Assembly: GCF_024807035.1 (NCBI RefSeq)
Contig: NZ_JANUCQ010000001.1
Span: 557,990-621,989 of the forward strand
DNA length: 64,000 bases
Direction of reading: 5' to 3'
Source of the DNA: Methanococcus voltae PS
GTDB taxonomy: Archaea > AGJL01 > Methanococci > Methanococcales > Methanococcaceae
Under the pieces are notes generated by a model. It had not been told where the DNA came from. It did no database searches and saw only the letters and a list, made by a program, of their open reading frames with translations. The position numbers were made by a program, and so were the translations under genes. This document shows, piece after piece, positions 1-64,000 of the stretch (its first letter is position 1; each line of letters starts with the position of its first letter).

Positions 1-43
1 CAAAGGTTATATGTTCCCAATAGACTTGGGATACGGTGGTTTA

Positions 44-1066
44 ATGATACTTGAAAATATATTTTCAAAAAATAGGAAATTTAGGGCTCTGGTTGAAGAT
101 GGCTTTATTGCAGAAGCACTAAATCAAGCACAGTTGGATGAAGATTTACACGGCGAGTTATATTCAATGTTAAAATCAAAAAATCCTAAGATTAGGGCTA
201 ATTCATTGCACGTTCTTACAAAGGTGGCAATTAAAGAAAAATCTTTTAATCATAATGCTTTAGTTCAGCCTATGAAAAGATTATTGGCAGACCCTGAAAG
301 ACATGTTGTACTTACCACACTGGTTTGTGTAAAAATATTCTTAAAAAGTTTTTCAGAAGCTTATTTTGAGTTTGAATCTTCAATATTGGCACTACATAAA
401 GGTACTATTGATTTAGAGATTCGAGAGTACACCAACGAGATAGTTAAAGCATATGGGTCATTTAAGGGGCAAAAAGTAGAGAATGGTCACGAAGTTTTAA
501 GGGAAAAATTTAAAAAGATAATCGATAAAGAGTCCCAATCCACGCTCGTTGTAAAATTAAAGGAAATTTCTGAATATATTCACGATATTAATCCAGAAGT
601 AAGCAATGTAGAAATCAACAAAGAAAAATTAAATCGTAGAGTTAATAAAGAAAAGATAATGTCTAAAAAAGTCGATTTAAACATGATAAGTGGAGATTTC
701 GATGAAATAAACCCTATGGATTTAATATGCAAGATTTCAAGTATTCAAAATTCTGGAAAAGCTGAAGTAGTTAAAAATATGGATAGATTATTGGAATTAT
801 CTTGTTCCAGGAGTACAATAATTCGTAATGCTGCTTTAAACGCAATTTATGAGATTACCAAGAAATATCCTGAAGTGACATATTCCAAGGTTTCATTTTT
901 AGAGAAATATTTGCTACAATATGGCGCCAATAGTGTAATATTTAAACATACAATTCAGGAATTGGCAAATACTTATGATTTGTCAAATTATACATTAAAT
1001 AGGTTAGTTCAAAAGTCTAAATTAAAAACTAATTCAAAAAATAATGATAAAATAAGTTTAAGATAA
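44..1066 (+). CDS. HEAT-repeat-like alpha-helical protein, function unknown
   Basis: About 340 residues, almost entirely predicted amphipathic helices, with recurring helix pairs of the kind seen in HEAT/armadillo scaffolds (for example around residues 45-75, 80-105 and 240-290). There is no signal peptide, membrane segment or catalytic motif. I chose ATG 44 because GGTG at 35-38 lies exactly 5 nt upstream, the spacing seen at most genes here; an in-frame ATG at 11 would add 11 residues but has a poorer site. HEAT-like proteins usually mediate protein-protein contacts, but no partner can be named. It converges on fdhD, so its neighbour gives no operon clue. The gene is solid; the fold assignment is moderate. 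Confidence 0.75.
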   Translation: MILENIFSKNRKFRALVEDGFIAEALNQAQLDEDLHGELYSMLKSKNPKIRANSLHVLTKVAIKEKSFNHNALVQPMKRLLADPERHVVLTTLVCVKIFLKSFSEAYFEFESSILALHKGTIDLEIREYTNEIVKAYGSFKGQKVENGHEVLREKFKKIIDKESQSTLVVKLKEISEYIHDINPEVSNVEINKEKLNRRVNKEKIMSKKVDLNMISGDFDEINPMDLICKISSIQNSGKAEVVKNMDRLLELSCSRSTIIRNAALNAIYEITKKYPEVTYSKVSFLEKYLLQYGANSVIFKHTIQELANTYDLSNYTLNRLVQKSKLKTNSKNNDKISLR

Positions 1067-1157
1067 ATTTAAGATAAATTTAAGAAATAGACTATAAAAA
1101 TAAGAGAAAAGTAATAAAAAATAAAAGATAAATCCATATTTTAGTATTTTATTATTT

Positions 1158-2012
1158 TTATTCTTCAAAATTGATATAATCTAAACCGCTGTATATCATA
1201 AATCGATTAATTCGAGCAAAACCCAATAATACTATTTTTTCTTTATTTGCAAGGTCTATACCATGATTGGTAGATGGTGACTTTGTAATAATAACTTTAC
1301 AGCCGGCGTTTACCGCTTTTTTCACCATGGCAGTAGGTTGCCTACCGCTAGAAACGATTATACAATCTGCTATATCCAAACCGTTTATTTTAGCATATCC
1401 AATAACTTTATCAATTGCGTTATGTCTTCCAATATCTTCGTAATATGTAAGTTTATTCCCGTCCATATCAAATAATCCTGCCCAATGTACGCCCCCAGTT
1501 AACTCCCAAATGTTAGACATAGTAGGCATTTGTACCATAATCTTCTTAATGGTGCTTAATTTTAAATTTAAATTATTTTCTGTTTTAATTTTATTTAAAT
1601 CATTATTTTCGGTATATAATTTTAATTTAATTATCTTTCTATCTTTTAAGCCTTCTACTTCGTCATTTTCTTCAATTATTTTAATTTCCTTAATTTTTTC
1701 ATCTTTTTTAAAATTACCTTCGCTTATAATATGCCCGACTAATAATTCCTTTAATCCATTCGGTGATGCTAAAACTTTGCCTCTATATTCGTCGTTTTTA
1801 TAAAATTCGCAAATTTGCTCAACTACTACGATATCAGATTTATTTATCAGTCCTTTTTCTTCATCCCACGAGTAAGCATCCCTTAAAGTTACCGTATCTT
1901 TAATATCTTCATCTAATGTGTTATACCTATCCATACGACTTATTTTATTTGTTTTATGAATATTTTTATTATTTTCATTCGAATTACTGCCTTTAATATT
2001 TGTATTTTCCAT
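1158..2012 (-). CDS. fdhD: FdhD, formate dehydrogenase accessory sulfurtransferase-like protein
   Basis: FdhD family members sulfurate the molybdopterin cofactor of formate dehydrogenases, passing sulfur from a cysteine desulfurase. The 284-residue product shows the family signatures: PNGLKELLVGHIISEG in the N-terminal half, TGGVHWAGLF in the middle, DIGRHNAIDKVIG, then SSGRQPTAMVKKA and ITKSPSTNHGIDLA near the C terminus. The first 30 residues are Asn/Lys-rich and look dispensable. The CxxC loop used by E. coli FdhD for sulfur relay should lie just before the TGGVH motif, but no cysteine is present there. The start follows GGGATAGAT. It stands alone here, but its likely client is the selenocysteine formate dehydrogenase at 44.4-47.9 kb. 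Confidence 0.9.
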   Translation of the reverse strand: MENTNIKGSNSNENNKNIHKTNKISRMDRYNTLDEDIKDTVTLRDAYSWDEEKGLINKSDIVVVEQICEFYKNDEYRGKVLASPNGLKELLVGHIISEGNFKKDEKIKEIKIIEENDEVEGLKDRKIIKLKLYTENNDLNKIKTENNLNLKLSTIKKIMVQMPTMSNIWELTGGVHWAGLFDMDGNKLTYYEDIGRHNAIDKVIGYAKINGLDIADCIIVSSGRQPTAMVKKAVNAGCKVIITKSPSTNHGIDLANKEKIVLLGFARINRFMIYSGLDYINFEE

Positions 2013-2339
2013 ATCTATCCCTACATAGTTTTATAATAATTATACGTAATAATCATATGATGACTACATCGAAATTATCCGATTCTTTGATTCTAATGGA
2101 TAATATTATATAATACTAAGTTTAAATAAGATTTGATTAGGATTGTGATGAAAAGAGGGTTATCTGATTTATGATGATTACACCTATACTGAATCCTACT
2201 TATTATATTGAAAATAAATAATAAATATAAAATAAATATAAAATAAAAAAGAAAATACTATTTTGAAATTATTGTAATTAAAATTAAAACTAAATCCAAA
2301 AATAAAAATAAAATTAACTATATTTAATTATAATTTAAG
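2013..2339. other. AT-rich spacer between fdhD and flpA
   Basis: This 327-nt gap lies upstream of fdhD (which is on the minus strand) and downstream of flpA. It is low-complexity A/T sequence with runs such as AAATATAAAATAAATATAAAAT near 2217-2245. It should hold the fdhD promoter and the flpA 3' end. I see no convincing gene, hairpin or operator. Confidence 0.5.
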
Positions 2340-3026
2340 TTATTGTCCATTCCAAATTCCAACAAATAACATGTGGTCTTTTTCAAATGGTTCAATATTT
2401 ATAGCATCTACGATTTTGAAACCGTTCTGTTCCATAATTTCTTTTTGAGCTTCGAATATTACTCTAGGGTTTTCTGTAACATCAACACTTCTAGCTTTGA
2501 TTGATATCATACCGTATCCGCCTTTTTTCAAAAACCACTTAGCATTCTTTATCAATATTTCAGCTTGGTTTGGTTGTGCAACGTCCTCAAATATAACGTC
2601 TACCTTTTCCACAATGTTTGCATATTCTTCTGGTTTATTTGCATCGCCTAATATAGGGAATAAGTTTTTCCTACCTTCACAGCTTTCAATAAACTCTCTC
2701 ATAATTCTTGGTGCAAACTCAACAGCGTAAACTGGGGAATCTTCAGCAACATCTGCAACGTGTGACGGAGTAGTACCTGCAGAAGCTCCAAGATATAGAA
2801 CTTTACTGCCTTTTTTAATTGGCATTTCCTTTAATCCGTTAATAATAGATGCTCCCAACTTACTTTTGTTAGGGTTCCATACTCTGTACTCTGTATTTTT
2901 AACGTTAACTAATTTTTCGCCATATACTCTTTTGTTTGGAACCAATGATTTTGTACCAATTCTTTTAATTCCATCGCCTAAATCTAATTCAAATACGTTA
3001 TCGAACTTTTCTTTAATTTTTGCCAT
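2340..3026 (-). CDS. flpA: Fibrillarin-like rRNA/tRNA 2'-O-methyltransferase
   Basis: Archaeal fibrillarin is the SAM-dependent catalytic subunit of box C/D sRNPs, methylating ribose 2'-OH groups of rRNA and tRNA at sites set by guide RNAs. The 228-residue product has the SAM-binding loop VLYLGASAGTTPSHVAD (about residues 78-94), the acidic motif EFAPRIMRE after strand 2, the VDVIFEDVAQPNQ segment and the basic catalytic segment ISIKARSVD. Its length is typical of archaeal homologues. The start is fixed by GGTG 5 nt before ATG. It lies about 100 nt downstream of nop5 on the same strand, the conserved archaeal arrangement that couples expression of the two interacting subunits. Confidence 0.97.
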   Translation of the reverse strand: MAKIKEKFDNVFELDLGDGIKRIGTKSLVPNKRVYGEKLVNVKNTEYRVWNPNKSKLGASIINGLKEMPIKKGSKVLYLGASAGTTPSHVADVAEDSPVYAVEFAPRIMREFIESCEGRKNLFPILGDANKPEEYANIVEKVDVIFEDVAQPNQAEILIKNAKWFLKKGGYGMISIKARSVDVTENPRVIFEAQKEIMEQNGFKIVDAINIEPFEKDHMLFVGIWNGQ

Positions 3027-3127
3027 ATGACCACCGATTAAATCATTTAAAAATTAATAAAATTATATGTATTTATTAATTTAATAGTTTTTAAGGTTTA
3101 TTTTATTGTTATTTTTATTATTTTTTA

Positions 3128-4690
3128 TTATTTGTTAATTTTTGAAGATGTTTTTCCAATAACAACTCTTTCAACCTTACGTTTTTCGCCTTTGCCAGCT
3201 TTAGCGCCTTTGTTTGCGTTGTTAGGTTTACTATCTCTACTTTTTCCATCTCTAGTAGGTTTACCACTTTTTTCGTTTTTCCTACCGTCGTTTCTACCAT
3301 CTCTTCTTCCTTTAGTGTCTGTTCCCCTATTATCTTTACTATCCCTACCATCTCTTCTACTATCTCTTTTTTTATCGTCTCTTCTTCTGTCGTCGTTTCT
3401 ACCATCTCTTCTCTGAGGTTTACCACTACCAGGTCTACTTGGTTTTCCAGGTCTTCCTTTACTTTGTGGTCTTTTGGATTTCTTTTTAACTGGTGGTTTT
3501 GGGAATTTAATTTTAATATCTGCCACTTTTTTGTCTATTTGCTCTGATAATGTATCGGCAATATAATTTCCGCTCATATCTGCTTTAATTGCAATGGACA
3601 TTTTACAAGCAATTGCTCTTGATATTTTACCACGTGTCCAACCTGTAGCACCTTGTATGTAAGGGTGTTGGAATATAATACCGTGTTTTGGAGAGTCTGC
3701 TCTTTCCCTTAAGTGTGCAAATAACGCTTTTTCAGCACCGATAACTTGTATTGTTGAACCAGGTAATATTGAAAGTCTGTCCATACCACCTGCAAGGCTT
3801 ATAAGTCTTGCACCTATTGAAGGTCCTGCAATTTTTGTTAAGTTAGGCGCAACTTCTTTCATAGAAGTCTCTAAGTAAGCCTGTAATTCTTCTCTGTATT
3901 TATATAAATTGTGTATTTCATTAGCAAGGCTTTTTATAATTTGTAAATCTACTTCAGAGATTTCAGCACCCATGGATTTTTTAGCTGCTACTGACAAAGT
4001 TCTCGCTAAGTTTTGAGGCATCTCTTCTTTTAATCTAGTTCTAGTGTAATTTTCTCTGAATCCGTATTCTGAAACTAATTGTACGTATGCGTCTTGTTTT
4101 TTAACAATATTGTCCATTTCTGGGAAGTACAATGAGTACCATTCTCTCAATCTTTCTGAAAACAAGTTTAATGTCTCATCAAGGTTGTCTAAAGCATTAA
4201 CAGTTTGTACGATTAATTTATCCTTTGCCTGTGAACTTCTTTTCATCATCATTTTTGTATATTGAACTGTCCATTCGTTCATTTTTTTTAAGAAGTCGTC
4301 TTCTAAGTCTTCGAATACGCCGTATTCTAAACCTAATTCATACATAACACTTCTCATAGCGTCGTTTTCAGGTCTAATTTTTGAAGCTTCAAAGCTAATG
4401 GTTTCTAATTCTTCAACATCTATATTAATAGGTTCTATTTCTTCCTTTTCTTCAGCTTCTTTATTTTTAAATTCTGTGATTTCATCGATTAAAGCTTGTT
4501 TTAATTCTGCCTTTTTTTCGTTAGCATCTTGCCTTAATTCGTACATAATTGATGGAATGTCTTCTTCATCAAATTTTTTAAAGTAAACAATGTTTTTAGA
4601 AAGATTCTCAATACTTTGTGTTTCATTTGTTTCGCTTTCGTCTTTTTTAATTACAAAAATACCGTATGGTACTAAAATTGCGCTAAGCAT
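3128..4690 (-). CDS. Nop5 (Nop56/58-like) box C/D sRNP core protein with long basic tail
   Basis: Nop5 bridges L7Ae-bound guide RNA and fibrillarin in box C/D sRNPs. The protein (about 520 residues) has the N-terminal fibrillarin-binding domain, a central coiled coil and a clear NOP domain containing IAGPSIGARLISLAGG, then LSILPGSTIQVIGAEKALF and KHGIIFQHPYIQGA. After about residue 400 comes a tail of more than 100 residues rich in Arg, Lys, Gly and Asp, with repeated RRDGR and RDGRN units. As I recall, archaeal Nop5 usually ends near the NOP domain at about 400 residues, so this tail is an extension like the charged tails of eukaryotic Nop56/58. I chose ATG 4690 because GGTGATTATA precedes it; a GTG three codons upstream is part of that ribosome-binding site. 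Confidence 0.95.
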   Translation of the reverse strand: MLSAILVPYGIFVIKKDESETNETQSIENLSKNIVYFKKFDEEDIPSIMYELRQDANEKKAELKQALIDEITEFKNKEAEEKEEIEPINIDVEELETISFEASKIRPENDAMRSVMYELGLEYGVFEDLEDDFLKKMNEWTVQYTKMMMKRSSQAKDKLIVQTVNALDNLDETLNLFSERLREWYSLYFPEMDNIVKKQDAYVQLVSEYGFRENYTRTRLKEEMPQNLARTLSVAAKKSMGAEISEVDLQIIKSLANEIHNLYKYREELQAYLETSMKEVAPNLTKIAGPSIGARLISLAGGMDRLSILPGSTIQVIGAEKALFAHLRERADSPKHGIIFQHPYIQGATGWTRGKISRAIACKMSIAIKADMSGNYIADTLSEQIDKKVADIKIKFPKPPVKKKSKRPQSKGRPGKPSRPGSGKPQRRDGRNDDRRRDDKKRDSRRDGRDSKDNRGTDTKGRRDGRNDGRKNEKSGKPTRDGKSRDSKPNNANKGAKAGKGEKRKVERVVIGKTSSKINK

Positions 4691-5083
4691 TATAATCACC
4701 GTTATAATCCTGATTAATATTAATATTATAGTAATAGTTAATAATTAATAATTCCTTTTTAATAAAATTAAAATAATTATTGATAAAATTGATAAATTAC
4801 CCTAATTATTAGTGATAACAATAATGATTATGATAATAATTTATTTTATATGTATAACTCTCTAATATATGGAAATCGAGTATATAAAAATATGTACGCA
4901 AGTATATTAAATACAATTTGGAATAACCTAGTAAGGAATAATAAGGTAATGAATAACAAAGTAATATATAATAATTAGTGTGTAATATTACAGTAACAAC
5001 AAACAACAAACAACAAATATCGATAATTAATAATTAATAATTAATATTTGATAATTGATAATTGGTAAAATTTGGTGAAATAA
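4691..5083. promoter_or_regulatory. Divergent promoter region of nop5 and ftsY
   Basis: A 393-nt AT-rich gap separates the divergently transcribed nop5 and ftsY. It contains several TATA-like stretches (for example around 4850-4890) and short repeats such as ACAACAAACAACAAACAA near 4995-5015 and AATTAATAATTAATAATTAA near 5028-5045. GGTG at 5073-5076 serves ftsY. No structured RNA or operator was recognised. Confidence 0.4.
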
Positions 5084-6235
5084 ATGTTTGGAAGCCTTAA
5101 GTCAAAATTAACAGACACCATGAACAAATTGTCCAATAAAATCTACAAAAAAGGCGAAGCTGTAGATGAGGAAATTAATGAAGAAATCAAAGAAATTAAA
5201 ACCGAATTAACCAAAGTAAATGAAAATCCCAAAATAGATGAAAAAGAAGAATTAGAAGAAAACGTTTTAGGAAAATTTGAAAAAACAAAAGTAGGATTTT
5301 TAGATAAATTTAAGATTACAAAAAGCATTAAAAAAGTTTTAAGTAAAGAAGTAGTCCTTACCGAAGATGATATTGAAGAAATATTGGAAGAATTAGAATT
5401 AGAACTATTGGAAGCAGACGTAGCATACGATACTGTTGAAAGTATAATCGAATCTTTAAAAGAAAATTTAATTGGCCTAAAAATTACAAGTGACGATAAA
5501 CCTGAAGAAATTATTGAAAATGCACTTAAAAGCTCAATTAGAAACATATTGGCACAGGAAAAAATTGATATCGAGCAATTAATCCAAAACAAAAATAAAG
5601 AAGGCGAACCTGCTATAATCATATTTTTAGGAATAAACGGGACTGGAAAAACTACTTCAATATCAAAATTAGCTTATAAATTAAAAGAAAACGGTCATAG
5701 CGTAGTAATGGCAGCAGGGGACACTTTTAGAGCTGGAGCAATAGACCAACTCGAAGAGCACGCAAACAACCTTGAAGTTAAGGTTATCAAACATCAAAAA
5801 GGTGCAGATAGTGCAGCAGTTATTTTTGATGCAATACAGCACGCAAAGGCTAAAAAAATTGATGTGGTACTTGCAGATACCGCAGGCAGGCAAACAACGA
5901 ACATAAATTTAATGTCAGAAATCAAAAAAGTTGTTAGGGTAACAAAACCAGATTTAGTCGTATTCGTGGGTGATTCATTAGCTGGTAACGATGCAATAAC
6001 TCAGGCAGAGGAATTTAACAACGCAGTTACTATTGACGGAGCAATATTAACTAAAACAGACGCAGACGCAAAAGGTGGGGCGGCTTTGTCAATTGCTCAT
6101 TCAATAGGGAAACCTATCTTATATATGGGTGTAGGTCAAAGGTATTCCGATTTACAAGAATTTGACGTCGATTGGATGGTAAATAAGTTATTCTCTGAAA
6201 ATGAAGAAAAATTATCCGTTGAAAGAGAATTTTAA
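5084..6235 (+). CDS. ftsY: FtsY, signal recognition particle receptor GTPase
   Basis: FtsY docks SRP-bound ribosomes at the membrane and with SRP54 hydrolyses GTP to release the nascent chain to the Sec translocon. The 383-residue protein has a charged Glu/Lys-rich N-terminal region (about 1-80), an N domain helical bundle, and a G domain with [15 protein letters not shown] (G1), [15 protein letters not shown] (insertion-box region), DTAGRQ (G3) and [11 protein letters not shown] (G4). Length and domain order are normal for an archaeal FtsY. The start has GGTG upstream at 5073-5076. A strongly T-rich tract follows the stop. Confidence 0.97.
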
Positions 6236-6300
6236 ATTATATTCTACTTTTTTACTCTTTTTTACTCTTTTTTTTATTATTTATTTTTTATTTTTTATCA
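6236..6300 (+). terminator. Oligo-T terminator after ftsY
   Basis: Immediately after the ftsY stop are three T-runs in series (around 6248, 6258 and 6268-6276), then more T-rich sequence. Archaeal RNA polymerase terminates at runs of T without needing a hairpin, so this is a good terminator candidate. No test of function is available. Confidence 0.55.
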
Positions 6301-6416
6301 TATTATTTATTTTATATATTTATCCTCGATTAAAATAAGTAACTTTTAATACTTTAAATTCAAAATATTTAATAATGTTATTTTGTATTGATACTATACA
6401 ATATATGGTGAGTAAC

Positions 6417-6686
6417 ATGAAGGTAAAAAGAATTCAAAAAATTGATAGATTGAGCGATTTAACAAGGATAAACGCCGAAAGCTTACTCGATAAAAAAAGC
6501 CTTGCAAAAATCTCTGGTTCTTGGGTCGATGCCGGAGAAATCGTAGACATCGAAAAATCTGAAATAGAAAAAATGTTTGATGACATTGTTTTTATAAGGA
6601 CTGAATCAAACGAATGGACTGAAGGTTGCAAATTAATTTTAAATGTAAAAGATAAGGGAAGTTTCATAAAATATTGGAGATATTAA
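6417..6686 (+). CDS. Small conserved-looking protein of unknown function
   Basis: I do not recognise this 89-residue protein. It is charged and soluble-looking, starting MKVKRIQKIDRLSD, with a middle segment SGSWVDAGEIVDIEKSEIEKM and an aromatic end SFIKYWRY. I chose ATG 6417 because GGTG precedes it within ATGGTGAGTAAC; the longer reading from 6375 adds 14 hydrophobic residues without a site. It sits between ftsY and the convergent nreA gene, with its own 180-nt upstream gap. The coding evidence is the ribosome-binding site, balanced composition and absence of a better reading on either strand. Confidence 0.7.
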   Translation: MKVKRIQKIDRLSDLTRINAESLLDKKSLAKISGSWVDAGEIVDIEKSEIEKMFDDIVFIRTESNEWTEGCKLILNVKDKGSFIKYWRY

Positions 6687-6730
6687 AATTAGATGTATAT
6701 TTAGAAGTATACTTATAATTATACTTAGAA

Positions 6731-8038
6731 TTAGAAATATTGCTCCAATAAAGTTTGTCTATTAGTTATTTTTAATATTTTACTTTTTTCAACGTATTTC
6801 TCAACAGGGACTACCAAATGCTGTTCTAAACCAGAAATTGCCGATTTTAAGTTATCAAATTCGCCAATTTTTTTACTATCCATTGCAAGTTTAACTCCTT
6901 GACGAATTTGCCAAACTCCAACAGGTGCGTAGTAATCAGGCGTAATTTCACGTATTACAACAATTTTGGCCTGTTTTTTTCTTTTTTGAAGATGTTCCAT
7001 AACACTCAATCGTGAAGCGTGGAAAGCGCCCGCAGTTTCTTTAACATATCCCTTTAAGCCTTTAATACCTTCGTAATCTCCAAGAACGTGGTATTCTGCT
7101 ACTTTACCATATAATGAACCTTTTAACCATACTTCCATAGCTTCAAAAGCGTATAAATCAGGCATTAATAATATAAAATACCGGTTACCTAATAAATTAG
7201 CGTGATATAATTCGTAATTATTAACTACGTTGTATCCAATTACTTCTTTCCGTATTTCTTTGCCAATCATATCTTGAACAGCGGTTATGCTCCATTTTGT
7301 GGGTACAATTCTTTTATCTACGCCCATTAACCCAGTGGATAAAAGTTTTATAATATAGTATTCGTCAAATCCTGAATTATAAAGGCTCATGACACCTTCT
7401 AATGATTTCATTTCATCATTTACTACACTATCGGTCTTTTTCGGAATTTTAGGGTTTTCTGCAATATCGAATTTTAAAAGATTTTCTTTTGCACCCATAG
7501 GCGAGGTATAAGAATTCATACCTAAAACCATCTTAGGATTTTTAAGCAATTTCATCTCACTATCTACAGGTTTTATGGACATAGCAATTTCTTGTATATT
7601 CTCAATATATCTAGTAGATGTAGGTAAATTAGCATCTCTATAGTTATTTTCAACTTTAACGTTTGATTTAGTTTCCCCCATAACTAACATTGACCTATAA
7701 TGCATAATTTCATCAATAGAGCTATTTGTCCAGTTTTTGGGATTTTCAAGTTTACCAATATCAAATTCCGTGTTTTTACCGACTGTTTCATTTACTGTTT
7801 CATTTAATAACTCATTAGCTTGCTCAACATCTCCAAAAGTGGGCAACATGGGACCTATACGTACTTTTGGGTATCCATATTCGCCTACAAATAAACTAGG
7901 TGGTGAAGCTCCAAAGAATTCTTTTTTTTCGATTAATCCTTTGAATTTTTTGGAAATTCTGAATTTTTGAAGAATTAAACACTTACTTCTACCACACAAA
8001 TTCTTCCTACCCTTACATATTGAACACACATGACTCAA
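6731..8038 (-). CDS. nreA: NreA-type archaeal DNA repair protein with C-terminal PIP box
   Basis: The Nre family is archaeal; in Haloferax NreA has been linked to DNA damage repair together with PCNA. The N terminus has a four-cysteine zinc site (CSICKGRKNLCGRSKC) followed by the family block FFGASPPSLFVGEYGYPKV and RIGPM. The last eight residues, QTLLEQYF, fit the PCNA-binding consensus Q-x-x-[LIM]-x-x-[FY]-[FY], supporting recruitment to the sliding clamp. Length (about 435 residues) is normal for the family. Start: TTG 8038 has GTGATATTT just upstream; a GTG at 8047 adds three residues but has no site. It converges with the preceding small gene. Confidence 0.88.
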   Translation of the reverse strand: MSHVCSICKGRKNLCGRSKCLILQKFRISKKFKGLIEKKEFFGASPPSLFVGEYGYPKVRIGPMLPTFGDVEQANELLNETVNETVGKNTEFDIGKLENPKNWTNSSIDEIMHYRSMLVMGETKSNVKVENNYRDANLPTSTRYIENIQEIAMSIKPVDSEMKLLKNPKMVLGMNSYTSPMGAKENLLKFDIAENPKIPKKTDSVVNDEMKSLEGVMSLYNSGFDEYYIIKLLSTGLMGVDKRIVPTKWSITAVQDMIGKEIRKEVIGYNVVNNYELYHANLLGNRYFILLMPDLYAFEAMEVWLKGSLYGKVAEYHVLGDYEGIKGLKGYVKETAGAFHASRLSVMEHLQKRKKQAKIVVIREITPDYYAPVGVWQIRQGVKLAMDSKKIGEFDNLKSAISGLEQHLVVPVEKYVEKSKILKITNRQTLLEQYF

Positions 8039-8255
8039 AAATATCACTTTGTTAAGTTATTGATTACTAATTTATTCAATTATATTTCTTTATGATATTA
8101 TATATAGAAAACTATAAAGAGTCTTCGGAATTTAATATACATAAGGCTTTTACTAAATTCAAATGCCTATTTATCCCATAAATAAATTGAAATATAGTAA
8201 TTATATTAAATATACTTAAAATACACTCATTAATTTCTCTCAGGGGGTGTATATC

Positions 8256-8615
8256 ATTAAAAATCTCACAAAAAATAAAAATAAGCAAAATAGTCTGACG
8301 AAAAATAAAAAAGAATGTGATGAATTAAATAATACAAAAAATAATCTCTTAAAATCAAATAATTCTATAAATTCAGAAATCTATTCTGAAATATGTGAAA
8401 TATTTGTAATAGATGATTTTCAAGGTTTTAAAGAGGAATTCGGTGAAATTTTAAAAGATAAATCTACTTATTGTTTATCTAAGGAAAATGGCATATCCTT
8501 TTCAATTGCCCACCGTCTTAAGTCCGATAAAGACTATAAACCTAGAATAGATACCTTATTAAAGGTTGTTCAGTCTACGGGCTATAAAATAGCTCTTGTA
8601 GGTAAATATGATTAA
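8256..8615 (+). CDS. Small helix-turn-helix-like protein, probable ATT start
   Basis: About 120 residues. The N-terminal third is Lys/Asn-rich and low complexity. The C-terminal half (SKENGISFSIAHRLKSDKDYKPRIDTLLKVVQSTGYKIALVG) resembles the Cro/XRE-type HTH of HigA-like antidotes, where a recognition helix is followed by a 'TLLKVVQSTGYK' segment. No toxin gene lies beside it, so an addiction module is not supported; a regulatory role is inferred. The start is unusual: AGGGGGTG at 8242-8249 is followed 6 nt later by ATT (8256), not by ATG/GTG/TTG. The only in-frame canonical codon is the GTG inside that ribosome-binding site (8247). Confidence 0.6.
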   Translation: MKNLTKNKNKQNSLTKNKKECDELNNTKNNLLKSNNSINSEIYSEICEIFVIDDFQGFKEEFGEILKDKSTYCLSKENGISFSIAHRLKSDKDYKPRIDTLLKVVQSTGYKIALVGKYD

Positions 8616-8741
8616 TAAATAATTATCACTGTTTAATAATAAAATAATATATTATAATTATTTATCCCCTATAGTTTTTTTACTAATTTATTTATATCTA
8701 ATTTTAACTTTAATTTTAACTTTAATTTTAATTTTTAACAT

Positions 8742-9338
8742 TTACTTTTTAGCAGTTATAATGGTAATCGGGTTTCTTGCAATCATCATGTATCCTGATT
8801 TTATTTTTCTACCATATGAAACATTCATATTTATCAAATCAATCTCATAACCATAATTTTCTAAAATTTCAGCAATTTTTAAACCGGTATTTACTACAAT
8901 AGTATTCGAAACAATTGTTTTTATGCTATATTTATTAGCTATTTTCAAAATCTCCTCAATATTTTGAGTACCGCCGATAAATATCTTTAAATTTTCTGAA
9001 GGCAATGCGTTTAATTCATTTGATTCATTCGATTCTTTTAATTTTTTCAATACTTTTTCCAATTCTTCCTTCGCATCTCCAGAGATTAGCTCGCAGTTCC
9101 CAATATTAAATTTTTCCAAGTTTGCTTTTGTCGTATTAATTGCATCTTCACTGTTATCCATTGCATAAGCTTTTTTAGCGATTTTGGCCATTTCTATGGT
9201 CATCCCCCCGCTACCGCATCCGATATCTATCACACTATCACTATGTATTAAATTTAGTTTTGATAAGCTCAATGCTCTAATTTCTTCTTTTGTTATCGGT
9301 ACGCCATCATTTCTAATAAATTCGTCATCTTTAATCAA
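8742..9338 (-). CDS. cbiT: CbiT, cobalt-precorrin C15-methyltransferase (decarboxylating)
   Basis: CbiT methylates C15 and decarboxylates the C12 acetate of the corrin ring during anaerobic cobamide synthesis; methanogens need the product for the methyltransferase Mtr. The 198-residue protein begins with the family block DDEFIRNDGVPITKEEIRAL and has the SAM-binding motif VIDIGCGSGGMTIEMAK, an acidic residue after strand 2 (AMDNSEDAI), and IFIGGTQNIEEIL. Its length is that of stand-alone CbiT rather than the CbiE-CbiT fusion. A second cobamide gene, cbiP, lies at 28.5 kb, so the pathway is scattered. Confidence 0.93.
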   Translation of the reverse strand: MIKDDEFIRNDGVPITKEEIRALSLSKLNLIHSDSVIDIGCGSGGMTIEMAKIAKKAYAMDNSEDAINTTKANLEKFNIGNCELISGDAKEELEKVLKKLKESNESNELNALPSENLKIFIGGTQNIEEILKIANKYSIKTIVSNTIVVNTGLKIAEILENYGYEIDLINMNVSYGRKIKSGYMMIARNPITIITAKK

Positions 9339-9576
9339 ATTATCGCCTTATTTATTTTTTTTTAATTTTTTATACAAATTGCTTTAATATCCTTTATTTC
9401 AGACAATTATTTATATTATTTTATATTATTTTATATTAGTTTATTTTATTATATTATATCTAATTTATAGTTACATAAATAAATTTATAATCAATTTTAT
9501 TATTCATATGCAATTTACGCAAAATACAAAAATTAAAAAATACAAAAATACACAAAAAAATTTACACGGTGAAATA

Positions 9577-9933
9577 GTGTTTACTAAAATATTTGCACTA
9601 GGTTTTATAGTACCTTTAATAGCCATAGTCGTAATTTTTATATTGGAAGTTATAAGCACATATATTGGTTTAAAACTTGCTAAAATAGAATCAGAGTTTA
9701 AAGAAATTTTAAAAGTTTCATTGTACAAAGCAATATTGACTACAGTTTTAAAATTGTTACCATTCGGTAGTATTATAGCATTACTCACATCGATATTTGT
9801 AAACAAGACTTATTTCAACACCGATTGGAATAAGGGTATATTAATCGAATTACCCTTGATAATTTTACAAATAATAATACTTATATTTGGCACTTTACTT
9901 GGAATACTTTGGTTATTTGCAAGTCTTACCTAA
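9577..9933 (+). CDS. Small membrane protein, copy 1 of a tandem paralogous trio
   Basis: A 118-residue hydrophobic protein with about three predicted membrane segments (near residues 10-32, 55-75 and 90-115). Blocks shared with the two following genes are IGLKLAKIES, EILKVSLYKA, LLPFGS, and a segment of the type NKTYFNTDWNKGILIELP between the last two membrane segments. I chose GTG 9577 because GGTG at 9569-9572 is well spaced; the longer reading from 9508 would translate the leader. The leader AAAAAAATTTACACGGTGAA recurs before copy 2. The family is not one I recognise; no transport or enzyme motif is visible. Confidence 0.75.
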   Translation: MFTKIFALGFIVPLIAIVVIFILEVISTYIGLKLAKIESEFKEILKVSLYKAILTTVLKLLPFGSIIALLTSIFVNKTYFNTDWNKGILIELPLIILQIIILIFGTLLGILWLFASLT

Positions 9934-10160
9934 TTTCTTTAAGTTATCGACATACTTAATTTAAATATGGAATTAAATTATAAATTTTTAAATTATATTT
10001 TTTAAAGTTATGTAAATGCAAATGGTTCGATAGTATCAATTATTAATATAACCATAATTAAAGTATAATTATAAAAATAATTAAAATAATTAAAAAATAA
10101 CTAAAAAATAACTAAAAATAAATTCATAAATTTACGAAAAAAATTTACACGGTGAACAAA

Positions 10161-10538
10161 ATGCCCTCAAATGCAATGTTAGGACTTGGATTTTTAGGAT
10201 TTGGAGTATTTGCAATTATAATTTTTGTTTTTATAGTCGGATTAATTTTAGAACTCATAAATACTTTTATTGGTTTAAAGATTGTTAAAATAGATTCTGA
10301 ATTCATCGAAATTTTAAAAGTCTCGTCATACAAGGCAGTAACTAACACAATATTGGGTTTACTTCCTTTTGGATTTATACTCGCTTTTGTCGTAGCGATT
10401 TATATAAACAAGACGTTCTTTGATACCGATTGGAAAAATGGGTTATTAATCGAATTACCATTATTAGTATTAGGATTGGTAATTGGATTATTTTTTATGC
10501 TAATGATGATATTTTCGTTTATCGCATTTGCATATTAA
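10161..10538 (+). CDS. Small membrane protein, copy 2 of a tandem paralogous trio
   Basis: 125 residues, with the same layout as copy 1: a Gly-rich hydrophobic first segment (LGLGFLGFGVFAIIIFVFI), the conserved loop IGLKIVKIDSEFIEILKVSS, LLPFG, the INKTFFDTDW block and a final membrane segment ending FIAFAY. ATG 10161 is supported by GGTG in the leader that is identical over 20 nt to the one before copy 1. The gap after copy 1 is 227 nt of AT-rich sequence, so each copy probably has its own promoter. Function unknown; paralogy is seen directly in the sequence. Confidence 0.78.
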   Translation: MPSNAMLGLGFLGFGVFAIIIFVFIVGLILELINTFIGLKIVKIDSEFIEILKVSSYKAVTNTILGLLPFGFILAFVVAIYINKTFFDTDWKNGLLIELPLLVLGLVIGLFFMLMMIFSFIAFAY

Positions 10539-10821
10539 AAATTTTACCCTATTACCTTGTATTTTTAGAAAAACTAGATATACTAATTTTTTTATGTGGT
10601 ATTATGAAAAAGTATATAATTTATGATACAATATATTATAAAATTGGTACATATTATATTTTTAGAAAACTTATTTACTAATTATTATTTATTGGGCAAT
10701 TGAATTTAATTTATTGACGCATATTTCAATATAAGTTTGATATACCGATATAATCAATATATCAGAATAAATATATCAGTATGATATAATATACATTATT
10801 ATATTGTTGTTTGGTGAAATT

Positions 10822-11205
10822 GTGAATACTTTTGAGATTATTGCAGGTCTTTCGGCAGTTTTTATAATCATTATATTTTTAATTGGTTTAATATTGCAGA
10901 TTGTACTTACATATTTGGGTGTAAAACTTGCTAAAATAGACACTAATTTAGCAAATATAACTAAAGTATCTCTTATTAAATACATTATTGGAATTATAAT
11001 CTCTTACGTTCCTTTGGGGATTTTTATTAGCTATATAGTTTCAGTATATATTAATAAGAGGTACTTCAATACAAGCTGGAAAAAAGGTTTAATTGTGGAA
11101 TTGCCATCTTTGATTTTGGGTGTTATAATAATAATTTTGGCAATAATCGCGTTAGTTTACAGCGGTCAAGACATTTATTCGGCAACTATGGAATTACTTT
11201 ATTAA
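10822..11205 (+). CDS. Small membrane protein, copy 3 of a tandem paralogous trio
   Basis: 127 residues with the trio's architecture: first membrane segment IIIFLIGLILQIVLTYLGV, cytoplasm-like loop VKLAKIDTNLANITKVSLIK, the INKRYFNTSWKKGLIVELP block, and a last membrane segment. It is the most divergent copy (PLGIF where the others have LPFG; INKRYF for INKTYF). GTG 10822 lies behind GGTG at 10813-10816; its leader is not the conserved one of copies 1 and 2. T-rich sequence after the stop (11217-11233) may terminate transcription. Function unknown. Confidence 0.75.
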   Translation: MNTFEIIAGLSAVFIIIIFLIGLILQIVLTYLGVKLAKIDTNLANITKVSLIKYIIGIIISYVPLGIFISYIVSVYINKRYFNTSWKKGLIVELPSLILGVIIIILAIIALVYSGQDIYSATMELLY

Positions 11206-11499
11206 ATTATTCTACTAATTTTCTACTTTTTTTAAGTATTAATCCAATTTTTTAATTCATGATTATATATATTAGTCTCCTTATTATTCTAATTAATAAA
11301 ATATATATACTATACAACCTATCTATAAACTGAATAAATTTACAAAAAATAAATAAATTTAGATTTACAAGTATATGGTAAACCATAAAATGAATTGAAT
11401 AGATTAAATAAATTAAATAAATTTAAACAGTTTTATGAACTTATATCCATTTGCAAATAGAATTAATTACAAAATAATATATAATTCAATATCGATATA
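11206..11499. other. AT-rich spacer after the membrane-protein trio
   Basis: Low-complexity A/T sequence with a T-rich tract near 11217-11233 (possible terminator for copy 3) and AAATAAATTTA-type repeats near 11340-11430. I see no gene here. From 11642 to 11950, after the structured island, the sequence is again plain AT-rich and should contain the radA promoter. Confidence 0.4.
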
Positions 11500-11641
11500 T
11501 GAGATTGGTATTACAATATCTGCCCAACTGCCTTTGAATAAATCCTGGGATTTATAGCTTGTCAACTACGTTGCCAATGGGCGAACGGCTGTAACAACTC
11601 TCTTCGAGAGTTTAAACCAATGAGATTTAGTATTACAATAT
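11500..11641 (+). ncRNA. Candidate structured RNA island flanked by direct repeats
   Basis: Within a 750-nt AT-rich gap, positions 11521-11610 are about 47% G+C by hand count. Hairpins visible on the + strand: an outer stem ATTGGT (11504-11509) with ACCAAT (11616-11621); GCCCA (11522-11526) with TGGGC (11578-11582); AAATC-CTGG-GATTT; TTG-T-CAAC-TAC-GTTG-C-CAA; and AACTCTC-TTC-GAGAGTT. A TATA-like element lies near 11476-11484, about 25 nt before the outer stem. Imperfect direct repeats (TGAGATT plus GTATTACAATAT) flank the fold at 11500-11519 and 11621-11641. I cannot match it to tRNA, 5S, SRP or RNase P RNA. Strand and function are inferred. Confidence 0.5.
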
Positions 11642-11959
11642 TGGTGTTGGATATATTATATATTATTTAAAAAAACTTATACACATTCGAAATAGTGATA
11701 TTACAAATTAATAGTTAATATACTATAATACAAATAATAAATTTAATGTGTATCGAAAAGAGCAATTACTAAATTAAAAACGATTAATGATAATAAAATA
11801 ACAGAATAAAAAATAATAGAATAAAAAAATAATTATTAATGACGTTTATTTTAGTAATAATTAATGGATATCGTTCTATTTTTAAAACCTATTAAATACT
11901 TTGAATATAATGAATACACAAATTATCAATATATTACAAGTTAAACTAAAGGTGAGTTT

Positions 11960-12928
11960 ATGAGTGATAATTTAACTGATTTGCCAGGAGTAGGTCCTTC
12001 AACCGCTGAAAAATTAGTAGAAGCTGGTTACATAGACTTTATGAAAATAGCTACTGCAACAGTAGGGGAGTTAACCGATATTGAAGGCATAAGTGAAAAA
12101 GCAGCCGCTAAAATGATTATGGGTGCAAGAGATTTATGTGATTTGGGTTTTAAAAGTGGTATTGACTTATTGAAACAAAGAAGTACAGTATGGAAGCTAT
12201 CAACAAGTAGCAGTGAATTAGACAGCGTATTGGGTGGCGGATTAGAAAGCCAGTCAGTAACTGAATTCGCAGGTGTTTTTGGTAGTGGTAAAACCCAGAT
12301 TATGCACCAAAGTTGTGTAAATTTACAAAACCCAGAATTTTTATTCTACGACGAAGAGGCAGTATCTAAAGGGGAAGTAGCACAACCAAAAGCTGTTTAC
12401 ATCGATACGGAAGGTACATTCAGACCTGAAAGAATTATGCAAATGGCAGAGCACGCAGGAATTGATGGTCAAACAGTTTTAGACAATACATTCGTTGCAA
12501 GAGCTTATAACTCAGATATGCAAATGTTATTCGCTGAAAAGATAGAAGACCTTATACAAGAAGGAAACAACATTAAATTAGTTGTAATTGACTCTTTAAC
12601 CAGTACTTTCAGAAATGAATACACTGGTAGAGGAAAATTAGCTGAGAGACAACAGAAATTAGGTAGGCACATGGCTACATTAAACAAGTTAGCAGACCTT
12701 TTTAACTGTGTTGTACTCGTTACAAACCAGGTTTCAGCAAAACCGGACGCATTCTTTGGTATGGCAGAACAAGCAATCGGTGGTCACATTGTAGGTCACG
12801 CAGCTACCTTCAGATTCTTTGTTAGAAAAGGAAAAGGCGACAAGAGAGTTGCTAAATTATACGACTCACCACACTTGCCAGATGCAGAGGCAATCTTTAG
12901 AATTACTGAAAAAGGTATTCAAGATTAA
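11960..12928 (+). CDS. radA: RadA recombinase
   Basis: RadA is the archaeal RecA/Rad51 homologue: an ATP-dependent filament on single-stranded DNA that carries out homology search and strand exchange. The 322-residue protein has the helix-hairpin-helix N-terminal domain ([17 protein letters not shown] and [13 protein letters not shown]), a linker, and the ATPase core with Walker A GVFGSGKT (residues 105-112), the EG motif [12 protein letters not shown], Walker B KLVVIDSL, and the L2-side segment [12 protein letters not shown]. Length and sequence match the M. voltae RadA known from crystal structures, which is the best species marker in the window. The start has GGTG 5 nt upstream. Confidence 0.99.
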
Positions 12929-13096
12929 TTAAAAAATAAGCTAATAGTAAAATTAAAACTAAAGCTATGAATTAAAAATTTAAAAAAAGTTAAAAATAAA
13001 AAATAAAAAATTAATTTATTTTTTATTACATTTTATTATTTTATTACATTATCATACTATATTTTATTTTACTATATTTTATTATATTTTATTTTA

Positions 13097-14320
13097 TTAC
13101 TCTATTTTTGAAAATATTTCATCCAATGAATTTATTAAGCTGTCTATATGCTCTTTTTCAACTATTAAAGGTGGTACAAACCTTAAAACGGTATCTGAGG
13201 TACAGTTTATTAAGTATCCTTTTTCAAGCATTTTAGGTACAAATTCTGAGCCGTTAATTGTTAATTGAATTCCTAACATAAGTCCAAGTCCTCTAACTTC
13301 GGTAATGAACTCGTACTTGTCTTTTAACTCATTTAATTTACTTTTAAAGTACGCACCTATTTCAGAAGTATGCTCAAGCTGATTTTCGAGTAATTCCAAA
13401 GTTTTTAATGACGTAGCGCAAGCCATAGGGTTGCCACCAAATGTGGTACCGTGACTTCCAGGTTGGAAAGCTTCTGCAACTTCTTTTTTAGCAACAATGG
13501 CACCAATTGGGAAACCATTTCCAAGAGCTTTGGCGAGTGTTACAATGTCTGGCACTACTTCGTAGTTTTCGTATGCAAACATTTTTCCAGTTCTTCCCAT
13601 ACCGCACTGAACTTCATCAAATATCAATATAATATCGAGTTCATCACAAATTTTTCTAACTTCTTTTAAGTATTCTTTATCAACTGGGTAAATACCACCT
13701 TCCCCTTGAACTGGTTCGATGATTATAGCGGATGTATGTTCTGAAACCATTTCTTTAAGTGCTTCTATATCATTAAAAGGAGCATATCTAAAACCTGTTG
13801 GTAATGGTTCAAATCCCTCCTGGTATTTTGGTTTAGGGGTAGCAGTAATTGTCGTTAATGTTCTACCGTGGAATGAGTGTTCCATAGAGATAACTTCTCC
13901 GCTTTTAATAAATCCTTTTTTGCTACTGATTTGCTTACCATATTTACGAGCAAGCTTTATTGCAGCTTCATTTGCTTCTGCACCACTGTTGCAAAAGAAA
14001 GACTTGCCCAACCCACTCAATTCAACAAGTTTTTTACCTAGTTCAACTTGTGGGATATTATAGTAAATGTTTGAAATATGCATCAAGTTGTCGATTTGCG
14101 ATTTTAGGGCTTCAACAATTTCAGGATGACAATGTCCCATATTATTAACTGCAATACCTGCCAAAAAGTCAAGGTATTCATTCCCATCAACGTCATAAAC
14201 TTTCATACCTTCCCCTTTTGTAATTACAATAGGTAATCGTCCATAGGTATGAATTATATTTTCACTTTCGTCATTAATTATTTTTTGAGTCCTTTCTGAT
14301 AATCTTTCTAAATTCGGCAT
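13097..14320 (-). CDS. argD: ArgD, acetylornithine aminotransferase (class III PLP enzyme)
   Basis: ArgD transfers the amino group between glutamate and N-acetylglutamate semialdehyde in arginine synthesis, and in some prokaryotes acts in the lysine pathway too. The product (407 residues) has the class III features: LAGIAVNNMGHCHPEI, GKSFFCNSGAEANEAAIKLAR, HSFHGRT, IIEPVQGEGGIYP, FDEVQCGMGRTGK, and the PLP-lysine segment TLAKALGNGFPIGA, then GTTFGGNPMACA. I chose ATG 14320 because GAGGAAAATT precedes it; an ATG four codons upstream has no site. It converges with radA across an AT-rich gap. Other omega-aminotransferase roles cannot be excluded. Confidence 0.9.
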   Translation of the reverse strand: MPNLERLSERTQKIINDESENIIHTYGRLPIVITKGEGMKVYDVDGNEYLDFLAGIAVNNMGHCHPEIVEALKSQIDNLMHISNIYYNIPQVELGKKLVELSGLGKSFFCNSGAEANEAAIKLARKYGKQISSKKGFIKSGEVISMEHSFHGRTLTTITATPKPKYQEGFEPLPTGFRYAPFNDIEALKEMVSEHTSAIIIEPVQGEGGIYPVDKEYLKEVRKICDELDIILIFDEVQCGMGRTGKMFAYENYEVVPDIVTLAKALGNGFPIGAIVAKKEVAEAFQPGSHGTTFGGNPMACATSLKTLELLENQLEHTSEIGAYFKSKLNELKDKYEFITEVRGLGLMLGIQLTINGSEFVPKMLEKGYLINCTSDTVLRFVPPLIVEKEHIDSLINSLDEIFSKIE

Positions 14321-14588
14321 AATTTTCCTCATGATTAATTTATTTATTTAACTAAGTTAACTACATTAACTAATTTACTTAATTTAAATAATTAGTTAAG
14401 TTAACCATTATTAATTTTATTTTTTGTTGTTATTTTCCTTATTAAGAATATAACATATTATAATAACTTAATTAGATATTTAAATCCTACGATTATCACA
14501 ATTAATTTTCGTATATAATCTTTATATATTATTCTTACCAATATTTAATTTACAATATAATTGAGTCATAGGATTTGAGGATGATATT

Positions 14589-15107
14589 TTGGATGCTTAT
14601 TCACTATTATTTTTAAAATGTACGGAATACGAAGTTTACAAGGACGAACAGAAAGTCCCACTCTGGCAAATTACAAAAGAGGATGTAATGACCAAAAAAA
14701 TAAATTTTGACTTACCCTGGTCAAGTATCCAAGATTTGGCAATCTCGTTATTTGACATACTTAAGGACCAAAGAAGAAATCCTGATTTATTATATATAAA
14801 TCTCGAAGAAATCCTGGTGGGTATAGCTTTCTTAAAATCTGAAAGTTCGGGAGCTTCCTTAATATCTAGTCAAGATATGGCAACTATAGCTTGCATTGAC
14901 CATTTAAATGATTTACTATCTGCTAGAATCTCGAAAATATGTGCACATCACGCCCCTACAAGAATACCTGAAACAGCGTGTTTTTTCGAGAAATTAGCGT
15001 TCGGTTTTCCTCAAAAAAAAGATGTAAAGATTACCATTAGCCCTGAATTAAATAATCTTATTCAAAAACTTAGGAATTGTGATTTTGAAAGTGAACTAAT
15101 AAAATAA
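14589..15107 (+). CDS. Protein of unknown function upstream of mcm
   Basis: I do not recognise this 172-residue protein. It looks soluble and mixed alpha/beta, with an acidic N-terminal half (IKDEDVM-like stretch around residues 25-35), a central helical region with several Ser/Ala residues (SESSGASLISSQDMATIAC), a distinctive CAHHAPTRIPETACFFEKLAFGF segment with two His and two Cys that could bind metal, and a C-terminal helix. The start is TTG 14589 behind GAGGATGAT. It lies 168 nt upstream of an MCM helicase on the same strand. In Pyrococcus a GINS gene sits beside mcm, but I see no GINS motif here. Confidence 0.7.
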   Translation: MDAYSLLFLKCTEYEVYKDEQKVPLWQITKEDVMTKKINFDLPWSSIQDLAISLFDILKDQRRNPDLLYINLEEILVGIAFLKSESSGASLISSQDMATIACIDHLNDLLSARISKICAHHAPTRIPETACFFEKLAFGFPQKKDVKITISPELNNLIQKLRNCDFESELIK

Positions 15108-15275
15108 TAATTATTAATTAATATCTTAAATTTATTAACTTATTAACATATTACTATATTAAAATATTAACTTATTAACGTATTACCATATTAAAATATT
15201 AACGTATTACTTTATTAAAATTCAATTAAATATTTTAATTTTAATTTAAAAACATCTCATTGCAGTGATAATAAT

Positions 15276-17426
15276 ATGTACAATATTGAATTAGACTTTG
15301 ATGAAGAATACTTCGTAAATACGTACGGTTCTAAGATTAAAAAATTTATAAAAGACGAACTAGCAATAAATACGGTTCGAGACAACGTTTTTGAATTTGA
15401 TATAAAAAAGTTTATGCACGAAAATATCGAAGCCTGTGATATTACAGACCACTTATACGAAAATCCAAAATTGTCTGAAGATACAATATTCCAAATTTTC
15501 AAAGAAGCCTATTTAGAACTTTTTTCTACAAACGAATCAAAAAACTTAGAAAAGGAACTCGAAAAAATACAAATAGCATTCAAAAATCCCGTAGGCTGTG
15601 ATAGGAAAATAGACGAAATAACGTCCTCCGAAATTAATAACTTGGTTAAATTCGAGGGTGACATTACATCTTCGGGTAAGGTAGGCGCACTTTTGAAAAA
15701 GGCATGTTTTGTATGCCCAAGTTGTGGAAATATTCAGTATAAAACAGTTAGGGACTACTTTATGCCCTTAAAAATGTACTGTAGGAATCAGAATTGTGGA
15801 ACCGAAATGAAACTTGACCATGATAGTTCTACTTATACGAATATCCAAGAATTAGAAGTCCAACAGCCAATTGATTTAATGAAAAATCCTGACGACCCAC
15901 CAATGAGTATAAAAACTTTCCTGGAAAATTCAAACGGAATTTATTCAGGTAGGGTCGATGTAGTAGGAACAATAATGAAGAGGCAAGTAAAACCTAATGC
16001 ACCAGTTTATGAGATGTATGTAAGAAGTAATTCCGCTCATTTAAATGAGAACTTTCAGAAAATAGAGGTTAGGGACATAATAAGAGATGGAGAAAAAGTA
16101 GAGTTGCTTAAGGAGTTGGGTAAAAACAAAAATATCATTGATATACTTTCACAATTCTTAATACCTCAAATTAAGGGACATGATTTAGTAAAGAAGGCAA
16201 TTTTATTGCAACAAGTTAAAGGTTGTATTAAATATTTGCCCGATGGTTCAGGATTAAGGAATGATAGCCACATTTTATTAATTACTGACCCAGGTATTGG
16301 TAAATCTACAATGTTACGAAGAATAGCGGAACTGTTCCCACAAAACGGTTATGCTTCAGTTACTACAGCAACCGGTGGTGGTTTAACTGCAAACGTTGTA
16401 AGGGAATCTACAGAAATCGGTGATGGTTGGGTAGTTAAACCAGGTGTTTTTGTCAAAGCTAACCAAGGTACGGCTTGTATAGATGAATTAACAGTTGATA
16501 AAAACGTTATGAAATTTATATTGGAAGCGATGGAGAGTCAAACAATACACATTAATAAAGGGGGTATAAATGTTAAATTGCCTGCGAAATGTGCAGTTTT
16601 GGCAGCTTGTAACCCTAAATACGGTAGATTCGATAGAAATTTGGGTGTAGTGGAACAGTTAAATATGCCCCAGCCTTTATTGAGCAGATTTGATTTAATA
16701 TTCCCTTTAAAAGATAATCCCGATAGAAAAAGAGACGCAGAGATTGCAGACCACATTTTAAGTACACACTATGAGAGTGCCACAAAACAGTACGACGTAT
16801 TAGCAGATTTAAATGTTGGTGGAATAACTGTGGATGATGAGCTTTTAAAGAATTACATCATATTTGCGAGGACTTGTGCTTATATAGACGACAATAAGAA
16901 CTTGTATTTACGAGAAACTGATTCAAAGCTTTTAAAAACTCCAAGTTTGAACAAAAATTCTATGAAAATGATTAAGGATTTCTATGTAGATATGCGTAAA
17001 CACGGCGAAGGCAATAATCCAATACCTATAACCGCAAGACAGCTCGAAGCAGTCGTTAGGATATCCGAAATGCACGCAAAAGCTAGATTATCCGATAAAG
17101 TAAACGAAAAGGACACTAAAGTTGCAATCGATATAATTGAAGAATGTTTAAAACAAGTAGCCTTTGACCCCGAAACAGGCACCTTTGATATAGATAAAGG
17201 TATGGGTAAGATTCCAAAATCTAAGATGGATAAAATGAACACTGTTATGGACATAATAAGAGAATTATCCGCAGTAAGTGAAAATAAACTTGCTAACAAA
17301 GATGATATTATCGATAGGGCAGAAGAATTCCATATTAAAGAAATTGAAGTCGAAGATTTATTGGAAAAATTATCTAAAAATGCAGAAGTGTTTTCACCTA
17401 AATTTGGGAAGTATAGGCTTATCTAA
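15276..17426 (+). CDS. mcm: MCM-family replicative helicase (one of probably several paralogues)
   Basis: MCM hexamers unwind DNA at archaeal replication forks. The 716-residue protein has the N-terminal helical and OB regions, a zinc site (CPSCG near residue 147, then C-x4-C in CRNQNCG near 170), the AAA+ core with Walker A DPGIGKST (338-345), Walker B-like ACIDEL (about 400), sensor NPKYGR and arginine finger LLSRFD (about 470), and a C-terminal winged-helix region. Two deviations from the usual MCM consensus are visible: GIGKS rather than GxAKS in Walker A, and DELTVDK rather than DELDKM. Methanococcus species carry several mcm genes, so this may not be the main replicative copy. Confidence 0.93.
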   Translation: MYNIELDFDEEYFVNTYGSKIKKFIKDELAINTVRDNVFEFDIKKFMHENIEACDITDHLYENPKLSEDTIFQIFKEAYLELFSTNESKNLEKELEKIQIAFKNPVGCDRKIDEITSSEINNLVKFEGDITSSGKVGALLKKACFVCPSCGNIQYKTVRDYFMPLKMYCRNQNCGTEMKLDHDSSTYTNIQELEVQQPIDLMKNPDDPPMSIKTFLENSNGIYSGRVDVVGTIMKRQVKPNAPVYEMYVRSNSAHLNENFQKIEVRDIIRDGEKVELLKELGKNKNIIDILSQFLIPQIKGHDLVKKAILLQQVKGCIKYLPDGSGLRNDSHILLITDPGIGKSTMLRRIAELFPQNGYASVTTATGGGLTANVVRESTEIGDGWVVKPGVFVKANQGTACIDELTVDKNVMKFILEAMESQTIHINKGGINVKLPAKCAVLAACNPKYGRFDRNLGVVEQLNMPQPLLSRFDLIFPLKDNPDRKRDAEIADHILSTHYESATKQYDVLADLNVGGITVDDELLKNYIIFARTCAYIDDNKNLYLRETDSKLLKTPSLNKNSMKMIKDFYVDMRKHGEGNNPIPITARQLEAVVRISEMHAKARLSDKVNEKDTKVAIDIIEECLKQVAFDPETGTFDIDKGMGKIPKSKMDKMNTVMDIIRELSAVSENKLANKDDIIDRAEEFHIKEIEVEDLLEKLSKNAEVFSPKFGKYRLI

Positions 17427-17725
17427 CGTGATAAAACACATCCCTATACTTTTAATTTATTTTTTTCGAATATAATTTTATTTTTATAATATTATAAAAC
17501 CATTCTTTTAGTATTTTACAATATTTCCATATTATTTTAAGTTTTACTATTCTACTTTATTTTATTTGTGGTAAAGTTATTTATATTATAATATACAATA
17601 ATAATCATAAATTATTATAGATTACTTTATAAACATTAAACTTAACTTTAAATATATTTTTATCAGCATATTATCAAATCATAATACTAAATTAAAATGG
17701 CATAGAAAAAATAGGAGGTATTGAC

Positions 17726-18331
17726 ATGAACAATATAAAAGTAAAAATAAGCTTTATTTTGGGTTTAATTTTATTATTAGGCATTGGAACTTCATTTGCC
17801 GAGGCAAATCCTACAGTTACCTCAGATAATGCTCAATCAAGTGAATTAAATGAAGTAAATGATTTTAACGTAGAATTAATTCCCAATGCTGATTTAAACA
17901 ATATAAGTGTTGGGCAAACCTTTGATATAACCGTTAAGTATACTCAAGATATTGAAGATTTAGCAGGCTTAGAAACAAGTTTAGAATTACCTAATAGTTT
18001 AGAAATAGTTTCAATTAAAGGAAATGACCATTTAAAAGAGTTGGCAACAGAGCAATTCTATAAATTAAAGAAAAATGACAATATAATAATTAATTCTTTC
18101 GTCGTTTTCGATGGAACAATTGACGATAAAGCAAATTTATACACTGTAACAGTTAAAGCTACATCGCCTGGAGATTACTATTCGCTTTTAAAATATGAAT
18201 ATTCAAACAGTAAAGGTGATTCAACACCTAAAGAATATTTAAAAAGCCAAATGGTAATTAAAGGGGAAGAAAAAAATGATAAAGGATTTTTTGATTCAAT
18301 AATTGACATGATATTGAGTATTTTTAAATAA
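17726..18331 (+). CDS. Secreted protein with cohesin-like domain
   Basis: A 201-residue protein with an N-terminal signal peptide (about 1-26, ending SFAEA) and one beta-rich domain from about residue 45 to 170. The motif series is that of cohesin/type III carbohydrate-binding folds: VGQTFDITVKYT, LAGLETSLELP, LEIVSIKG, LYTVTVKATSPG. The end, FFDSIIDMILSIFK, is an amphipathic or membrane-associating helix. The start is fixed by AGGAGGT before ATG. It is the first of three same-strand genes for surface proteins, which suggests an operon. No dockerin is recognised nearby, so the partner is unknown. Confidence 0.8.
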   Translation: MNNIKVKISFILGLILLLGIGTSFAEANPTVTSDNAQSSELNEVNDFNVELIPNADLNNISVGQTFDITVKYTQDIEDLAGLETSLELPNSLEIVSIKGNDHLKELATEQFYKLKKNDNIIINSFVVFDGTIDDKANLYTVTVKATSPGDYYSLLKYEYSNSKGDSTPKEYLKSQMVIKGEEKNDKGFFDSIIDMILSIFK

Positions 18332-18487
18332 CTGGGTTTAATATCTTTTAAATCTTAATTTAAATTAAAATTAAACCTTTTAAACAATTTTTTAAAATAA
18401 TGAGTAATAAACTCAAATAACCCTTTAATAAAAGAATTATTTTGTAATTGGTTTATAATTATTTTTTTAACTTTCGGATGGTTTATT

Positions 18488-19402
18488 ATGAAATTGAATA
18501 TTAAAACTAAAGACGTCATCGGTAAATATCGATATTTATCCATATTATTTGTATTGTTAATATTTTTTTTAGCTATTTGTAATATATCGTATGCTTTAGA
18601 CGACGATGAAAAAAATAACATTAGAGTAAAGCTTATTGAACACGATAAGACAAAATATCGTGATGAGTTGGAATATGATGGCAATAATGTTGTTCTTGAC
18701 GTGCTTATCGAAAATATCCCCAATAATTTTGGATATTCTGAACGTTCTGAAGATAAAGACGGCGGTTGTAAGGGCGTAGACTTATTAATGAATTATTCAA
18801 CCGAATATTTGAAACCTGTGAGTTTTAATTGGAGTGACGATTTTAAAGATACAAAACTTAAACGTTACGAGATGAAAGATGGAAAGCTAGATTTATCAAT
18901 ATCTTTTGAAGATTTAGTGACTAAAGACTTTATTTTAGGTACTATCACATATACTCCAATAAAAAAAGGAGAAACCGAATTAACTATGGGCGGGGACATA
19001 ACCTCCAACTATGGGCAATCTTACAATGGAAATAACCCTTATTATAAAGATATTAATAAATTAGAAATTTCGGGAAGGTATCCTTCAATATCCTACTATG
19101 ATTTAAAATTAGATATTAAAAAAGAGTCCAATTACGTGGGAGAAACAAAAACAACTGAAAAAGTGGACGACGAAACAGCAAGTATTGGTGAACCGGATTC
19201 TTCAAACTTAAATATTAGAGTAAACCAGGGAGAACCTGTAATACATGTTAAAGAAATAAATGTTTCACAAATAGAGCCTAAAATAAGTGTAAATTTAGAC
19301 ACTGAAACAGTTTTTGATTTTAAATTAGTAGTTTTAGCAATAGCGATAGGTTTAATTTCTGGAGTAGCTTTTGGTTTATTCTCACGAATTGGGGGTAAAT
19401 AA
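18488..19402 (+). CDS. Membrane-anchored surface protein, probable cohesin-like fold
   Basis: 304 residues: a signal or anchor segment (about residues 16-36, LSILFVLLIFFLAICNISYA), a beta-rich exterior domain with motifs resembling the flanking genes (VVLDVLIENIPNNFGYS, GVDLLMNYSTEYLKPVSFNW, FILGTITYTPIKKGETEL), a Ser/Glu/Thr-rich linker, and a C-terminal membrane helix (LVVLAIAIGLISGVAFGLF) followed by a short basic tail. It should face the cell exterior, attached at the C terminus. Its stop is one base before the next gene's ATG, so the two are translationally linked. Function unknown; an adhesin or S-layer-associated role is possible. Confidence 0.78.
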   Translation: MKLNIKTKDVIGKYRYLSILFVLLIFFLAICNISYALDDDEKNNIRVKLIEHDKTKYRDELEYDGNNVVLDVLIENIPNNFGYSERSEDKDGGCKGVDLLMNYSTEYLKPVSFNWSDDFKDTKLKRYEMKDGKLDLSISFEDLVTKDFILGTITYTPIKKGETELTMGGDITSNYGQSYNGNNPYYKDINKLEISGRYPSISYYDLKLDIKKESNYVGETKTTEKVDDETASIGEPDSSNLNIRVNQGEPVIHVKEINVSQIEPKISVNLDTETVFDFKLVVLAIAIGLISGVAFGLFSRIGGK

Positions 19403-19403
19403 T

Positions 19404-21707
19404 ATGGTTATTAAAAATAAGATAAAACTGAAATTTTCAATTTGTTTGATAACATTATTGTTTATGTTGTTTATTATTCCAAATAGTTGCATGGCTATAA
19501 CCCCAAATACGGATTATAAAATGTCTTTGGAGCCAAATAGTAAAACTATAGGCGTAGGAGATTCTTTTGACATAGTATTGTGGGGTAATACTCCCAAGGT
19601 ATCTGCAATACAGTCCAAATTTAATTATGATACTAGTATGTTAGAATTAACAAATATAGAACTTGGTTCAATTTCTGATAGTGCGTCAAGTAAACGTACA
19701 GACCTTTCGTCATCTTTAATAACGATGTTATGGTTTGACCCCAGTACTGCCCCCGAAGGCTATTACAAGATTGCTACACTATCATTTAAAGTTTTAAAGG
19801 GTGGAAATACTACTATAATACCTAGAAGCTATGAATTTTCAGATAATAGGGGCGTTTCAGTTATTCCAGTCATTAATTCGGCTAATATAATGGTTTCGGG
19901 AGGTATGAAAGCTGAATTAATTCTCAATAAACCAAAACCTAACGTTGATAATAGTGCAGTTTTAAAAATATATGGGATTGACGCATCAGACCCCAATTTA
20001 AAAAATATAACCGGTAGTTTTAATTTTAACGCAGATAACAATAATAATGTTGAATTAATTGGTAATTATAATATAAAAGTTGCTAATTCTCAATATAATT
20101 ATTATATGATTGACACGTCGAAAAATTCATTTGTTATATCCTTAAAAGATGTTTTAGATGAAAATTATGATAAAAGTTATACTTTCAATGAAATTATAGA
20201 AATACCTTTAAAATTAAATAATATAGTAGAAGACCCCAAAAATACTATATTATATAATGTTAGCGTTGGAGATAGGACTATATTAGATAAAAAGGTTTTT
20301 TACGATAGTTCTACAATATTGGATAATAAACCATACTTTGCTATAGTTCCAGCGGGTTCTTCGACAGCCGTATCCTCAACAGATTTGAAATTCTGTACAT
20401 ATGAGAAATTTAGGCTAAAAGCATTTAATATGAAAGATAATAACCTAACAAAATTTTCAGGTTATATATTTGTAGATGAAGATAAATTCTCAGCAGACCA
20501 ATTTAAAATATCTCAATTTTCAACAGTGTATGATAAAGTAAATTACTCGGAATTGGAAATAAATGAGAGTTATTTGAAATATAACTTAACATTATCAAAG
20601 GGAATTGAAGAAGAGAGTTATACAGTTTTAGAATTTAGAATAACGCCATCTAATAATCAAGATTCTAGTTATCCCTTAATTTTGGGAAATTTTAGCGTTG
20701 AAAACAATGATACTAAAGTAAATGTAGATACAAAAGATATAACGGTTAATATATTGGAAAAAGAAGAAAATATGCCCCCTTCTATCTCGATAGGCTATGC
20801 AATTTCAGATAACAATTATGTATCTTTCCTTCCTTTTATGATAGACTCTGATGATGATACCGAAGATTTAGAGTTAGAATGGAAATTTGGGGATGGTGAC
20901 GATTCTACAATGGATGAACCATCTCATAAGTACGATTACGGGCAATATTCCGTATCTTGTACAGTAAATGATAAATTAGATGCAACCGATTCTGTACGGG
21001 GTCATTTAATTTTAAAAGAATATAATATCTTAAATTACACTTTTGAGAATTTAAGGGCAAATTTAACTAATTCAAATAATTCAAATAATCTAAATAACGT
21101 AAATAGTGCAAATAATATAACCTATAAAGCAACTTTTGAGCTTCACAACCCGTTAAGTGCCGATGTTAGCGCATATGCCACGTTTAAAAACCCTAAAGGC
21201 TATAAATTAATTGAAAATAGTACCACCGGCAAATCCCTTAACAAAATTATAATACCTGCAAACGAAAAAAGAAATTTAACTATGTTAATTACTTCATCAT
21301 CGAAAAAACCATTTGACGTAAAGTGGGACGTTAAATATTATCCAAGCTCTAAAACACAGGATGATGATTTTTATATCCAATATTATGAATGGAATTTTGT
21401 AGAAAAATCATTTGAAGGCGTTATTACTTCAATAAACAGTCCCAAATACAAAGATATTACATTGGGTAATCAGGAAATGACTTTTAAAGTAAATAGGGTT
21501 CCTGAGATAAAAGAGTATGAAATTACGAAGAAAATTGAGGTTATATCGCCTAATTCTGTAGTTTTATACTTAATTTTAACAGTCATAAGCTTTACCATGG
21601 GTTTATCATTTGCAATCGTTGTAAAAAATCCTAGAAACCGCAGAATTTTATTATATCGCTTAAGAAATAATTTTAGGAAGATTTATGACCATATTAGGGG
21701 TTATTAA
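19404..21707 (+). CDS. Large surface protein with cohesin-like and PKD domains
   Basis: A 767-residue protein: signal peptide (about 1-32), a cohesin-like domain (about 40-160; VGDSFDIVLWGNTP, AIQSKFNYDTSMLELTN, YYKIATLSFKVLKGGNTTI), one or two further beta-rich repeats (about 170-450), a PKD domain (about 465-545; LEWKFGDGDDSTMDEPSHKY, YSVSCTVND), an Asn-rich low-complexity linker (NSNNSNNLNNVNSANN), another beta domain and a C-terminal membrane helix with a basic tail (NPRNRRILLYRLRNNFRK). ATG 19404 sits just after the upstream stop and behind GGGGGTAAATA. The architecture is that of an exposed, anchored adhesin or binding protein. Function unknown. Confidence 0.82.
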   Translation: MVIKNKIKLKFSICLITLLFMLFIIPNSCMAITPNTDYKMSLEPNSKTIGVGDSFDIVLWGNTPKVSAIQSKFNYDTSMLELTNIELGSISDSASSKRTDLSSSLITMLWFDPSTAPEGYYKIATLSFKVLKGGNTTIIPRSYEFSDNRGVSVIPVINSANIMVSGGMKAELILNKPKPNVDNSAVLKIYGIDASDPNLKNITGSFNFNADNNNNVELIGNYNIKVANSQYNYYMIDTSKNSFVISLKDVLDENYDKSYTFNEIIEIPLKLNNIVEDPKNTILYNVSVGDRTILDKKVFYDSSTILDNKPYFAIVPAGSSTAVSSTDLKFCTYEKFRLKAFNMKDNNLTKFSGYIFVDEDKFSADQFKISQFSTVYDKVNYSELEINESYLKYNLTLSKGIEEESYTVLEFRITPSNNQDSSYPLILGNFSVENNDTKVNVDTKDITVNILEKEENMPPSISIGYAISDNNYVSFLPFMIDSDDDTEDLELEWKFGDGDDSTMDEPSHKYDYGQYSVSCTVNDKLDATDSVRGHLILKEYNILNYTFENLRANLTNSNNSNNLNNVNSANNITYKATFELHNPLSADVSAYATFKNPKGYKLIENSTTGKSLNKIIIPANEKRNLTMLITSSSKKPFDVKWDVKYYPSSKTQDDDFYIQYYEWNFVEKSFEGVITSINSPKYKDITLGNQEMTFKVNRVPEIKEYEITKKIEVISPNSVVLYLILTVISFTMGLSFAIVVKNPRNRRILLYRLRNNFRKIYDHIRGY

Positions 21708-21793
21708 ATTAAAATATGATAATAGCAATAGTATAAACTAATATAATAATATAAAATATAAAAAATATAAAAAAATTATTTTTTTAGTTATTT

Positions 21794-22645
21794 TTAAATT
21801 CTTGACCATTCAATGCCTAATTCTTCGAGCCATTGTATGTATCTTCTTTTATCTTCGCCATATAATCCTTTCCAATCAATTAAAACAATATCTACTGGCT
21901 GTTTAGTTAAAAGTTGCATAAACATATTTTCTGATAACTTAGCATATTTTGGAACCAAGAAACCCATATAATATTCATCATTTAGTGCTAATTTTGTAAA
22001 TTTTGGACTATAATGACCCCCACCAAGTCCTACAGCTCTTTTTAATGGTTTTTGCTCGTTTTTTAGCAATATTTTCAACGTATTATCTAGTGCATTAGCA
22101 ACTATGACTGCAGGGTCTTTCATCTGCCACTGTTCCTCGGTACTACCTATTTCTACGAATACACAAGGTGCGTCTAAATCCGTAGGACCGTGATGTAATA
22201 CTTCAAAGCTAACTTCGAAATCTATTTCTTCGCCAGTTTTTTCATTGATACATTTCTTATTGTATTCATTTATCTTTTGCAGAAGAATTGTATTTAATTC
22301 AGGTATACAGTGTGGTATTTCTTCGGGATTTCCACCATGGGAGTTATCTTCTGTAAGGTTACCTTGTGTATGAACGGTAAGTGTTGGTTTACCTGTAGCA
22401 CTAGCGTGTTTGGATAAAAATATATAACACTCTGCAGTTGGGTAGGAACTTTTATCAGTTCGTGTTGTTCTTTCATCAATTTCAAAAACTTCATAACCTT
22501 TTTTTTCCATTTCTTCTTTTAAATTTTGACTCGCAGGGTCTTGTTTTGACGAAATCAATAAATACTTTTTAATGTCAAATTTTTTGGACATTTTAGGCAT
22601 TTTAGGCATGCTAGTTTCATTACTTAATGTATTCATTTTATTCAT
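21794..22645 (-). CDS. dtdA: D-aminoacyl-tRNA deacylase, archaeal/plant type (DTD2)
   Basis: DTD2 (GEK1 family) hydrolyses D-amino acids mischarged onto tRNA. The 283-residue protein carries the family blocks KYLLISSKQDPASQNLKEE, CYIFLSKHASATGKPTLTVH, GNLTEDNSHGGNP, FEVLHHGPTDLDAPCVFVEIG and AVGLGGGHYSPKFTKLAL. The His and Asp residues in these blocks are the conserved metal-binding or catalytic positions of the family. A Met-rich N-terminal extension (about 20 residues) precedes the core; several in-frame ATGs exist, and the first (22645) has GTGATATT upstream. It converges with the surface-protein operon and diverges from serB. Confidence 0.93.
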   Translation of the reverse strand: MNKMNTLSNETSMPKMPKMSKKFDIKKYLLISSKQDPASQNLKEEMEKKGYEVFEIDERTTRTDKSSYPTAECYIFLSKHASATGKPTLTVHTQGNLTEDNSHGGNPEEIPHCIPELNTILLQKINEYNKKCINEKTGEEIDFEVSFEVLHHGPTDLDAPCVFVEIGSTEEQWQMKDPAVIVANALDNTLKILLKNEQKPLKRAVGLGGGHYSPKFTKLALNDEYYMGFLVPKYAKLSENMFMQLLTKQPVDIVLIDWKGLYGEDKRRYIQWLEELGIEWSRI

Positions 22646-22843
22646 AATATCACAAATATTTTTAATTACTCGATTTTTTAATCTTTCAATTTTTAACTTT
22701 AATTAAATTTAATTAATATATCTTTGAAAACTATATAAATATTTAGATAAAATTTAAATAATTAAATCCTCTAATCGATATATGATAAGAATACAAATAA
22801 TAAATTATTAATTTAACTTAACTTAGTAAATTTGGTGAATATA

Positions 22844-23509
22844 ATGAATGATAACAAACAAGAACAACCCTGTAGTAAAAGAAAAATAATTTTATTTGAT
22901 TTAGATAGTACCTTAGTAGACTGCGAAGTAATCGACGAATTAGGGAGACTTAATAACGTTGAAAAAGAAGTCGAACAAATAACAAAGGACGCAATGGATG
23001 GAAAATTAGAATTTGAACAAGCTCTTGAAAAAAGAGTAGAATTGTTAAAGGGATTGTCCGAAACACAAATTTTAGAGTTTTTAGAAAGTATACAATTAAT
23101 GAATGGGGCAAGAGAGACACTTTCTAAATTAAAGGAACATGGATATATAACAGGAGTTGTAAGTGGCGGTTTTACATTTGCAACATCGAGAGTAAAAGAT
23201 TTATTAGGATTGGATTATCATTTTGCTAATGAATTAGTTTATAAAGACGGGATACTTACTGGAGAAGTTATAAAAAACGTTTCAAGTAGACTGGCTAAAG
23301 GGGAAATATTGGCAAAAATCGCGGAAAAAGAAAACATAGATTTAAAAGACACCGTGGTAGTTGGCGATGGAGCAAATGACATCAGTATGTTTAATATTGC
23401 AGGTTTAGGAATCGCATTCTGTGCAAAACCTGTTTTAAAAGATATTGCAGACTACTGTATTGACGAAAAAGATTTAAGTCATATCTTAAAAATTTTAAAA
23501 ATAGAATAA
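22844..23509 (+). CDS. serB: Phosphoserine phosphatase
   Basis: SerB removes phosphate from O-phosphoserine, the last step of serine synthesis. The 221-residue protein is a HAD-superfamily phosphatase: motif I DLDSTLVD with the nucleophilic aspartate, the SerB cap region, motif II VVSGGFTFATSRV, the conserved lysine segment RLAKGEIL, and motif III VVGDGANDISMFNIAG. Size and motifs match archaeal SerB (the M. jannaschii enzyme has 211 residues). ATG 22844 has GGTG 6 nt upstream. In methanococci phosphoserine also feeds Cys-tRNA and selenocysteine synthesis through phosphoseryl-tRNA, which may be relevant to the selenoprotein FdhA in this window. Confidence 0.96.
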   Translation: MNDNKQEQPCSKRKIILFDLDSTLVDCEVIDELGRLNNVEKEVEQITKDAMDGKLEFEQALEKRVELLKGLSETQILEFLESIQLMNGARETLSKLKEHGYITGVVSGGFTFATSRVKDLLGLDYHFANELVYKDGILTGEVIKNVSSRLAKGEILAKIAEKENIDLKDTVVVGDGANDISMFNIAGLGIAFCAKPVLKDIADYCIDEKDLSHILKILKIE

Positions 23510-23572
23510 TTAATTTTATTTAATTTATATTTTAATTTTTCATATTATTTTTTATTATTTTATTATTTTATT

Positions 23573-24088
23573 TTAATTTTTTAAATGGTCTTCAATATTG
23601 AAATATTCATCAATTTCCATAATTGGCTTACTATTATGGATTATATAGTATTTTCTTTGAGGCAATTCTTCCCGAATAGGATTTAATAAATTTTTAGCAT
23701 CTTCAGGTATTTCTGAAACGCTAATCTTTTCGATTTCTCTACGGGTTTCTAAGTTATGAATTTTTAGAATTTTGCCGATTGGTATGTCTGCAGAAAGGAG
23801 GTCTTTTTTAACGCTTTCTCGTATATAATAGTCTTCAATATTGATTAATGGGGTTTTTGACGTGGCGTATATCAAAGGTACTTCATTAACATAGAGGGCA
23901 ACTGCCCTATGATTAACATTATCGATTATTTCTTGATAAACGGTTTTTACAACAACCTTACCTTCAAAAATGATTTCTAATAAGTTAGTAATGCTTCCGT
24001 CAGTACCGAGTAATATTTTTTCAACATCGGACAATCCATGCTGTTCTTTAAGTTCTGAAATAACTTTGTAGGGTTTAATATTGACCAT
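23573..24088 (-). CDS. Chorismate lyase-like protein (DUF98/Rv2949c family)
   Basis: A 171-residue single-domain protein matching the DUF98-type chorismate pyruvate-lyase fold: LLGTDGSITNLLEIIFEGKVVVKTVYQEI near the N terminus, a conserved Arg in NHRAVAL, a central IPIGKILKIHNLETRREI block and the C-terminal R-KYYIIHNSKPIMEIDEYF strand pair. In M. tuberculosis the family member Rv2949c makes 4-hydroxybenzoate from chorismate; in methanogens 4-hydroxybenzoate is needed for methanopterin, so the same reaction is inferred. The start has GGTG 5 nt upstream. It converges with serB across a T-rich spacer. Substrate assignment rests on family knowledge. Confidence 0.75.
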   Translation of the reverse strand: MVNIKPYKVISELKEQHGLSDVEKILLGTDGSITNLLEIIFEGKVVVKTVYQEIIDNVNHRAVALYVNEVPLIYATSKTPLINIEDYYIRESVKKDLLSADIPIGKILKIHNLETRREIEKISVSEIPEDAKNLLNPIREELPQRKYYIIHNSKPIMEIDEYFNIEDHLKN

Positions 24089-24277
24089 ACATTCACCAGT
24101 AATTAATTTTTATATTAGTTTTATTTTTTTATTTTTTATTTTTACACTATTTTAATAAGTTATTAGTTCATCTAATATATTAGTTTTTATTTGATTTGAA
24201 CATTAAAATAATATTAAAAATGATAAAAACATGTTAAACTATTTTAAAAATTTAAAAAAGATATTAAGTTAATTTAA

Positions 24278-24895
24278 TTATTTAATTCCCATAAGTTTCC
24301 TTAGTAACATTGATGTACCCATTGAACAAAGTATGTACCAGCCTAACCAGCCCAAAACAGTTCCTGAAATTATTTCGAAACCGCCTCTGTAGAATATTCC
24401 ACCAATCCAGTGCCATATATCAATGAATAAGATTTTTGAAATAATAACTGGTAATTCAACGATTGCACCATTCCACGCAGGATTTGCCAAATGGTAAACA
24501 CCGTTTACATCGAATACGTACCTTAAATAAGCAAATATCGCAATAATTGGAACCCATGTATATATCATAGGCTTGAAACTCATTTTCATCATTTCCATCT
24601 GAGTGCCCATCATTTCCATCTGTTCCTTTTGTAATTCTTGCATTCTTTCAGGGTCTCTTCCTGCAGCTTTTGCTTTTTTCTGGAAAGCTTGCATTTCTTC
24701 TTTTATTTCAGCCATCCTATCCTGATTAACCAAAAATTTAGTTGCTAAGTTAATTATAAAAGATACTATGAATGCAGTTGCTAAAATAAATAGTGCTGGG
24801 TCCATACTATTTACTAAAGGCAAAAATACGACATTCATTGCCCCAATAAACGCATTCCATATAGTATCAAAAATCGAAGTAATAAATTCAAACAT
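24278..24895 (-). CDS. DUF106 / EMC3-TMCO1-like membrane protein insertase
   Basis: A 205-residue membrane protein with the archaeal YidC-like (DUF106) plan: an N-terminal helix, a first core membrane segment ([18 protein letters not shown]), a charged cytoplasmic coiled coil rich in Met, Gln and Lys ([18 protein letters not shown] through [17 protein letters not shown]), and two further membrane segments ([17 protein letters not shown] and the Gly/Trp-rich C-terminal segment). The family is related to Get1, EMC3 and TMCO1 and is thought to insert membrane proteins. I chose ATG 24895 because GAGGAAAAGT precedes it. It stands alone on its strand. Assignment is good at family level. Confidence 0.88.
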
Positions 24896-25225
24896 ACTTT
24901 TCCTCATTGTAAATTTTATAAATTTAATTTGTTTTACTTAATATTAGATTCTATTAGATTTTATTAGATATTATCATATTCTATAGACTCTAATTTTAAA
25001 TTTTAAATTATCTTAAATTTAAATTATCTCAAACATAAACTGCCTATAACTGTTAATTGTTTAATGATATTAAACTTTTTATTATATTTATAGATTTTGA
25101 ATTACAATATCGTAATCCTGTTATAAATTCATATTATAAAATAGAAATTATGGTTAAAAAATATAATTGTATATATAATTTATATATACGTTATATAATT
25201 TATATAATTTATATAATTATATAAA
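24896..25225. other. AT-rich spacer between ClpP-like gene and insertase gene
   Basis: 330 nt of extreme A/T sequence. Around 25150-25225 it is made of repeated TATATAATT-type units. It must contain the promoter of the insertase gene and the 3' end of the ClpP-like gene. I see no gene or structured RNA. Confidence 0.4.
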
Positions 25226-25798
25226 TTAATGTATTGAAATTATCTTACTTCTTTTAGAATATAATTCAGAACGTATTTCTGTTATCAATCCCATATTAAC
25301 GGCTTCGTCAGGATTGAGTGTAGTTCTTTCAAGCATGAATTCTTGAATTTGTGAGGCTTCTAGATTACTATTGGTGGATATAACCTTTGAAATGTTTTCC
25401 ATGTCAACTTTTAAGGATTTTAGACGCTCTTCGATATCTTTTTCCCCTAAATTAGAGGTACTACTAAAAACTGACCTAACATCATGAATTAAAAACCTTG
25501 ACTGTGGCGATGCGTATCTTTCCCGACCTGCACAAAATATAACGATACCGATTGAGTCAACGCTTCCAAAGTTATGGGTTGTTACATAAGCAGGTATGCC
25601 CTTTAAATAATTATATGCACTTAATCCCGCCGTAACATCCCCGCCTGGTGATGAAATGAGTAATTTAAACCTGTCTACGCCGTTGTTCATTTCCTTATCA
25701 ATAGCAGTTATCAATGAAATAACGGAGTTTTGGTCAACTGCTCGCATAAATCGTATAACTACTTCCCTATCGTTACTTTCAACAGAATTCATTTTCAT
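25226..25798 (-). CDS. ClpP-like serine protease with altered triad
   Basis: A 190-residue protein with the ClpP/crotonase fold: LLISSPGGDVTAGLSAYNYLKG, AYVTTHNFGSVDSIGIVIFCAG (candidate nucleophile Ser82), RERYASPQSRFLIHDV (candidate His105), and the C-terminal segment LERTTLNPDEAVNMGLITEI. In bacterial ClpP the last segment reads ERDxFLS-EA-EYGL-D, where D completes the triad; here Thr takes that place. Length fits a full ClpP without propeptide. ATG 25798 follows GAGGTTAATT. No ClpX/ClpA-like ATPase or lon gene is beside it. ClpP is uncommon in archaea, so horizontal transfer is plausible but unproven. It may be an inactive or re-purposed homologue. Confidence 0.85.
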   Translation of the reverse strand: MKMNSVESNDREVVIRFMRAVDQNSVISLITAIDKEMNNGVDRFKLLISSPGGDVTAGLSAYNYLKGIPAYVTTHNFGSVDSIGIVIFCAGRERYASPQSRFLIHDVRSVFSSTSNLGEKDIEERLKSLKVDMENISKVISTNSNLEASQIQEFMLERTTLNPDEAVNMGLITEIRSELYSKRSKIISIH

Positions 25799-25980
25799 AA
25801 TTAACCTCAAAGTTCTGTTTAATAATTTATTTTAATTATGTTTATAATGTTAAATATATATAAAATCCTACGTAAAAACTAATTAATTGCATTACCTATT
25901 ATGTAACTTGTTATATTTAATTTGTTATATTTATATATCAATATTACGAAAATATATAAAATGAAAATAATGATAAAATA

Positions 25981-26028
25981 ATAAAAGTAATAATAAAAGT
26001 AATAATAAAAGTAATAATAAAAGTAATA
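25981..26028. repeat. 12-nt tandem repeat, four copies
   Basis: The unit ATAAAAGTAATA is repeated four times without mismatch in the 306-nt gap between the divergent ClpP-like gene and hemB. It is A/T-only apart from one G per unit. It is probably a replication-slippage product in the promoter region of hemB. Confidence 0.85.
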
Positions 26029-26104
26029 ATAAAATAAAACGATAAAATAACAAAAATATAAATTAATAATGAATAATTTAAAGAATAATAATTAAGGTGA
26101 TTTT

Positions 26105-27085
26105 ATGATAATTAGACCAAGAAGATTAAGAAAAACTCAAAAAATTAGGGATTTAGTACGAGAAACCGATTTAAAAGTAAATGATTTAATAATGCCTATT
26201 TTCATCGACGAAACTTTAAACAATGATGAAAAAAAACCTATCTCTTCCATGCCTAATCAATATAGATTTGGAATTGATGCCGCAGTAAAAGAATGTGAAG
26301 AAATAGCCGATTTAGGTGTTCCCGCAGTTATTTTATTTGGTATTCCAAAAGAAAAAGACGAAATAGCTTCGTCAGGATATGACGATAACGGCGGAGTTCA
26401 GGAAGTTATTAGAAAGGTAAAAGAAAAATTAAACGATGATTTAATTATAATTGCTGATGTATGTATGTGTGAATACACAATTCACGGGCATTGTGGTATT
26501 ATATCAAAAGATGGAGAAGTTTTAAACGATGAGACACTCCCAATTTTGGCCAAAATAGCACTTTCATATGCTAAAGCAGGTGTGGATATCGTAGCCCCAT
26601 CAGATATGATGGATGGTAGAGTATACGAAATTCGTAAGGTACTCGAGGAAAACAACTACAAAAATGTTTCAATTATGAGTTATTCAGCAAAGTATGCTTC
26701 AGCATTTTATGGACCTTTTAGGGATGCAGCAGACAGTACGCCACAATTTGGAGATAGAAAAGCTTACCAAATGGACATTGCCAACTCAAGGGAAGCTCTT
26801 AGGGAAATAGAGCTCGACATCGAAGAAGGGGCAGATTTATTGCTTGTAAAACCCGCTTTACCGTATTTGGATATTATAAGATTGGCAAGAGATAATTACA
26901 ATATACCAGTCGGTGGATACTGTGTAAGCGGTGAATATTCAATGATTGAAGCAGCCGCTGAAAAAGGCTGGTTAGACCGGAAAAAAACAGTATTTGAGAC
27001 ACTTTTAAGTATTAAAAGAGCCGGAGCAGAATTTATAATCACTTACTGGGCAAAAGAAGTCGCTGAATGGTTAAGTAAGAATTAA
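26105..27085 (+). CDS. hemB: Porphobilinogen synthase (delta-aminolevulinate dehydratase)
   Basis: HemB condenses two 5-aminolevulinate molecules to porphobilinogen, the first common step towards cobamides, coenzyme F430 and sirohaem. The 326-residue protein has the metal-site cysteine segment [15 protein letters not shown] (Zn-type enzyme), the Schiff-base segments [17 protein letters not shown] and [12 protein letters not shown] with their lysines, and [15 protein letters not shown]. Length is typical. GGTG lies 5 nt before ATG. It is monocistronic here and converges with the U32 gene. Together with cbiT and cbiP it belongs to the window's tetrapyrrole genes. Confidence 0.97.
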
Positions 27086-27166
27086 TAATATAAAATAATA
27101 TAAAGTAATATAAAGTAATATAAAAATTAATAAAATAAAAATAGTATAAAAAAATAATAAGGATAT

Positions 27167-28468
27167 TTAAATTTCCTTATTATGTTCTTTTTTTAATAAA
27201 AAAACTCTATCGTTTTCTCTTACAAGGTTATCTATTTTTAAACCCACGTTTTGACCTTTTAAAGCTTTTTCTACAATTTTTCCATCAATTTGCATTGAGT
27301 TAACAACCTGTTCCACACAACCTGTGGTTTCACCAGTTATTATTAGCTCATCACCGTTTTCAATGTCATTCGTTAAATTAATTTCGGCTACTCCAACCTT
27401 TTTATAGTAATTTACAACTTTTCCAGCTTCAATTTTTCTATATGGTGAAGCATTACCTTCTATTTCATACTGTAAATCGTGAACTGAATTGCAAGTATTT
27501 CTGAAATAGAATCCTGTATCGTATTCACGATTATAAATTTTTTGAAGTTCTTTCAGGAAATAAGGGATTTTCTCTAAATAATTGCCATTATAAGTAGAAT
27601 CTATGGCTTCCCTATAAATTTTAGTGGTTTTCATTACATAATCTAGGTTTTTAGCCCTACCTTCGATTTTAAAGCAGTCAAACACATCCATAAGTTCTGG
27701 CACGTGTTCAATGGTGCACAAGTCTTTTGGAGATAATAAGTATTTACCTTCGCAGATTAATTCATGGGTGCCGTCTGAATGTTCATTTACTAATTTCCAA
27801 CTTCTACGGCAAGGTTGTAAACAATCTCCACAGTTAGCGTGCCTATTAAATAAATAAGAGCTTAAAAAGCATCTACCACTCATAGCAACACATAAAGCAC
27901 CGTGTACAAAACCTTCAAGTTCCAAATTAACTTTTTGAGAGTTTAAATTGTTTTTTATTTCCTTTATCTGATTTAAACTTAATTCTCTTGATAGAACAAC
28001 CCTATCAGCAAATTTTGAAAAGAATTTTGCAGAAAGGGAATTTGTTATATTATTCTGTACACTCACGTGTACTTCAAGCCCCATTTCTTTTGCTTCTTGC
28101 ATAAGTCCTAAATCACTTACTATAACGGCGTCAACTTCTGCAGATTTTGCAAAATCTAATATTTCAAGTGCTTTTTGCAAATCATTTTCATATAGAACCG
28201 TATTAGTGCATAAATAAACTTTTTTGTCATTTTCTCGTGCAATTTTAACACCTTGCACAAGTTCGTCTCTTTCAAAGTTTTTCGTGGTTGCACGCATACT
28301 AAGTTCTTTTAAACCGCAATAGACAGCATCTGCGCCGTTATTATATGCAGTTATTAGTCCGGATAAGTCCCTAGCAGGGGATAACAACTCTACGTTTTTC
28401 TTTTTAGTATTAGTACTACTAAAATTGTTTATACTATTTATATTATCCATATTATCTATATTATCCAT
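27167..28468 (-). CDS. Peptidase U32 family protein
   Basis: A 433-residue member of the U32 family (formerly 'collagenases'), whose studied E. coli relatives (TrhP/YegQ, RlhA) act in RNA hydroxylation rather than proteolysis. The core shows VELLSPARDLSGLITAYNNGADAVYCG at the N terminus, VDAVIVSDLGLMQEAKEMG, LEGFVHGALCVAMSGRCFLSSYL, and the cysteine cluster NCGDCLQPCRRSWKL that marks the family and may hold an Fe-S cluster; a small beta domain follows. The first 25 residues are Asn/Asp/Ile-rich from a short coding repeat (28430-28468), so the true start may be a later ATG. Substrate in methanogens is unknown. It lies downstream of cbiP on the same strand. Confidence 0.87.
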   Translation of the reverse strand: MDNIDNMDNINSINNFSSTNTKKKNVELLSPARDLSGLITAYNNGADAVYCGLKELSMRATTKNFERDELVQGVKIARENDKKVYLCTNTVLYENDLQKALEILDFAKSAEVDAVIVSDLGLMQEAKEMGLEVHVSVQNNITNSLSAKFFSKFADRVVLSRELSLNQIKEIKNNLNSQKVNLELEGFVHGALCVAMSGRCFLSSYLFNRHANCGDCLQPCRRSWKLVNEHSDGTHELICEGKYLLSPKDLCTIEHVPELMDVFDCFKIEGRAKNLDYVMKTTKIYREAIDSTYNGNYLEKIPYFLKELQKIYNREYDTGFYFRNTCNSVHDLQYEIEGNASPYRKIEAGKVVNYYKKVGVAEINLTNDIENGDELIITGETTGCVEQVVNSMQIDGKIVEKALKGQNVGLKIDNLVRENDRVFLLKKEHNKEI

Positions 28469-28512
28469 ATTATCCCTAATTTACATATTATTATTTTATC
28501 ATTATTTTATCA

Positions 28513-30084
28513 TTATTTTATCATTATTTTATCATTGTTTCCTTCAAAATCATAATTTATGCTATTTTCAATTATTTTTGCTAGTTTGTCTAAATTTTCA
28601 TCAAATATCTCATTTGCAGATTTTTTTGACAATTCATAGCTGTAATTATTTCTTTTAATTATTAAATTTAATAAATACTCCTTAAATTCTTTATTTTCTA
28701 ATATCCCGTGTAAATAAGTACCTATTACTAATGATTTACCGTCTGATTTAATCATACCGTCAAATCCTTTGCCATTATTTCCAAAGCCTTCGCTTAATCT
28801 TATTAATTCGCACTCTTTAAGACTACTAAATTCATTAACGTGTGTTATGCCTTCATGTAATTCATAGCCTGTTACTTCAAATTTTGAAGTATTATCGTTA
28901 CTTTGTTTATCGCTTTCTTTATTTTTTTCAGGGGCATTTAAGTACAATATGCCTTTTGAATTTTTAATTACTTTTTTATTTTCCTTTTTAAATTCCGTAC
29001 AGATATCAAAGAGTCCTAAACCTTCAATTGTACCGATTTCTGATTCTATTTTATCTTCATCAATTATTTTGCTACCCATCATCTGATAACCGCCACAAAT
29101 ACCTAACACAATACCGCCGTTATCAATATATTCCTTTATTTTTTTATCCATACCGCTATTTTTTAATTTATCCATTTCTAAGGTTGAACATCTTGTTCCT
29201 GGTAAAATCAACATGTCCCCGGTAATATCTTCATTAAAATCAACAAATTTAATCCTTGCGTCGGTTGAAAGAGCGTCAACATCCGTAAAGTTAGCTATTT
29301 TTGAGAATTTTACTACATTTACTTCGATAGGACTAGACATATTTCCAAATACCTTTTTAGATTGGATAGCTTGGCTATCTTCCTCTGGAAGTATTAAGCT
29401 TTCATCGTATGGTATAAGTCCCGCAACGTCAATATTTGTTAGTTCGGTTATTTTTTTGAACCCATCAGTTAAAACATCCGCATTTCCTCTAAATTTGTTT
29501 ATTATGAAGCCTTTTATCAACTTTCTCCAGTTTTCAGGTAAAAGTTCAACTGTACCATAAAGTGATGCAAACACACCGCCCCTATCAATGTCGGAAACTA
29601 AAAGCACGTCTGCATTTGCCATTTCTGCAACCCTTAGGTTTGCTATATCGTCTTCTAATAGGTTAATTTCACAACAGCTACCCGCGCCTTCCATTATTAC
29701 ATAATCGTAATTTTTATTTAAATAATCAAGACTTTCTTTTATTTTTTCAATGCAGTAATCTTTTTCGTTCCTATATTCATTATAATCAAGGTTTTTGTAT
29801 GGTTTACCGTGAATTATAACCTGTGAAGTGAAATTGCCTTTCGGTTTTAAAAGTACTGGGTTAAAATGCGTTGAAGGTTCAACTTTTGCCGCAACAGACT
29901 GTGTATATTGGGCTACTGCTATTTCCCCATCTTCTACACTAACTCTCGAGTTTAAACTCATATTTTGAGATTTAAAAGGAGCTACTTTATATCCCTTATT
30001 AGCTAGCATTCTACAAATTCCTGAAACCATGACCGTTTTTCCACTATTGGAAGCTGTTCCTGCAACCATTATAAATTTTGCCAT
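28513..30084 (-). CDS. cbiP: Cobyric acid synthase (CobQ/CbiP)
   Basis: CbiP amidates four carboxyl side chains of adenosylcobyrinate a,c-diamide using glutamine and ATP. The 523-residue protein has an N-terminal P-loop ([17 protein letters not shown]), the [12 protein letters not shown] and [15 protein letters not shown] blocks of the dethiobiotin-synthetase-like domain, and a C-terminal class I glutamine amidotransferase with nucleophile region [12 protein letters not shown] and the His segment [11 protein letters not shown]. Length is normal. An AT-rich segment with short ATCATTATTTT repeats (28494-28535) covers the C-terminal end of the gene and the 44-nt gap to the U32 gene. Confidence 0.95.
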
Positions 30085-30371
30085 TATTACACCATAAAAT
30101 TTTATTGTAATATGTAATTAACTATTTAATTATACATTTGGGATTGTAACTGTAATCCTAATTGTATATTGAAAATAATAAAACAAATATATCTTAAAGG
30201 TATTAAATTAATTTTTAATTGAATTAATTATTAAATCAAAATAGTGAAAAATAGTATATATAATTTTATAATTATTATTTCAATTTGAAACAACTGTAAA
30301 ATGATAAAATATCAAATAATAAATATAAAAAATAATAAAATAATAAAAGAAAGTATATATTAGATTTAATA

Positions 30372-31712
30372 TTAAATTCTTACGTATTTGTTAAATTCCC
30401 AATCGGTAACAGCAGTTCTGTATGCGTCATATTCTTTTGTTTTGATTTCAATGAATTTATTGAAGATATGGTCACCGAGTGCTTTTTTAAGTACTTTGTC
30501 TTGTCTTAATTCTTCGATAGCATCATATAAGTTTGAAGGAACTGAATCAATGTTTGCTTCTCTTTTTTCTGCTTCTGACATTGCAAAGATGTTCTTTTCA
30601 ACTGGTTCTGGCGCAATTAATTTTCTTCTTACACCGTCGAGACCTGCTGCTAACATAACAGTGAATGCCAAGTATGGGTTACATGCTGGGTCAGGAGCTC
30701 TAAATTCAACTCTTGTACCTTTTCCTCTTGCTGCAGGAACTCTAATTATGGAAGTTCTGTTGCTGTTTGCCCATGCGATGTTTACAGGTGCTTCGTATCC
30801 AGGAACTAATCTTTTGTATGAGTTTACGGTTGGGTTTGTAACTGATACAAGTGCTTTTGTATGCTCTAAGATACCACCAATGTAGCTTAAACAGATGTCA
30901 CTTAATTGGTGAGCGTTGTTTTCATCGTAGAATGATGGTTTTCCATCTAACCATATACTTTGGTTACAGTGCATACCGCTTCCGTTCATACCGAAGAATG
31001 GTTTAGGCATGAATGTAGCAAGTACACCGCTTTGTTTTGCAAGTGTTTTAATTGTTGTTTTAAAGGTTATCACACTATCAGCAGTTTTAACTGCATTGTC
31101 GTATTTAAAGTCAACTTCGTGCTGACCTGGTGCTACTTCGTGGTGTGAAGCTTCAACGTGGAAACCTAAGTTTTCTAATGCAAATACGATGTTTCTTCTT
31201 AAATCATTTCCTTCGTCTAATGGTTCTAATTCAAAGTATCCTGCGTCGTCTCCAGGTACCCATTTGCCATTTTCGTTTTTCAAGATAAAGAATTCTGGTT
31301 CAGGGCCTACAAAGTATTCTCCTTTGAATTCTTCTTTAAATTCTGCTAAAACTCTTTTTAAGCAACCTCTTGGGTCGCCTTCGAATGGTTTTCCGTTTTT
31401 CCTGTATACATCACAAATTATTCTTGCAACTGATTTTTCAGAAGGTCTCCATGGTAAAACTGACAATGTTGATAAGTCCGGTTTTAAAACCATGTCAGAG
31501 TCTTCAATTTCAACAAATCCTTCAATTGAAGAACCGTCGAAGAAAAGACCGTTTTCTAAAACACCCATTAATTCTTCTTCGCCATCTGCTGTTCCTAATT
31601 TTACAGGGTATGCGATATTTTTAGGTTCACCGTGTATATCAACAAATTGGAATCTTAAAAATTTCACGTTGTTGATTTTTATGTATTCTAATGCCATCTC
31701 AAGTGAAGTCAT
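30372..31712 (-). CDS. glnA: Glutamine synthetase, type I
   Basis: GlnA makes glutamine from glutamate, ammonia and ATP, the main ammonium-assimilation route under nitrogen limitation. The 446-residue protein has the GSI blocks FDGSSIEGFVEIEDSDM, FVGPEPEFFIL, HHEVAPGQHEVDFKYD, KPFFGMNGSGMHCNQS and RVPAARGKGTRVEFRAPDPACNPY. Length fits the GSI-alpha subtype, which lacks the adenylylation insert. The start follows a strong GGGAGG. A perfect inverted repeat with GGAA-N6-TTCC (31785-31806) lies about 75 nt upstream next to a TATA box, so repression by NrpR and relief by 2-oxoglutarate, as in M. maripaludis, is expected. Confidence 0.98.
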   Translation of the reverse strand: MTSLEMALEYIKINNVKFLRFQFVDIHGEPKNIAYPVKLGTADGEEELMGVLENGLFFDGSSIEGFVEIEDSDMVLKPDLSTLSVLPWRPSEKSVARIICDVYRKNGKPFEGDPRGCLKRVLAEFKEEFKGEYFVGPEPEFFILKNENGKWVPGDDAGYFELEPLDEGNDLRRNIVFALENLGFHVEASHHEVAPGQHEVDFKYDNAVKTADSVITFKTTIKTLAKQSGVLATFMPKPFFGMNGSGMHCNQSIWLDGKPSFYDENNAHQLSDICLSYIGGILEHTKALVSVTNPTVNSYKRLVPGYEAPVNIAWANSNRTSIIRVPAARGKGTRVEFRAPDPACNPYLAFTVMLAAGLDGVRRKLIAPEPVEKNIFAMSEAEKREANIDSVPSNLYDAIEELRQDKVLKKALGDHIFNKFIEIKTKEYDAYRTAVTDWEFNKYVRI

Positions 31713-31784
31713 GTTTTGCCTCCCGTTGCATATCTTGTATTTTGTTTTTGTTAATGATTAGTTATTATTTATAATACTTATCTC

Positions 31785-31806
31785 TATCGGAAATATATTT
31801 CCGATA
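31785..31806 (-). promoter_or_regulatory. NrpR-type nitrogen operator and promoter of glnA
   Basis: A perfect 22-nt palindrome has TATCGGAAATA and its complement as half sites; its core is GGAA (31789-31792), six bases, TTCC (31799-31802). This is the operator pattern described for the methanococcal nitrogen repressor NrpR. A TATA-like element (TTATATATA on the minus strand, about 31811-31819) is directly upstream, so the operator should overlap the transcription start of glnA. The rest of the 340-nt gap to thiM is AT-rich without other visible features. Confidence 0.85.
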
Positions 31807-32052
31807 CAAGTATATATAACTTACGTCGGAATGTTGCTTTACAAAATAAAATAATTGGATTAAGTGTTGTTTTAAATAATTCAATTATAATTGCTAGATT
31901 ATATTTATAATTAATAATAATGATAGATAGAAAATATATAAATAATATGATATCTAAAAAACAAATAGACAATTAGACAAATAGACAAATAATTATTAAA
32001 AATAAAATAAAGAAAAATAAAAATATTACTAAAATATAAAAAAGGGATATTT

Positions 32053-32862
32053 ATGAGTTTAAATTATTATGAATATTTGGGAAAAGTAAGAGAAATGAAT
32101 CCATTGGTTCAAAGTATTACAAACTATGTGGTTATGAATTCTACCGCTAACGCATTGCTTGCATTGGGCGCTTCCCCAGTTATGGCACATGCAAAAGATG
32201 AATTAGATGAAATGGTTGCAATAGCAAGTAGTTTGGTTATAAACATTGGAACACTCGACGAATACTGGATTCCATCAATGAAAAAAGCTGTAAAAATAGC
32301 TACTGAATTGGATAAACCTATAACTCTTGACCCCGTGGGTGCAGGAGCTACAAAATTAAGAACTAATTTAGCTCTTGAATTATTGGACATTGGAAATATT
32401 ACAACCCTCAGGGGTAATTTCGGAGAAATAACCGCACTTTTGGGTGAACACGGTAAAACAAGAGGCGTAGATAGTGCAGAATGTGGTTCCGAAGAAGCAC
32501 TTGAAACCTGTTTAAATGCTTCAAAAGAGTTCAACACAACCGTGGCAGTGACTGGAAAAGTTGACTACATCGCAAATAAAGCAGATAACGAGTATTTTGC
32601 AGTTAAAAACGGTCACGAGATGTTAAGTAAAGTTACAGGCACAGGTTGTGCAAGTACTTGCGTTATAGGTGCATTCTCCGCAGTTGAGAGAACTCCAAAA
32701 GCTGTAGCTTCTGCATTATCCACCTACGGATTATGTGCTGAAAAAGCAGTTTTAGAAGCGCCATACCCTGGTAGTTTCAGCGTAAAAATGTATGACTGGC
32801 TTTACTTAATGAATAAAAATGTTTTAAAAGATGGTATGAAAATTGAACACTATAATATTTAA
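32053..32862 (+). CDS. thiM: Hydroxyethylthiazole kinase
   Basis: ThiM phosphorylates 4-methyl-5-(2-hydroxyethyl)thiazole for thiamine salvage. The 269-residue protein shows the ThiM blocks VQSITNYVVMNSTANALLALGASPVMA, NIGTLDEYWIPSM, TLDPVGAGATKLRTN, LRGNFGEITALLG, and the catalytic anion hole VTGTGCASTCVIGAF with the conserved Cys. Length is typical. GGGATATTT precedes ATG. thiE follows on the same strand after about 400 nt; ThiE uses the ThiM product, so the two act in consecutive steps though they may have separate promoters. Confidence 0.96.
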   Translation: MSLNYYEYLGKVREMNPLVQSITNYVVMNSTANALLALGASPVMAHAKDELDEMVAIASSLVINIGTLDEYWIPSMKKAVKIATELDKPITLDPVGAGATKLRTNLALELLDIGNITTLRGNFGEITALLGEHGKTRGVDSAECGSEEALETCLNASKEFNTTVAVTGKVDYIANKADNEYFAVKNGHEMLSKVTGTGCASTCVIGAFSAVERTPKAVASALSTYGLCAEKAVLEAPYPGSFSVKMYDWLYLMNKNVLKDGMKIEHYNI

Positions 32863-33268
32863 TAAAATATATTATACTATACCATGATATAATAAAATAT
32901 AATAAAATATAATAAAATATAATATTAACAAATTTATAAATTATTTTTAGTTTTTTTAGTTTTTTTAGTTTAATTTGGTAATATTTACTAATTGAAATAG
33001 TAGCTTACCGTAAATTATATATATTTAAAATACTATGTATCTTAAAAGGGTAATTAATTTCATATTTTAGGAATTACAATTCTACCTTTGTGACATATAA
33101 TTATCTAAATTAACTATAAATAAAATAAGGTTTAAAATAAATTATTAAAAATAGTATAAATTATGACACCCGATAAAAACATGATAAAATAGTGCTAAAT
33201 AGTGCTAAATAGTGCATATTGTGTATGACAAATACATAATAAACATATACCACAGTAGAGTGCAAACT
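32863..33268. other. Spacer between thiM and thiE
   Basis: About 406 nt, AT-rich, beginning with an AATATAATAAAATAT-type repeat (32865-32925). A somewhat more complex stretch occurs around 33000-33110. I looked for a TPP riboswitch (CTGAGA and ACCTGA boxes) and did not find one. Short repeats of AAATAGTGCT occur near 33186-33215. It should contain the thiE promoter. Confidence 0.4.
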
Positions 33269-33889
33269 ATGAGCTTTAGTGACAAATTGAAATTATATGT
33301 AATAACAGATAGCCGTTTTGGTAGCGAAGTAGACCAAGTTAAACAAGCATTAGAAGGCGGGGCTACGTCAATACAATTGCGACTAAAAAATGTATCTACC
33401 AGATATTTTTTAGATACTGCCAAGAGTTTAAGAAAATTAACTACGGATTACGATGCGCTCTTTTTTGTAAATGATAGATTAGACATTGCCATAGCATCTA
33501 ATGCCGATGGAGTTCACGTGGGTATGGATGATATGCCAGTGGAACATGTAAAAGAGATAGCACCAAACTTGATTGTTGGTTCCTCCGCATATAACATTGC
33601 CGAAGCTAATTATGGTATAAATGCAGGTGCTGATTACTTGGGTGTAGGGGCTGTTTATTCAACAAACACCAAATTGGATGCGCGATATTTGGGAGTAGAT
33701 GGTTTAAGAAACATTTCTAAGTCTGTTAATCTACCTATCGTAGCAATTGGGGGTATTAGTCATCAAAATTGTGAAGATGTGCTTAATTGCGATATTCAAG
33801 GACTTGCGGTAATTTCTGCAATTTTAAATTCGGAAGATATTGTCAATTCATCCAAGGAAATGAGAAACATAATTGATAAATATATTTAA
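33269..33889 (+). CDS. thiE: Thiamine-phosphate synthase
   Basis: ThiE joins hydroxymethylpyrimidine pyrophosphate and thiazole phosphate into thiamine phosphate. The 206-residue TIM barrel has LYVITDSRF, ALEGGATSIQLRLKN, FFVNDRLDIAIASNADGVHVG, IVGSSAYNIAEA, GADYLGVGAVYSTNTK and the phosphate-binding end LPIVAIGGISHQNCEDV. I chose ATG 33269 because the protein core begins six residues later and family members start about here; the longer reading from 33212 adds 19 unrelated residues. The ribosome-binding site is weak (AGAGTG). Function follows thiM. Confidence 0.94.
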   Translation: MSFSDKLKLYVITDSRFGSEVDQVKQALEGGATSIQLRLKNVSTRYFLDTAKSLRKLTTDYDALFFVNDRLDIAIASNADGVHVGMDDMPVEHVKEIAPNLIVGSSAYNIAEANYGINAGADYLGVGAVYSTNTKLDARYLGVDGLRNISKSVNLPIVAIGGISHQNCEDVLNCDIQGLAVISAILNSEDIVNSSKEMRNIIDKYI

Positions 33890-34019
33890 TATATATGAGA
33901 TTTTAAACTATGATTTTAATTAGGATTTTATAATGATTTAAATACTAAAAATATTAAACATATCCAATAATTCGTAATATAATAAAAAATCTAAATTTGA
34001 TACCTAGAGGTAGTCAATC

Positions 34020-35660
34020 ATGTATGAAACCGTTTTGTTTGAAACTGTAGCAGGAGTTGTCGGAGGTCTTGCCTTATTTCTTTACGGCATGACTTTAATG
34101 GGTACAGGTCTTCAAAAGGTCGCAGGAGACCGGCTTAAAAAAATGATAGAAGTACTTACAAAAAATAAATATATGGGCGTTTTAGTGGGTGCCGTAGTTA
34201 CTATGATTATACAGAGTAGTAGTGCCACCACGGTTATGGTTGTTGGTTTTGTTAACGCATCTTTAATGAGTCTCTACCAGGCTATCGGGGTCATTATGGG
34301 TGCTAACATAGGTACCACAGTAACAGCTCAATTGGTAGCTTTCAAATTGACTCACATAGCACCTTTAATCGTAGCTTCAGGGGTTGCATTATACCTTGCA
34401 TCAAAAAAGAGAAAACACTTAGATACTGCCGAAGTTTTAATTGGTTTTGGTATATTGTTTTTAGGTATGGCTATGATGTCAGCGGTTTTAAAGCCTTTAG
34501 CTGGGACACCTATGTTCGAAGAAATGTTGATGAACTTAGAAAATCCATTTTTGGGTATTTTTGTAGGTTTTATCATTACAGTAATTCTTCAAAGTAGTAG
34601 CGCAACTACAGGTTTGCTTTTAGCAGTTGCTGCTTCAGGTGGTATGTCTTTAGAAGTTGCATTCCCTATTATCTTCGGTCAAAACATTGGTACGTGTGTT
34701 ACAGCAATTCTTTCAAGTATTGGGGCAAGTAGAAACGCTAAAAGGGCAGCAATCATGCACTTGTTGTTTAACTTAATCGGTACTTCGATATTTATGATTT
34801 TAATCTACGTAACTCCAATAATAGGTTTTATACAAAGTTTAAGTACTACGGATATTCAAAGACAAATTGCAAACGCTCACACCCTGTTTAACGTTGCAAA
34901 CACTTTGATGTTATTACCTTTCGCAGGTTATTTCGTATACGTTGCAGAGAAGATATTACCTATTCAAGAAGATGAAAGAGAAATGAAGCCTATGAAGTAC
35001 GTGGACAAACGTATTGTTGAAGAAACACCTTCTATCGGGTTACTTTTAATCTCCAAAGAAGTTTTAAGGATGGGTAAAACAGTTGGTAAAAGTATTGATT
35101 ATTCAATGGATGCACTATTAAACAAAGATATGAAATTAGTTGAAAAAGTAAAGAGAAAGGAAAAATTAATTGACTTAATGGCACATGAATTAACAGTAAA
35201 TTTAATAGAATTGTCAAATAAAAGTTTATCGGATGAACAACACGCTAAAATTTCAGTTCTTACAAGTACCGTTACAGATTTAGAAAGAATAGGGGATATT
35301 GCAGAAGAAATCGCAGAAAAAGCTGAATATATGATTGAGGAAAATCTTTCATTCAGCGAAGATGCGCTAAAAGATTTAAACGAAATGTATGATATGATAG
35401 ATTCAACCTATTCAAAGACTATGGATGCTTACAAATCTACAAGTTTAGAAGTAATCGAAGAAGTTATCTATTTAGAGAATGAAGTAGATAAATTAGAAAA
35501 AGCATATCGTAAGAAACATATTAAAAGACTTAAGGCCAAACAATGCAGTCCCAAGGCAGGAATTGTATTTTTAGATGTTATAAGTTACCTCGAAAGAATT
35601 TCAGACCACTCTTCAAACATTGCTAAAACAGTTAGGGAAGCAGTACACGATAAAAAATAA
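34020..35660 (+). CDS. Na+/phosphate cotransporter family protein (NptA/YjbB type) with PhoU-like tail
   Basis: A 546-residue transporter. The membrane part (about 1-300) holds the duplicated family signature: IIQSSSATTVMVVGF near residue 60 and ILQSSSATTGLLLAV near residue 190, each followed by a GANIGT/GQNIGT segment. The C-terminal 200 residues are charged, helical and PhoU-like (LTSTVTDLERIGDIAEEIAEKAE, and DVISYLERISDHSSNIAKTVREA), as in bacterial NptA-like proteins. The predicted role is sodium-coupled phosphate movement; the soluble tail may regulate transport. The start follows GAGGTAG. No pst or phoU gene is adjacent. Confidence 0.92.
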   Translation: MYETVLFETVAGVVGGLALFLYGMTLMGTGLQKVAGDRLKKMIEVLTKNKYMGVLVGAVVTMIIQSSSATTVMVVGFVNASLMSLYQAIGVIMGANIGTTVTAQLVAFKLTHIAPLIVASGVALYLASKKRKHLDTAEVLIGFGILFLGMAMMSAVLKPLAGTPMFEEMLMNLENPFLGIFVGFIITVILQSSSATTGLLLAVAASGGMSLEVAFPIIFGQNIGTCVTAILSSIGASRNAKRAAIMHLLFNLIGTSIFMILIYVTPIIGFIQSLSTTDIQRQIANAHTLFNVANTLMLLPFAGYFVYVAEKILPIQEDEREMKPMKYVDKRIVEETPSIGLLLISKEVLRMGKTVGKSIDYSMDALLNKDMKLVEKVKRKEKLIDLMAHELTVNLIELSNKSLSDEQHAKISVLTSTVTDLERIGDIAEEIAEKAEYMIEENLSFSEDALKDLNEMYDMIDSTYSKTMDAYKSTSLEVIEEVIYLENEVDKLEKAYRKKHIKRLKAKQCSPKAGIVFLDVISYLERISDHSSNIAKTVREAVHDKK

Positions 35661-35819
35661 AACAAATGGAATAAAACTAGTAATAAATAAAATAATAAAT
35701 AAATAAATAAAAAATGGAATAAAATATAAACTATAAAATAAATTAAAAATAAAGAATAATATACTCTTTTTTTCTACTTATTTCAATAAAAAAATCAAAA
35801 TCAAAATCAAATTAATAAA

Positions 35820-37199
35820 TTATTGATTTTCTTTTTTAATTTTTTCAACTGTGTTTTCCGCTGCTAAGAATAACGGGTCTACAACCATTGATACTGGTGG
35901 AGCGTATGAAAATTCCATATTTGCCAATTCTTCAACAGTAACACCTTTACTTATGGCAATGGACATTGCGTCGATTCTTTCGGTAACACGCTCTTCACCA
36001 ATTGCTTGGCAACCAATAACTCTGTTGTCATCTTTTTTAACGATTAATTTAATGTAGATTGGTTTTCCGCCAGGGTAGTATCTTGCTCTAGATGCTGATT
36101 TCGTAATTGTGGTAATTACTTCAATGTTGTTCATACCAGCTCCAATTTCAGACATACCAGTTCCTGCGATTTCTAATTTACCTATTTTGGTTACATTACT
36201 GTTTAAAACAGGTTTTGAAACTGGTGCATTTTCTAATTTTGCAATGTTTTTTCCAACTACTTTTGCTTGTCTAACTGCTGTAGTTCCAAACGGTGAAAGT
36301 GTTTGCTCTCCAGTAATAGCGTCTACTACTTCGACACAGTCACCTACTGCGTAAACATCAGCAACACTTGTTTCCATGATTTCATCTGTTAAAACTGCCC
36401 ATCTGCCAATTTTACAGCCTGCTTTTTGTGCAAGTGCAATATTTGACCTTACGCCGGTTGACATAATAACCATTTGAGCTTCAAGGGTTTCTTCGCCAAC
36501 CATAACGCCACAAACAGCGCCATTGTCATCTGCTATTATTTTTCCAACAGGTTTTTCAAGTATGATATTTAATTTTGCATCTTCAGAAGTATTTTCTTCT
36601 TCTAAGTAATTTTGAACAATTTTTGCCATATCTGGGTCTAAAGCTCTTGGGAATATTTGAGGTACCATTTCGATAACAGATACATCAATGCCAATTTCTT
36701 TTAAACAGTATGCCATTTCCATACCAATAGCACCCGCTCCAGCTACAACTACTTTTTTAACGCCATTTTTGTTGATGTAGTTTTGAATATCCATCCCATC
36801 TTGGATTGTTCTTACTTTAAATACACCTTTGGAGTTTACGCCTTCGATAGGTGGTATAAATGGAGTTCCACCGGTTGCGAGAACTAATTTATCGTATTTT
36901 ATTTCATTTATTTCGTCAGCTTTTTTGTATACAACGGTTTTTTCGTCAGCGTTAATGTCAACTACTTCAGAGTTGATGAGAATTTCCACGTTTTTCTTTG
37001 CATAATCTTCCGGTTCGTGCATAACAATTGTTTTAAAATCTTTGATTTCCTTACCTATAACGTAAGGGATTGCACAAGGGGAGTATGCAATATAGTTTTC
37101 CTGTGTTAATACGGTTATTTCAATGTCTGAATTGTATTTTCTTATTGTAGACGCAGTTGTTAAGCCTGCTGCACCAGTACCTATTACTAAAACTTTCAT
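35820..37199 (-). CDS. NADH oxidase / CoA-disulfide reductase-like flavoprotein
   Basis: A 459-residue member of the pyridine nucleotide-disulfide oxidoreductase family with a single redox cysteine. It has an N-terminal FAD site (VIGTGAAGLTTASTIRKY), the active-site motif YSPCAIPYVIG (Cys about 42), an NAD(P) site (VVAGAGAIGMEMAYCLKE), the second FAD block VADVYAVGDCVEV, and a C-terminal dimerisation domain. Relatives reduce O2 to water or H2O2, or reduce CoA or polysulfide disulfides. In a strict anaerobe the role is likely O2 defence or disulfide reduction, but the substrate cannot be read from sequence. It is monocistronic and divergent from endA. Confidence 0.9.
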   Translation of the reverse strand: MKVLVIGTGAAGLTTASTIRKYNSDIEITVLTQENYIAYSPCAIPYVIGKEIKDFKTIVMHEPEDYAKKNVEILINSEVVDINADEKTVVYKKADEINEIKYDKLVLATGGTPFIPPIEGVNSKGVFKVRTIQDGMDIQNYINKNGVKKVVVAGAGAIGMEMAYCLKEIGIDVSVIEMVPQIFPRALDPDMAKIVQNYLEEENTSEDAKLNIILEKPVGKIIADDNGAVCGVMVGEETLEAQMVIMSTGVRSNIALAQKAGCKIGRWAVLTDEIMETSVADVYAVGDCVEVVDAITGEQTLSPFGTTAVRQAKVVGKNIAKLENAPVSKPVLNSNVTKIGKLEIAGTGMSEIGAGMNNIEVITTITKSASRARYYPGGKPIYIKLIVKKDDNRVIGCQAIGEERVTERIDAMSIAISKGVTVEELANMEFSYAPPVSMVVDPLFLAAENTVEKIKKENQ

Positions 37200-37401
37200 A
37201 ACATAGCCTTCATAATAATTTTTAATTTATTTTTAACTTATTTTTAGTTTTATACTCTTTTATATAAATAAAATCAAAGGATTAAATTTCAATAATAACT
37301 AAGAATATATACTATATAATACTAATTTAGAATAATAATACAGTTTCATACTTTAAATAATTTTACAATTTAAAATATAGAATAATAAAACACGTGATAA
37401 T

Positions 37402-37950
37402 ATGGCAAGAAAAAAGGTTAAAAAAACCGCATCTGCAAAATTAGTGGATGATAGGATATTAGTACATGATAGGAATGCAATTTCAAGACTAAACGAAAAA
37501 CGATACGGAGAATTGCACGATAATTTTTTATCATTGTCACTAGTAGAGGGTCTATATCTTACATATAAGGAATGGATAGTAGTAGCAAAAGGAAATAAAA
37601 GAGAAGGGTACAAAACAATTGATTTTGAGGAGCTATTCGAAATAGTAAACGAAATAAGTCCAAAATTATGCTCAAAATACTTAGTATATAAAGATTTGAG
37701 GACGAGGGGCTATACAGTTAGAACTGGTTTAAAATACGGTTCAGATTTCAGACTTTACGAAAGGAACAATATTGATGAGATACACTCTAAATATCTTGTG
37801 AAGGTTTTCACTGAAGAAATGCCTTGCGAATTATCCGAAATGACAGGTTTTGTTAGGGTGGCTCATTCCGTTAAGAAGCAACTGATAGTTGCAATTTTAG
37901 ACGCTGACGGAAGTGTAGTTTACTATAATATGGGATATTTAAGACTTTAA
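37402..37950 (+). CDS. endA: tRNA-splicing endonuclease
   Basis: EndA cuts bulge-helix-bulge introns from archaeal pre-tRNA and pre-rRNA. The 182-residue protein has the short homotetramer-type length (M. jannaschii EndA has 179). The catalytic residues are in place: Tyr in LKYGSDFRLYER, His in GFVRVAHSVKKQ, and Lys in the same VKKQLIVAILD strand region. The N-terminal domain is basic (MARKKVKKTASAKL). The start follows CGTGATAAT. RaSEA, a tRNA modification enzyme, follows 120 nt downstream on the same strand, which may be a small tRNA-processing unit. Confidence 0.96.
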   Translation: MARKKVKKTASAKLVDDRILVHDRNAISRLNEKRYGELHDNFLSLSLVEGLYLTYKEWIVVAKGNKREGYKTIDFEELFEIVNEISPKLCSKYLVYKDLRTRGYTVRTGLKYGSDFRLYERNNIDEIHSKYLVKVFTEEMPCELSEMTGFVRVAHSVKKQLIVAILDADGSVVYYNMGYLRL

Positions 37951-38070
37951 ATACAATATATATTTTAGTATATTGTATCATAGTATAAGAATAATATAAA
38001 AAATAAAAATAAATAAAGTAATTAATATATAATCTAAAATTAAATATTAAAACTAAATATTAAAGGTAAG

Positions 38071-39258
38071 ATGATGACCAAATTTATTGATATGGAAGAA
38101 ATGGAAAAATTTTTAAAAGAAAATAGGGCAAGACAACTAAGGAAAAGAAAAGAAATAGACCCTGATAGGGCTATTGCTACCTGGATACAGGATGATATCT
38201 TTGTAGACCAAACAATGGGTAACAGTTTTACAATTATTTTGCGAACAAAAGGTTGTAAGTGGGCATATGTAAGCGGGGGCTGTACAATGTGCAGTTATTT
38301 AATGGATGCTTCGCCTGTTGATATTTCCACTGAAAACATTATAAAACAATTTACGCAGGCACTCGAAAGAAATTTAAATATAAAAGAAGATGCGACCGAT
38401 GAAGAAAAAGCTGAAAATATAAAAACACTTAACAAAAAATTTAAAAAAGGCTTTTCAATAAAAATGTTTACATCAGGAAGCTTTTTAGATGAGTTCGAGA
38501 TTACAAAGGATGCTCAAAAATACATATTTAGTAAAATTTATGAATTAAGAGAAATGGGCTACAATATAAAAGAAGTGGCAATCGAATCACGTGCTGAATT
38601 CATAAACGATGAAAATATGAAATTTATTAGAGATAACCTTAAAGACATAAACATCGAAATCGGGGTCGGTATCGAATCCTTTAACGAGCAAATAAGAAAT
38701 ATTGCAATACACAAAGGAGTTTCAAATGAAACAATCATAAATGCGTTTAATGTAGCTAAAAAGTACGACGTAGGTATGAAATGCTATATTTTAATAAAAC
38801 CGCCTTTCATAACCGAGCAGGATGCAATAAATGATGCAATAGCCTCTGCAAATAAATGTATCGAATTAGGAAGTAGTAGAATTTCATTCTGTCCTGCTTC
38901 AATTCACAAAGGAACCATAATCGAAATGTTATGGAAAAAGAACCAATACAGACCGCCATATTTATTAAGTCTCTTAAAAATTGTAAAAGAAGTAAAACAA
39001 GCAAATCCTAACGCTTTAGTAATGTGCGATACTTCAGGTATACCTTCAAAAAGAGGAGCTCACAACATATTAGATTGCGAATGTAACTCAAAAATTAAGG
39101 AAATTTTGGGAGATTTCACAATAACACAAGATATAGAACTTTTAGATTATGAAAATGGACAATATGATTGTTGTAAAGAAAAATGGGAACAATTCATTGA
39201 ATTTGAAAATAATAATTATGTGCCTTTAGGTGATGAAAAATTGATATTGGGTAATTAA
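38071..39258 (+). CDS. raSEA: RaSEA-type radical SAM enzyme, archaeosine synthesis
   Basis: RaSEA works with ArcS to convert preQ0-lysine at tRNA position 15 to archaeosine. The 395-residue protein belongs to the radical SAM subgroup formerly known only as TIGR01210: the cluster region reads TKGCKWAYVSGGCTMCSY, with three cysteines in the family's wide spacing. IEIGVGIESFNEQIRN and KCYILIKPPFITEQDAI are the Elp3-like barrel blocks that follow. Late cysteines (LDCECNS, YDCCKEKW) lie in the C-terminal part. Two ATGs stand in tandem at the start behind AAGGTAAG. It follows endA on the same strand. Assignment comes from the cysteine motif and family memory. Confidence 0.85.
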   Translation: MMTKFIDMEEMEKFLKENRARQLRKRKEIDPDRAIATWIQDDIFVDQTMGNSFTIILRTKGCKWAYVSGGCTMCSYLMDASPVDISTENIIKQFTQALERNLNIKEDATDEEKAENIKTLNKKFKKGFSIKMFTSGSFLDEFEITKDAQKYIFSKIYELREMGYNIKEVAIESRAEFINDENMKFIRDNLKDINIEIGVGIESFNEQIRNIAIHKGVSNETIINAFNVAKKYDVGMKCYILIKPPFITEQDAINDAIASANKCIELGSSRISFCPASIHKGTIIEMLWKKNQYRPPYLLSLLKIVKEVKQANPNALVMCDTSGIPSKRGAHNILDCECNSKIKEILGDFTITQDIELLDYENGQYDCCKEKWEQFIEFENNNYVPLGDEKLILGN

Positions 39259-39494
39259 AATATTATCTAATATTATCTAATATTCTCTATTTATTATTTT
39301 TTTATTTATTAATTATTTTTAGTTATTTCAGCTATTTTAACTTAATTTACCTAAAGTTAGTTTATTTTATCATATTTCTAAATTTTTTAAATAATTATAC
39401 CGCATATAGAACCATATGGAAAATTATATATACAATCTTTTAAAAAAATATTATATGGTCTTAGGGGTACTGTATATATAGCAAAGGTGTAAAA

Positions 39495-39749
39495 ATGGTT
39501 TTTGAAGATACATTTATAATAACTACTGCCAACCAAATTCCAGGGGTGGAGCTATACACATTAGGCATAGTTTCTGCTACTTCAAAAAATGCAAACGTTG
39601 ACGAGATTGTACAAGCCCTAGAAGCGCTTGTAAAAGCTAAAGAAGGTGGCTTTGCATTAATAGGATTTACTTTGGTATATACAGATGGAGAATTATTGGG
39701 GTATGGAACAGCTGTGAAAGCAGACGAAGGACAATTTGTGATGGGATAA
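39495..39749 (+). CDS. Small protein resembling YbjQ/UPF0145 half-domain
   Basis: An 84-residue protein beginning FIITTANQIPGVELYTLGIVSATS, which resembles the N terminus of YbjQ/UPF0145 proteins (IITT...IPGYEI...LGVVSG), followed by an alanine-rich helix and the strand pair FALIGFTLVYTDGELLGYGTAVKAD. It is shorter than full YbjQ (about 105 residues) and lacks the R-EAL...A-ELGA segment, so only a distant relationship is claimed. GGTG is 5 nt before ATG. Strong TATA-like sequences lie upstream (39426-39436, 39471-39479). It precedes the formate region but has no known link with it. Confidence 0.7.
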   Translation: MVFEDTFIITTANQIPGVELYTLGIVSATSKNANVDEIVQALEALVKAKEGGFALIGFTLVYTDGELLGYGTAVKADEGQFVMG

Positions 39750-40240
39750 TCCAAAAACCCAAAGTGTAGAATAATACATAATTAAATAAATAATTAAATA
39801 CATATAATAATACATAAGATACATACGTAAAATAATAAATAATATATACATAATAAAATTATAAAATTTTTAATTAATTTTTAGCCTCACGTAAGAAAGT
39901 TATATTAACTTTAAAATAAATTGGTAAAATAATAGTTACAATACATTATATTACAATTATATTATATTACAATTATATTATTTTCATTTTTATTATTTTT
40001 AATCAAAAGCTTGTAAAAACACATGGATTATTAATATTTTTAAATACCTCATTTGATTATCTAATTGCTTAACTATTCAGAATTGTAATCGATATATACA
40101 ATATAAATTGACTTATAATTGAATAATCTCTAGATTAATTTATTCAATAGTTAACTACATTATATTAACAATTCCAATAATGCAATGTAAAGCAATTACG
40201 AGGTAGAAAGCTTAAAAAACTACTATATAACGTTTTTGAT
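39750..40240. other. AT-rich spacer upstream of the fdhC leader
   Basis: About 490 nt of A/T sequence with short repeats (for example ATTATATTACAATTATATTA near 39950-39980). No gene is visible. A TATA-like element CTATATAACG at 40223-40232 is a good promoter candidate for the structured leader that follows. Confidence 0.4.
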
Positions 40241-40245
40241 ATGAA

Positions 40246-40390
40246 CTGAACTGATACCTATTTATATTTATACTTACATATGTGAGGATAGTACCCCACA
40301 AGACCACAAGACCACAAATGAATAAATTGTGAAGGGTAATGTTGAACGAAGAAACTGTTCAAAGATTCAGTATCAGATAATTTGTTCAAA
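40246..40390 (+). promoter_or_regulatory. Structured 5' leader of fdhC, candidate regulatory RNA
   Basis: The region before fdhC folds on the coding strand: CTGATAC (40251-40257) pairs with GTATCAG (40370-40376), enclosing a hairpin TTGAAC (40342-40347) / GTTCAA (40357-40362). A second GTTCAA (40384-40389), outside the closing stem, could pair with the same TTGAAC, so two exclusive folds are possible. Between them ACCACAAG is repeated; its CACAA copies can each pair with TTGTG at 40327-40331, and ACCC near 40292 with GGGT near 40334. A TATA box about 20-25 nt before 40251 would start the RNA here, giving a 5' UTR of about 320 nt. No known riboswitch class was recognised. Confidence 0.45.
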
Positions 40391-40576
40391 TATTTAATAC
40401 CTAAATATTGAATATTGAATATAAAATATATCTAATATAGAAAATAATGTTAAAATGTTAATTAATTGTTAAATAACTATCAAATATTTAATTAAATATT
40501 AAAGAAATATTAGAAAGATATTAAAATAGTTATTATTTGAACTAAAGATAATATTATTATATTTGGAGGTAATATT

Positions 40577-41404
40577 ATGGTTGACATGAACCCGCCTGAC
40601 AAAATGGTTGACATTGCAGGAAATGCAGGACAAACCAAAGGTAATTTATCAATGGACCAACTTCTTTTAAGAGGTATCATGGGTGGAGCTTACATCGCTA
40701 TGGGTGGTGGACTTGCTACTGTTGTAGGTACTGGTATCGGTGCAGCAATGGGTGCAGGATTCGGTAAATTCATGGCTGCAGCTGTGTTCCCTGTGGGTTT
40801 GGTTTTAATTATTATAACCGGTATGGAATTAGTTACAGGAGACATGATGCTCTTACCAGTTGCTATGTTCCAAAAGAAAACATCATTCTCAAAATTGATG
40901 AAAGTATGGATTTATGTTTATATTGGTAACCTTATTGGTTCATTATTATATGCTTTCTTAATGGCATATGGGCCATTACAATCATTCGACAAATCAACAG
41001 GTGCTGCCACAGTTAACGCATTCGGTCAGAGCGCTATCGCAACCGCTGAAGCTAAGGTTTTACCTTACATGGCTGCAGGCGGTATGGGCTGGTTAGCAGC
41101 ATTACTTAAAGGTATTGGTTGTAACTGGTTAGTTAACTTAGCTGTTATTGGTTCAATGGCTGCTACAAGTATCCTCGGTAAAGTTATTATGATATGGTTC
41201 CCGATTATGGCCTTCGTTGCTACAGGATTTGAGCACTGTGTGGCTAACATGTACTTCATACCTGCTGGTATGATGTTAGGAGCTGGTGTTACAGTAGCTG
41301 ACTGGTGGATTTGGAATATTATTCCAGTAACTATCGGTAACATATTAGGTGCAGTTATCTTTGTAGCTATGGTTTACCACTACGCATACAGCAAAAAAAT
41401 TTAA
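40577..41404 (+). CDS. fdhC: Formate transporter FdhC (FNT family)
   Basis: FdhC imports formate for oxidation by formate dehydrogenase. The 275-residue protein is an FNT-family pentameric channel protomer with six membrane segments; family blocks include LLRGIMGGAYIAMGGGLAT, LVTGDMMLLPVAMF, and the second-half GIGCNWLVNLAVIGSMAATSILGKV and FEHCVANMYFIPAGMM (the FNT signature with conserved His). The start follows a strong GGAGGTAATATT. It heads the formate cluster fdhC - OB-fold protein - carbonic anhydrase - fdhA - fdhB, an order that I recall from M. maripaludis as well. Confidence 0.97.
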   Translation: MVDMNPPDKMVDIAGNAGQTKGNLSMDQLLLRGIMGGAYIAMGGGLATVVGTGIGAAMGAGFGKFMAAAVFPVGLVLIIITGMELVTGDMMLLPVAMFQKKTSFSKLMKVWIYVYIGNLIGSLLYAFLMAYGPLQSFDKSTGAATVNAFGQSAIATAEAKVLPYMAAGGMGWLAALLKGIGCNWLVNLAVIGSMAATSILGKVIMIWFPIMAFVATGFEHCVANMYFIPAGMMLGAGVTVADWWIWNIIPVTIGNILGAVIFVAMVYHYAYSKKI

Positions 41405-41898
41405 TTTATTAAATAATTTAAAATTTATTAATATATCCCCAAATATTAATAAATTATCAATTTAGTAAATTAATACCTTATTAATACCTTATTTATTATT
41501 TATTAGATAATAAACGTAGATAATAATTTTAAACTAATGCACATTTGTTTAAATCAAAAACTAAATAATTACAGTATTTAATTAGTAAATCTAAACATAT
41601 ATTCCAATAAAACAATATTCCCAAAATATTCCCAAATTAAAGTATATTCTCGATATATCTCAAAGATTTTACGACGAACTGTATAATCTGTTTAAATTTA
41701 CATTTTATGTAAAAGTGTAACAATCCAATCAATATGAATTTGTTAATTTGTATTTAATCACTAATATTAAATGACAATCAAACAATCATAAAATATAGTA
41801 ATAGCATAATGCGCCAAATTTAAATTATATTTAAATTAATAATTAATGCTAACTAAATTATTAATTAAATTATTAATTTTAAAACCTAAGGTGAAACT
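41405..41898. other. AT-rich spacer after fdhC
   Basis: 494 nt of AT-rich sequence. It contains no convincing reading frame. Repeated CCCAAATATT and CCCAAAATATTCCCAAATT-like units occur near 41436-41640. A promoter for the next gene is expected near its end. I found no strong hairpin. Confidence 0.4.
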
Positions 41899-42438
41899 AT
41901 GAATATAAAAACGGGATTAAGCTTTAAAGAGATATTATATCACGCTAAAACTACACCCTCAGCCACAGCTTCTTTAATAATATGGACGGCATTTTCTGTG
42001 TGGGCAACCATACAGTCCAATAATCCTTGGTTATTCGTAGTATGTATTCCATTCATCTTGGGTTTAACATTAATTCCTCTAAAAGTTTCTAAAATGAATA
42101 GAAATTTGTCAAACGATTTACTGCCACAATATATCGGTTCGACAAAAGAATATAAAATTTCAGAAATTACTAAGGACAAAGTAAATGAAAAAGTTAAGTT
42201 GGTTGGAACCCTGGATAAAGTTATCTATGGGGTATCTGCAAAGCCAACCATACGATTAAAAGATAATTCCGGTGAAATATACGCCAATTTAATAGCCCCC
42301 ATCCCCGAAGATATTAAAAAAGGCGACATCGTTGAATTATATGGCGTTGTAGCCAAACATTATTATTTATTTGGGTTCATAGGTATTCCAAAATTGTGGA
42401 AGCCTAAAATATACGGTATCGGATTAATTAAGCCATAA
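41899..42438 (+). CDS. Membrane protein with OB-fold-like domain, formate cluster
   Basis: A 179-residue protein of unknown function. Two membrane segments lie at about residues 22-38 (TASLIIWTAFSVWATIQ) and 44-60 (LFVVCIPFILGLTLIPL). The remaining 110 residues look like an OB-fold beta barrel: VKLVGTLDKVIYG, PTIRLKDNSGEIYANLIAP, DIKKGDIVELYGVVAKHYY. Such NfeD/OB-type modules sit at membranes in other systems, but no direct homologue is recognised. GGTG is 5 nt before ATG. Its place between fdhC and carbonic anhydrase suggests a link to formate/CO2 metabolism, by context only. Confidence 0.78.
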   Translation: MNIKTGLSFKEILYHAKTTPSATASLIIWTAFSVWATIQSNNPWLFVVCIPFILGLTLIPLKVSKMNRNLSNDLLPQYIGSTKEYKISEITKDKVNEKVKLVGTLDKVIYGVSAKPTIRLKDNSGEIYANLIAPIPEDIKKGDIVELYGVVAKHYYLFGFIGIPKLWKPKIYGIGLIKP

Positions 42439-42689
42439 TCCTTGCCAATAAGCCACAATGGCCTAAGTAAATATTTAATTCTAACATTTAAAGTCTAACA
42501 ATTTAATTATACGTTTAATATTCATTAAGCTATAATTAAACCCTATTATCACTGCTTTTTGCAGAATTATATTAAGCATTAAATTAACCTCTCTAATATA
42601 TAGTTTAAACAAAATATCATAATTTTAGAACATATTTATATTTTCAATTTTTTCAAGTTTTTATTGTTATTAAACAATTCTATATACAA

Positions 42690-43163
42690 ATGAGTAGTAA
42701 AGGTGAAATTATCGGAGCAGAAGCCAGACCAAAAAAGAAATTAGCAGTAGTAACTTGTATGGATACAAGACTTGTAAACTTTTTAAATGAAAAAATGGGT
42801 CTCGAAAGAGGCGATGCAAAAGTTATCAAAAATGCCGGAAATATCATAACAGAAGACGCTTTAAGGTCTTTAGTAGTTGCTATATACTGCTTAGGTGCTG
42901 AAAAGATAGCCATAGTTGGCCATACTGACTGTGGAATGGCAGGGGCAGACACTGCAGAAATAAAGAAAGAAATGATAAGAAGAGGCGCAAATCCATACTT
43001 TACAACAGACTTCGATGCTTGGATAGGTAAAATGGATGATGAAGAAGAAAACGTTAAAAGAGGTGTGGAGTTAGTTAAAAACCACCCTGCAATCCCTAAA
43101 GACGTAGAAGTTGAAGGTCTTATCATAGACATCGTTACTGGAGAAATTACAAAATTAGTATAA
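42690..43163 (+). CDS. Beta-class carbonic anhydrase (Cab type)
   Basis: This enzyme interconverts CO2 and bicarbonate. The 157-residue protein has the beta-class zinc ligands and catalytic dyad: Cys-Asp-Arg in VVTCMDTRLV, and His-x2-Cys in IVGHTDCGMAG, with KVIKNAGNIIT between, as in the methanogen enzyme Cab. In this cluster it may capture or supply CO2 for the formate dehydrogenase reaction. The start is uncertain: ATG 42690 has no ribosome-binding site, while a perfect AAAGGTGAAATT at 42699-42710 leads to ATC (42711), giving a protein seven residues shorter. ATG 42690 is kept because family members need the N-terminal arm. Confidence 0.92.
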   Translation: MSSKGEIIGAEARPKKKLAVVTCMDTRLVNFLNEKMGLERGDAKVIKNAGNIITEDALRSLVVAIYCLGAEKIAIVGHTDCGMAGADTAEIKKEMIRRGANPYFTTDFDAWIGKMDDEEENVKRGVELVKNHPAIPKDVEVEGLIIDIVTGEITKLV

Positions 43164-43590
43164 TTGCAAAACTTACTTAATTAAATAATTAAATAATTAA
43201 ATAATTAAAGTAATTAAAGTAATTAAAGTAATTTTACACTAAATATGCCTAATTGTAAGAACTTAAAAAGAGCTTTGTAAGAACTTAATACAAATACATT
43301 AATTTTTTGTGAAAATGTAATCAAAATTAATAACTAAATGACCATTAAGTAGTTTAATTTATAAATAAACAAATAATATTTGAACAACTAGCGAATTACA
43401 ATTAATTTATTAATAAATTAATCAAAAGATTGAATTATTTGAATATTTTTAAAAAATAACTGTAAATTATGGAAAAATACTTAAAAAACACAGAAAGATT
43501 TTAATACAATGAGTATAGTACCTTACACGATTGTAAAATAGAATCTAAAAACTAAAAAATAAAGATTTTCAAATGAATTTATGTTAGTTT
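43164..43590. other. AT-rich spacer with tandem 8-9 nt repeats after carbonic anhydrase gene
   Basis: The first 70 nt contain tandem units of TAATTAAA then GTAATTAAA (about 43179-43232). The rest is AT-rich without a recognisable gene. This is the first part of a 1.28-kb gap before fdhA. Confidence 0.45.
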
Positions 43591-43593
43591 TGA

Positions 43594-43785
43594 AATCTGG
43601 ATGATGCAGTATAAACGACTCGTTATGCTTGCGGACACCTTTTAAAATTAACATGGAGTCAGTAAATTTTACTAAATAAGCCGTCAATTTGGGTTGAATC
43701 TCCGAGATTTAAGTTTAAATTGCATAGTCTATATTAAATGTCTAAATTAACAACATATCCGAGCCTAACGACGTGTATGTTAATC
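43594..43785 (+). ncRNA. Candidate structured RNA segment between carbonic anhydrase and fdhA
   Basis: A more GC-rich stretch (43591-43640 is about 44% G+C by hand count) within the long gap. Three hairpins are visible: 43609-43628, with loop ACT and stem AACG/CGTT extended after a one-base bulge; 43694-43712, an 8-bp stem TTGAATCT/AGATTTAA with loop CCG; and 43752-43781, AACATA/TATGTT, extendable with a 3-nt bulge to outer TTAA/TTAA pairs. The segment lies about 660 nt upstream of fdhA, so it could be an independent small RNA or part of a very long fdhA leader. No known RNA family was recognised, and strand is inferred. Confidence 0.35.
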
Positions 43786-44315
43786 ACCTAGATATCCGAA
43801 TATATTCAAAAATTTAGTAAATTCAAAGGATTTATGAAGTATTTCCTAAATAATCTAAATAACTTAAGTTACATGGAATAACCTGAAACTCTGTGTAATA
43901 CGATAAGTCAATAAATACAAAAAAATATTGAATATTTCAAAATACAACTCTAAATTAACTCTAATATATACACATTTAAAAATAAAAAATTTCAAATACG
44001 TTTCAAATACAAAATTGAAATTAATACGTTTCAAGCATTATATAGTATATGACAATCTTTGCGAGTCGGATATAAATTACAATCTTTGTAACTTATATCT
44101 TATGCTCGTATTTTGTTTTATATTAAAATGCAGATACAATTCTATTGCTAATTTATTTGTATTTATGATTTTATCATAAAATTTCATCACTAAATATTAC
44201 ATTAGATTTAGCTTATATTGATAATAATATACATTAATTAAAATTTAAAAATATACTGAATATTACATTATATTACATTATAACTAATTATTTATCAAAT
44301 TTATCAATTTATCAT

Positions 44316-44339
44316 GAAGATGTTAGCGGTGGCATCTTT
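44316..44339 (+). promoter_or_regulatory. Hairpin 110 nt before fdhA, candidate 5' SECIS or regulatory stem
   Basis: GAAGATGTT (44316-44324), loop AGCGGT, GGCATCTTT (44331-44339) forms a 9-bp stem that includes G-T pairs. It is the only compact stem in the 500 nt before fdhA. Archaeal SECIS elements have a GAA/A internal bulge below a short GC stem; this hairpin starts with GAA but does not show the full consensus, so it is only a candidate. In M. jannaschii the fdhA SECIS has been placed in the 5' UTR, which makes the position plausible. Confidence 0.3.
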
Positions 44340-44448
44340 ATTTACAAGTAAATACAATACATATACTGCATACAATATTTACACATGAATTAACATCATA
44401 CATATATACTTTAAAAATATTCAACAAATGATTTAATACGGTGATATT

Positions 44449-46476
44449 ATGACAGGTCTAAAATTTGTCCATACGGTCTGTCCTTATTGTGGTACTGGTT
44501 GTGGTATCGACTTAGTTGTTAGAGACGACAAAGTAGTTGGTACAAACCCATTCAAAAGGCACCCTGTAAACGAAGGTAAAACTTGCATTAAAGGAGCATA
44601 CTGCCACGAATTTGTGCACAGAGAAGACAGACTTAACAGCCCATTAATTAGAAAAAACGGCGAATTAGTTAAGGCTTCCTGGGACGAGGCAATCGACTTT
44701 ATAGTAAGCAAATTAAAAACTTACGGAAAAGATGAAGTAGGATTTTTCTCATCTGCAAGATGTACAAACGAAGACAACTATGTTTTCCAGAAATTCGCAA
44801 GAGCAGTTATGAAAACGAATAACGTAGACCACTGTGCGAGGTTGTGACACTCTGCTACTGTTGCAGGATTAGGCCAAGCATTTGGTTCAGGAGCTATGAC
44901 AAATTCGATACTTGATATAGAAGAAGCAGATTGCATTCTTATCATTGGTTCGAATACATTTGAACAACACCCTTTAATTGCAAGAAGAATTATCAAGGCA
45001 AAAGAAAACGGTACAAAAGTTATCGTTATCGACCCAAGATACACACACACAGCAAAACAAGCTGACAAGTACTTGCAGTTAGTTCCAGGTTCAAATACCG
45101 CTATGTTAAACGGTATTATGCACGTAATTATTAAGGAAAACCTCATCGACGAGGAATTTATCAAAAACAGAACTAAAAATTACGAAGAACTTAAGAAAAC
45201 AGTTGAAAAATATACGCCTGAATACGTTTCAAAAATAACACACGTACCTGCAGAAGATATTGAAGAAGTTGCAAGAATGTACGCAAGTGCAAACGCTGCT
45301 TCCTTATTGTACTGTATGGGTATAACTCAATTCATACATGGAGTTAACAACGTAAAATCATGCTGTAACCTTGCAATGATTACCGGAAACATGGGAAGAC
45401 CAGGAACTGGTGTTAATCCATTGAGAGGTCAAAACAACGTTCAAGGTGCTTGTGACATGGGTGCATTACCTAACGTATACCCAGGTTACCAAAATGTAAC
45501 AGCAACACAGGAAAAATTCCAAGAAGCTTGGAAAACTGATTTAGACCCTAACCCAGGTTTCGCAATTCCTGATATGCTTGATGAAGCAGGTAAAAAAATC
45601 AAATGTTTATATGTTATGGGAGAAAACCCAATGGTTTCAGACCCTGACTTAAACCACGTAAAACACGCTTTAGGTGATTTAGACCTCTTAATCGTTCAAG
45701 ACTTATTCTTAACTGAAACTGCACAAATTGCAGATGTAGTTTTACCAGGTGTTTCTTGGGCTGAAAAAGACGGTACATTCTCAAACACTGAAAGAAGAGT
45801 TCAGAGAGTACACAAAGCTGTAGAACCATTAGAAGGTGCTATGGTAGATTGGGAAATCGTTAAATTAATCGGAGAAAAGATGGGACACCCTGAATTGTTC
45901 GAATTTAACACACCTGAAGAAGTATTCAACGAAATTACTTCAGTAACTCCTCAGTACGCAGGTATGACTTACGATAGACTTGGTGTAGATGGATTACACT
46001 GGCCATGCAAAACCCCTGAAGACCCAGGAACTCCAATATTACACAAGGAAAAATTCTTAACCGCTGACGGTTTAGGAGTTATGTTCCCTATTGAATATGG
46101 AGACCCTGCAGAGTTGCCAGACGCTGAATACCCAATGATTTTAACAACTGGAAGGGTTATATTCCACTACCACACCGGTACAATGACCAGAAGAAGTAAA
46201 CACTTAGATGAAGAGCTTTCAGAAGGTTTCATTGAGATACACCCTGAAGATGCTAAGGAAATGGGTATTAAGGATAAACAGTCAGTTAAAGCAACCACTA
46301 GAAGGGGCGAAGTTGTAGTTAAGGCAAGAATCACACCTAACATCAAGAGAGGCGTTGTATTTATGCCATTCCACTTCGCAGAAGCTGCGGCAAACACTTT
46401 AACTAATCCTGCACAAGACCCTAACTGTAAGATACCAGAGTACAAGGTATGTGCTGTAAAGATTGAAAAAGCTTAA
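44449..46476 (+). CDS. fdhA: FdhA, selenocysteine-containing formate dehydrogenase alpha subunit
   Basis: FdhA oxidises formate at a Mo- or W-bis-pyranopterin site. The frame is open for 676 codons apart from TGA at 44845-44847 (residue 133), flanked by NVDHCARL and [15 protein letters not shown], exactly where other FdhA/FdhF proteins carry the metal-ligand Cys or Sec. I therefore read TGA as selenocysteine and the gene as intact, 675 residues. The N-terminal [4Fe-4S] ligands are Cys11, 14, 18 and 46 ([17 protein letters not shown]). MGDs-binding blocks include [24 protein letters not shown] and [15 protein letters not shown] is 5 nt before ATG. FdhB follows after 274 nt. Confidence 0.97.
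44845..44847 (+). other. Selenocysteine codon (TGA) of fdhA
   Basis: In-frame TGA at codon 133, within the active-site motif CARL[11 protein letters not shown]. The reading frame and homology resume immediately after it, so it is recoded rather than a stop. Recoding in archaea needs a SECIS in the mRNA untranslated region; none is obvious after the gene. Confidence 0.96.
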
Positions 46477-46750
46477 TTAAGCTTAAATTACGATATAAGT
46501 TGATTAAATTGAAATAAAATGCTAATTAGTAATTATTATTTTAAATTTAATTCACTTACTTATTTAATTTAACTTAATTTACTTAATTTAAAATTACTTA
46601 TTAAACACGTTGCTAATTCTTATCTAAACCTATTAACTTAGATTAAAATTTGAATAAAAGCATAAAATATTGTAAAATATTGTAAAATATTCCAATATTC
46701 TAAATATTCCAATATTATAAAGTATTATAAAAGTATAAAACGGTGGAATT

Positions 46751-47911
46751 ATGGGCGATATGTACTATGTTCAAGCTTCCGACCCTGAAATATTAAGTAA
46801 GGGAGAGTGTGGTGGCGCAGTAACAGCCTTATTTAAATATCTATTAGATAGTAAACTCGTAGATGGCGTATTAACACTCAAAAAAGGTCAAGACGTTTAC
46901 GATGCAATCCCTACATACGTTACAAATTCAGAAGACCTCTTAAAAACAGCTGGTTCATTGCACTGTGCCCCTACTATGTGGGGAGGCATAATTAAAGAAC
47001 ACTTAAAAGGTCAAAAAATAGCTGTCCCTGTAAAACCTTGTGACATGAAAGCAATCGTTGAATTAGCTAAAAGAGCACAAATAGACCTTGATAACGTATA
47101 CATGATAGGTTTAAACTGTGGTGGTACAGTACCTCCTCAAACAGCTCTTGAAATGATTAAATTATTCTATGAAGTAGACCCATTCGATGTAGTTAAGGAA
47201 GAAATCGATAAAGGTAAGTTTATTATAGAATTAAAAGACGGAACTCATAAAGCTATCAAAATGCACGACTTAGAGCACGACGGTTACGGTAGAAGAGATA
47301 ACTGCCAAAGATGTGACGTGAAAGTGCCAAGAAAAGCAGATGTAGCATGTGGTAACTGGGGAGTTATCGGTGAAGATGCTGGAAAGTGGACTTTTGTTGA
47401 AGTAAACACCGAAAAAGGTCAAAAATTAATAAAAGACGCTGAAAAAGAAGGCTTCATTAAAACCAAAGCTCCAAATCCAAAAGGTATTGAAATCAGAGAC
47501 AAAGTCGAAAAGACTATGTTAAAAATGAGTGAAAGTGGTAAAACATCTCAATTAGAAACTGATTACCCTGATTTATCAGAATGGGACGAATACTTTAACA
47601 GATGTATCAAATGTTACGGCTGTAGAGATGCTTGTCCAGTATGTTTCTGTGTAGAATGTGCAATACCTGACTTTACAACAAAAGGACAGATACCACCAGA
47701 ACCTTTAATGTTCCACGGTGTAAGAATGGCACACATGGCGTACAGCTGTGTAAACTGCGGTCAGTGTACGGATGTTTGTCCTATGGAAATCCCAGTAGCT
47801 AAGATATTCCACAAAGTTCAGGAAAGAACAAGAAAAGAATCCGGATACCAAGCAGGTGTTGACGATACAATGCCTCCTTTAATGGATTCACCTTGTGGTG
47901 GACAACACTAA
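46751..47911 (+). CDS. fdhB: FdhB, formate dehydrogenase beta subunit (F420-reducing)
   Basis: FdhB carries electrons from FdhA to coenzyme F420 and, in methanogens, to heterodisulfide reductase complexes. The 386-residue protein has the FrhB/FdhB-type N-terminal part ([59 protein letters not shown]) that binds FAD and F420, then two [4Fe-4S] motifs, [12 protein letters not shown] and [12 protein letters not shown]. Length is typical of methanogen FdhB. GGTG is 5 nt before ATG. It lies downstream of fdhA, as in other formate-using methanogens, with its own 274-nt upstream gap. Confidence 0.97.
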
Positions 47912-48199
47912 AATAAACAATTAAATTAAACAATTAAATATATGTAAAATAATTTAAATATAAATAAAATAAGATATAATACTAAATCTAATAATATTTA
48001 TTTAATTTCTTTTTTTTGTTGAATTATTTGAAAATTTATAGAAGTTCTAAAAGTTCTAAAAGTTCTAAAAAATAAAAATTGTACGAATATTTTACATGGT
48101 GTTATTATTAACAATACATTAAACTCAAAAAACTTAAAATAAAAAAAGTAAGATTATTTTTTTTTATTAATTTGTATTTTATGTCAATATTATTCAAAT

Positions 48200-50164
48200 T
48201 TATTCAAATTTATCTTTATTTAACTTAGTTATGAATGGATTTTCCTCGTCGTCAATTCCAAAAGTATTAGAGAAGATTGGTAATATAACATGGAAAGTAC
48301 TTCCCTTACCAAGTTCACTCTCAACCCAAATGATACCTTCGTGAGCTTCTACAATACTTTTACATACTGCGAGACCCAATCCAGAGCCACCTTTAGGTCT
48401 TTTTGATGAAGAATCAACCTGATAGAACCTATCGAATATCTTTTCAAGGTCTTTTTCAGGAATACCTGCACCGTGGTCTGTTACAACCAAGTGAATGTTT
48501 CCTTCATCTTCATAAGCACCAATATATATTTCTCCATTTGTAGGGTTAAATTTAATGGCATTTTCAACTAAATTTGTTATTACTTGCATTAATCTATCTT
48601 TGTCACCGTACAAACTTAGATTTTGCAATTTTTTATCCAATCTTATATTTTTTTCATCAAATAATGGTTTTAAATTTTCTACAACTTCATTAACTGCAGT
48701 TTTTATATTCATTAATTCTTTTTGCATTTGAAGTTCGCCACGCTCTATTTTCGATAAATCAAGCATACTTTCTATTAGCCTTCTTAATCTATCGATGTTA
48801 TCATTCGCAATAGACAAACATTTTCTTTGAGATTCGTTAACTTCTCCCATAGTACCGTCGAGTACCAATTCTACATATCCTTTAACTGATGTAAGTGGCG
48901 TTCTTAATTCATGGGATGCAATTGCAATTAAATCAGATTTCAAATTATCCAATTCTTTTAATTCATCATATGATTTACTTAATTCTTCAGCATGTTTTTG
49001 TAATTTCGTATGAGATATACTTATTTCATCGGACATCTTGTTGAATATCTTAGAAAGTTCCCCAAATTCGTCAAGGCTATCGACTGGAACTTTAGTGCCA
49101 TAGCGTCCCTCACTAAAGTTTTGAGCTGCTTCTTTTAAGTTTTCCATTGGCTTTATTATGCTTTTACTTAACATAATTGAAACAATTAAAGCAATTATTA
49201 AACCTAAGAATGCAATAACAACTGTTTGAACTTTAATGTTACTATTTAGGGCTTCATAAGGTGCCACAGGCGTTCCCACGAATAACATACCTATAACATC
49301 GCCTTTAAAGTTCTTTATTGGGTCGTATGCAGTGAAATACCATTCATTAACAACAAAAGCCTTACCGTAGTAAGTTTCTCCACTAAGTAATGTTTTTTTG
49401 TAAACATCTTCTGAAACAATTGTACCGATAGCTCTTTTATCTTCACTATCTTTAACATTGGTGGATATCCTTATATCATTTAAGAATATTGTGGTAGCTT
49501 CTCCAGATACTTCTTTTGCTTTATCTACTAACTTATTGTCTTTGTTTATTATATCTACAACAATTATTGAACCTATGAATCTACCGTCTTTGTAAACAGG
49601 TTGTGCAGAAACCAAACCCATTGCTTTATGGAGATATTTATCAGAATTTTCAATTCCAGATAATTGAATAATACTTTCATTGTAAATATTCTGACCTTTA
49701 AGAATTTGTTCGCCAATTAATTCAATACATTTATGTCCTTCTTTTTTAAATTCCGCATCCATTAAGTATTTAAAGTCTCCAACTCCTGTATCATTACTAT
49801 TCGAACCGCCTATCGAATTTCCTTCTGCGTCACAAATCAGTACGAAATCCGAATTCGTCGATTTCTTAATAGACGTCGCTAGCTCATAAATACGTTTTTC
49901 ATCTTTGGAGTAAATTATGGATTTTGTCAAATTTGAATTTTTAGAATAATAAACTACAGCATCCATTTCACTTAATCTACTATTCAGTATGTTTTCGGCC
50001 ACTTTTAGGTCACTATTAATTTTGTTTTGCGAGTGCTCTTGCATGGTATTGCTAATCGTACCATTTGATATAACACTTAACAATATTATAGGGATAATTG
50101 CAACAATGGTAGCGTATATTAATAGTTTAGTGCCAAATCTCTTAAATAATGGAACTTTTTTCAT
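48200..50164 (-). CDS. Membrane sensor histidine kinase (Cache-HAMP-HisKA-HATPase)
   Basis: A 654-residue kinase. The order is: membrane segment (about 13-31), extracellular Cache-type sensor (32-308; typical ending IGMLFVGTPVAPYEAL), second membrane segment (about 313-332), HAMP (333-385), coiled coil, HisKA with phosphorylated His418 in IASHELRTPLTSVKGYVEL, and HATPase_c with N box NLVENAIKFNPTNGE, G1 VTDHGAGIPEKDLEKIFDRFY and G2 GGSGLGLAVCKSIVEAHEG. It should sense an external ligand and phosphorylate the receiver encoded just upstream on the same strand (50470-50826). Full hybrid-free kinases with large Cache sensors are infrequent in Methanococcus, so transfer from bacteria or other methanogens is possible. 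Confidence 0.95.
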   Translation of the reverse strand: MKKVPLFKRFGTKLLIYATIVAIIPIILLSVISNGTISNTMQEHSQNKINSDLKVAENILNSRLSEMDAVVYYSKNSNLTKSIIYSKDEKRIYELATSIKKSTNSDFVLICDAEGNSIGGSNSNDTGVGDFKYLMDAEFKKEGHKCIELIGEQILKGQNIYNESIIQLSGIENSDKYLHKAMGLVSAQPVYKDGRFIGSIIVVDIINKDNKLVDKAKEVSGEATTIFLNDIRISTNVKDSEDKRAIGTIVSEDVYKKTLLSGETYYGKAFVVNEWYFTAYDPIKNFKGDVIGMLFVGTPVAPYEALNSNIKVQTVVIAFLGLIIALIVSIMLSKSIIKPMENLKEAAQNFSEGRYGTKVPVDSLDEFGELSKIFNKMSDEISISHTKLQKHAEELSKSYDELKELDNLKSDLIAIASHELRTPLTSVKGYVELVLDGTMGEVNESQRKCLSIANDNIDRLRRLIESMLDLSKIERGELQMQKELMNIKTAVNEVVENLKPLFDEKNIRLDKKLQNLSLYGDKDRLMQVITNLVENAIKFNPTNGEIYIGAYEDEGNIHLVVTDHGAGIPEKDLEKIFDRFYQVDSSSKRPKGGSGLGLAVCKSIVEAHEGIIWVESELGKGSTFHVILPIFSNTFGIDDEENPFITKLNKDKFE

Positions 50165-50469
50165 AAAATCCTCTCCATTTAGAATATGACTACATGGCTA
50201 TACTATGGTATGTGCTAATTTTATTGTACTAACTTAAATTCATATATTATATTATTTTATATTATTTTATATTGATTAAATATCTAATTAATTTAAATAA
50301 CTTTAATAATTTAATTTTATTTTTATTTAGTTTTATTTAGTTTTAATAACAACTTATCTATTTACTAAGCTATTCTATATAATATTAGTTATTTATCTAA
50401 TTATATGATAATTATGATGTATGTCTTATGTTATTGCATTTAACGATTAATTCACTTGGTAAATCGCTA
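50165..50469. other. Spacer between response regulator and kinase genes
   Basis: About 305 nt of AT-rich sequence between two same-strand genes. Tandem TTTTATTTAG and TATTATTTTA units occur near 50240-50345. There is room for a separate kinase promoter. I see no gene or hairpin of note. Confidence 0.4.
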
Positions 50470-50826
50470 TTACCATGAATTATCATATTCATTTACTTTC
50501 TCAACTAACGCCTGCTTATCAAATGGTTTTATTAAGTAATCTACGTTTTTTTCCTGAGCTATCTTAATATTATTACATTGTGCATTTGCAGTAAACACAA
50601 TGACAGGAATTTTTCCATATTTTCCACGTGATACTTCTAAAAATTCCCAACCATTCATTTCAGGCATCATAATATCTAATATTATCAAGTCAGGGATTCC
50701 GTTTTCTAACTCTTCAATTGCGAGCTGTCCGCTTGAAACAGCTTTTACTTCATGACCTTCGATTTCAAGTATTAATTTTACTAAATTTAAAATATCTTCT
50801 TCATCTTCAACAACAAGTATTTTCAT
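50470..50826 (-). CDS. Stand-alone CheY-like response regulator
   Basis: A 118-residue receiver domain with no output domain. Conserved positions are present: acidic pocket EDEED at residues 7-11, phosphoacceptor Asp51 in LIILDIMMPEMNGWEF, Thr79 in VIVFTA, and Lys100 in YLIKPFD. ATG 50826 follows GGGTGTTAAT; a GTG four codons upstream is part of that region. It precedes the histidine kinase on the same strand, so it is its likely phosphorylation target. As it lacks a DNA-binding domain, its effect must come through a protein partner; the divergent FIST-wHTH gene product is a tempting but unproven candidate. Confidence 0.94.
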   Translation of the reverse strand: MKILVVEDEEDILNLVKLILEIEGHEVKAVSSGQLAIEELENGIPDLIILDIMMPEMNGWEFLEVSRGKYGKIPVIVFTANAQCNNIKIAQEKNVDYLIKPFDKQALVEKVNEYDNSW

Positions 50827-51341
50827 ATTAACACCCATTAAGTAATATCATACATTAAAATATAGTAATTATTAGTATGTTATTGTTATTTGAGGGATTT
50901 ATGTTAATTAAATTTTAACAATAGTATATATGTGTTTAGTATATATTCTTATAATACTTATTATTTATCAAATTGTCCCATTAATAAATATATAATATTG
51001 TAGTTATTAACATTACAAATGTTATCAATAGATTAAATAATATACATATATAATTATAATATAAATATAATACATACTGTGTTAAATTAAATAATATGTT
51101 TAATATATTAGAGTAACACATATATGTATATTATAATTATAATGTGGTAAATTCTTAAAAATTAATTTAAAAGTGTTAAATGTAAATATGCAAAATATAA
51201 TAAATATTTAGATATTTAGAATTTGCAAAATTTCTAAAGTTTCTAAAGTTTCTAAAGTTTGTAAAATGTGTTAAAAATTATTTAAAATATATCAACTAAA
51301 TTACTAAATAAAAAATTATTAAATATTATCGTGGTGCTATT
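50827..51341. promoter_or_regulatory. Divergent control region with repeated GTGTTAAA motifs
   Basis: This 515-nt gap separates the receiver gene (minus) from the FIST-wHTH gene (plus). GTGTTAAA occurs at 51079-51086, 51173-51180 and 51268-51275. The first is part of an inverted repeat, TGTGTTA (51078-51084) with TAACACA (51114-51120). A 9-nt tandem repeat TTTCTAAAG (51231-51257) is also present. These could be regulator half sites, but AT-rich chance matches are common here. Confidence 0.35.
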
Positions 51342-52850
51342 GTGCAATTTATACAGTATGGATTTGGAACCTCCGAAGATACTAATCCACTTAAAGCAGG
51401 GGCTCACGCAACTTCAGATGCACTGAAAAATATGGAAAAACATTCTGAAAGTCCAACTATCGCCTTTTTGTATTCTTCACCGGAGTATAATCCCGAAGAA
51501 GTTTTAAATGGGGTAAGGTTGGTTTTGGATACAAATACGCCAATTGTAGGTAGTAGCTCTAATTTTCAAATTGTAAGCAATAATGTTGTTTCAAACGGCG
51601 TTTCAGTAGGTATTATAAGTTCTAAATATATTAGTGTGGGCATAGGTGTGGATTTAGGTGCAAGTGTAAATCCAAAAGAAGCGGGAAGAAATGCAGTTCG
51701 TGACGCAATAGATAATTTGGGAATGTCCCCTAAATTGATATATGTGTTAATGGATTTTTGCAAGTCTGAAGAAAAAGTTATGGAAAGTATTATCGAAGAA
51801 GTAGGGTATACCATACCAATTTTTGGGGGTATCTCTTCCGATAATTTAGAATTTAATAGGATGTATCAGTATTGTAACGATTCATATTTCGATAGTATTG
51901 TCTGTGTAGCCTTTGGGGGCGATTTAATCCCTAAAATGTCATATGGTCGATATAAGAATATGGAAGATACGAAGGAAAACTCTCAATTCAATACAGCTAC
52001 TGATAATACGGATAATAACGCCGTAGAAAAACTTCAAGTTGAAGATATATGCTATTTAAGAGATAAGCTCATAATAACGGAAAATACCAAAAGAAAAATT
52101 ATGAAAATAAATGGTAAAAATGCGGTAGACCAATATAAGGACTTAATTGGTTACGAAAAATCGGTAAATGAGTTAAAAAAGGATAAAAAATCTTATTTAT
52201 CTAATCCATTAGGTATGGTAGCCAATAATGAAGAGATTTATTTAAAAGGTCCGGTAAATCTTCTTGATGACCATATGACTACTGCATCTTATATCCGTAA
52301 TCACCAAGAGTTAAAACACGTAAGAATTGATGAAACAAAAGTAAACGAGTTGTTTAATCAAAATATAGATATTTTAGAGAATTCTCCCCCATACTATAAT
52401 AAACCAGCAATTACATTTTGTAATGTATCGGCAATGTTAATGGAAACCAACACTGATTTATTGAAAGATAAATTGGAAAATTACCAACTTGGTGATTTAC
52501 TCGGACTTACAACATACGGAGAAATCATATTTGGCGATATACGGAATTATGACATTGCAATGTGCGGTATTTGCCCAGACCTAGTTAGCATAAGCGCAAA
52601 AGAGGGTATACACATGATAACAAAACACCCTGCAACTAGAGAAACGCTTATTAAAATAGATGAGCTAGGTGGTTCTGTTAAAGTTGAAGAATTGGCAAAA
52701 GCATTGGGCATTCATAGACGTTCTGCTTATGATAGGGTAGACCCAATATTAAAGCACGGTTTCGCAGAAAAAGAGAACGCTTTAATTCAAATAACCGAAT
52801 TTGGTAAAATATTACTTAAATTTGGATTAATATTTAAAAAAGACCATTAA
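51342..52850 (+). CDS. FIST-domain sensory protein with C-terminal winged helix
   Basis: A 502-residue protein. The N-terminal half (about 20-210) is a FIST_N domain: AFLYSSPEYNPEEVLNGVRLVL, PIVGSSSNFQIVSNN, VSVGIISSKYISVGIGV, PIFGGISSDN. A charged insert with low complexity (about 205-235) leads into FIST_C (about 245-420), with NGKNAVDQYKDLIG, NPLGM, FCNVSAMLM and LGLTTYGEIIFGD. The last 70 residues form a winged helix (TLIKIDELGGSVKVEELAKALGIHRRSAYDRVDPIL). FIST is a proposed small-ligand sensor. The fusion suggests a one-component regulator. GTG 51342 follows GGTG. It is divergent from a two-component pair. Confidence 0.85.
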   Translation: MQFIQYGFGTSEDTNPLKAGAHATSDALKNMEKHSESPTIAFLYSSPEYNPEEVLNGVRLVLDTNTPIVGSSSNFQIVSNNVVSNGVSVGIISSKYISVGIGVDLGASVNPKEAGRNAVRDAIDNLGMSPKLIYVLMDFCKSEEKVMESIIEEVGYTIPIFGGISSDNLEFNRMYQYCNDSYFDSIVCVAFGGDLIPKMSYGRYKNMEDTKENSQFNTATDNTDNNAVEKLQVEDICYLRDKLIITENTKRKIMKINGKNAVDQYKDLIGYEKSVNELKKDKKSYLSNPLGMVANNEEIYLKGPVNLLDDHMTTASYIRNHQELKHVRIDETKVNELFNQNIDILENSPPYYNKPAITFCNVSAMLMETNTDLLKDKLENYQLGDLLGLTTYGEIIFGDIRNYDIAMCGICPDLVSISAKEGIHMITKHPATRETLIKIDELGGSVKVEELAKALGIHRRSAYDRVDPILKHGFAEKENALIQITEFGKILLKFGLIFKKDH

Positions 52851-52995
52851 TATCTAAATAAAATAAATAAAATAAATAAAATACTTAAATTTTTAATATT
52901 ATTTTTCAATAAAATACTCAAAAATAATTTAAAAATAAAAAATTAAAAAGAAAATATTTAATTAAAGAATATTGTTATTGTTATTGTTATTGTTA

Positions 52996-54141
52996 TTATT
53001 CAATTTCGTCAATTTCTTTTGAAACTTCTTCAAATAATGAGAAATCGTATAATTTTTCTCTAATTTCATCTTCTGTTAATCCTTTTAATTCGTTTTGCAT
53101 CATACCTTGTTCGTCCATAACTTGAACAAATTGGGGGCCAAATACTTTTAATTTATCTACTTTTTCAGCAAATTTAATATTTGGAATTGATAATTCTTCT
53201 ACTTCTAAAGGAGTACCTAATTGAGCAGAACAAGCGTTTACTGCTAATTTAGGGTTTTTATTGATTTCTTTGTTTCCAGCCAACATTAATTTAGTCATTG
53301 CTTTAACTACATCTCTGTTGTTTGCGATTGCATCGTCTGAAGCCACTAAAACACAGCATGAGTGACCTACCCAAGCTCCTTCAGGTGGTAATTCTGCACT
53401 GTATGCAATAGGTTTTGCAATATCATTTATTTTTAAGATTTCAGGTGTAGGTTCCCAAGCAATTACTGCGTCTAAATCTCCTTTTTCAAGTAATTTAGAC
53501 ATTGAACCTTGTCCTTTACAGTTCATTAAGTAAACCATAGCGCTTTTATCGTCAGCATTTTCCGTGTATGTGATGTTTTCATAATCTAAAGCTGATTTTA
53601 TCATAACATATTGGATTGAAACCGGTAACGGGTGACCAATAGCTACTTGTTTGCCCGCCTTATTCTGAGCTTTAACCCAAGCTACAAATTCATCCCAGTC
53701 ATTAGCTGGAATATCGTTTCTTATAACAACTGCAGAACCTTCTTCGTTGATTCCAGCTACAATTTTAGCTTTTGTACCACTATCTACTGAAAATACAACA
53801 GGAGGAACGCCATTAATACCCATATGGAGTTGGCCTTGTGACAATAATGTCATAATTTGAGCTCCACCCTGGGTGATAAGTACTGATTCAACATTTGCTA
53901 TTTTTTTATCATTTTCATATAATTCATAGTTATTTTTACCGTCTACGTTTTTCAAGTAAACGCCATATTTTTCTTTGAATAAATCAGGATTTTCTGTTGC
54001 TACGTGTAATGGTGCATCGTGGTCAGATGGTAAGTGTCCTAATTTAATTGTTGGAACTTCTCCATCTTCTGAAGGAGTGCTTACGCATCCAGAGAATGCC
54101 AATACAAGTATACAACCTAATACTAGGATAATTTTTTTAAT
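52996..54141 (-). CDS. Orphan ABC substrate-binding lipoprotein (NMT1/SsuA-like), probable ATT start
   Basis: About 381 residues: a lipoprotein signal KKIILVLGCILVLAFSGC with the lipobox cysteine, then a periplasmic-binding type II fold of the nitrate/sulfonate/thiamine-precursor class (TIKLGHLPSDHDAPLHVATENPDLF, GQLHMGINGVPPVVFSVDSGTKAKIVAG, GDLDAVIAWEPTPEILK). No permease or ATPase gene is adjacent, so it may serve a distant transporter or act as a sensor. Start: GAGGTG is followed 6 nt later by ATT (54141), which gives the classic M-K-K lipoprotein N terminus; the alternative GTG (54150) lies inside the ribosome-binding site. Ligand unknown. Confidence 0.85.
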   Translation of the reverse strand: MKKIILVLGCILVLAFSGCVSTPSEDGEVPTIKLGHLPSDHDAPLHVATENPDLFKEKYGVYLKNVDGKNNYELYENDKKIANVESVLITQGGAQIMTLLSQGQLHMGINGVPPVVFSVDSGTKAKIVAGINEEGSAVVIRNDIPANDWDEFVAWVKAQNKAGKQVAIGHPLPVSIQYVMIKSALDYENITYTENADDKSAMVYLMNCKGQGSMSKLLEKGDLDAVIAWEPTPEILKINDIAKPIAYSAELPPEGAWVGHSCCVLVASDDAIANNRDVVKAMTKLMLAGNKEINKNPKLAVNACSAQLGTPLEVEELSIPNIKFAEKVDKLKVFGPQFVQVMDEQGMMQNELKGLTEDEIREKLYDFSLFEEVSKEIDEIE

Positions 54142-54574
54142 AAAAAACACCTCGGTGTATAATCTGTAATAAACTGGTTATTTTTGAACTTATTAATTAA
54201 AATAATGTCCTTTGTAGTTTGTAGTTTGTATTTTTAATTCGAATGTTAATTTGCATGTATTTATTCAGTTTTTTACGACATATACCTTTTAATTACTACT
54301 ATATGTATCTTACGAAACAATTTTTAAAAATTAACACAATAAGACAAATTATTATATAGTTACGGAGTATGAAATTGTCTTTTAATAAAAAAATTATTTT
54401 GAAGTACTCCTTGTTGAAATTAAGCCTTATTAATAAAATAAATGTCTAAGGAATAATGCAGATTCAAGAATTTTACAAAGCTTTATATATCTTAAAAAAA
54501 ATAGAATCTACTAAATCAACTAAATTTTAATAAATTATTCAAGTCACTTGAATAACAATATATTTGGTGTGAAA
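54142..54574. promoter_or_regulatory. Divergent spacer between lipoprotein and wHTH genes
   Basis: About 430 nt of AT-rich sequence between two divergent genes. GGAGTA near 54365 and TACTCC near 54405 form a widely spaced inverted pair. AAGTCACTTGAA near 54540 is a short palindromic motif just before the wHTH gene and could be an operator. Nothing else is visible. Confidence 0.3.
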
Positions 54575-55363
54575 ATGAAAAAAAGAAATATTACAGAATT
54601 TCAAATACTTTCTGAAATCGTAAGAAAGCAACCCCATATAAAACAAAAAGAAATTGCCGAAGTTTTAGGCATAACTGTTCAAGGAGTTTCTGAACACGTT
54701 AGAAGCTTGGCAAAAAACGGATTTATCAAATCTAGAGGTAGGGGAGAATACGTAATTACAGATATGGGTATGGAACACCTTAAATTGTGGATTGGGGATT
54801 TTAAAGACTATCTTTCGGAAGTAAACCAGAATTTATACAGATATAAGGACACTTGGCCTGCAATAGCAAACGAAGATGTAAAAAAAGGGGATAAAGTATA
54901 TCTTTACATGCACAAGGGTTTAATGTACATATCTAAAACAAATGTCACAGAAGCATCCGCTATTGTTTACGAAGATGGTAAAAAAGGCGACGATATATCA
55001 ATACACGAGCTTGATGGCTACGTGGACGTTAGAAAAGGAAAAGTAATAGTTTTAAAAGTACCTCCAAAGGTAAAAGGTGGTACAAGTGCGGTAAATACAG
55101 AATTTGTCTTAAAAATATTGGAAGAGAATCCTGACGCAGTTATAGCAATGATGGGGACTGTTAGTGCCGTATTACTAAATAAATTAGACATAAAGCCCGA
55201 TATAAGATTTGGCGTATCAAGTGGCATTACAAACGCTTGTAAACGAGGTTGTGACGTTATCGCATTCGTAACAGGAAAAATGACTGAAAATGTTTTAAAT
55301 GAAATCGATAAAAACAAAATAAGTTACACAATTTTAGACGCGGAATTAGAATTTAATGATTAA
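54575..55363 (+). CDS. Winged-helix transcriptional regulator with conserved archaeal C-terminal domain
   Basis: A 262-residue regulator. The N terminus is a MarR/ArsR-like winged helix (ITEFQILSEIVRKQPHIKQKEIAEVLGITVQGVSEHVRSLAKNG, wing SRGRGEYVITDMG). A central beta-rich part follows (VKKGDKVYLYMHKGLMYIS), then a C-terminal domain with NPDAVIAMMGTVSAVLLNKLDIKPDIRFGVSSGI and a Cys-containing segment TNACKRGCDVIAFVTG that may bind a ligand. I have seen this architecture in methanogens, but its effector is not known to me. ATG 54575 follows GGTGTGAAA. It converges with the MoeA-like gene. Confidence 0.82.
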   Translation: MKKRNITEFQILSEIVRKQPHIKQKEIAEVLGITVQGVSEHVRSLAKNGFIKSRGRGEYVITDMGMEHLKLWIGDFKDYLSEVNQNLYRYKDTWPAIANEDVKKGDKVYLYMHKGLMYISKTNVTEASAIVYEDGKKGDDISIHELDGYVDVRKGKVIVLKVPPKVKGGTSAVNTEFVLKILEENPDAVIAMMGTVSAVLLNKLDIKPDIRFGVSSGITNACKRGCDVIAFVTGKMTENVLNEIDKNKISYTILDAELEFND

Positions 55364-55451
55364 TTAAAAAAATAAATTAAGGAATTAATAAATTAAGGAA
55401 TTAAAAAACTTAAAAGAATTAAATAATTATTATTTTTTATTATTTTTTAAT

Positions 55452-57359
55452 TTATTCACTTTTATAGATAATTTCTCCGCAATCATTTGGCTTTTTAAAT
55501 GGTAATTCCACTTTTTTAAGTAATTCTATGAATTCTAAGACTTCAGGGTCGTTTATTTTTTCATTTCGAATCAATAAATCATAATTTTCATCTGCAAGTT
55601 TTATAAATTCCAAATTATATTTTTCAGCAATGGTTTTAATCCCTACGCCCATATCGACTTTATCAGTAGCAATCGAAGCTCCAACTGCTGAATGAGTTTT
55701 AGCCTCTAAATCATAGCCATTAACATTAGATTTGTTTATTTTATTATCTTTTAAAAATTTATCGAATAAAACTCTTGTACCAGCACCTTTATTTCGATTA
55801 ATAAAGTCAATTTCTTTAGCAACAGGGGATTTTAACAATTTTAAGACATCTTCAATAGTTTTTAATTCAAACCCTACTTTTTCAACTAATTCTTTTTTAA
55901 AGATAAAACCCTGTTCTCTAAGGTATCCCCTAACCAAAGAAGCATTTTTTACGCCGTATCTTTTTAAAAATGGTATGTTATATTCTCCGTCATTTCCAAG
56001 CAAGTGAATACCTGCAATATCTGCTTCTTCTCTTTTAATGGAGCTAATACCACCTAATGAACCTACATTAATTGTTTTAGCTATTAAATCACTTTTTTGT
56101 AATATATAATCTATTCCAACGCAGTGGCTACCAATAATATTGAGCCCTAATTTAATATTTCCAAATAAGTGAACGTCAACAACTTCATCTTCCAACATCT
56201 CTTTATTTTCCGGTATTATAACGTATCCATCCGCATATGTGAGAGAGGTGATTGCACCGCTACCTTTTACAATTGGATATACGCCATAACCGTCTAAACC
56301 TTTTATAATTGACACGGGCAAGTATTCTTCCCTTCCTTTTGCTGAAATATAACGAGGATGGAAGTGTGCAGTTAATAAATTCCCTTTTTCATTAAATAAT
56401 ACGTCAAAAATGGTTAAACAAGATGTTGGGTAACCAGGTAATCCCACAACTAATTTATGTTTGTTATTATATAGGATTTGCCCGATTATCGTAGGCTTTC
56501 CAGGTTTTATTTTTATGCCGTGAACTAATATTTCACCGCCTAATTCCTCTATAACTGTGCTAGTTAAATCTCCAACCCCTGCAGAAGTTCCTCCACTTAA
56601 TATAATGACATCTTCGTCCTTATTTAGTGCATTGGTAATTTTTTCTTTTAAATCTATTTTATTATCTCCAACAATTCCGTAAAAATTAAAATTCCAGCCA
56701 TTTTCTTGTATTGAAGAAGCCAAAGTGTACGTATTTACATCATATATTTTGTTAGGTTTTAAATTATCCCCTAATTCTTGCAATTCGTTCCCTGTGGATA
56801 TTAAACCAACATTTAAACTTTTTTCCACCTTTATTTTATCCATCCCAATGGCTGAAATCGCGCCAATATCTCGGGCAGTTAATTTGGTGCCTTTTCTTAA
56901 GATTAATTCACCAACCATAATGTCGCTACCGCAATATTGTATATTTTCGTGAGGAGCTACCGCATCATAGATTTTTATCTCATTTTCGGCAATTTGTTCC
57001 GTATATTCTACCATTACAACCGCATCGGCACTTTTAGGCATAGGTGCACCAGTAGCTATCTCAATACAGGTTTTTTCGGTTAATTTTTTATCGCTAAAAG
57101 CTCCGGCTTTAACGCTATCTATAACTTTTAAAGTTATAGGGTTGCTTTCATCAGCTTCGTAGGTATCTTTTGCAAGTACTGCGTAGCCATCCATACGTGA
57201 GCGGTCAAATGGGGGTACATCTACAGCTGAAACTATGTCATCTGATAGTATACGACCATTTGAGTAAATTAAATCAATTTCTTCGTTTTGTAATTCGCTT
57301 AGTTTATCCATTATAATTTTTTTTGCATCTTTTATCTCTAAAAGTTCTAAATATCTCAT
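55452..57359 (-). CDS. moeA: MoeA-type molybdopterin biosynthesis protein fused to a PBP-like domain
   Basis: MoeA inserts molybdenum or tungsten into adenylylated molybdopterin, giving the cofactor used by formate and formylmethanofuran dehydrogenases. Residues 1 to about 400 are a complete Moe[82 protein letters not shown] and [13 protein letters not shown]. Residues about 400-635 resemble the LysR-substrate/ModA-like periplasmic-binding fold ([63 protein letters not shown]), possibly a molybdate/tungstate or cofactor sensor. This fusion is known in archaea. It supports FdhA maturation. Confidence 0.92.
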
Positions 57360-57596
57360 AAAAACACCGTATCTTTTTAAATATTTTCATATATGAGTAA
57401 ATAATGAAAAAATAATTTCTATAAATTAAATATATTGCTTAAAAGATTTATTACTTTTTATTTAATTGTAATTAAAGAAAATAAAATAGAATAATAATAG
57501 AATAATAATGGATTAAAACATAATAAAAATATAATAAAAAAAGGAAAAATAAATTAATAGGTATTTATTCAAATAGTCAAATATTCAAATAGTCAT

Positions 57597-58712
57597 TTAG
57601 TTACTGCTAATCACTGATACAACATCGTCTTCAACTTTAACGTTGTAAGTGGTTATTTTTTCAGCGTCAGTGTTTTCTTCGCCAAAGTATTCTCTAATGA
57701 TAAGTTTACTATCGCCTGATTTTGTAGCATTGAATATCCAGGTTATATTTAATTCATCGTCTGCGTTAGACACTGTTTCAAAGTTTAAAACTTCTTTATT
57801 GCTAATTTCAATAGCGTATCCTGCGTAATTTTTAGGCATTGCATGGGTAATACTTAATTCTTCCCCTACTTTAACAGATTTGTTTTCTGCTACTTTTTCA
57901 GCATCTTTTAAGTCAATATATACGTCGTAGTATTCCACTTGTGTAACTTCGTTTGCTGGAGATACTAAATAGTATGTTAATCTAACAGTGACAGATTCTG
58001 AACATTTGTAGGTCCATATTCTGTTACCGCCTGCACCAACGACAACGTCTTTTGTATCTTCTGCATTCTTTTCATTAATGAATTTTGAGGAAACGAGTTC
58101 TAAAATTTTAGGTGCGCCGTTGTCAACTACCCATTTGTAACCTGTTGAAGGGTTTTCAGGTAATGAAACTTGCATCTCATCGTTTAATAAAACTACTTTT
58201 GTATTATAGTTTCTGGTAATGTTAGGATTTTTTGATATTTCGTATCTGTCAATTTTTATAACATTTACGATACAGGTATATTCTTTAACTTCGCTATTAT
58301 TTTCCCAATTTCTTTCATATTTGAATATAATTTTAGCTTGACCTGCTTTTTTACCTTCAATTAAGAATGAACGGGTTCCTGGAGCACCATCAAGGTCTGA
58401 TTCAGGAGCTATATATTTATCTTCGATAATTTCGATAGCATCTTTATCACCTTCAATGGTGTAATTCCATCCATATCCAGTTGATGGATTTTCTTTTAAA
58501 TTTATTAACGTTTTTCCAAGTGTTGGAATTGTTTTGCCGAATGTCATTGTTTCGACATGCTGTGTAATGTTTACTTCACTGTATTTTGAAGAATTTGATG
58601 TATCATCCGGGTTTGTAGATTGATTGATTTCCCCTGTAGGTTGTTCCGTAACACAACCTGATACCAAAATTGCCAAAATCACTGCGAGTACTGCAAATAA
58701 CTTTTTGTACAT
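57597..58712 (-). CDS. Lipoprotein with chagasin-like cysteine protease inhibitor domains
   Basis: A 371-residue lipoprotein (lipobox VSGC, Cys20) with a linker and at least two chagasin-type (MEROPS I42) domains. Domain 1 has NPSTGYGW (75-82) and GAPGTRSF (110-117). Domain 2 has NPSTGYKW (187-194), GAGGNRIW (226-233) and a YYL strand. NPTTGY and GxGG are the loops by which chagasin blocks papain-like protease active sites. A third, more degenerate module follows (VKVGEELSITHAMPKNYAGY to the end) without these loops. The protein should be tethered outside the membrane. GGTG precedes ATG. Target protease unknown; archaeal examples may block foreign or own cysteine proteases. Confidence 0.88.
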   Translation of the reverse strand: MYKKLFAVLAVILAILVSGCVTEQPTGEINQSTNPDDTSNSSKYSEVNITQHVETMTFGKTIPTLGKTLINLKENPSTGYGWNYTIEGDKDAIEIIEDKYIAPESDLDGAPGTRSFLIEGKKAGQAKIIFKYERNWENNSEVKEYTCIVNVIKIDRYEISKNPNITRNYNTKVVLLNDEMQVSLPENPSTGYKWVVDNGAPKILELVSSKFINEKNAEDTKDVVVGAGGNRIWTYKCSESVTVRLTYYLVSPANEVTQVEYYDVYIDLKDAEKVAENKSVKVGEELSITHAMPKNYAGYAIEISNKEVLNFETVSNADDELNITWIFNATKSGDSKLIIREYFGEENTDAEKITTYNVKVEDDVVSVISSN

Positions 58713-58910
58713 ACTTCACCCCTATAAACTAGCTTTTTTAGTAGATTGATTATCTTGCTAAGTTTATTACATGAATATTATAATATTTACCTTATAAATA
58801 CATTTTTAATTAGTATGGCGATTAATAATTATTGAAAAATTAATAAGTGTAATATCTAAATTAATTGATTATATGTGTTCATAAACTAGTAATAAGAAAA
58901 ATAACAACAT

Positions 58911-59000
58911 AAGAATAAAATAATTATAAAGTAAGAATATAAGAATAAAATAATTATAAAGTAAGAATATAAGAATAAAATAATTATAAAGTAAGAATAA
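58911..59000. repeat. 30-nt tandem repeat, three copies
   Basis: Three head-to-tail 30-nt units, each beginning AAGAATAAAATAATTATAAA and ending GTAAGAATA; they are identical except for the last base of the third. They fill most of the 324-nt gap between the chagasin-like gene (divergent side) and the dphB stop. It is probably a recent slippage or recombination product. Confidence 0.9.
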
Positions 59001-59036
59001 TAATTAAAAATTAACTAATTTAATTAATTAAATTAA

Positions 59037-59804
59037 TTATATATTTTCCGCAAGTATCTCTAGAGCTTCTTCTTCCATAAAGTGGAGGTTTCCAAGAACT
59101 ATAATACTGTGTAATGGAGCCCCAAAGTCTTGTTTTATCAAATCTTTTATTTTTCCATAGACTAATTTAGGTTTTAAACTACCTGCTCTAGCCACTACTA
59201 AAACTTTCGTATCTTCACTCAATAAATTCTCTTTTCTTCTTTCTTCGATATCTAAAAGCACCTGTAAACCTTCATTAGCTGTCATAAATTTATTTTCATG
59301 TGCGTGAATATCTAAAAGACATAATGTGTGATAGCCCAACGATAAGTTATCTTTTATAACATTGTACGGCGTTTCTGGGAAATAATTAGGTTCTGGAAAT
59401 ACTATGGACGTAGTTTTACCAAATTTATAGATTTGTAAACCTGTGATACCAATAGCAGAATATATTGACGGAGCATTGATAATAACAACTTCAATACCTT
59501 TCTTTTTGGCTTCTACTGCAATATCTACGTGTGTAGTAGCAACCATTGGGTCGCCCGCAGTTAAAAACATAATATCCTTGTCTTTTGACTCATTTATTAA
59601 TTTTTCAGTCTCGTATTCTACTTTTTCACGGTCTAATACGTGTATCTTTTTTCCAAGCGTTTCTTCGATTGTTTCTAAAGTTGTACCTGTTAAAATAGCC
59701 GTATAAAACTCAGCATAAATTTTATCGGCTTTTTTAGCATGTTCAAGTGTTTTTAAGGTCAAATCTTTTTCGTCGTAGAGCCCTAATCCTGCCATAATTA
59801 ACAT
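59037..59804 (-). CDS. dphB: Diphthine synthase
   Basis: DphB (Dph5) uses SAM to trimethylate the 3-amino-3-carboxypropyl group on a histidine of elongation factor 2, giving diphthine. The 255-residue protein belongs to the tetrapyrrole methylase superfamily: AGLGLYDEKDLTLKTLEHAKKAD at the N terminus, MFLTAGDPMVATTHVDIAVEAKKKG, NAPSIYSAIGITGLQIYKFGKT, and LVVARAGSLKPKLVYGKI. Length is typical of the archaeal enzyme. GGTGATAAT precedes ATG. It is monocistronic, divergent from the antiporter gene. Confidence 0.96.
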   Translation of the reverse strand: MLIMAGLGLYDEKDLTLKTLEHAKKADKIYAEFYTAILTGTTLETIEETLGKKIHVLDREKVEYETEKLINESKDKDIMFLTAGDPMVATTHVDIAVEAKKKGIEVVIINAPSIYSAIGITGLQIYKFGKTTSIVFPEPNYFPETPYNVIKDNLSLGYHTLCLLDIHAHENKFMTANEGLQVLLDIEERRKENLLSEDTKVLVVARAGSLKPKLVYGKIKDLIKQDFGAPLHSIIVLGNLHFMEEEALEILAENI

Positions 59805-60299
59805 ATTATCACCATTTTATTAATATTATAATTTATAATATTGGTAATTTAATAATTTAATATCCTTATTTAATTTATTAATTCCATCTATATATCTTAA
59901 TATTTTATTAAAAAAATCGATGTAAAATTGATTATTTTATCCTATTTAATCGTTTATTGATTATTAAAGTATTTATATTATAGTATTCATACGTAAAACT
60001 TATTGAAAATTAAAATAATTTTTATTATATAATATTGGATAGTATTTGATAAAGTATGACTAATAAATATACGATTGTATCATAAATATAATTAGTACTC
60101 TTAAAAATATAATTATAAAATGTACATAGTATCTAAGTTATCTAATCTAAATTGTTAATTTTCTTTTATCTTAAAATTTATTGATTTATATAATTTACGG
60201 CAAAAAATATAATTCAATTAATTCAATTAATTCAATTAATTCAAAGTAATTCAAAGTAATTCAAAGTAATTTAAATTTAAACTTTTCACGGTGTATATT
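59805..60299. promoter_or_regulatory. Divergent spacer with two adjacent tandem repeats
   Basis: About 495 nt between dphB and the antiporter gene. Two tandem arrays abut: AATTCAATT three times (60211-60237) and AATTCAAAGT three times (60238-60267). The antiporter's GGTG lies at 60290-60293. No gene or hairpin was seen. Confidence 0.5.
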
Positions 60300-61475
60300 A
60301 TGGACAATTATATAATGTTATTTATTGTTATGCTCTTAATTTTCATATTCCCTCAGATTTTAAAGCGATTTAATATTCCAGGTATTACGGCAATGATGTT
60401 GGCAGGTATATTCATAGGGCCTTACGGTTTAAACTTAATACCTATGAGTGACGCGCTTATGCAATTTGGTGCATTTGGCATGTTATTTTTAATGTTTTTA
60501 GCAGGCTTAGAGGTGGATAACGATACTTTAAAAGCAGAATTTAAGAACTCCACATTTTTAAGTATATTTTCAATGGTAATTCCTGCAATTGGCGGTTATT
60601 TTGTAGCCCAACTCTTTGGGTTAGATTTCATTGGCTCTCTTATCTATGCAGTCATATTTTCCTCACACTCCGTAGGAATTGTTTATGGGCTTATGGATGA
60701 GTTAAACATGATTAAATCAAAACTCGGTACGACTTTATTAAGTGCAACGGTTATTGTAGACCTTTTAAGCCTTATAATAGTTTCCATAATTGTTAAGGTA
60801 AACGAAACAGCAGGGGGCTTAAATTCAGAAATATTCCAGTTTATGGGCTTGGTTTTACTTTATATTGTAGGACTTTTACTCATAATCCCATTGATGTCCA
60901 AGTACATTTTCAAAAAATTAGAGGAATTACACGTTCCTAAAATACACTTTATACTCTTATTGATACTTATTTCAATCATAACTGGAGAATATATCGGAAT
61001 ACATCCAATTATCGGGGCATTTATCACAGGGATAGCCGTTTCAGAAGAACTTACCAAAGAAGAACACGACACTTTATTAAATGAAAATTTAAATGCCATA
61101 GGTTATGGGTTATTTATTCCATTATTCTTCTTAACGGTGGGTATGAACACCAATATAAGTGTTTTAACGGATTTAAGTAATATATCCTTAATAGCAGTAG
61201 CTGTTTCCGTTTTAGCAATATTAAAAACGTTTTCCGGTTATATATCTTTAAGGATGTTAAAATACAACACTAAAAAAAGCTTTTGTGGAGGGGTTTTTAC
61301 AGTACCTTCTCTTTCAACCGCACTAGTTGCAGCAACACTCGGTTTAGAAATGGGTATTCTCCCATATCCTTATTTCGTTGCAATTGTAATATTATCTCTC
61401 ATAACCTCTACAATACCACCAATATTCTTAAAGAGCTATGTATTGAAAAATAAAAAAGAATTTGTCGAAGAATAA
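60300..61475 (+). CDS. CPA2-family cation/proton antiporter
   Basis: A 391-residue membrane protein with about twelve hydrophobic segments and the monovalent cation:proton antiporter-2 pattern: FPQILKRFNIPGITAMMLAGIFIGPYGLN at the N terminus, FLMFLAGLEVDNDTLK, SSHSVGIVYGLMDELNM, LLSATVIVDLLSLIIVSI (with the Asp of the transport site), and IHPIIGAFITGIAVSEEL. It ends after a short charged tail, without the RCK/TrkA-N domain of KefB, so it resembles NapA-like antiporters that exchange Na+ or K+ for H+. ATG 60300 is chosen because GGTG lies 6 nt before it; the upstream GTG is part of that site. Confidence 0.9.
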   Translation: MDNYIMLFIVMLLIFIFPQILKRFNIPGITAMMLAGIFIGPYGLNLIPMSDALMQFGAFGMLFLMFLAGLEVDNDTLKAEFKNSTFLSIFSMVIPAIGGYFVAQLFGLDFIGSLIYAVIFSSHSVGIVYGLMDELNMIKSKLGTTLLSATVIVDLLSLIIVSIIVKVNETAGGLNSEIFQFMGLVLLYIVGLLLIIPLMSKYIFKKLEELHVPKIHFILLLILISIITGEYIGIHPIIGAFITGIAVSEELTKEEHDTLLNENLNAIGYGLFIPLFFLTVGMNTNISVLTDLSNISLIAVAVSVLAILKTFSGYISLRMLKYNTKKSFCGGVFTVPSLSTALVAATLGLEMGILPYPYFVAIVILSLITSTIPPIFLKSYVLKNKKEFVEE

Positions 61476-61593
61476 AATAATAAAATAAAATAATAAATGA
61501 AAAAATTATAAACAAACAAATATTAAAAAATAACAATAAAATAACAATAAAATAACAATAATAAATAAAAAAGAAAGAAGAAATAATAATCAA

Positions 61594-62514
61594 TTATTCT
61601 TCAATATATCCTAATTTTTTTAACAATGGGTCCGCAGATTTAAAGTGTAAATCAAGAGCCACATCTTTTGGTGACATATTCATAGCCAATCCTAAAAGCT
61701 GGGAATAGTGTATAACTGGCAAATTATATTGTCTTTTAAATGTTTCCTCGATTTCAATTTGTCCCCTGTCAAATTGTAAGTGGCAGAATGGACATACTTC
61801 AGTTACACAATCTGCTCCTGCAGCAATCATATTTTTAATTTTAGTTTCAGACATTTGGAGAGCAACTTCTGGGTTTCTAGCCCTTACGCCACCACCCGCA
61901 CCGCAACACATATTTTTATCACGGTATGAGATTGATGTAGCACCTATGGCTTCAACAAGACCGTCAAGTGATTTGGGAACCTCTGAACTTTCAATATGTT
62001 TTACATCAGTAGGTTTTAGGTAGTGGCAACCGTAGTGAACAGCTACATTTGCATCTAATGGATTTTCTACTCTATCGGCGATGTATTCAGTACCCAAATC
62101 AAAGTAAAGTACCTCGGTCAAGTGTCTAACGTTTGTAGTACCTTTATATTCTAAACCGTGCTTTCCTAATACTTCGTTTACTTTTTCTCTTGCGGTTTCA
62201 TTGTCTTTTAAAATATGGTCAGCTTCAAATAGCGAGCCATAGCACCCATTGCAGATGGTTAGGATGTCTAAATCTTCCTGTTCAGCAAGTACAATGTTTC
62301 TTGCTGCAATTGTTAACCACGTCATCAAGTCAAATGAACCAAATACCCCCGGAGCCGGACAACAAGATGCTTGTTCAAATGGTTTTAACTTTAAATCTAA
62401 TTTTTCAAGAGCTTTGTATGTTGCACTTTCGATACCAGGATATCGATTAGGTGCAATACAACCAAGGAAAAATACATATTCGTCTTTCATATCCTTATTT
62501 CTGGCATTCTCCAT
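61594..62514 (-). CDS. hdrB: CoB-CoM heterodisulfide reductase subunit B
   Basis: HdrB holds the non-cubane [4Fe-4S] sites where CoM-S-S-CoB is reduced, the final step of methanogenesis, in the soluble HdrABC complex. The 306-residue protein has the two cysteine-rich CCG-type signatures: [14 protein letters not shown] with [10 protein letters not shown], and the second set [19 protein letters not shown] and [11 protein letters not shown]. It lies 107 nt downstream of hdrC on the same strand, the usual hdrC-hdrB order in methanogens. GGGGATTTTA precedes ATG. hdrA is not in the window. Formate dehydrogenase can feed this complex directly in Methanococcus. Confidence 0.96.
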
Positions 62515-62621
62515 TAAAATCCCCTCAACTATATAAATACTTAATTTGATTAATACACTATAAATTATAACTTATTTTTCGTATATTTTAGGATATAATT
62601 TATTATCTCATAAATTAGTAA

Positions 62622-63203
62622 TTATTCACTAGCATATTTTAAATCTAATTCTGTTAATTCCCCTGTTTCTTCGCAGATACCTACTTTTTTACAGAAATTC
62701 AAATCGCTCATAATATCTTTAATCATTTGTAAAGCTTCCGGATATTTATGGGTTGTCGGTGGAACTTCTGTCAAACCCAAGTCAAGTCTTGCTTTTTTCA
62801 TTTCAGCATTTACTGGCACAGCGTGACCTGTTTTGAAAACGTAAAGTGACGTTTTCCTATGTGGTTCAGCAATATATCCTTTTTCTGACGCTAAGTTTCT
62901 AATTACTTTGATTAAATCTGTTATTTTAACTTCCCTAGGACATTTCTCGTAACATTCGTAACAAGTCGTACACATCCATAAGTCGTCACTAGATAGCAAA
63001 TCTTCGTCGCCTAATAAAGCTTGCCTAATTATTTTTCTTGTCCTAAATCCTGTTATCCTACCACTTGGGCAAGCTCCCGTACATGTACCGCATTGGTAAC
63101 ATCTTTTAAATGAATTACTTTTATCTTCTCCCAAAAAATCAATTCCTGCATTCACAATTGCTTCTGAAAACTCTTTATTGTATTCATTGGATTTTAAAAC
63201 CAT
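62622..63203 (-). CDS. hdrC: CoB-CoM heterodisulfide reductase subunit C
   Basis: HdrC relays electrons from HdrA flavin to HdrB through two [4Fe-4S] clusters. The 193-residue protein has the two motifs [12 protein letters not shown] (near residue 35) and [12 protein letters not shown] (near residue 80), followed by a helical C-terminal half with [24 protein letters not shown]. Length is typical. It starts behind GGGGTGAAATA and is transcribed ahead of hdrB. Methanococcus genomes usually carry more than one hdrCB set, so this may be one of two. Confidence 0.96.
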
Positions 63204-63453
63204 TATTTCACCCCTAATTATATATTTTTTTTAAGCCTTATTTATATACTGTTACTATGTTTGGATGTAATACAATTGTATAATATTACGAAAACTCCTC
63301 GGAATAAGGATTAATTATACAAATGTATTTATGTAATTGCGTATAGGTATAAATAATGTTAAATTGGATATTAATAAATTTAATAGCTTAATAAAAATAA
63401 ATGTAAAAAAAGTAACGTAAAATCATTAAAAAATTAAAAACAATCGGGATAAT

Positions 63454-64000
63454 ATGGATAGCATAACATTTTTAGAATCTGCACTAAATTTTATAATAAA
63501 TAATATAATAAATAATATAATAAATAATATAATAAATAATATAATAAATAATATAATAACAATTAATATAAACTCCAATTTGGAATCATATTTAAATATG
63601 AACCTTATTTCATTAAATTTTGATAATATAACCTATATAATCTTAAAATCTTTTGAAAAATCATTTAATTTCCTAAAAGATTCTATTTTATATATTTTAG
63701 TCGGATTTATAATTTCTGCATACTTAAAGGTAAAATTAAAAGGAGATTTAAGGAAAAAAATTGTCCATAATTTGAATTATTCAAGTTTTTCACTTTTGAA
63801 ATCTTCATTAATGGGTGCAATTTTACCACTATGCTCTGCAAGTGGCGTGCCTGTAGCCAATGCAATGAATAGCAAAGGCGTAAATATGGGTACAAGCATG
63901 GCATTTATCATATCTGCAGCATCCATAACTCCCATTGGTTTTTTTATGACTCTTTCCATAATTGGATATAAATTAGCTATCTATCAAGTGATTTTATCCA
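63454..64000 (+). CDS. ArsP/DUF318-type permease, 5' part (cut by window end)
   Basis: An open frame from ATG 63454 (behind CGGGATAAT) runs to the window end, 182 codons, without a stop. After a repeat-rich N terminus, a membrane segment (FLKDSILYILVGFIISAYL) is followed by the DUF318/ArsP permease signature: LMGAILPLCSASGVPVANAMNSKG, then MGTSMAFIISAASITPIGFFMTLS. Classic members read PLCSCGVVP, with two cysteines; here the second is Ala. Relatives export organoarsenicals or are uncharacterised. Residues 14-35 are an (Ile-Ile-Asn-Asn) repeat coded by a 12-nt tandem repeat. The 3' end is outside the window. Confidence 0.85.
   Translation, partial: MDSITFLESALNFIINNIINNIINNIINNIINNIITININSNLESYLNMNLISLNFDNITYIILKSFEKSFNFLKDSILYILVGFIISAYLKVKLKGDLRKKIVHNLNYSSFSLLKSSLMGAILPLCSASGVPVANAMNSKGVNMGTSMAFIISAASITPIGFFMTLSIIGYKLAIYQVILS
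63493..63558 (+). repeat. 12-nt tandem repeat inside the permease gene
   Basis: The unit ATAATAAATAAT occurs five times in a row (63493-63552) plus half a unit. It encodes Ile-Ile-Asn-Asn each time, so changes in copy number keep the frame. It sits near the start of the permease gene, before the first core membrane segment. Confidence 0.9.

Follow-up and report, generated by a model that had tools for sequence, protein, structure and literature searches.

A probable mobile palindromic element upstream of radA in Methanococcus voltae PS

Introduction

Double-hairpin elements of fungal mitochondria consist of two adjacent GC-rich hairpins that are dispersed in AT-rich DNA, and the mechanism of their mobility is unknown. 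In the archaeon Methanocaldococcus jannaschii, palindromic repetitive DNA elements were reportedly described by Suyama, Lathe and Bork in 2005 (FEBS Lett 579:5281). A 2007 review cites their work on these elements, which have coding potential, and describes archaeal palindromic repeats that are fused into protein genes (PMC2229807). Rickettsia palindromic elements (RPE) are dispersed palindromes of about 100-150 bp, which insert in frame into conserved genes that are unrelated to one another (PMC10969869, PMC2229807); whether RPE duplicate the target is listed as unknown in PMC2229807. The YPAL/RU-2 elements of Yersinia possess internal inverted repeats, are not AT-rich and have target duplications that range from 3 to 26 bp (PMC2229807). 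By what route such tiny palindromes, RPE among them, spread is a long-standing question.

Here, we describe an island upstream of radA in Methanococcus voltae PS, which is very probably a mobile palindromic element. All positions refer to the window, the whole stretch of 64,000 nucleotides that was analysed (contig NZ_JANUCQ010000001.1, positions 557,990 to 621,989).

Results

The island (11500-11641) is located in an intergenic gap of about 750 nt between the end of a small membrane-protein ORF at 11205 and the start of radA at 11960, and about 350 nt separate its end from radA. The G+C content is 38.0% over 11500-11641 and reaches 45.2% in a core of about 93 nt (11521-11613), which is flanked by DNA of 15.3% and 16.9% G+C; the window mean is 29.7%, and the core ranks in the top 2% among 93-nt windows. 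The GC-rich island in an AT-rich gap and the three inner hairpins of the preliminary description are both borne out. Three similar small membrane-protein ORFs are arranged in tandem upstream of the island (9508-9933, 10152-10538 and 10804-11205).

All structural features are given for the plus strand. The first hairpin, hp1 (11538-11555, ATAAATC...GATTTAT), has 100% of its stem cells paired among 38 sequences, with changes on both sides in four of seven pairs, and for hp2 (11559-11577, TTGTCAAC...GTTGCCAA) the same sequences give 90.8% paired cells and double changes in all eight pairs. The third hairpin, hp3 (11596-11612, AACTCTCTTCGAGAGTT), is read from the sequence and lies within the variable right end of the radA copy. 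Together, hp1 and hp2 form the double-hairpin core TTRAA-[hp1]-AGCT-[hp2]-AT (11534-11578), which is matched by the covariance model R2 with 63.6 bits (E = 1.6e-13), a match by construction since the window sequence is one of the R2 seeds. The core is enclosed by a left arm (GCCCAACTGCC, 11522-11532), which forms the constant left end of the element and has the same left junction in the copies of four genomes (G000, the genome of the window, and G003, G005 and G006), and by a right arm (GGGCGAACGGC, 11579-11589), which pairs with the left arm and in two copies has A-U in place of C-G. GCCC of the left arm pairs with GGGC (S1) and GCC with GGC (S2, a possible pseudoknot); one compensatory pair in short forms of the element lends modest support to a putative H-type pseudoknot between the arms. 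With z = -0.07, the folding energy of the plus strand is ordinary (z = -1.96 for the minus strand), and the case for the structure therefore comes from covariation and not from energy. In agreement with the preliminary description, which had recognized no RNA family, Rfam contained no family at cut-off for the island or among the loci of its relatives, and neither known RNA families nor tRNA matched the island. On inspection of the sequence, an integron attC site was rejected because the second GTTRRRY half-site is missing at the right end, and an HDV-like ribozyme because its third helix would not fit into the short form.

The sequence ATATATGAGATTGGTATTACAATATCT to the left of the element (11495-11521) recurs on its right (11616-11641, with the core ATGAGATTTAGTATTACAATAT at 11620-11641), both on the plus strand. 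These bracketing repeats of about 20-27 nt are near-identical, as previously noted, and differ by one mismatch and one indel. Their gapped alignment, ATGAGA-TTGGTATTACAATAT with ATGAGATTTAGTATTACAATAT, has a score of 32, which was reached by 39 of 20000 Markov pairs and by none of 1649 real AT-rich pairs from the window. The corresponding ungapped 20-mer test was not significant because the two copies differ by an indel. RadA of G000 is 98% identical to that of G005, and the identity to RadA of G006 is 94%. Within the corresponding gap upstream of radA, G006 has 118 nt in place of 253 nt in G000 and 249 nt in G005; the element is missing there, and the bracketing sequence is present as a single copy. 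The best alignment to G006, an AT-rich and gapped one, is obtained when the element and one repeat are excised (score 110-111), whereas the scores are lower when both repeats are kept (99) or both are removed (101). In G005, the two repeats that bracket the radA copy are ATATATGAGATTAGTATTCTAATATCT and ATATATGAGATTAATATTCTATATCT. G001 to G004 carry other sequence upstream of radA and gave no usable empty site. The empty site of G006 with its single bracketing sequence thus indicates that the repeats are a target-site duplication generated by insertion. Target duplication from the insertion of a small element was one of three readings offered in the preliminary description, and it is further backed by duplications of their own around other copies; a duplicated promoter sequence is no longer needed to explain the repeats, and they are not part of an RNA. 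The TATA-like box mentioned there does exist (about 11476-11484); however, it also occurs in the empty site of G006 and therefore belongs to the flank and not to the island. The insertion upstream of radA would date to an ancestor shared by G000 and G005 once the lineage of G006 had split off, and would have duplicated about 26-27 nt of the target, although G006 could have lost the element instead of never having carried one.

A blastn search, which had been proposed earlier as a check for multiple copies, located the island in three places of its own genome, the two beyond radA having 82-84% identity. With the core as query, the other congeners gave eight matches, all of them in G005. Left-arm motifs number 17 in G005 and six in G006, and searching with the G005 form as well as the left arm GCCCAAYTGCC added copies in G003 and G006. 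The left junction is always GCCC and the right end differs from copy to copy, so that the boundaries of the element are soft. In a short form, both hairpins are missing and only three bases (TYT or TTA) separate the arms. Different forms are found at orthologous loci, namely upstream of a purC-like gene (G000, G005 and G006) and at the locus of L002 and L056. The duplication measures 26-28 nt at three sites, and its length varies elsewhere. In G003, the copy at an hsdS gene end has its own duplication of about 23-28 nt, and in G006, 26 of the 37 nt of a CRISPR repeat are duplicated around the element; the duplication amounts to about 93 nt in an hsdS gene at a contig end of G005, and to about 6 nt at a larC insertion and at tandem CRISPR copies. 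At two contig ends of G005 (L079 and L063), a unit of about 131 nt consisting of a short element and the hsdS 3' end is repeated in tandem, which probably broke the assembly.

The window copy is intergenic; of the 83 copies checked, however, eight are in-frame parts of ORFs that are 180 amino acids or longer. A larC-like gene of G022 contains an in-frame insert of 38 codons (114 nt); the other Methanocaldococcus genomes that were searched match the gene to either side of the insert and lack it. Further copies are located in mtnA and in a gene for a KBL/BioF-type enzyme, and G008 and G019 share one insertion site in a gene whose product is an iron-sulfur protein with a relationship to corrinoid activators. 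Related forms, which look recent, are present in the CRISPR arrays of G005 (contigs C2, C4 and C9; L013, L011 and L014) and G006 (C6; L051). They always directly follow the repeat end GATTGAAA, are often in tandem and are mostly found at the leader-distal end.

Two covariance models were used, R1 for the whole Methanococcus form and R2 for the double-hairpin module. Although R1 was built from Methanococcus copies only, it matched copies in other genera; these matches are weaker and share the double hairpin alone. R2 matched in 19 of the 36 Methanococcales genomes, with at least one to at least 44 copies each, counts that are lower bounds because no more than 150 candidates were scored per genome; a search at the level of the phylum comprised these 36 genomes as well. 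When 84,980 species were scanned with a pattern for one form of hp1, there was one good match (a Methanocaldococcus MAG) and 11 near-chance ones, and the family thus seems to be scarcely present outside Methanococcales. A viral origin was rejected, as scanning viral contigs for the pattern yielded no match or two weak ones. Four copies (L125, L126, L128 and L138) have a long conserved flank in common (AGACCATCAGAGG...CTGGAAGCTTCGCTTCCAC), which suggests a larger composite repeat in several genera; a Pab160 H/ACA RNA (Rfam RF02796) is found near one copy (L126:521-591). In G019 (L118 and L115), the element lies amid long runs of different hairpins with short conserved linkers.

In an alignment of 38 distinct sequences, 95.2% of the stem cells are paired compared with 75.4% after shuffling, 12 of the 15 stem pairs change on both sides, and none of 500 shuffles reaches the covariation score; the alignment is model-based, which favours pairing, and nine hand-chosen sequences agree. 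Compensatory changes, which the preliminary description had expected of a structured RNA, were found. In an RNA strand under selection, G-U pairs are expected more often than A-C pairs. The stems of the element comprise 1393 Watson-Crick, 10 G-U and 18 A-C pairs, while 13 tRNAs from the same loci comprise 141, 10 and 0, respectively; this comparison uses model-fitted alignments and a small tRNA control, which was filtered for well-paired tRNAs and whose G-U count is, if anything, lowered by the filter. The scarcity of G-U pairs, unlike in the tRNAs, suggests that the palindrome is maintained as DNA. The counts favour a DNA-kept palindrome in which, for example, one arm is copied from the other, and the compensatory changes speak for a conserved DNA palindrome no less than for an RNA.

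Discussion

The multiple copies, the filled and empty sites, the target duplication, the conserved double hairpin and the insertions in genes and CRISPR arrays argue for a mobile element. The island is likely a copy of a short, non-coding and non-autonomous palindromic element, the Methanococcus form of a wider family, and the copy at radA probably has no function of its own. Both copying and insertion of the element would take place at the DNA level, in a single-stranded state that exposes the hairpins; such a single-strand route is proposed tentatively. Host or trans-acting enzymes may make a widely staggered break for insertion, and the stems may stay perfect because one arm serves as the template for the other within the same strand. 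Movement in the manner of REP or IS200-IS605 was rejected, since a Y1_Tnp domain, found in five of the 36 genomes, is absent from G000, G003, G005 and G006, and duplications are present.

A functional structured non-coding RNA gene, or a riboswitch-like leader of radA, used by the cell would account for a GC-rich island in AT-rich DNA, for a double hairpin conserved with strong covariation, and for the copies that the radA and purC-like loci keep in G000 and G005. However, the copies are dispersed, polymorphic and missing at radA of G006, they are found inside genes and CRISPR arrays, and the island ends far upstream of radA. As the stems also lack the G-U pairs expected of an RNA and no Rfam family matched, the structured RNA of the preliminary description is weakened and now seems highly unlikely. 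The same copies might instead be miniature transposons (MITEs) that depend on a DDE transposase acting in trans and leaving a target duplication of unusual length. Some insertion sequence families make long target duplications, and a target-site duplication, near-constant at 26-28 nt at three independent sites, is indeed present; on the other hand, conserved terminal inverted repeats were not seen, the right ends differ among copies and the duplication length is not constant overall, which makes this origin unlikely.

A constant junction at one end, a variable other end and duplications of variable length are also what a SINE-like retroposon would leave, the RNA of which is copied by target-primed reverse transcription. 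An RVT_1 domain, however, was found in only one of the 36 genomes (G019) and in none of G000, G003, G005, G006 and G022, and the G-U sign of an RNA stage is missing, so that this route is very improbable. Insertion by the spacer integrase Cas1-Cas2, on and off target, would fit the 26-28 nt duplications and the insertions within CRISPR repeats. In addition, cas1 is enriched in carrier genomes (17 of 19 compared with 6 of 17 others; Fisher p = 0.0013), an association that is confounded by phylogeny and genome reduction. Against the integrase, just 26 of the 37 repeat bases are duplicated at the CRISPR site, which is shifted by one base from the repeat end and is distant from the leader, the duplication lengths vary, and the carriers G000 and G034 gave no cas1 match; we regard it as very unlikely. 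A broader proposal is that the element needs no known transposase or reverse transcriptase to spread and relies on a host integrase, for instance Cas1-Cas2, or on a break-repair enzyme with staggers of about 26-28 nt, CRISPR arrays being among its landing sites; this is improbable as well. A mobile palindromic element thus remains the preferred explanation of the island, and a caution follows from it: where an archaeal genome is AT-rich, a GC-rich island can consist of mobile DNA and need not be an RNA gene. The family offers filled and empty sites, a measurable duplication and recent-looking CRISPR copies, and since Methanococcus hosts are culturable and genetically tractable, gene deletions could be used to look for the enzyme.

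Compared by description, the double-hairpin elements of fungal mitochondria resemble the present family in their paired hairpins in AT-rich DNA and differ in being organellar. RPE are alike in behaviour: relatives of the radA copy are likewise inserted in frame in genes, whereas RPE possess terminal inverted repeats and a conserved peptide. YPAL/RU-2 shares internal inverted repeats, target duplications and filled and empty sites with the present element (PMC2229807), but differs in sequence, size (about 168 bp) and host. The elements of M. jannaschii are likewise palindromic, belong to the same order and, according to PMC2229807, are in some cases fused into protein genes. Double-hairpin copies are present in several genomes of the family of M. 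jannaschii, the sister of the Methanococcus family, and the two sets of elements, compared by description, therefore probably overlap. The family is thus probably known in part already. By the same comparison, the Methanococcus form is distinguished by its GCCC/GGGC arms and by short forms without the double hairpin; new are this form, its insertion documented by a filled and an empty site, the long duplication, the CRISPR insertions and the order-wide range.
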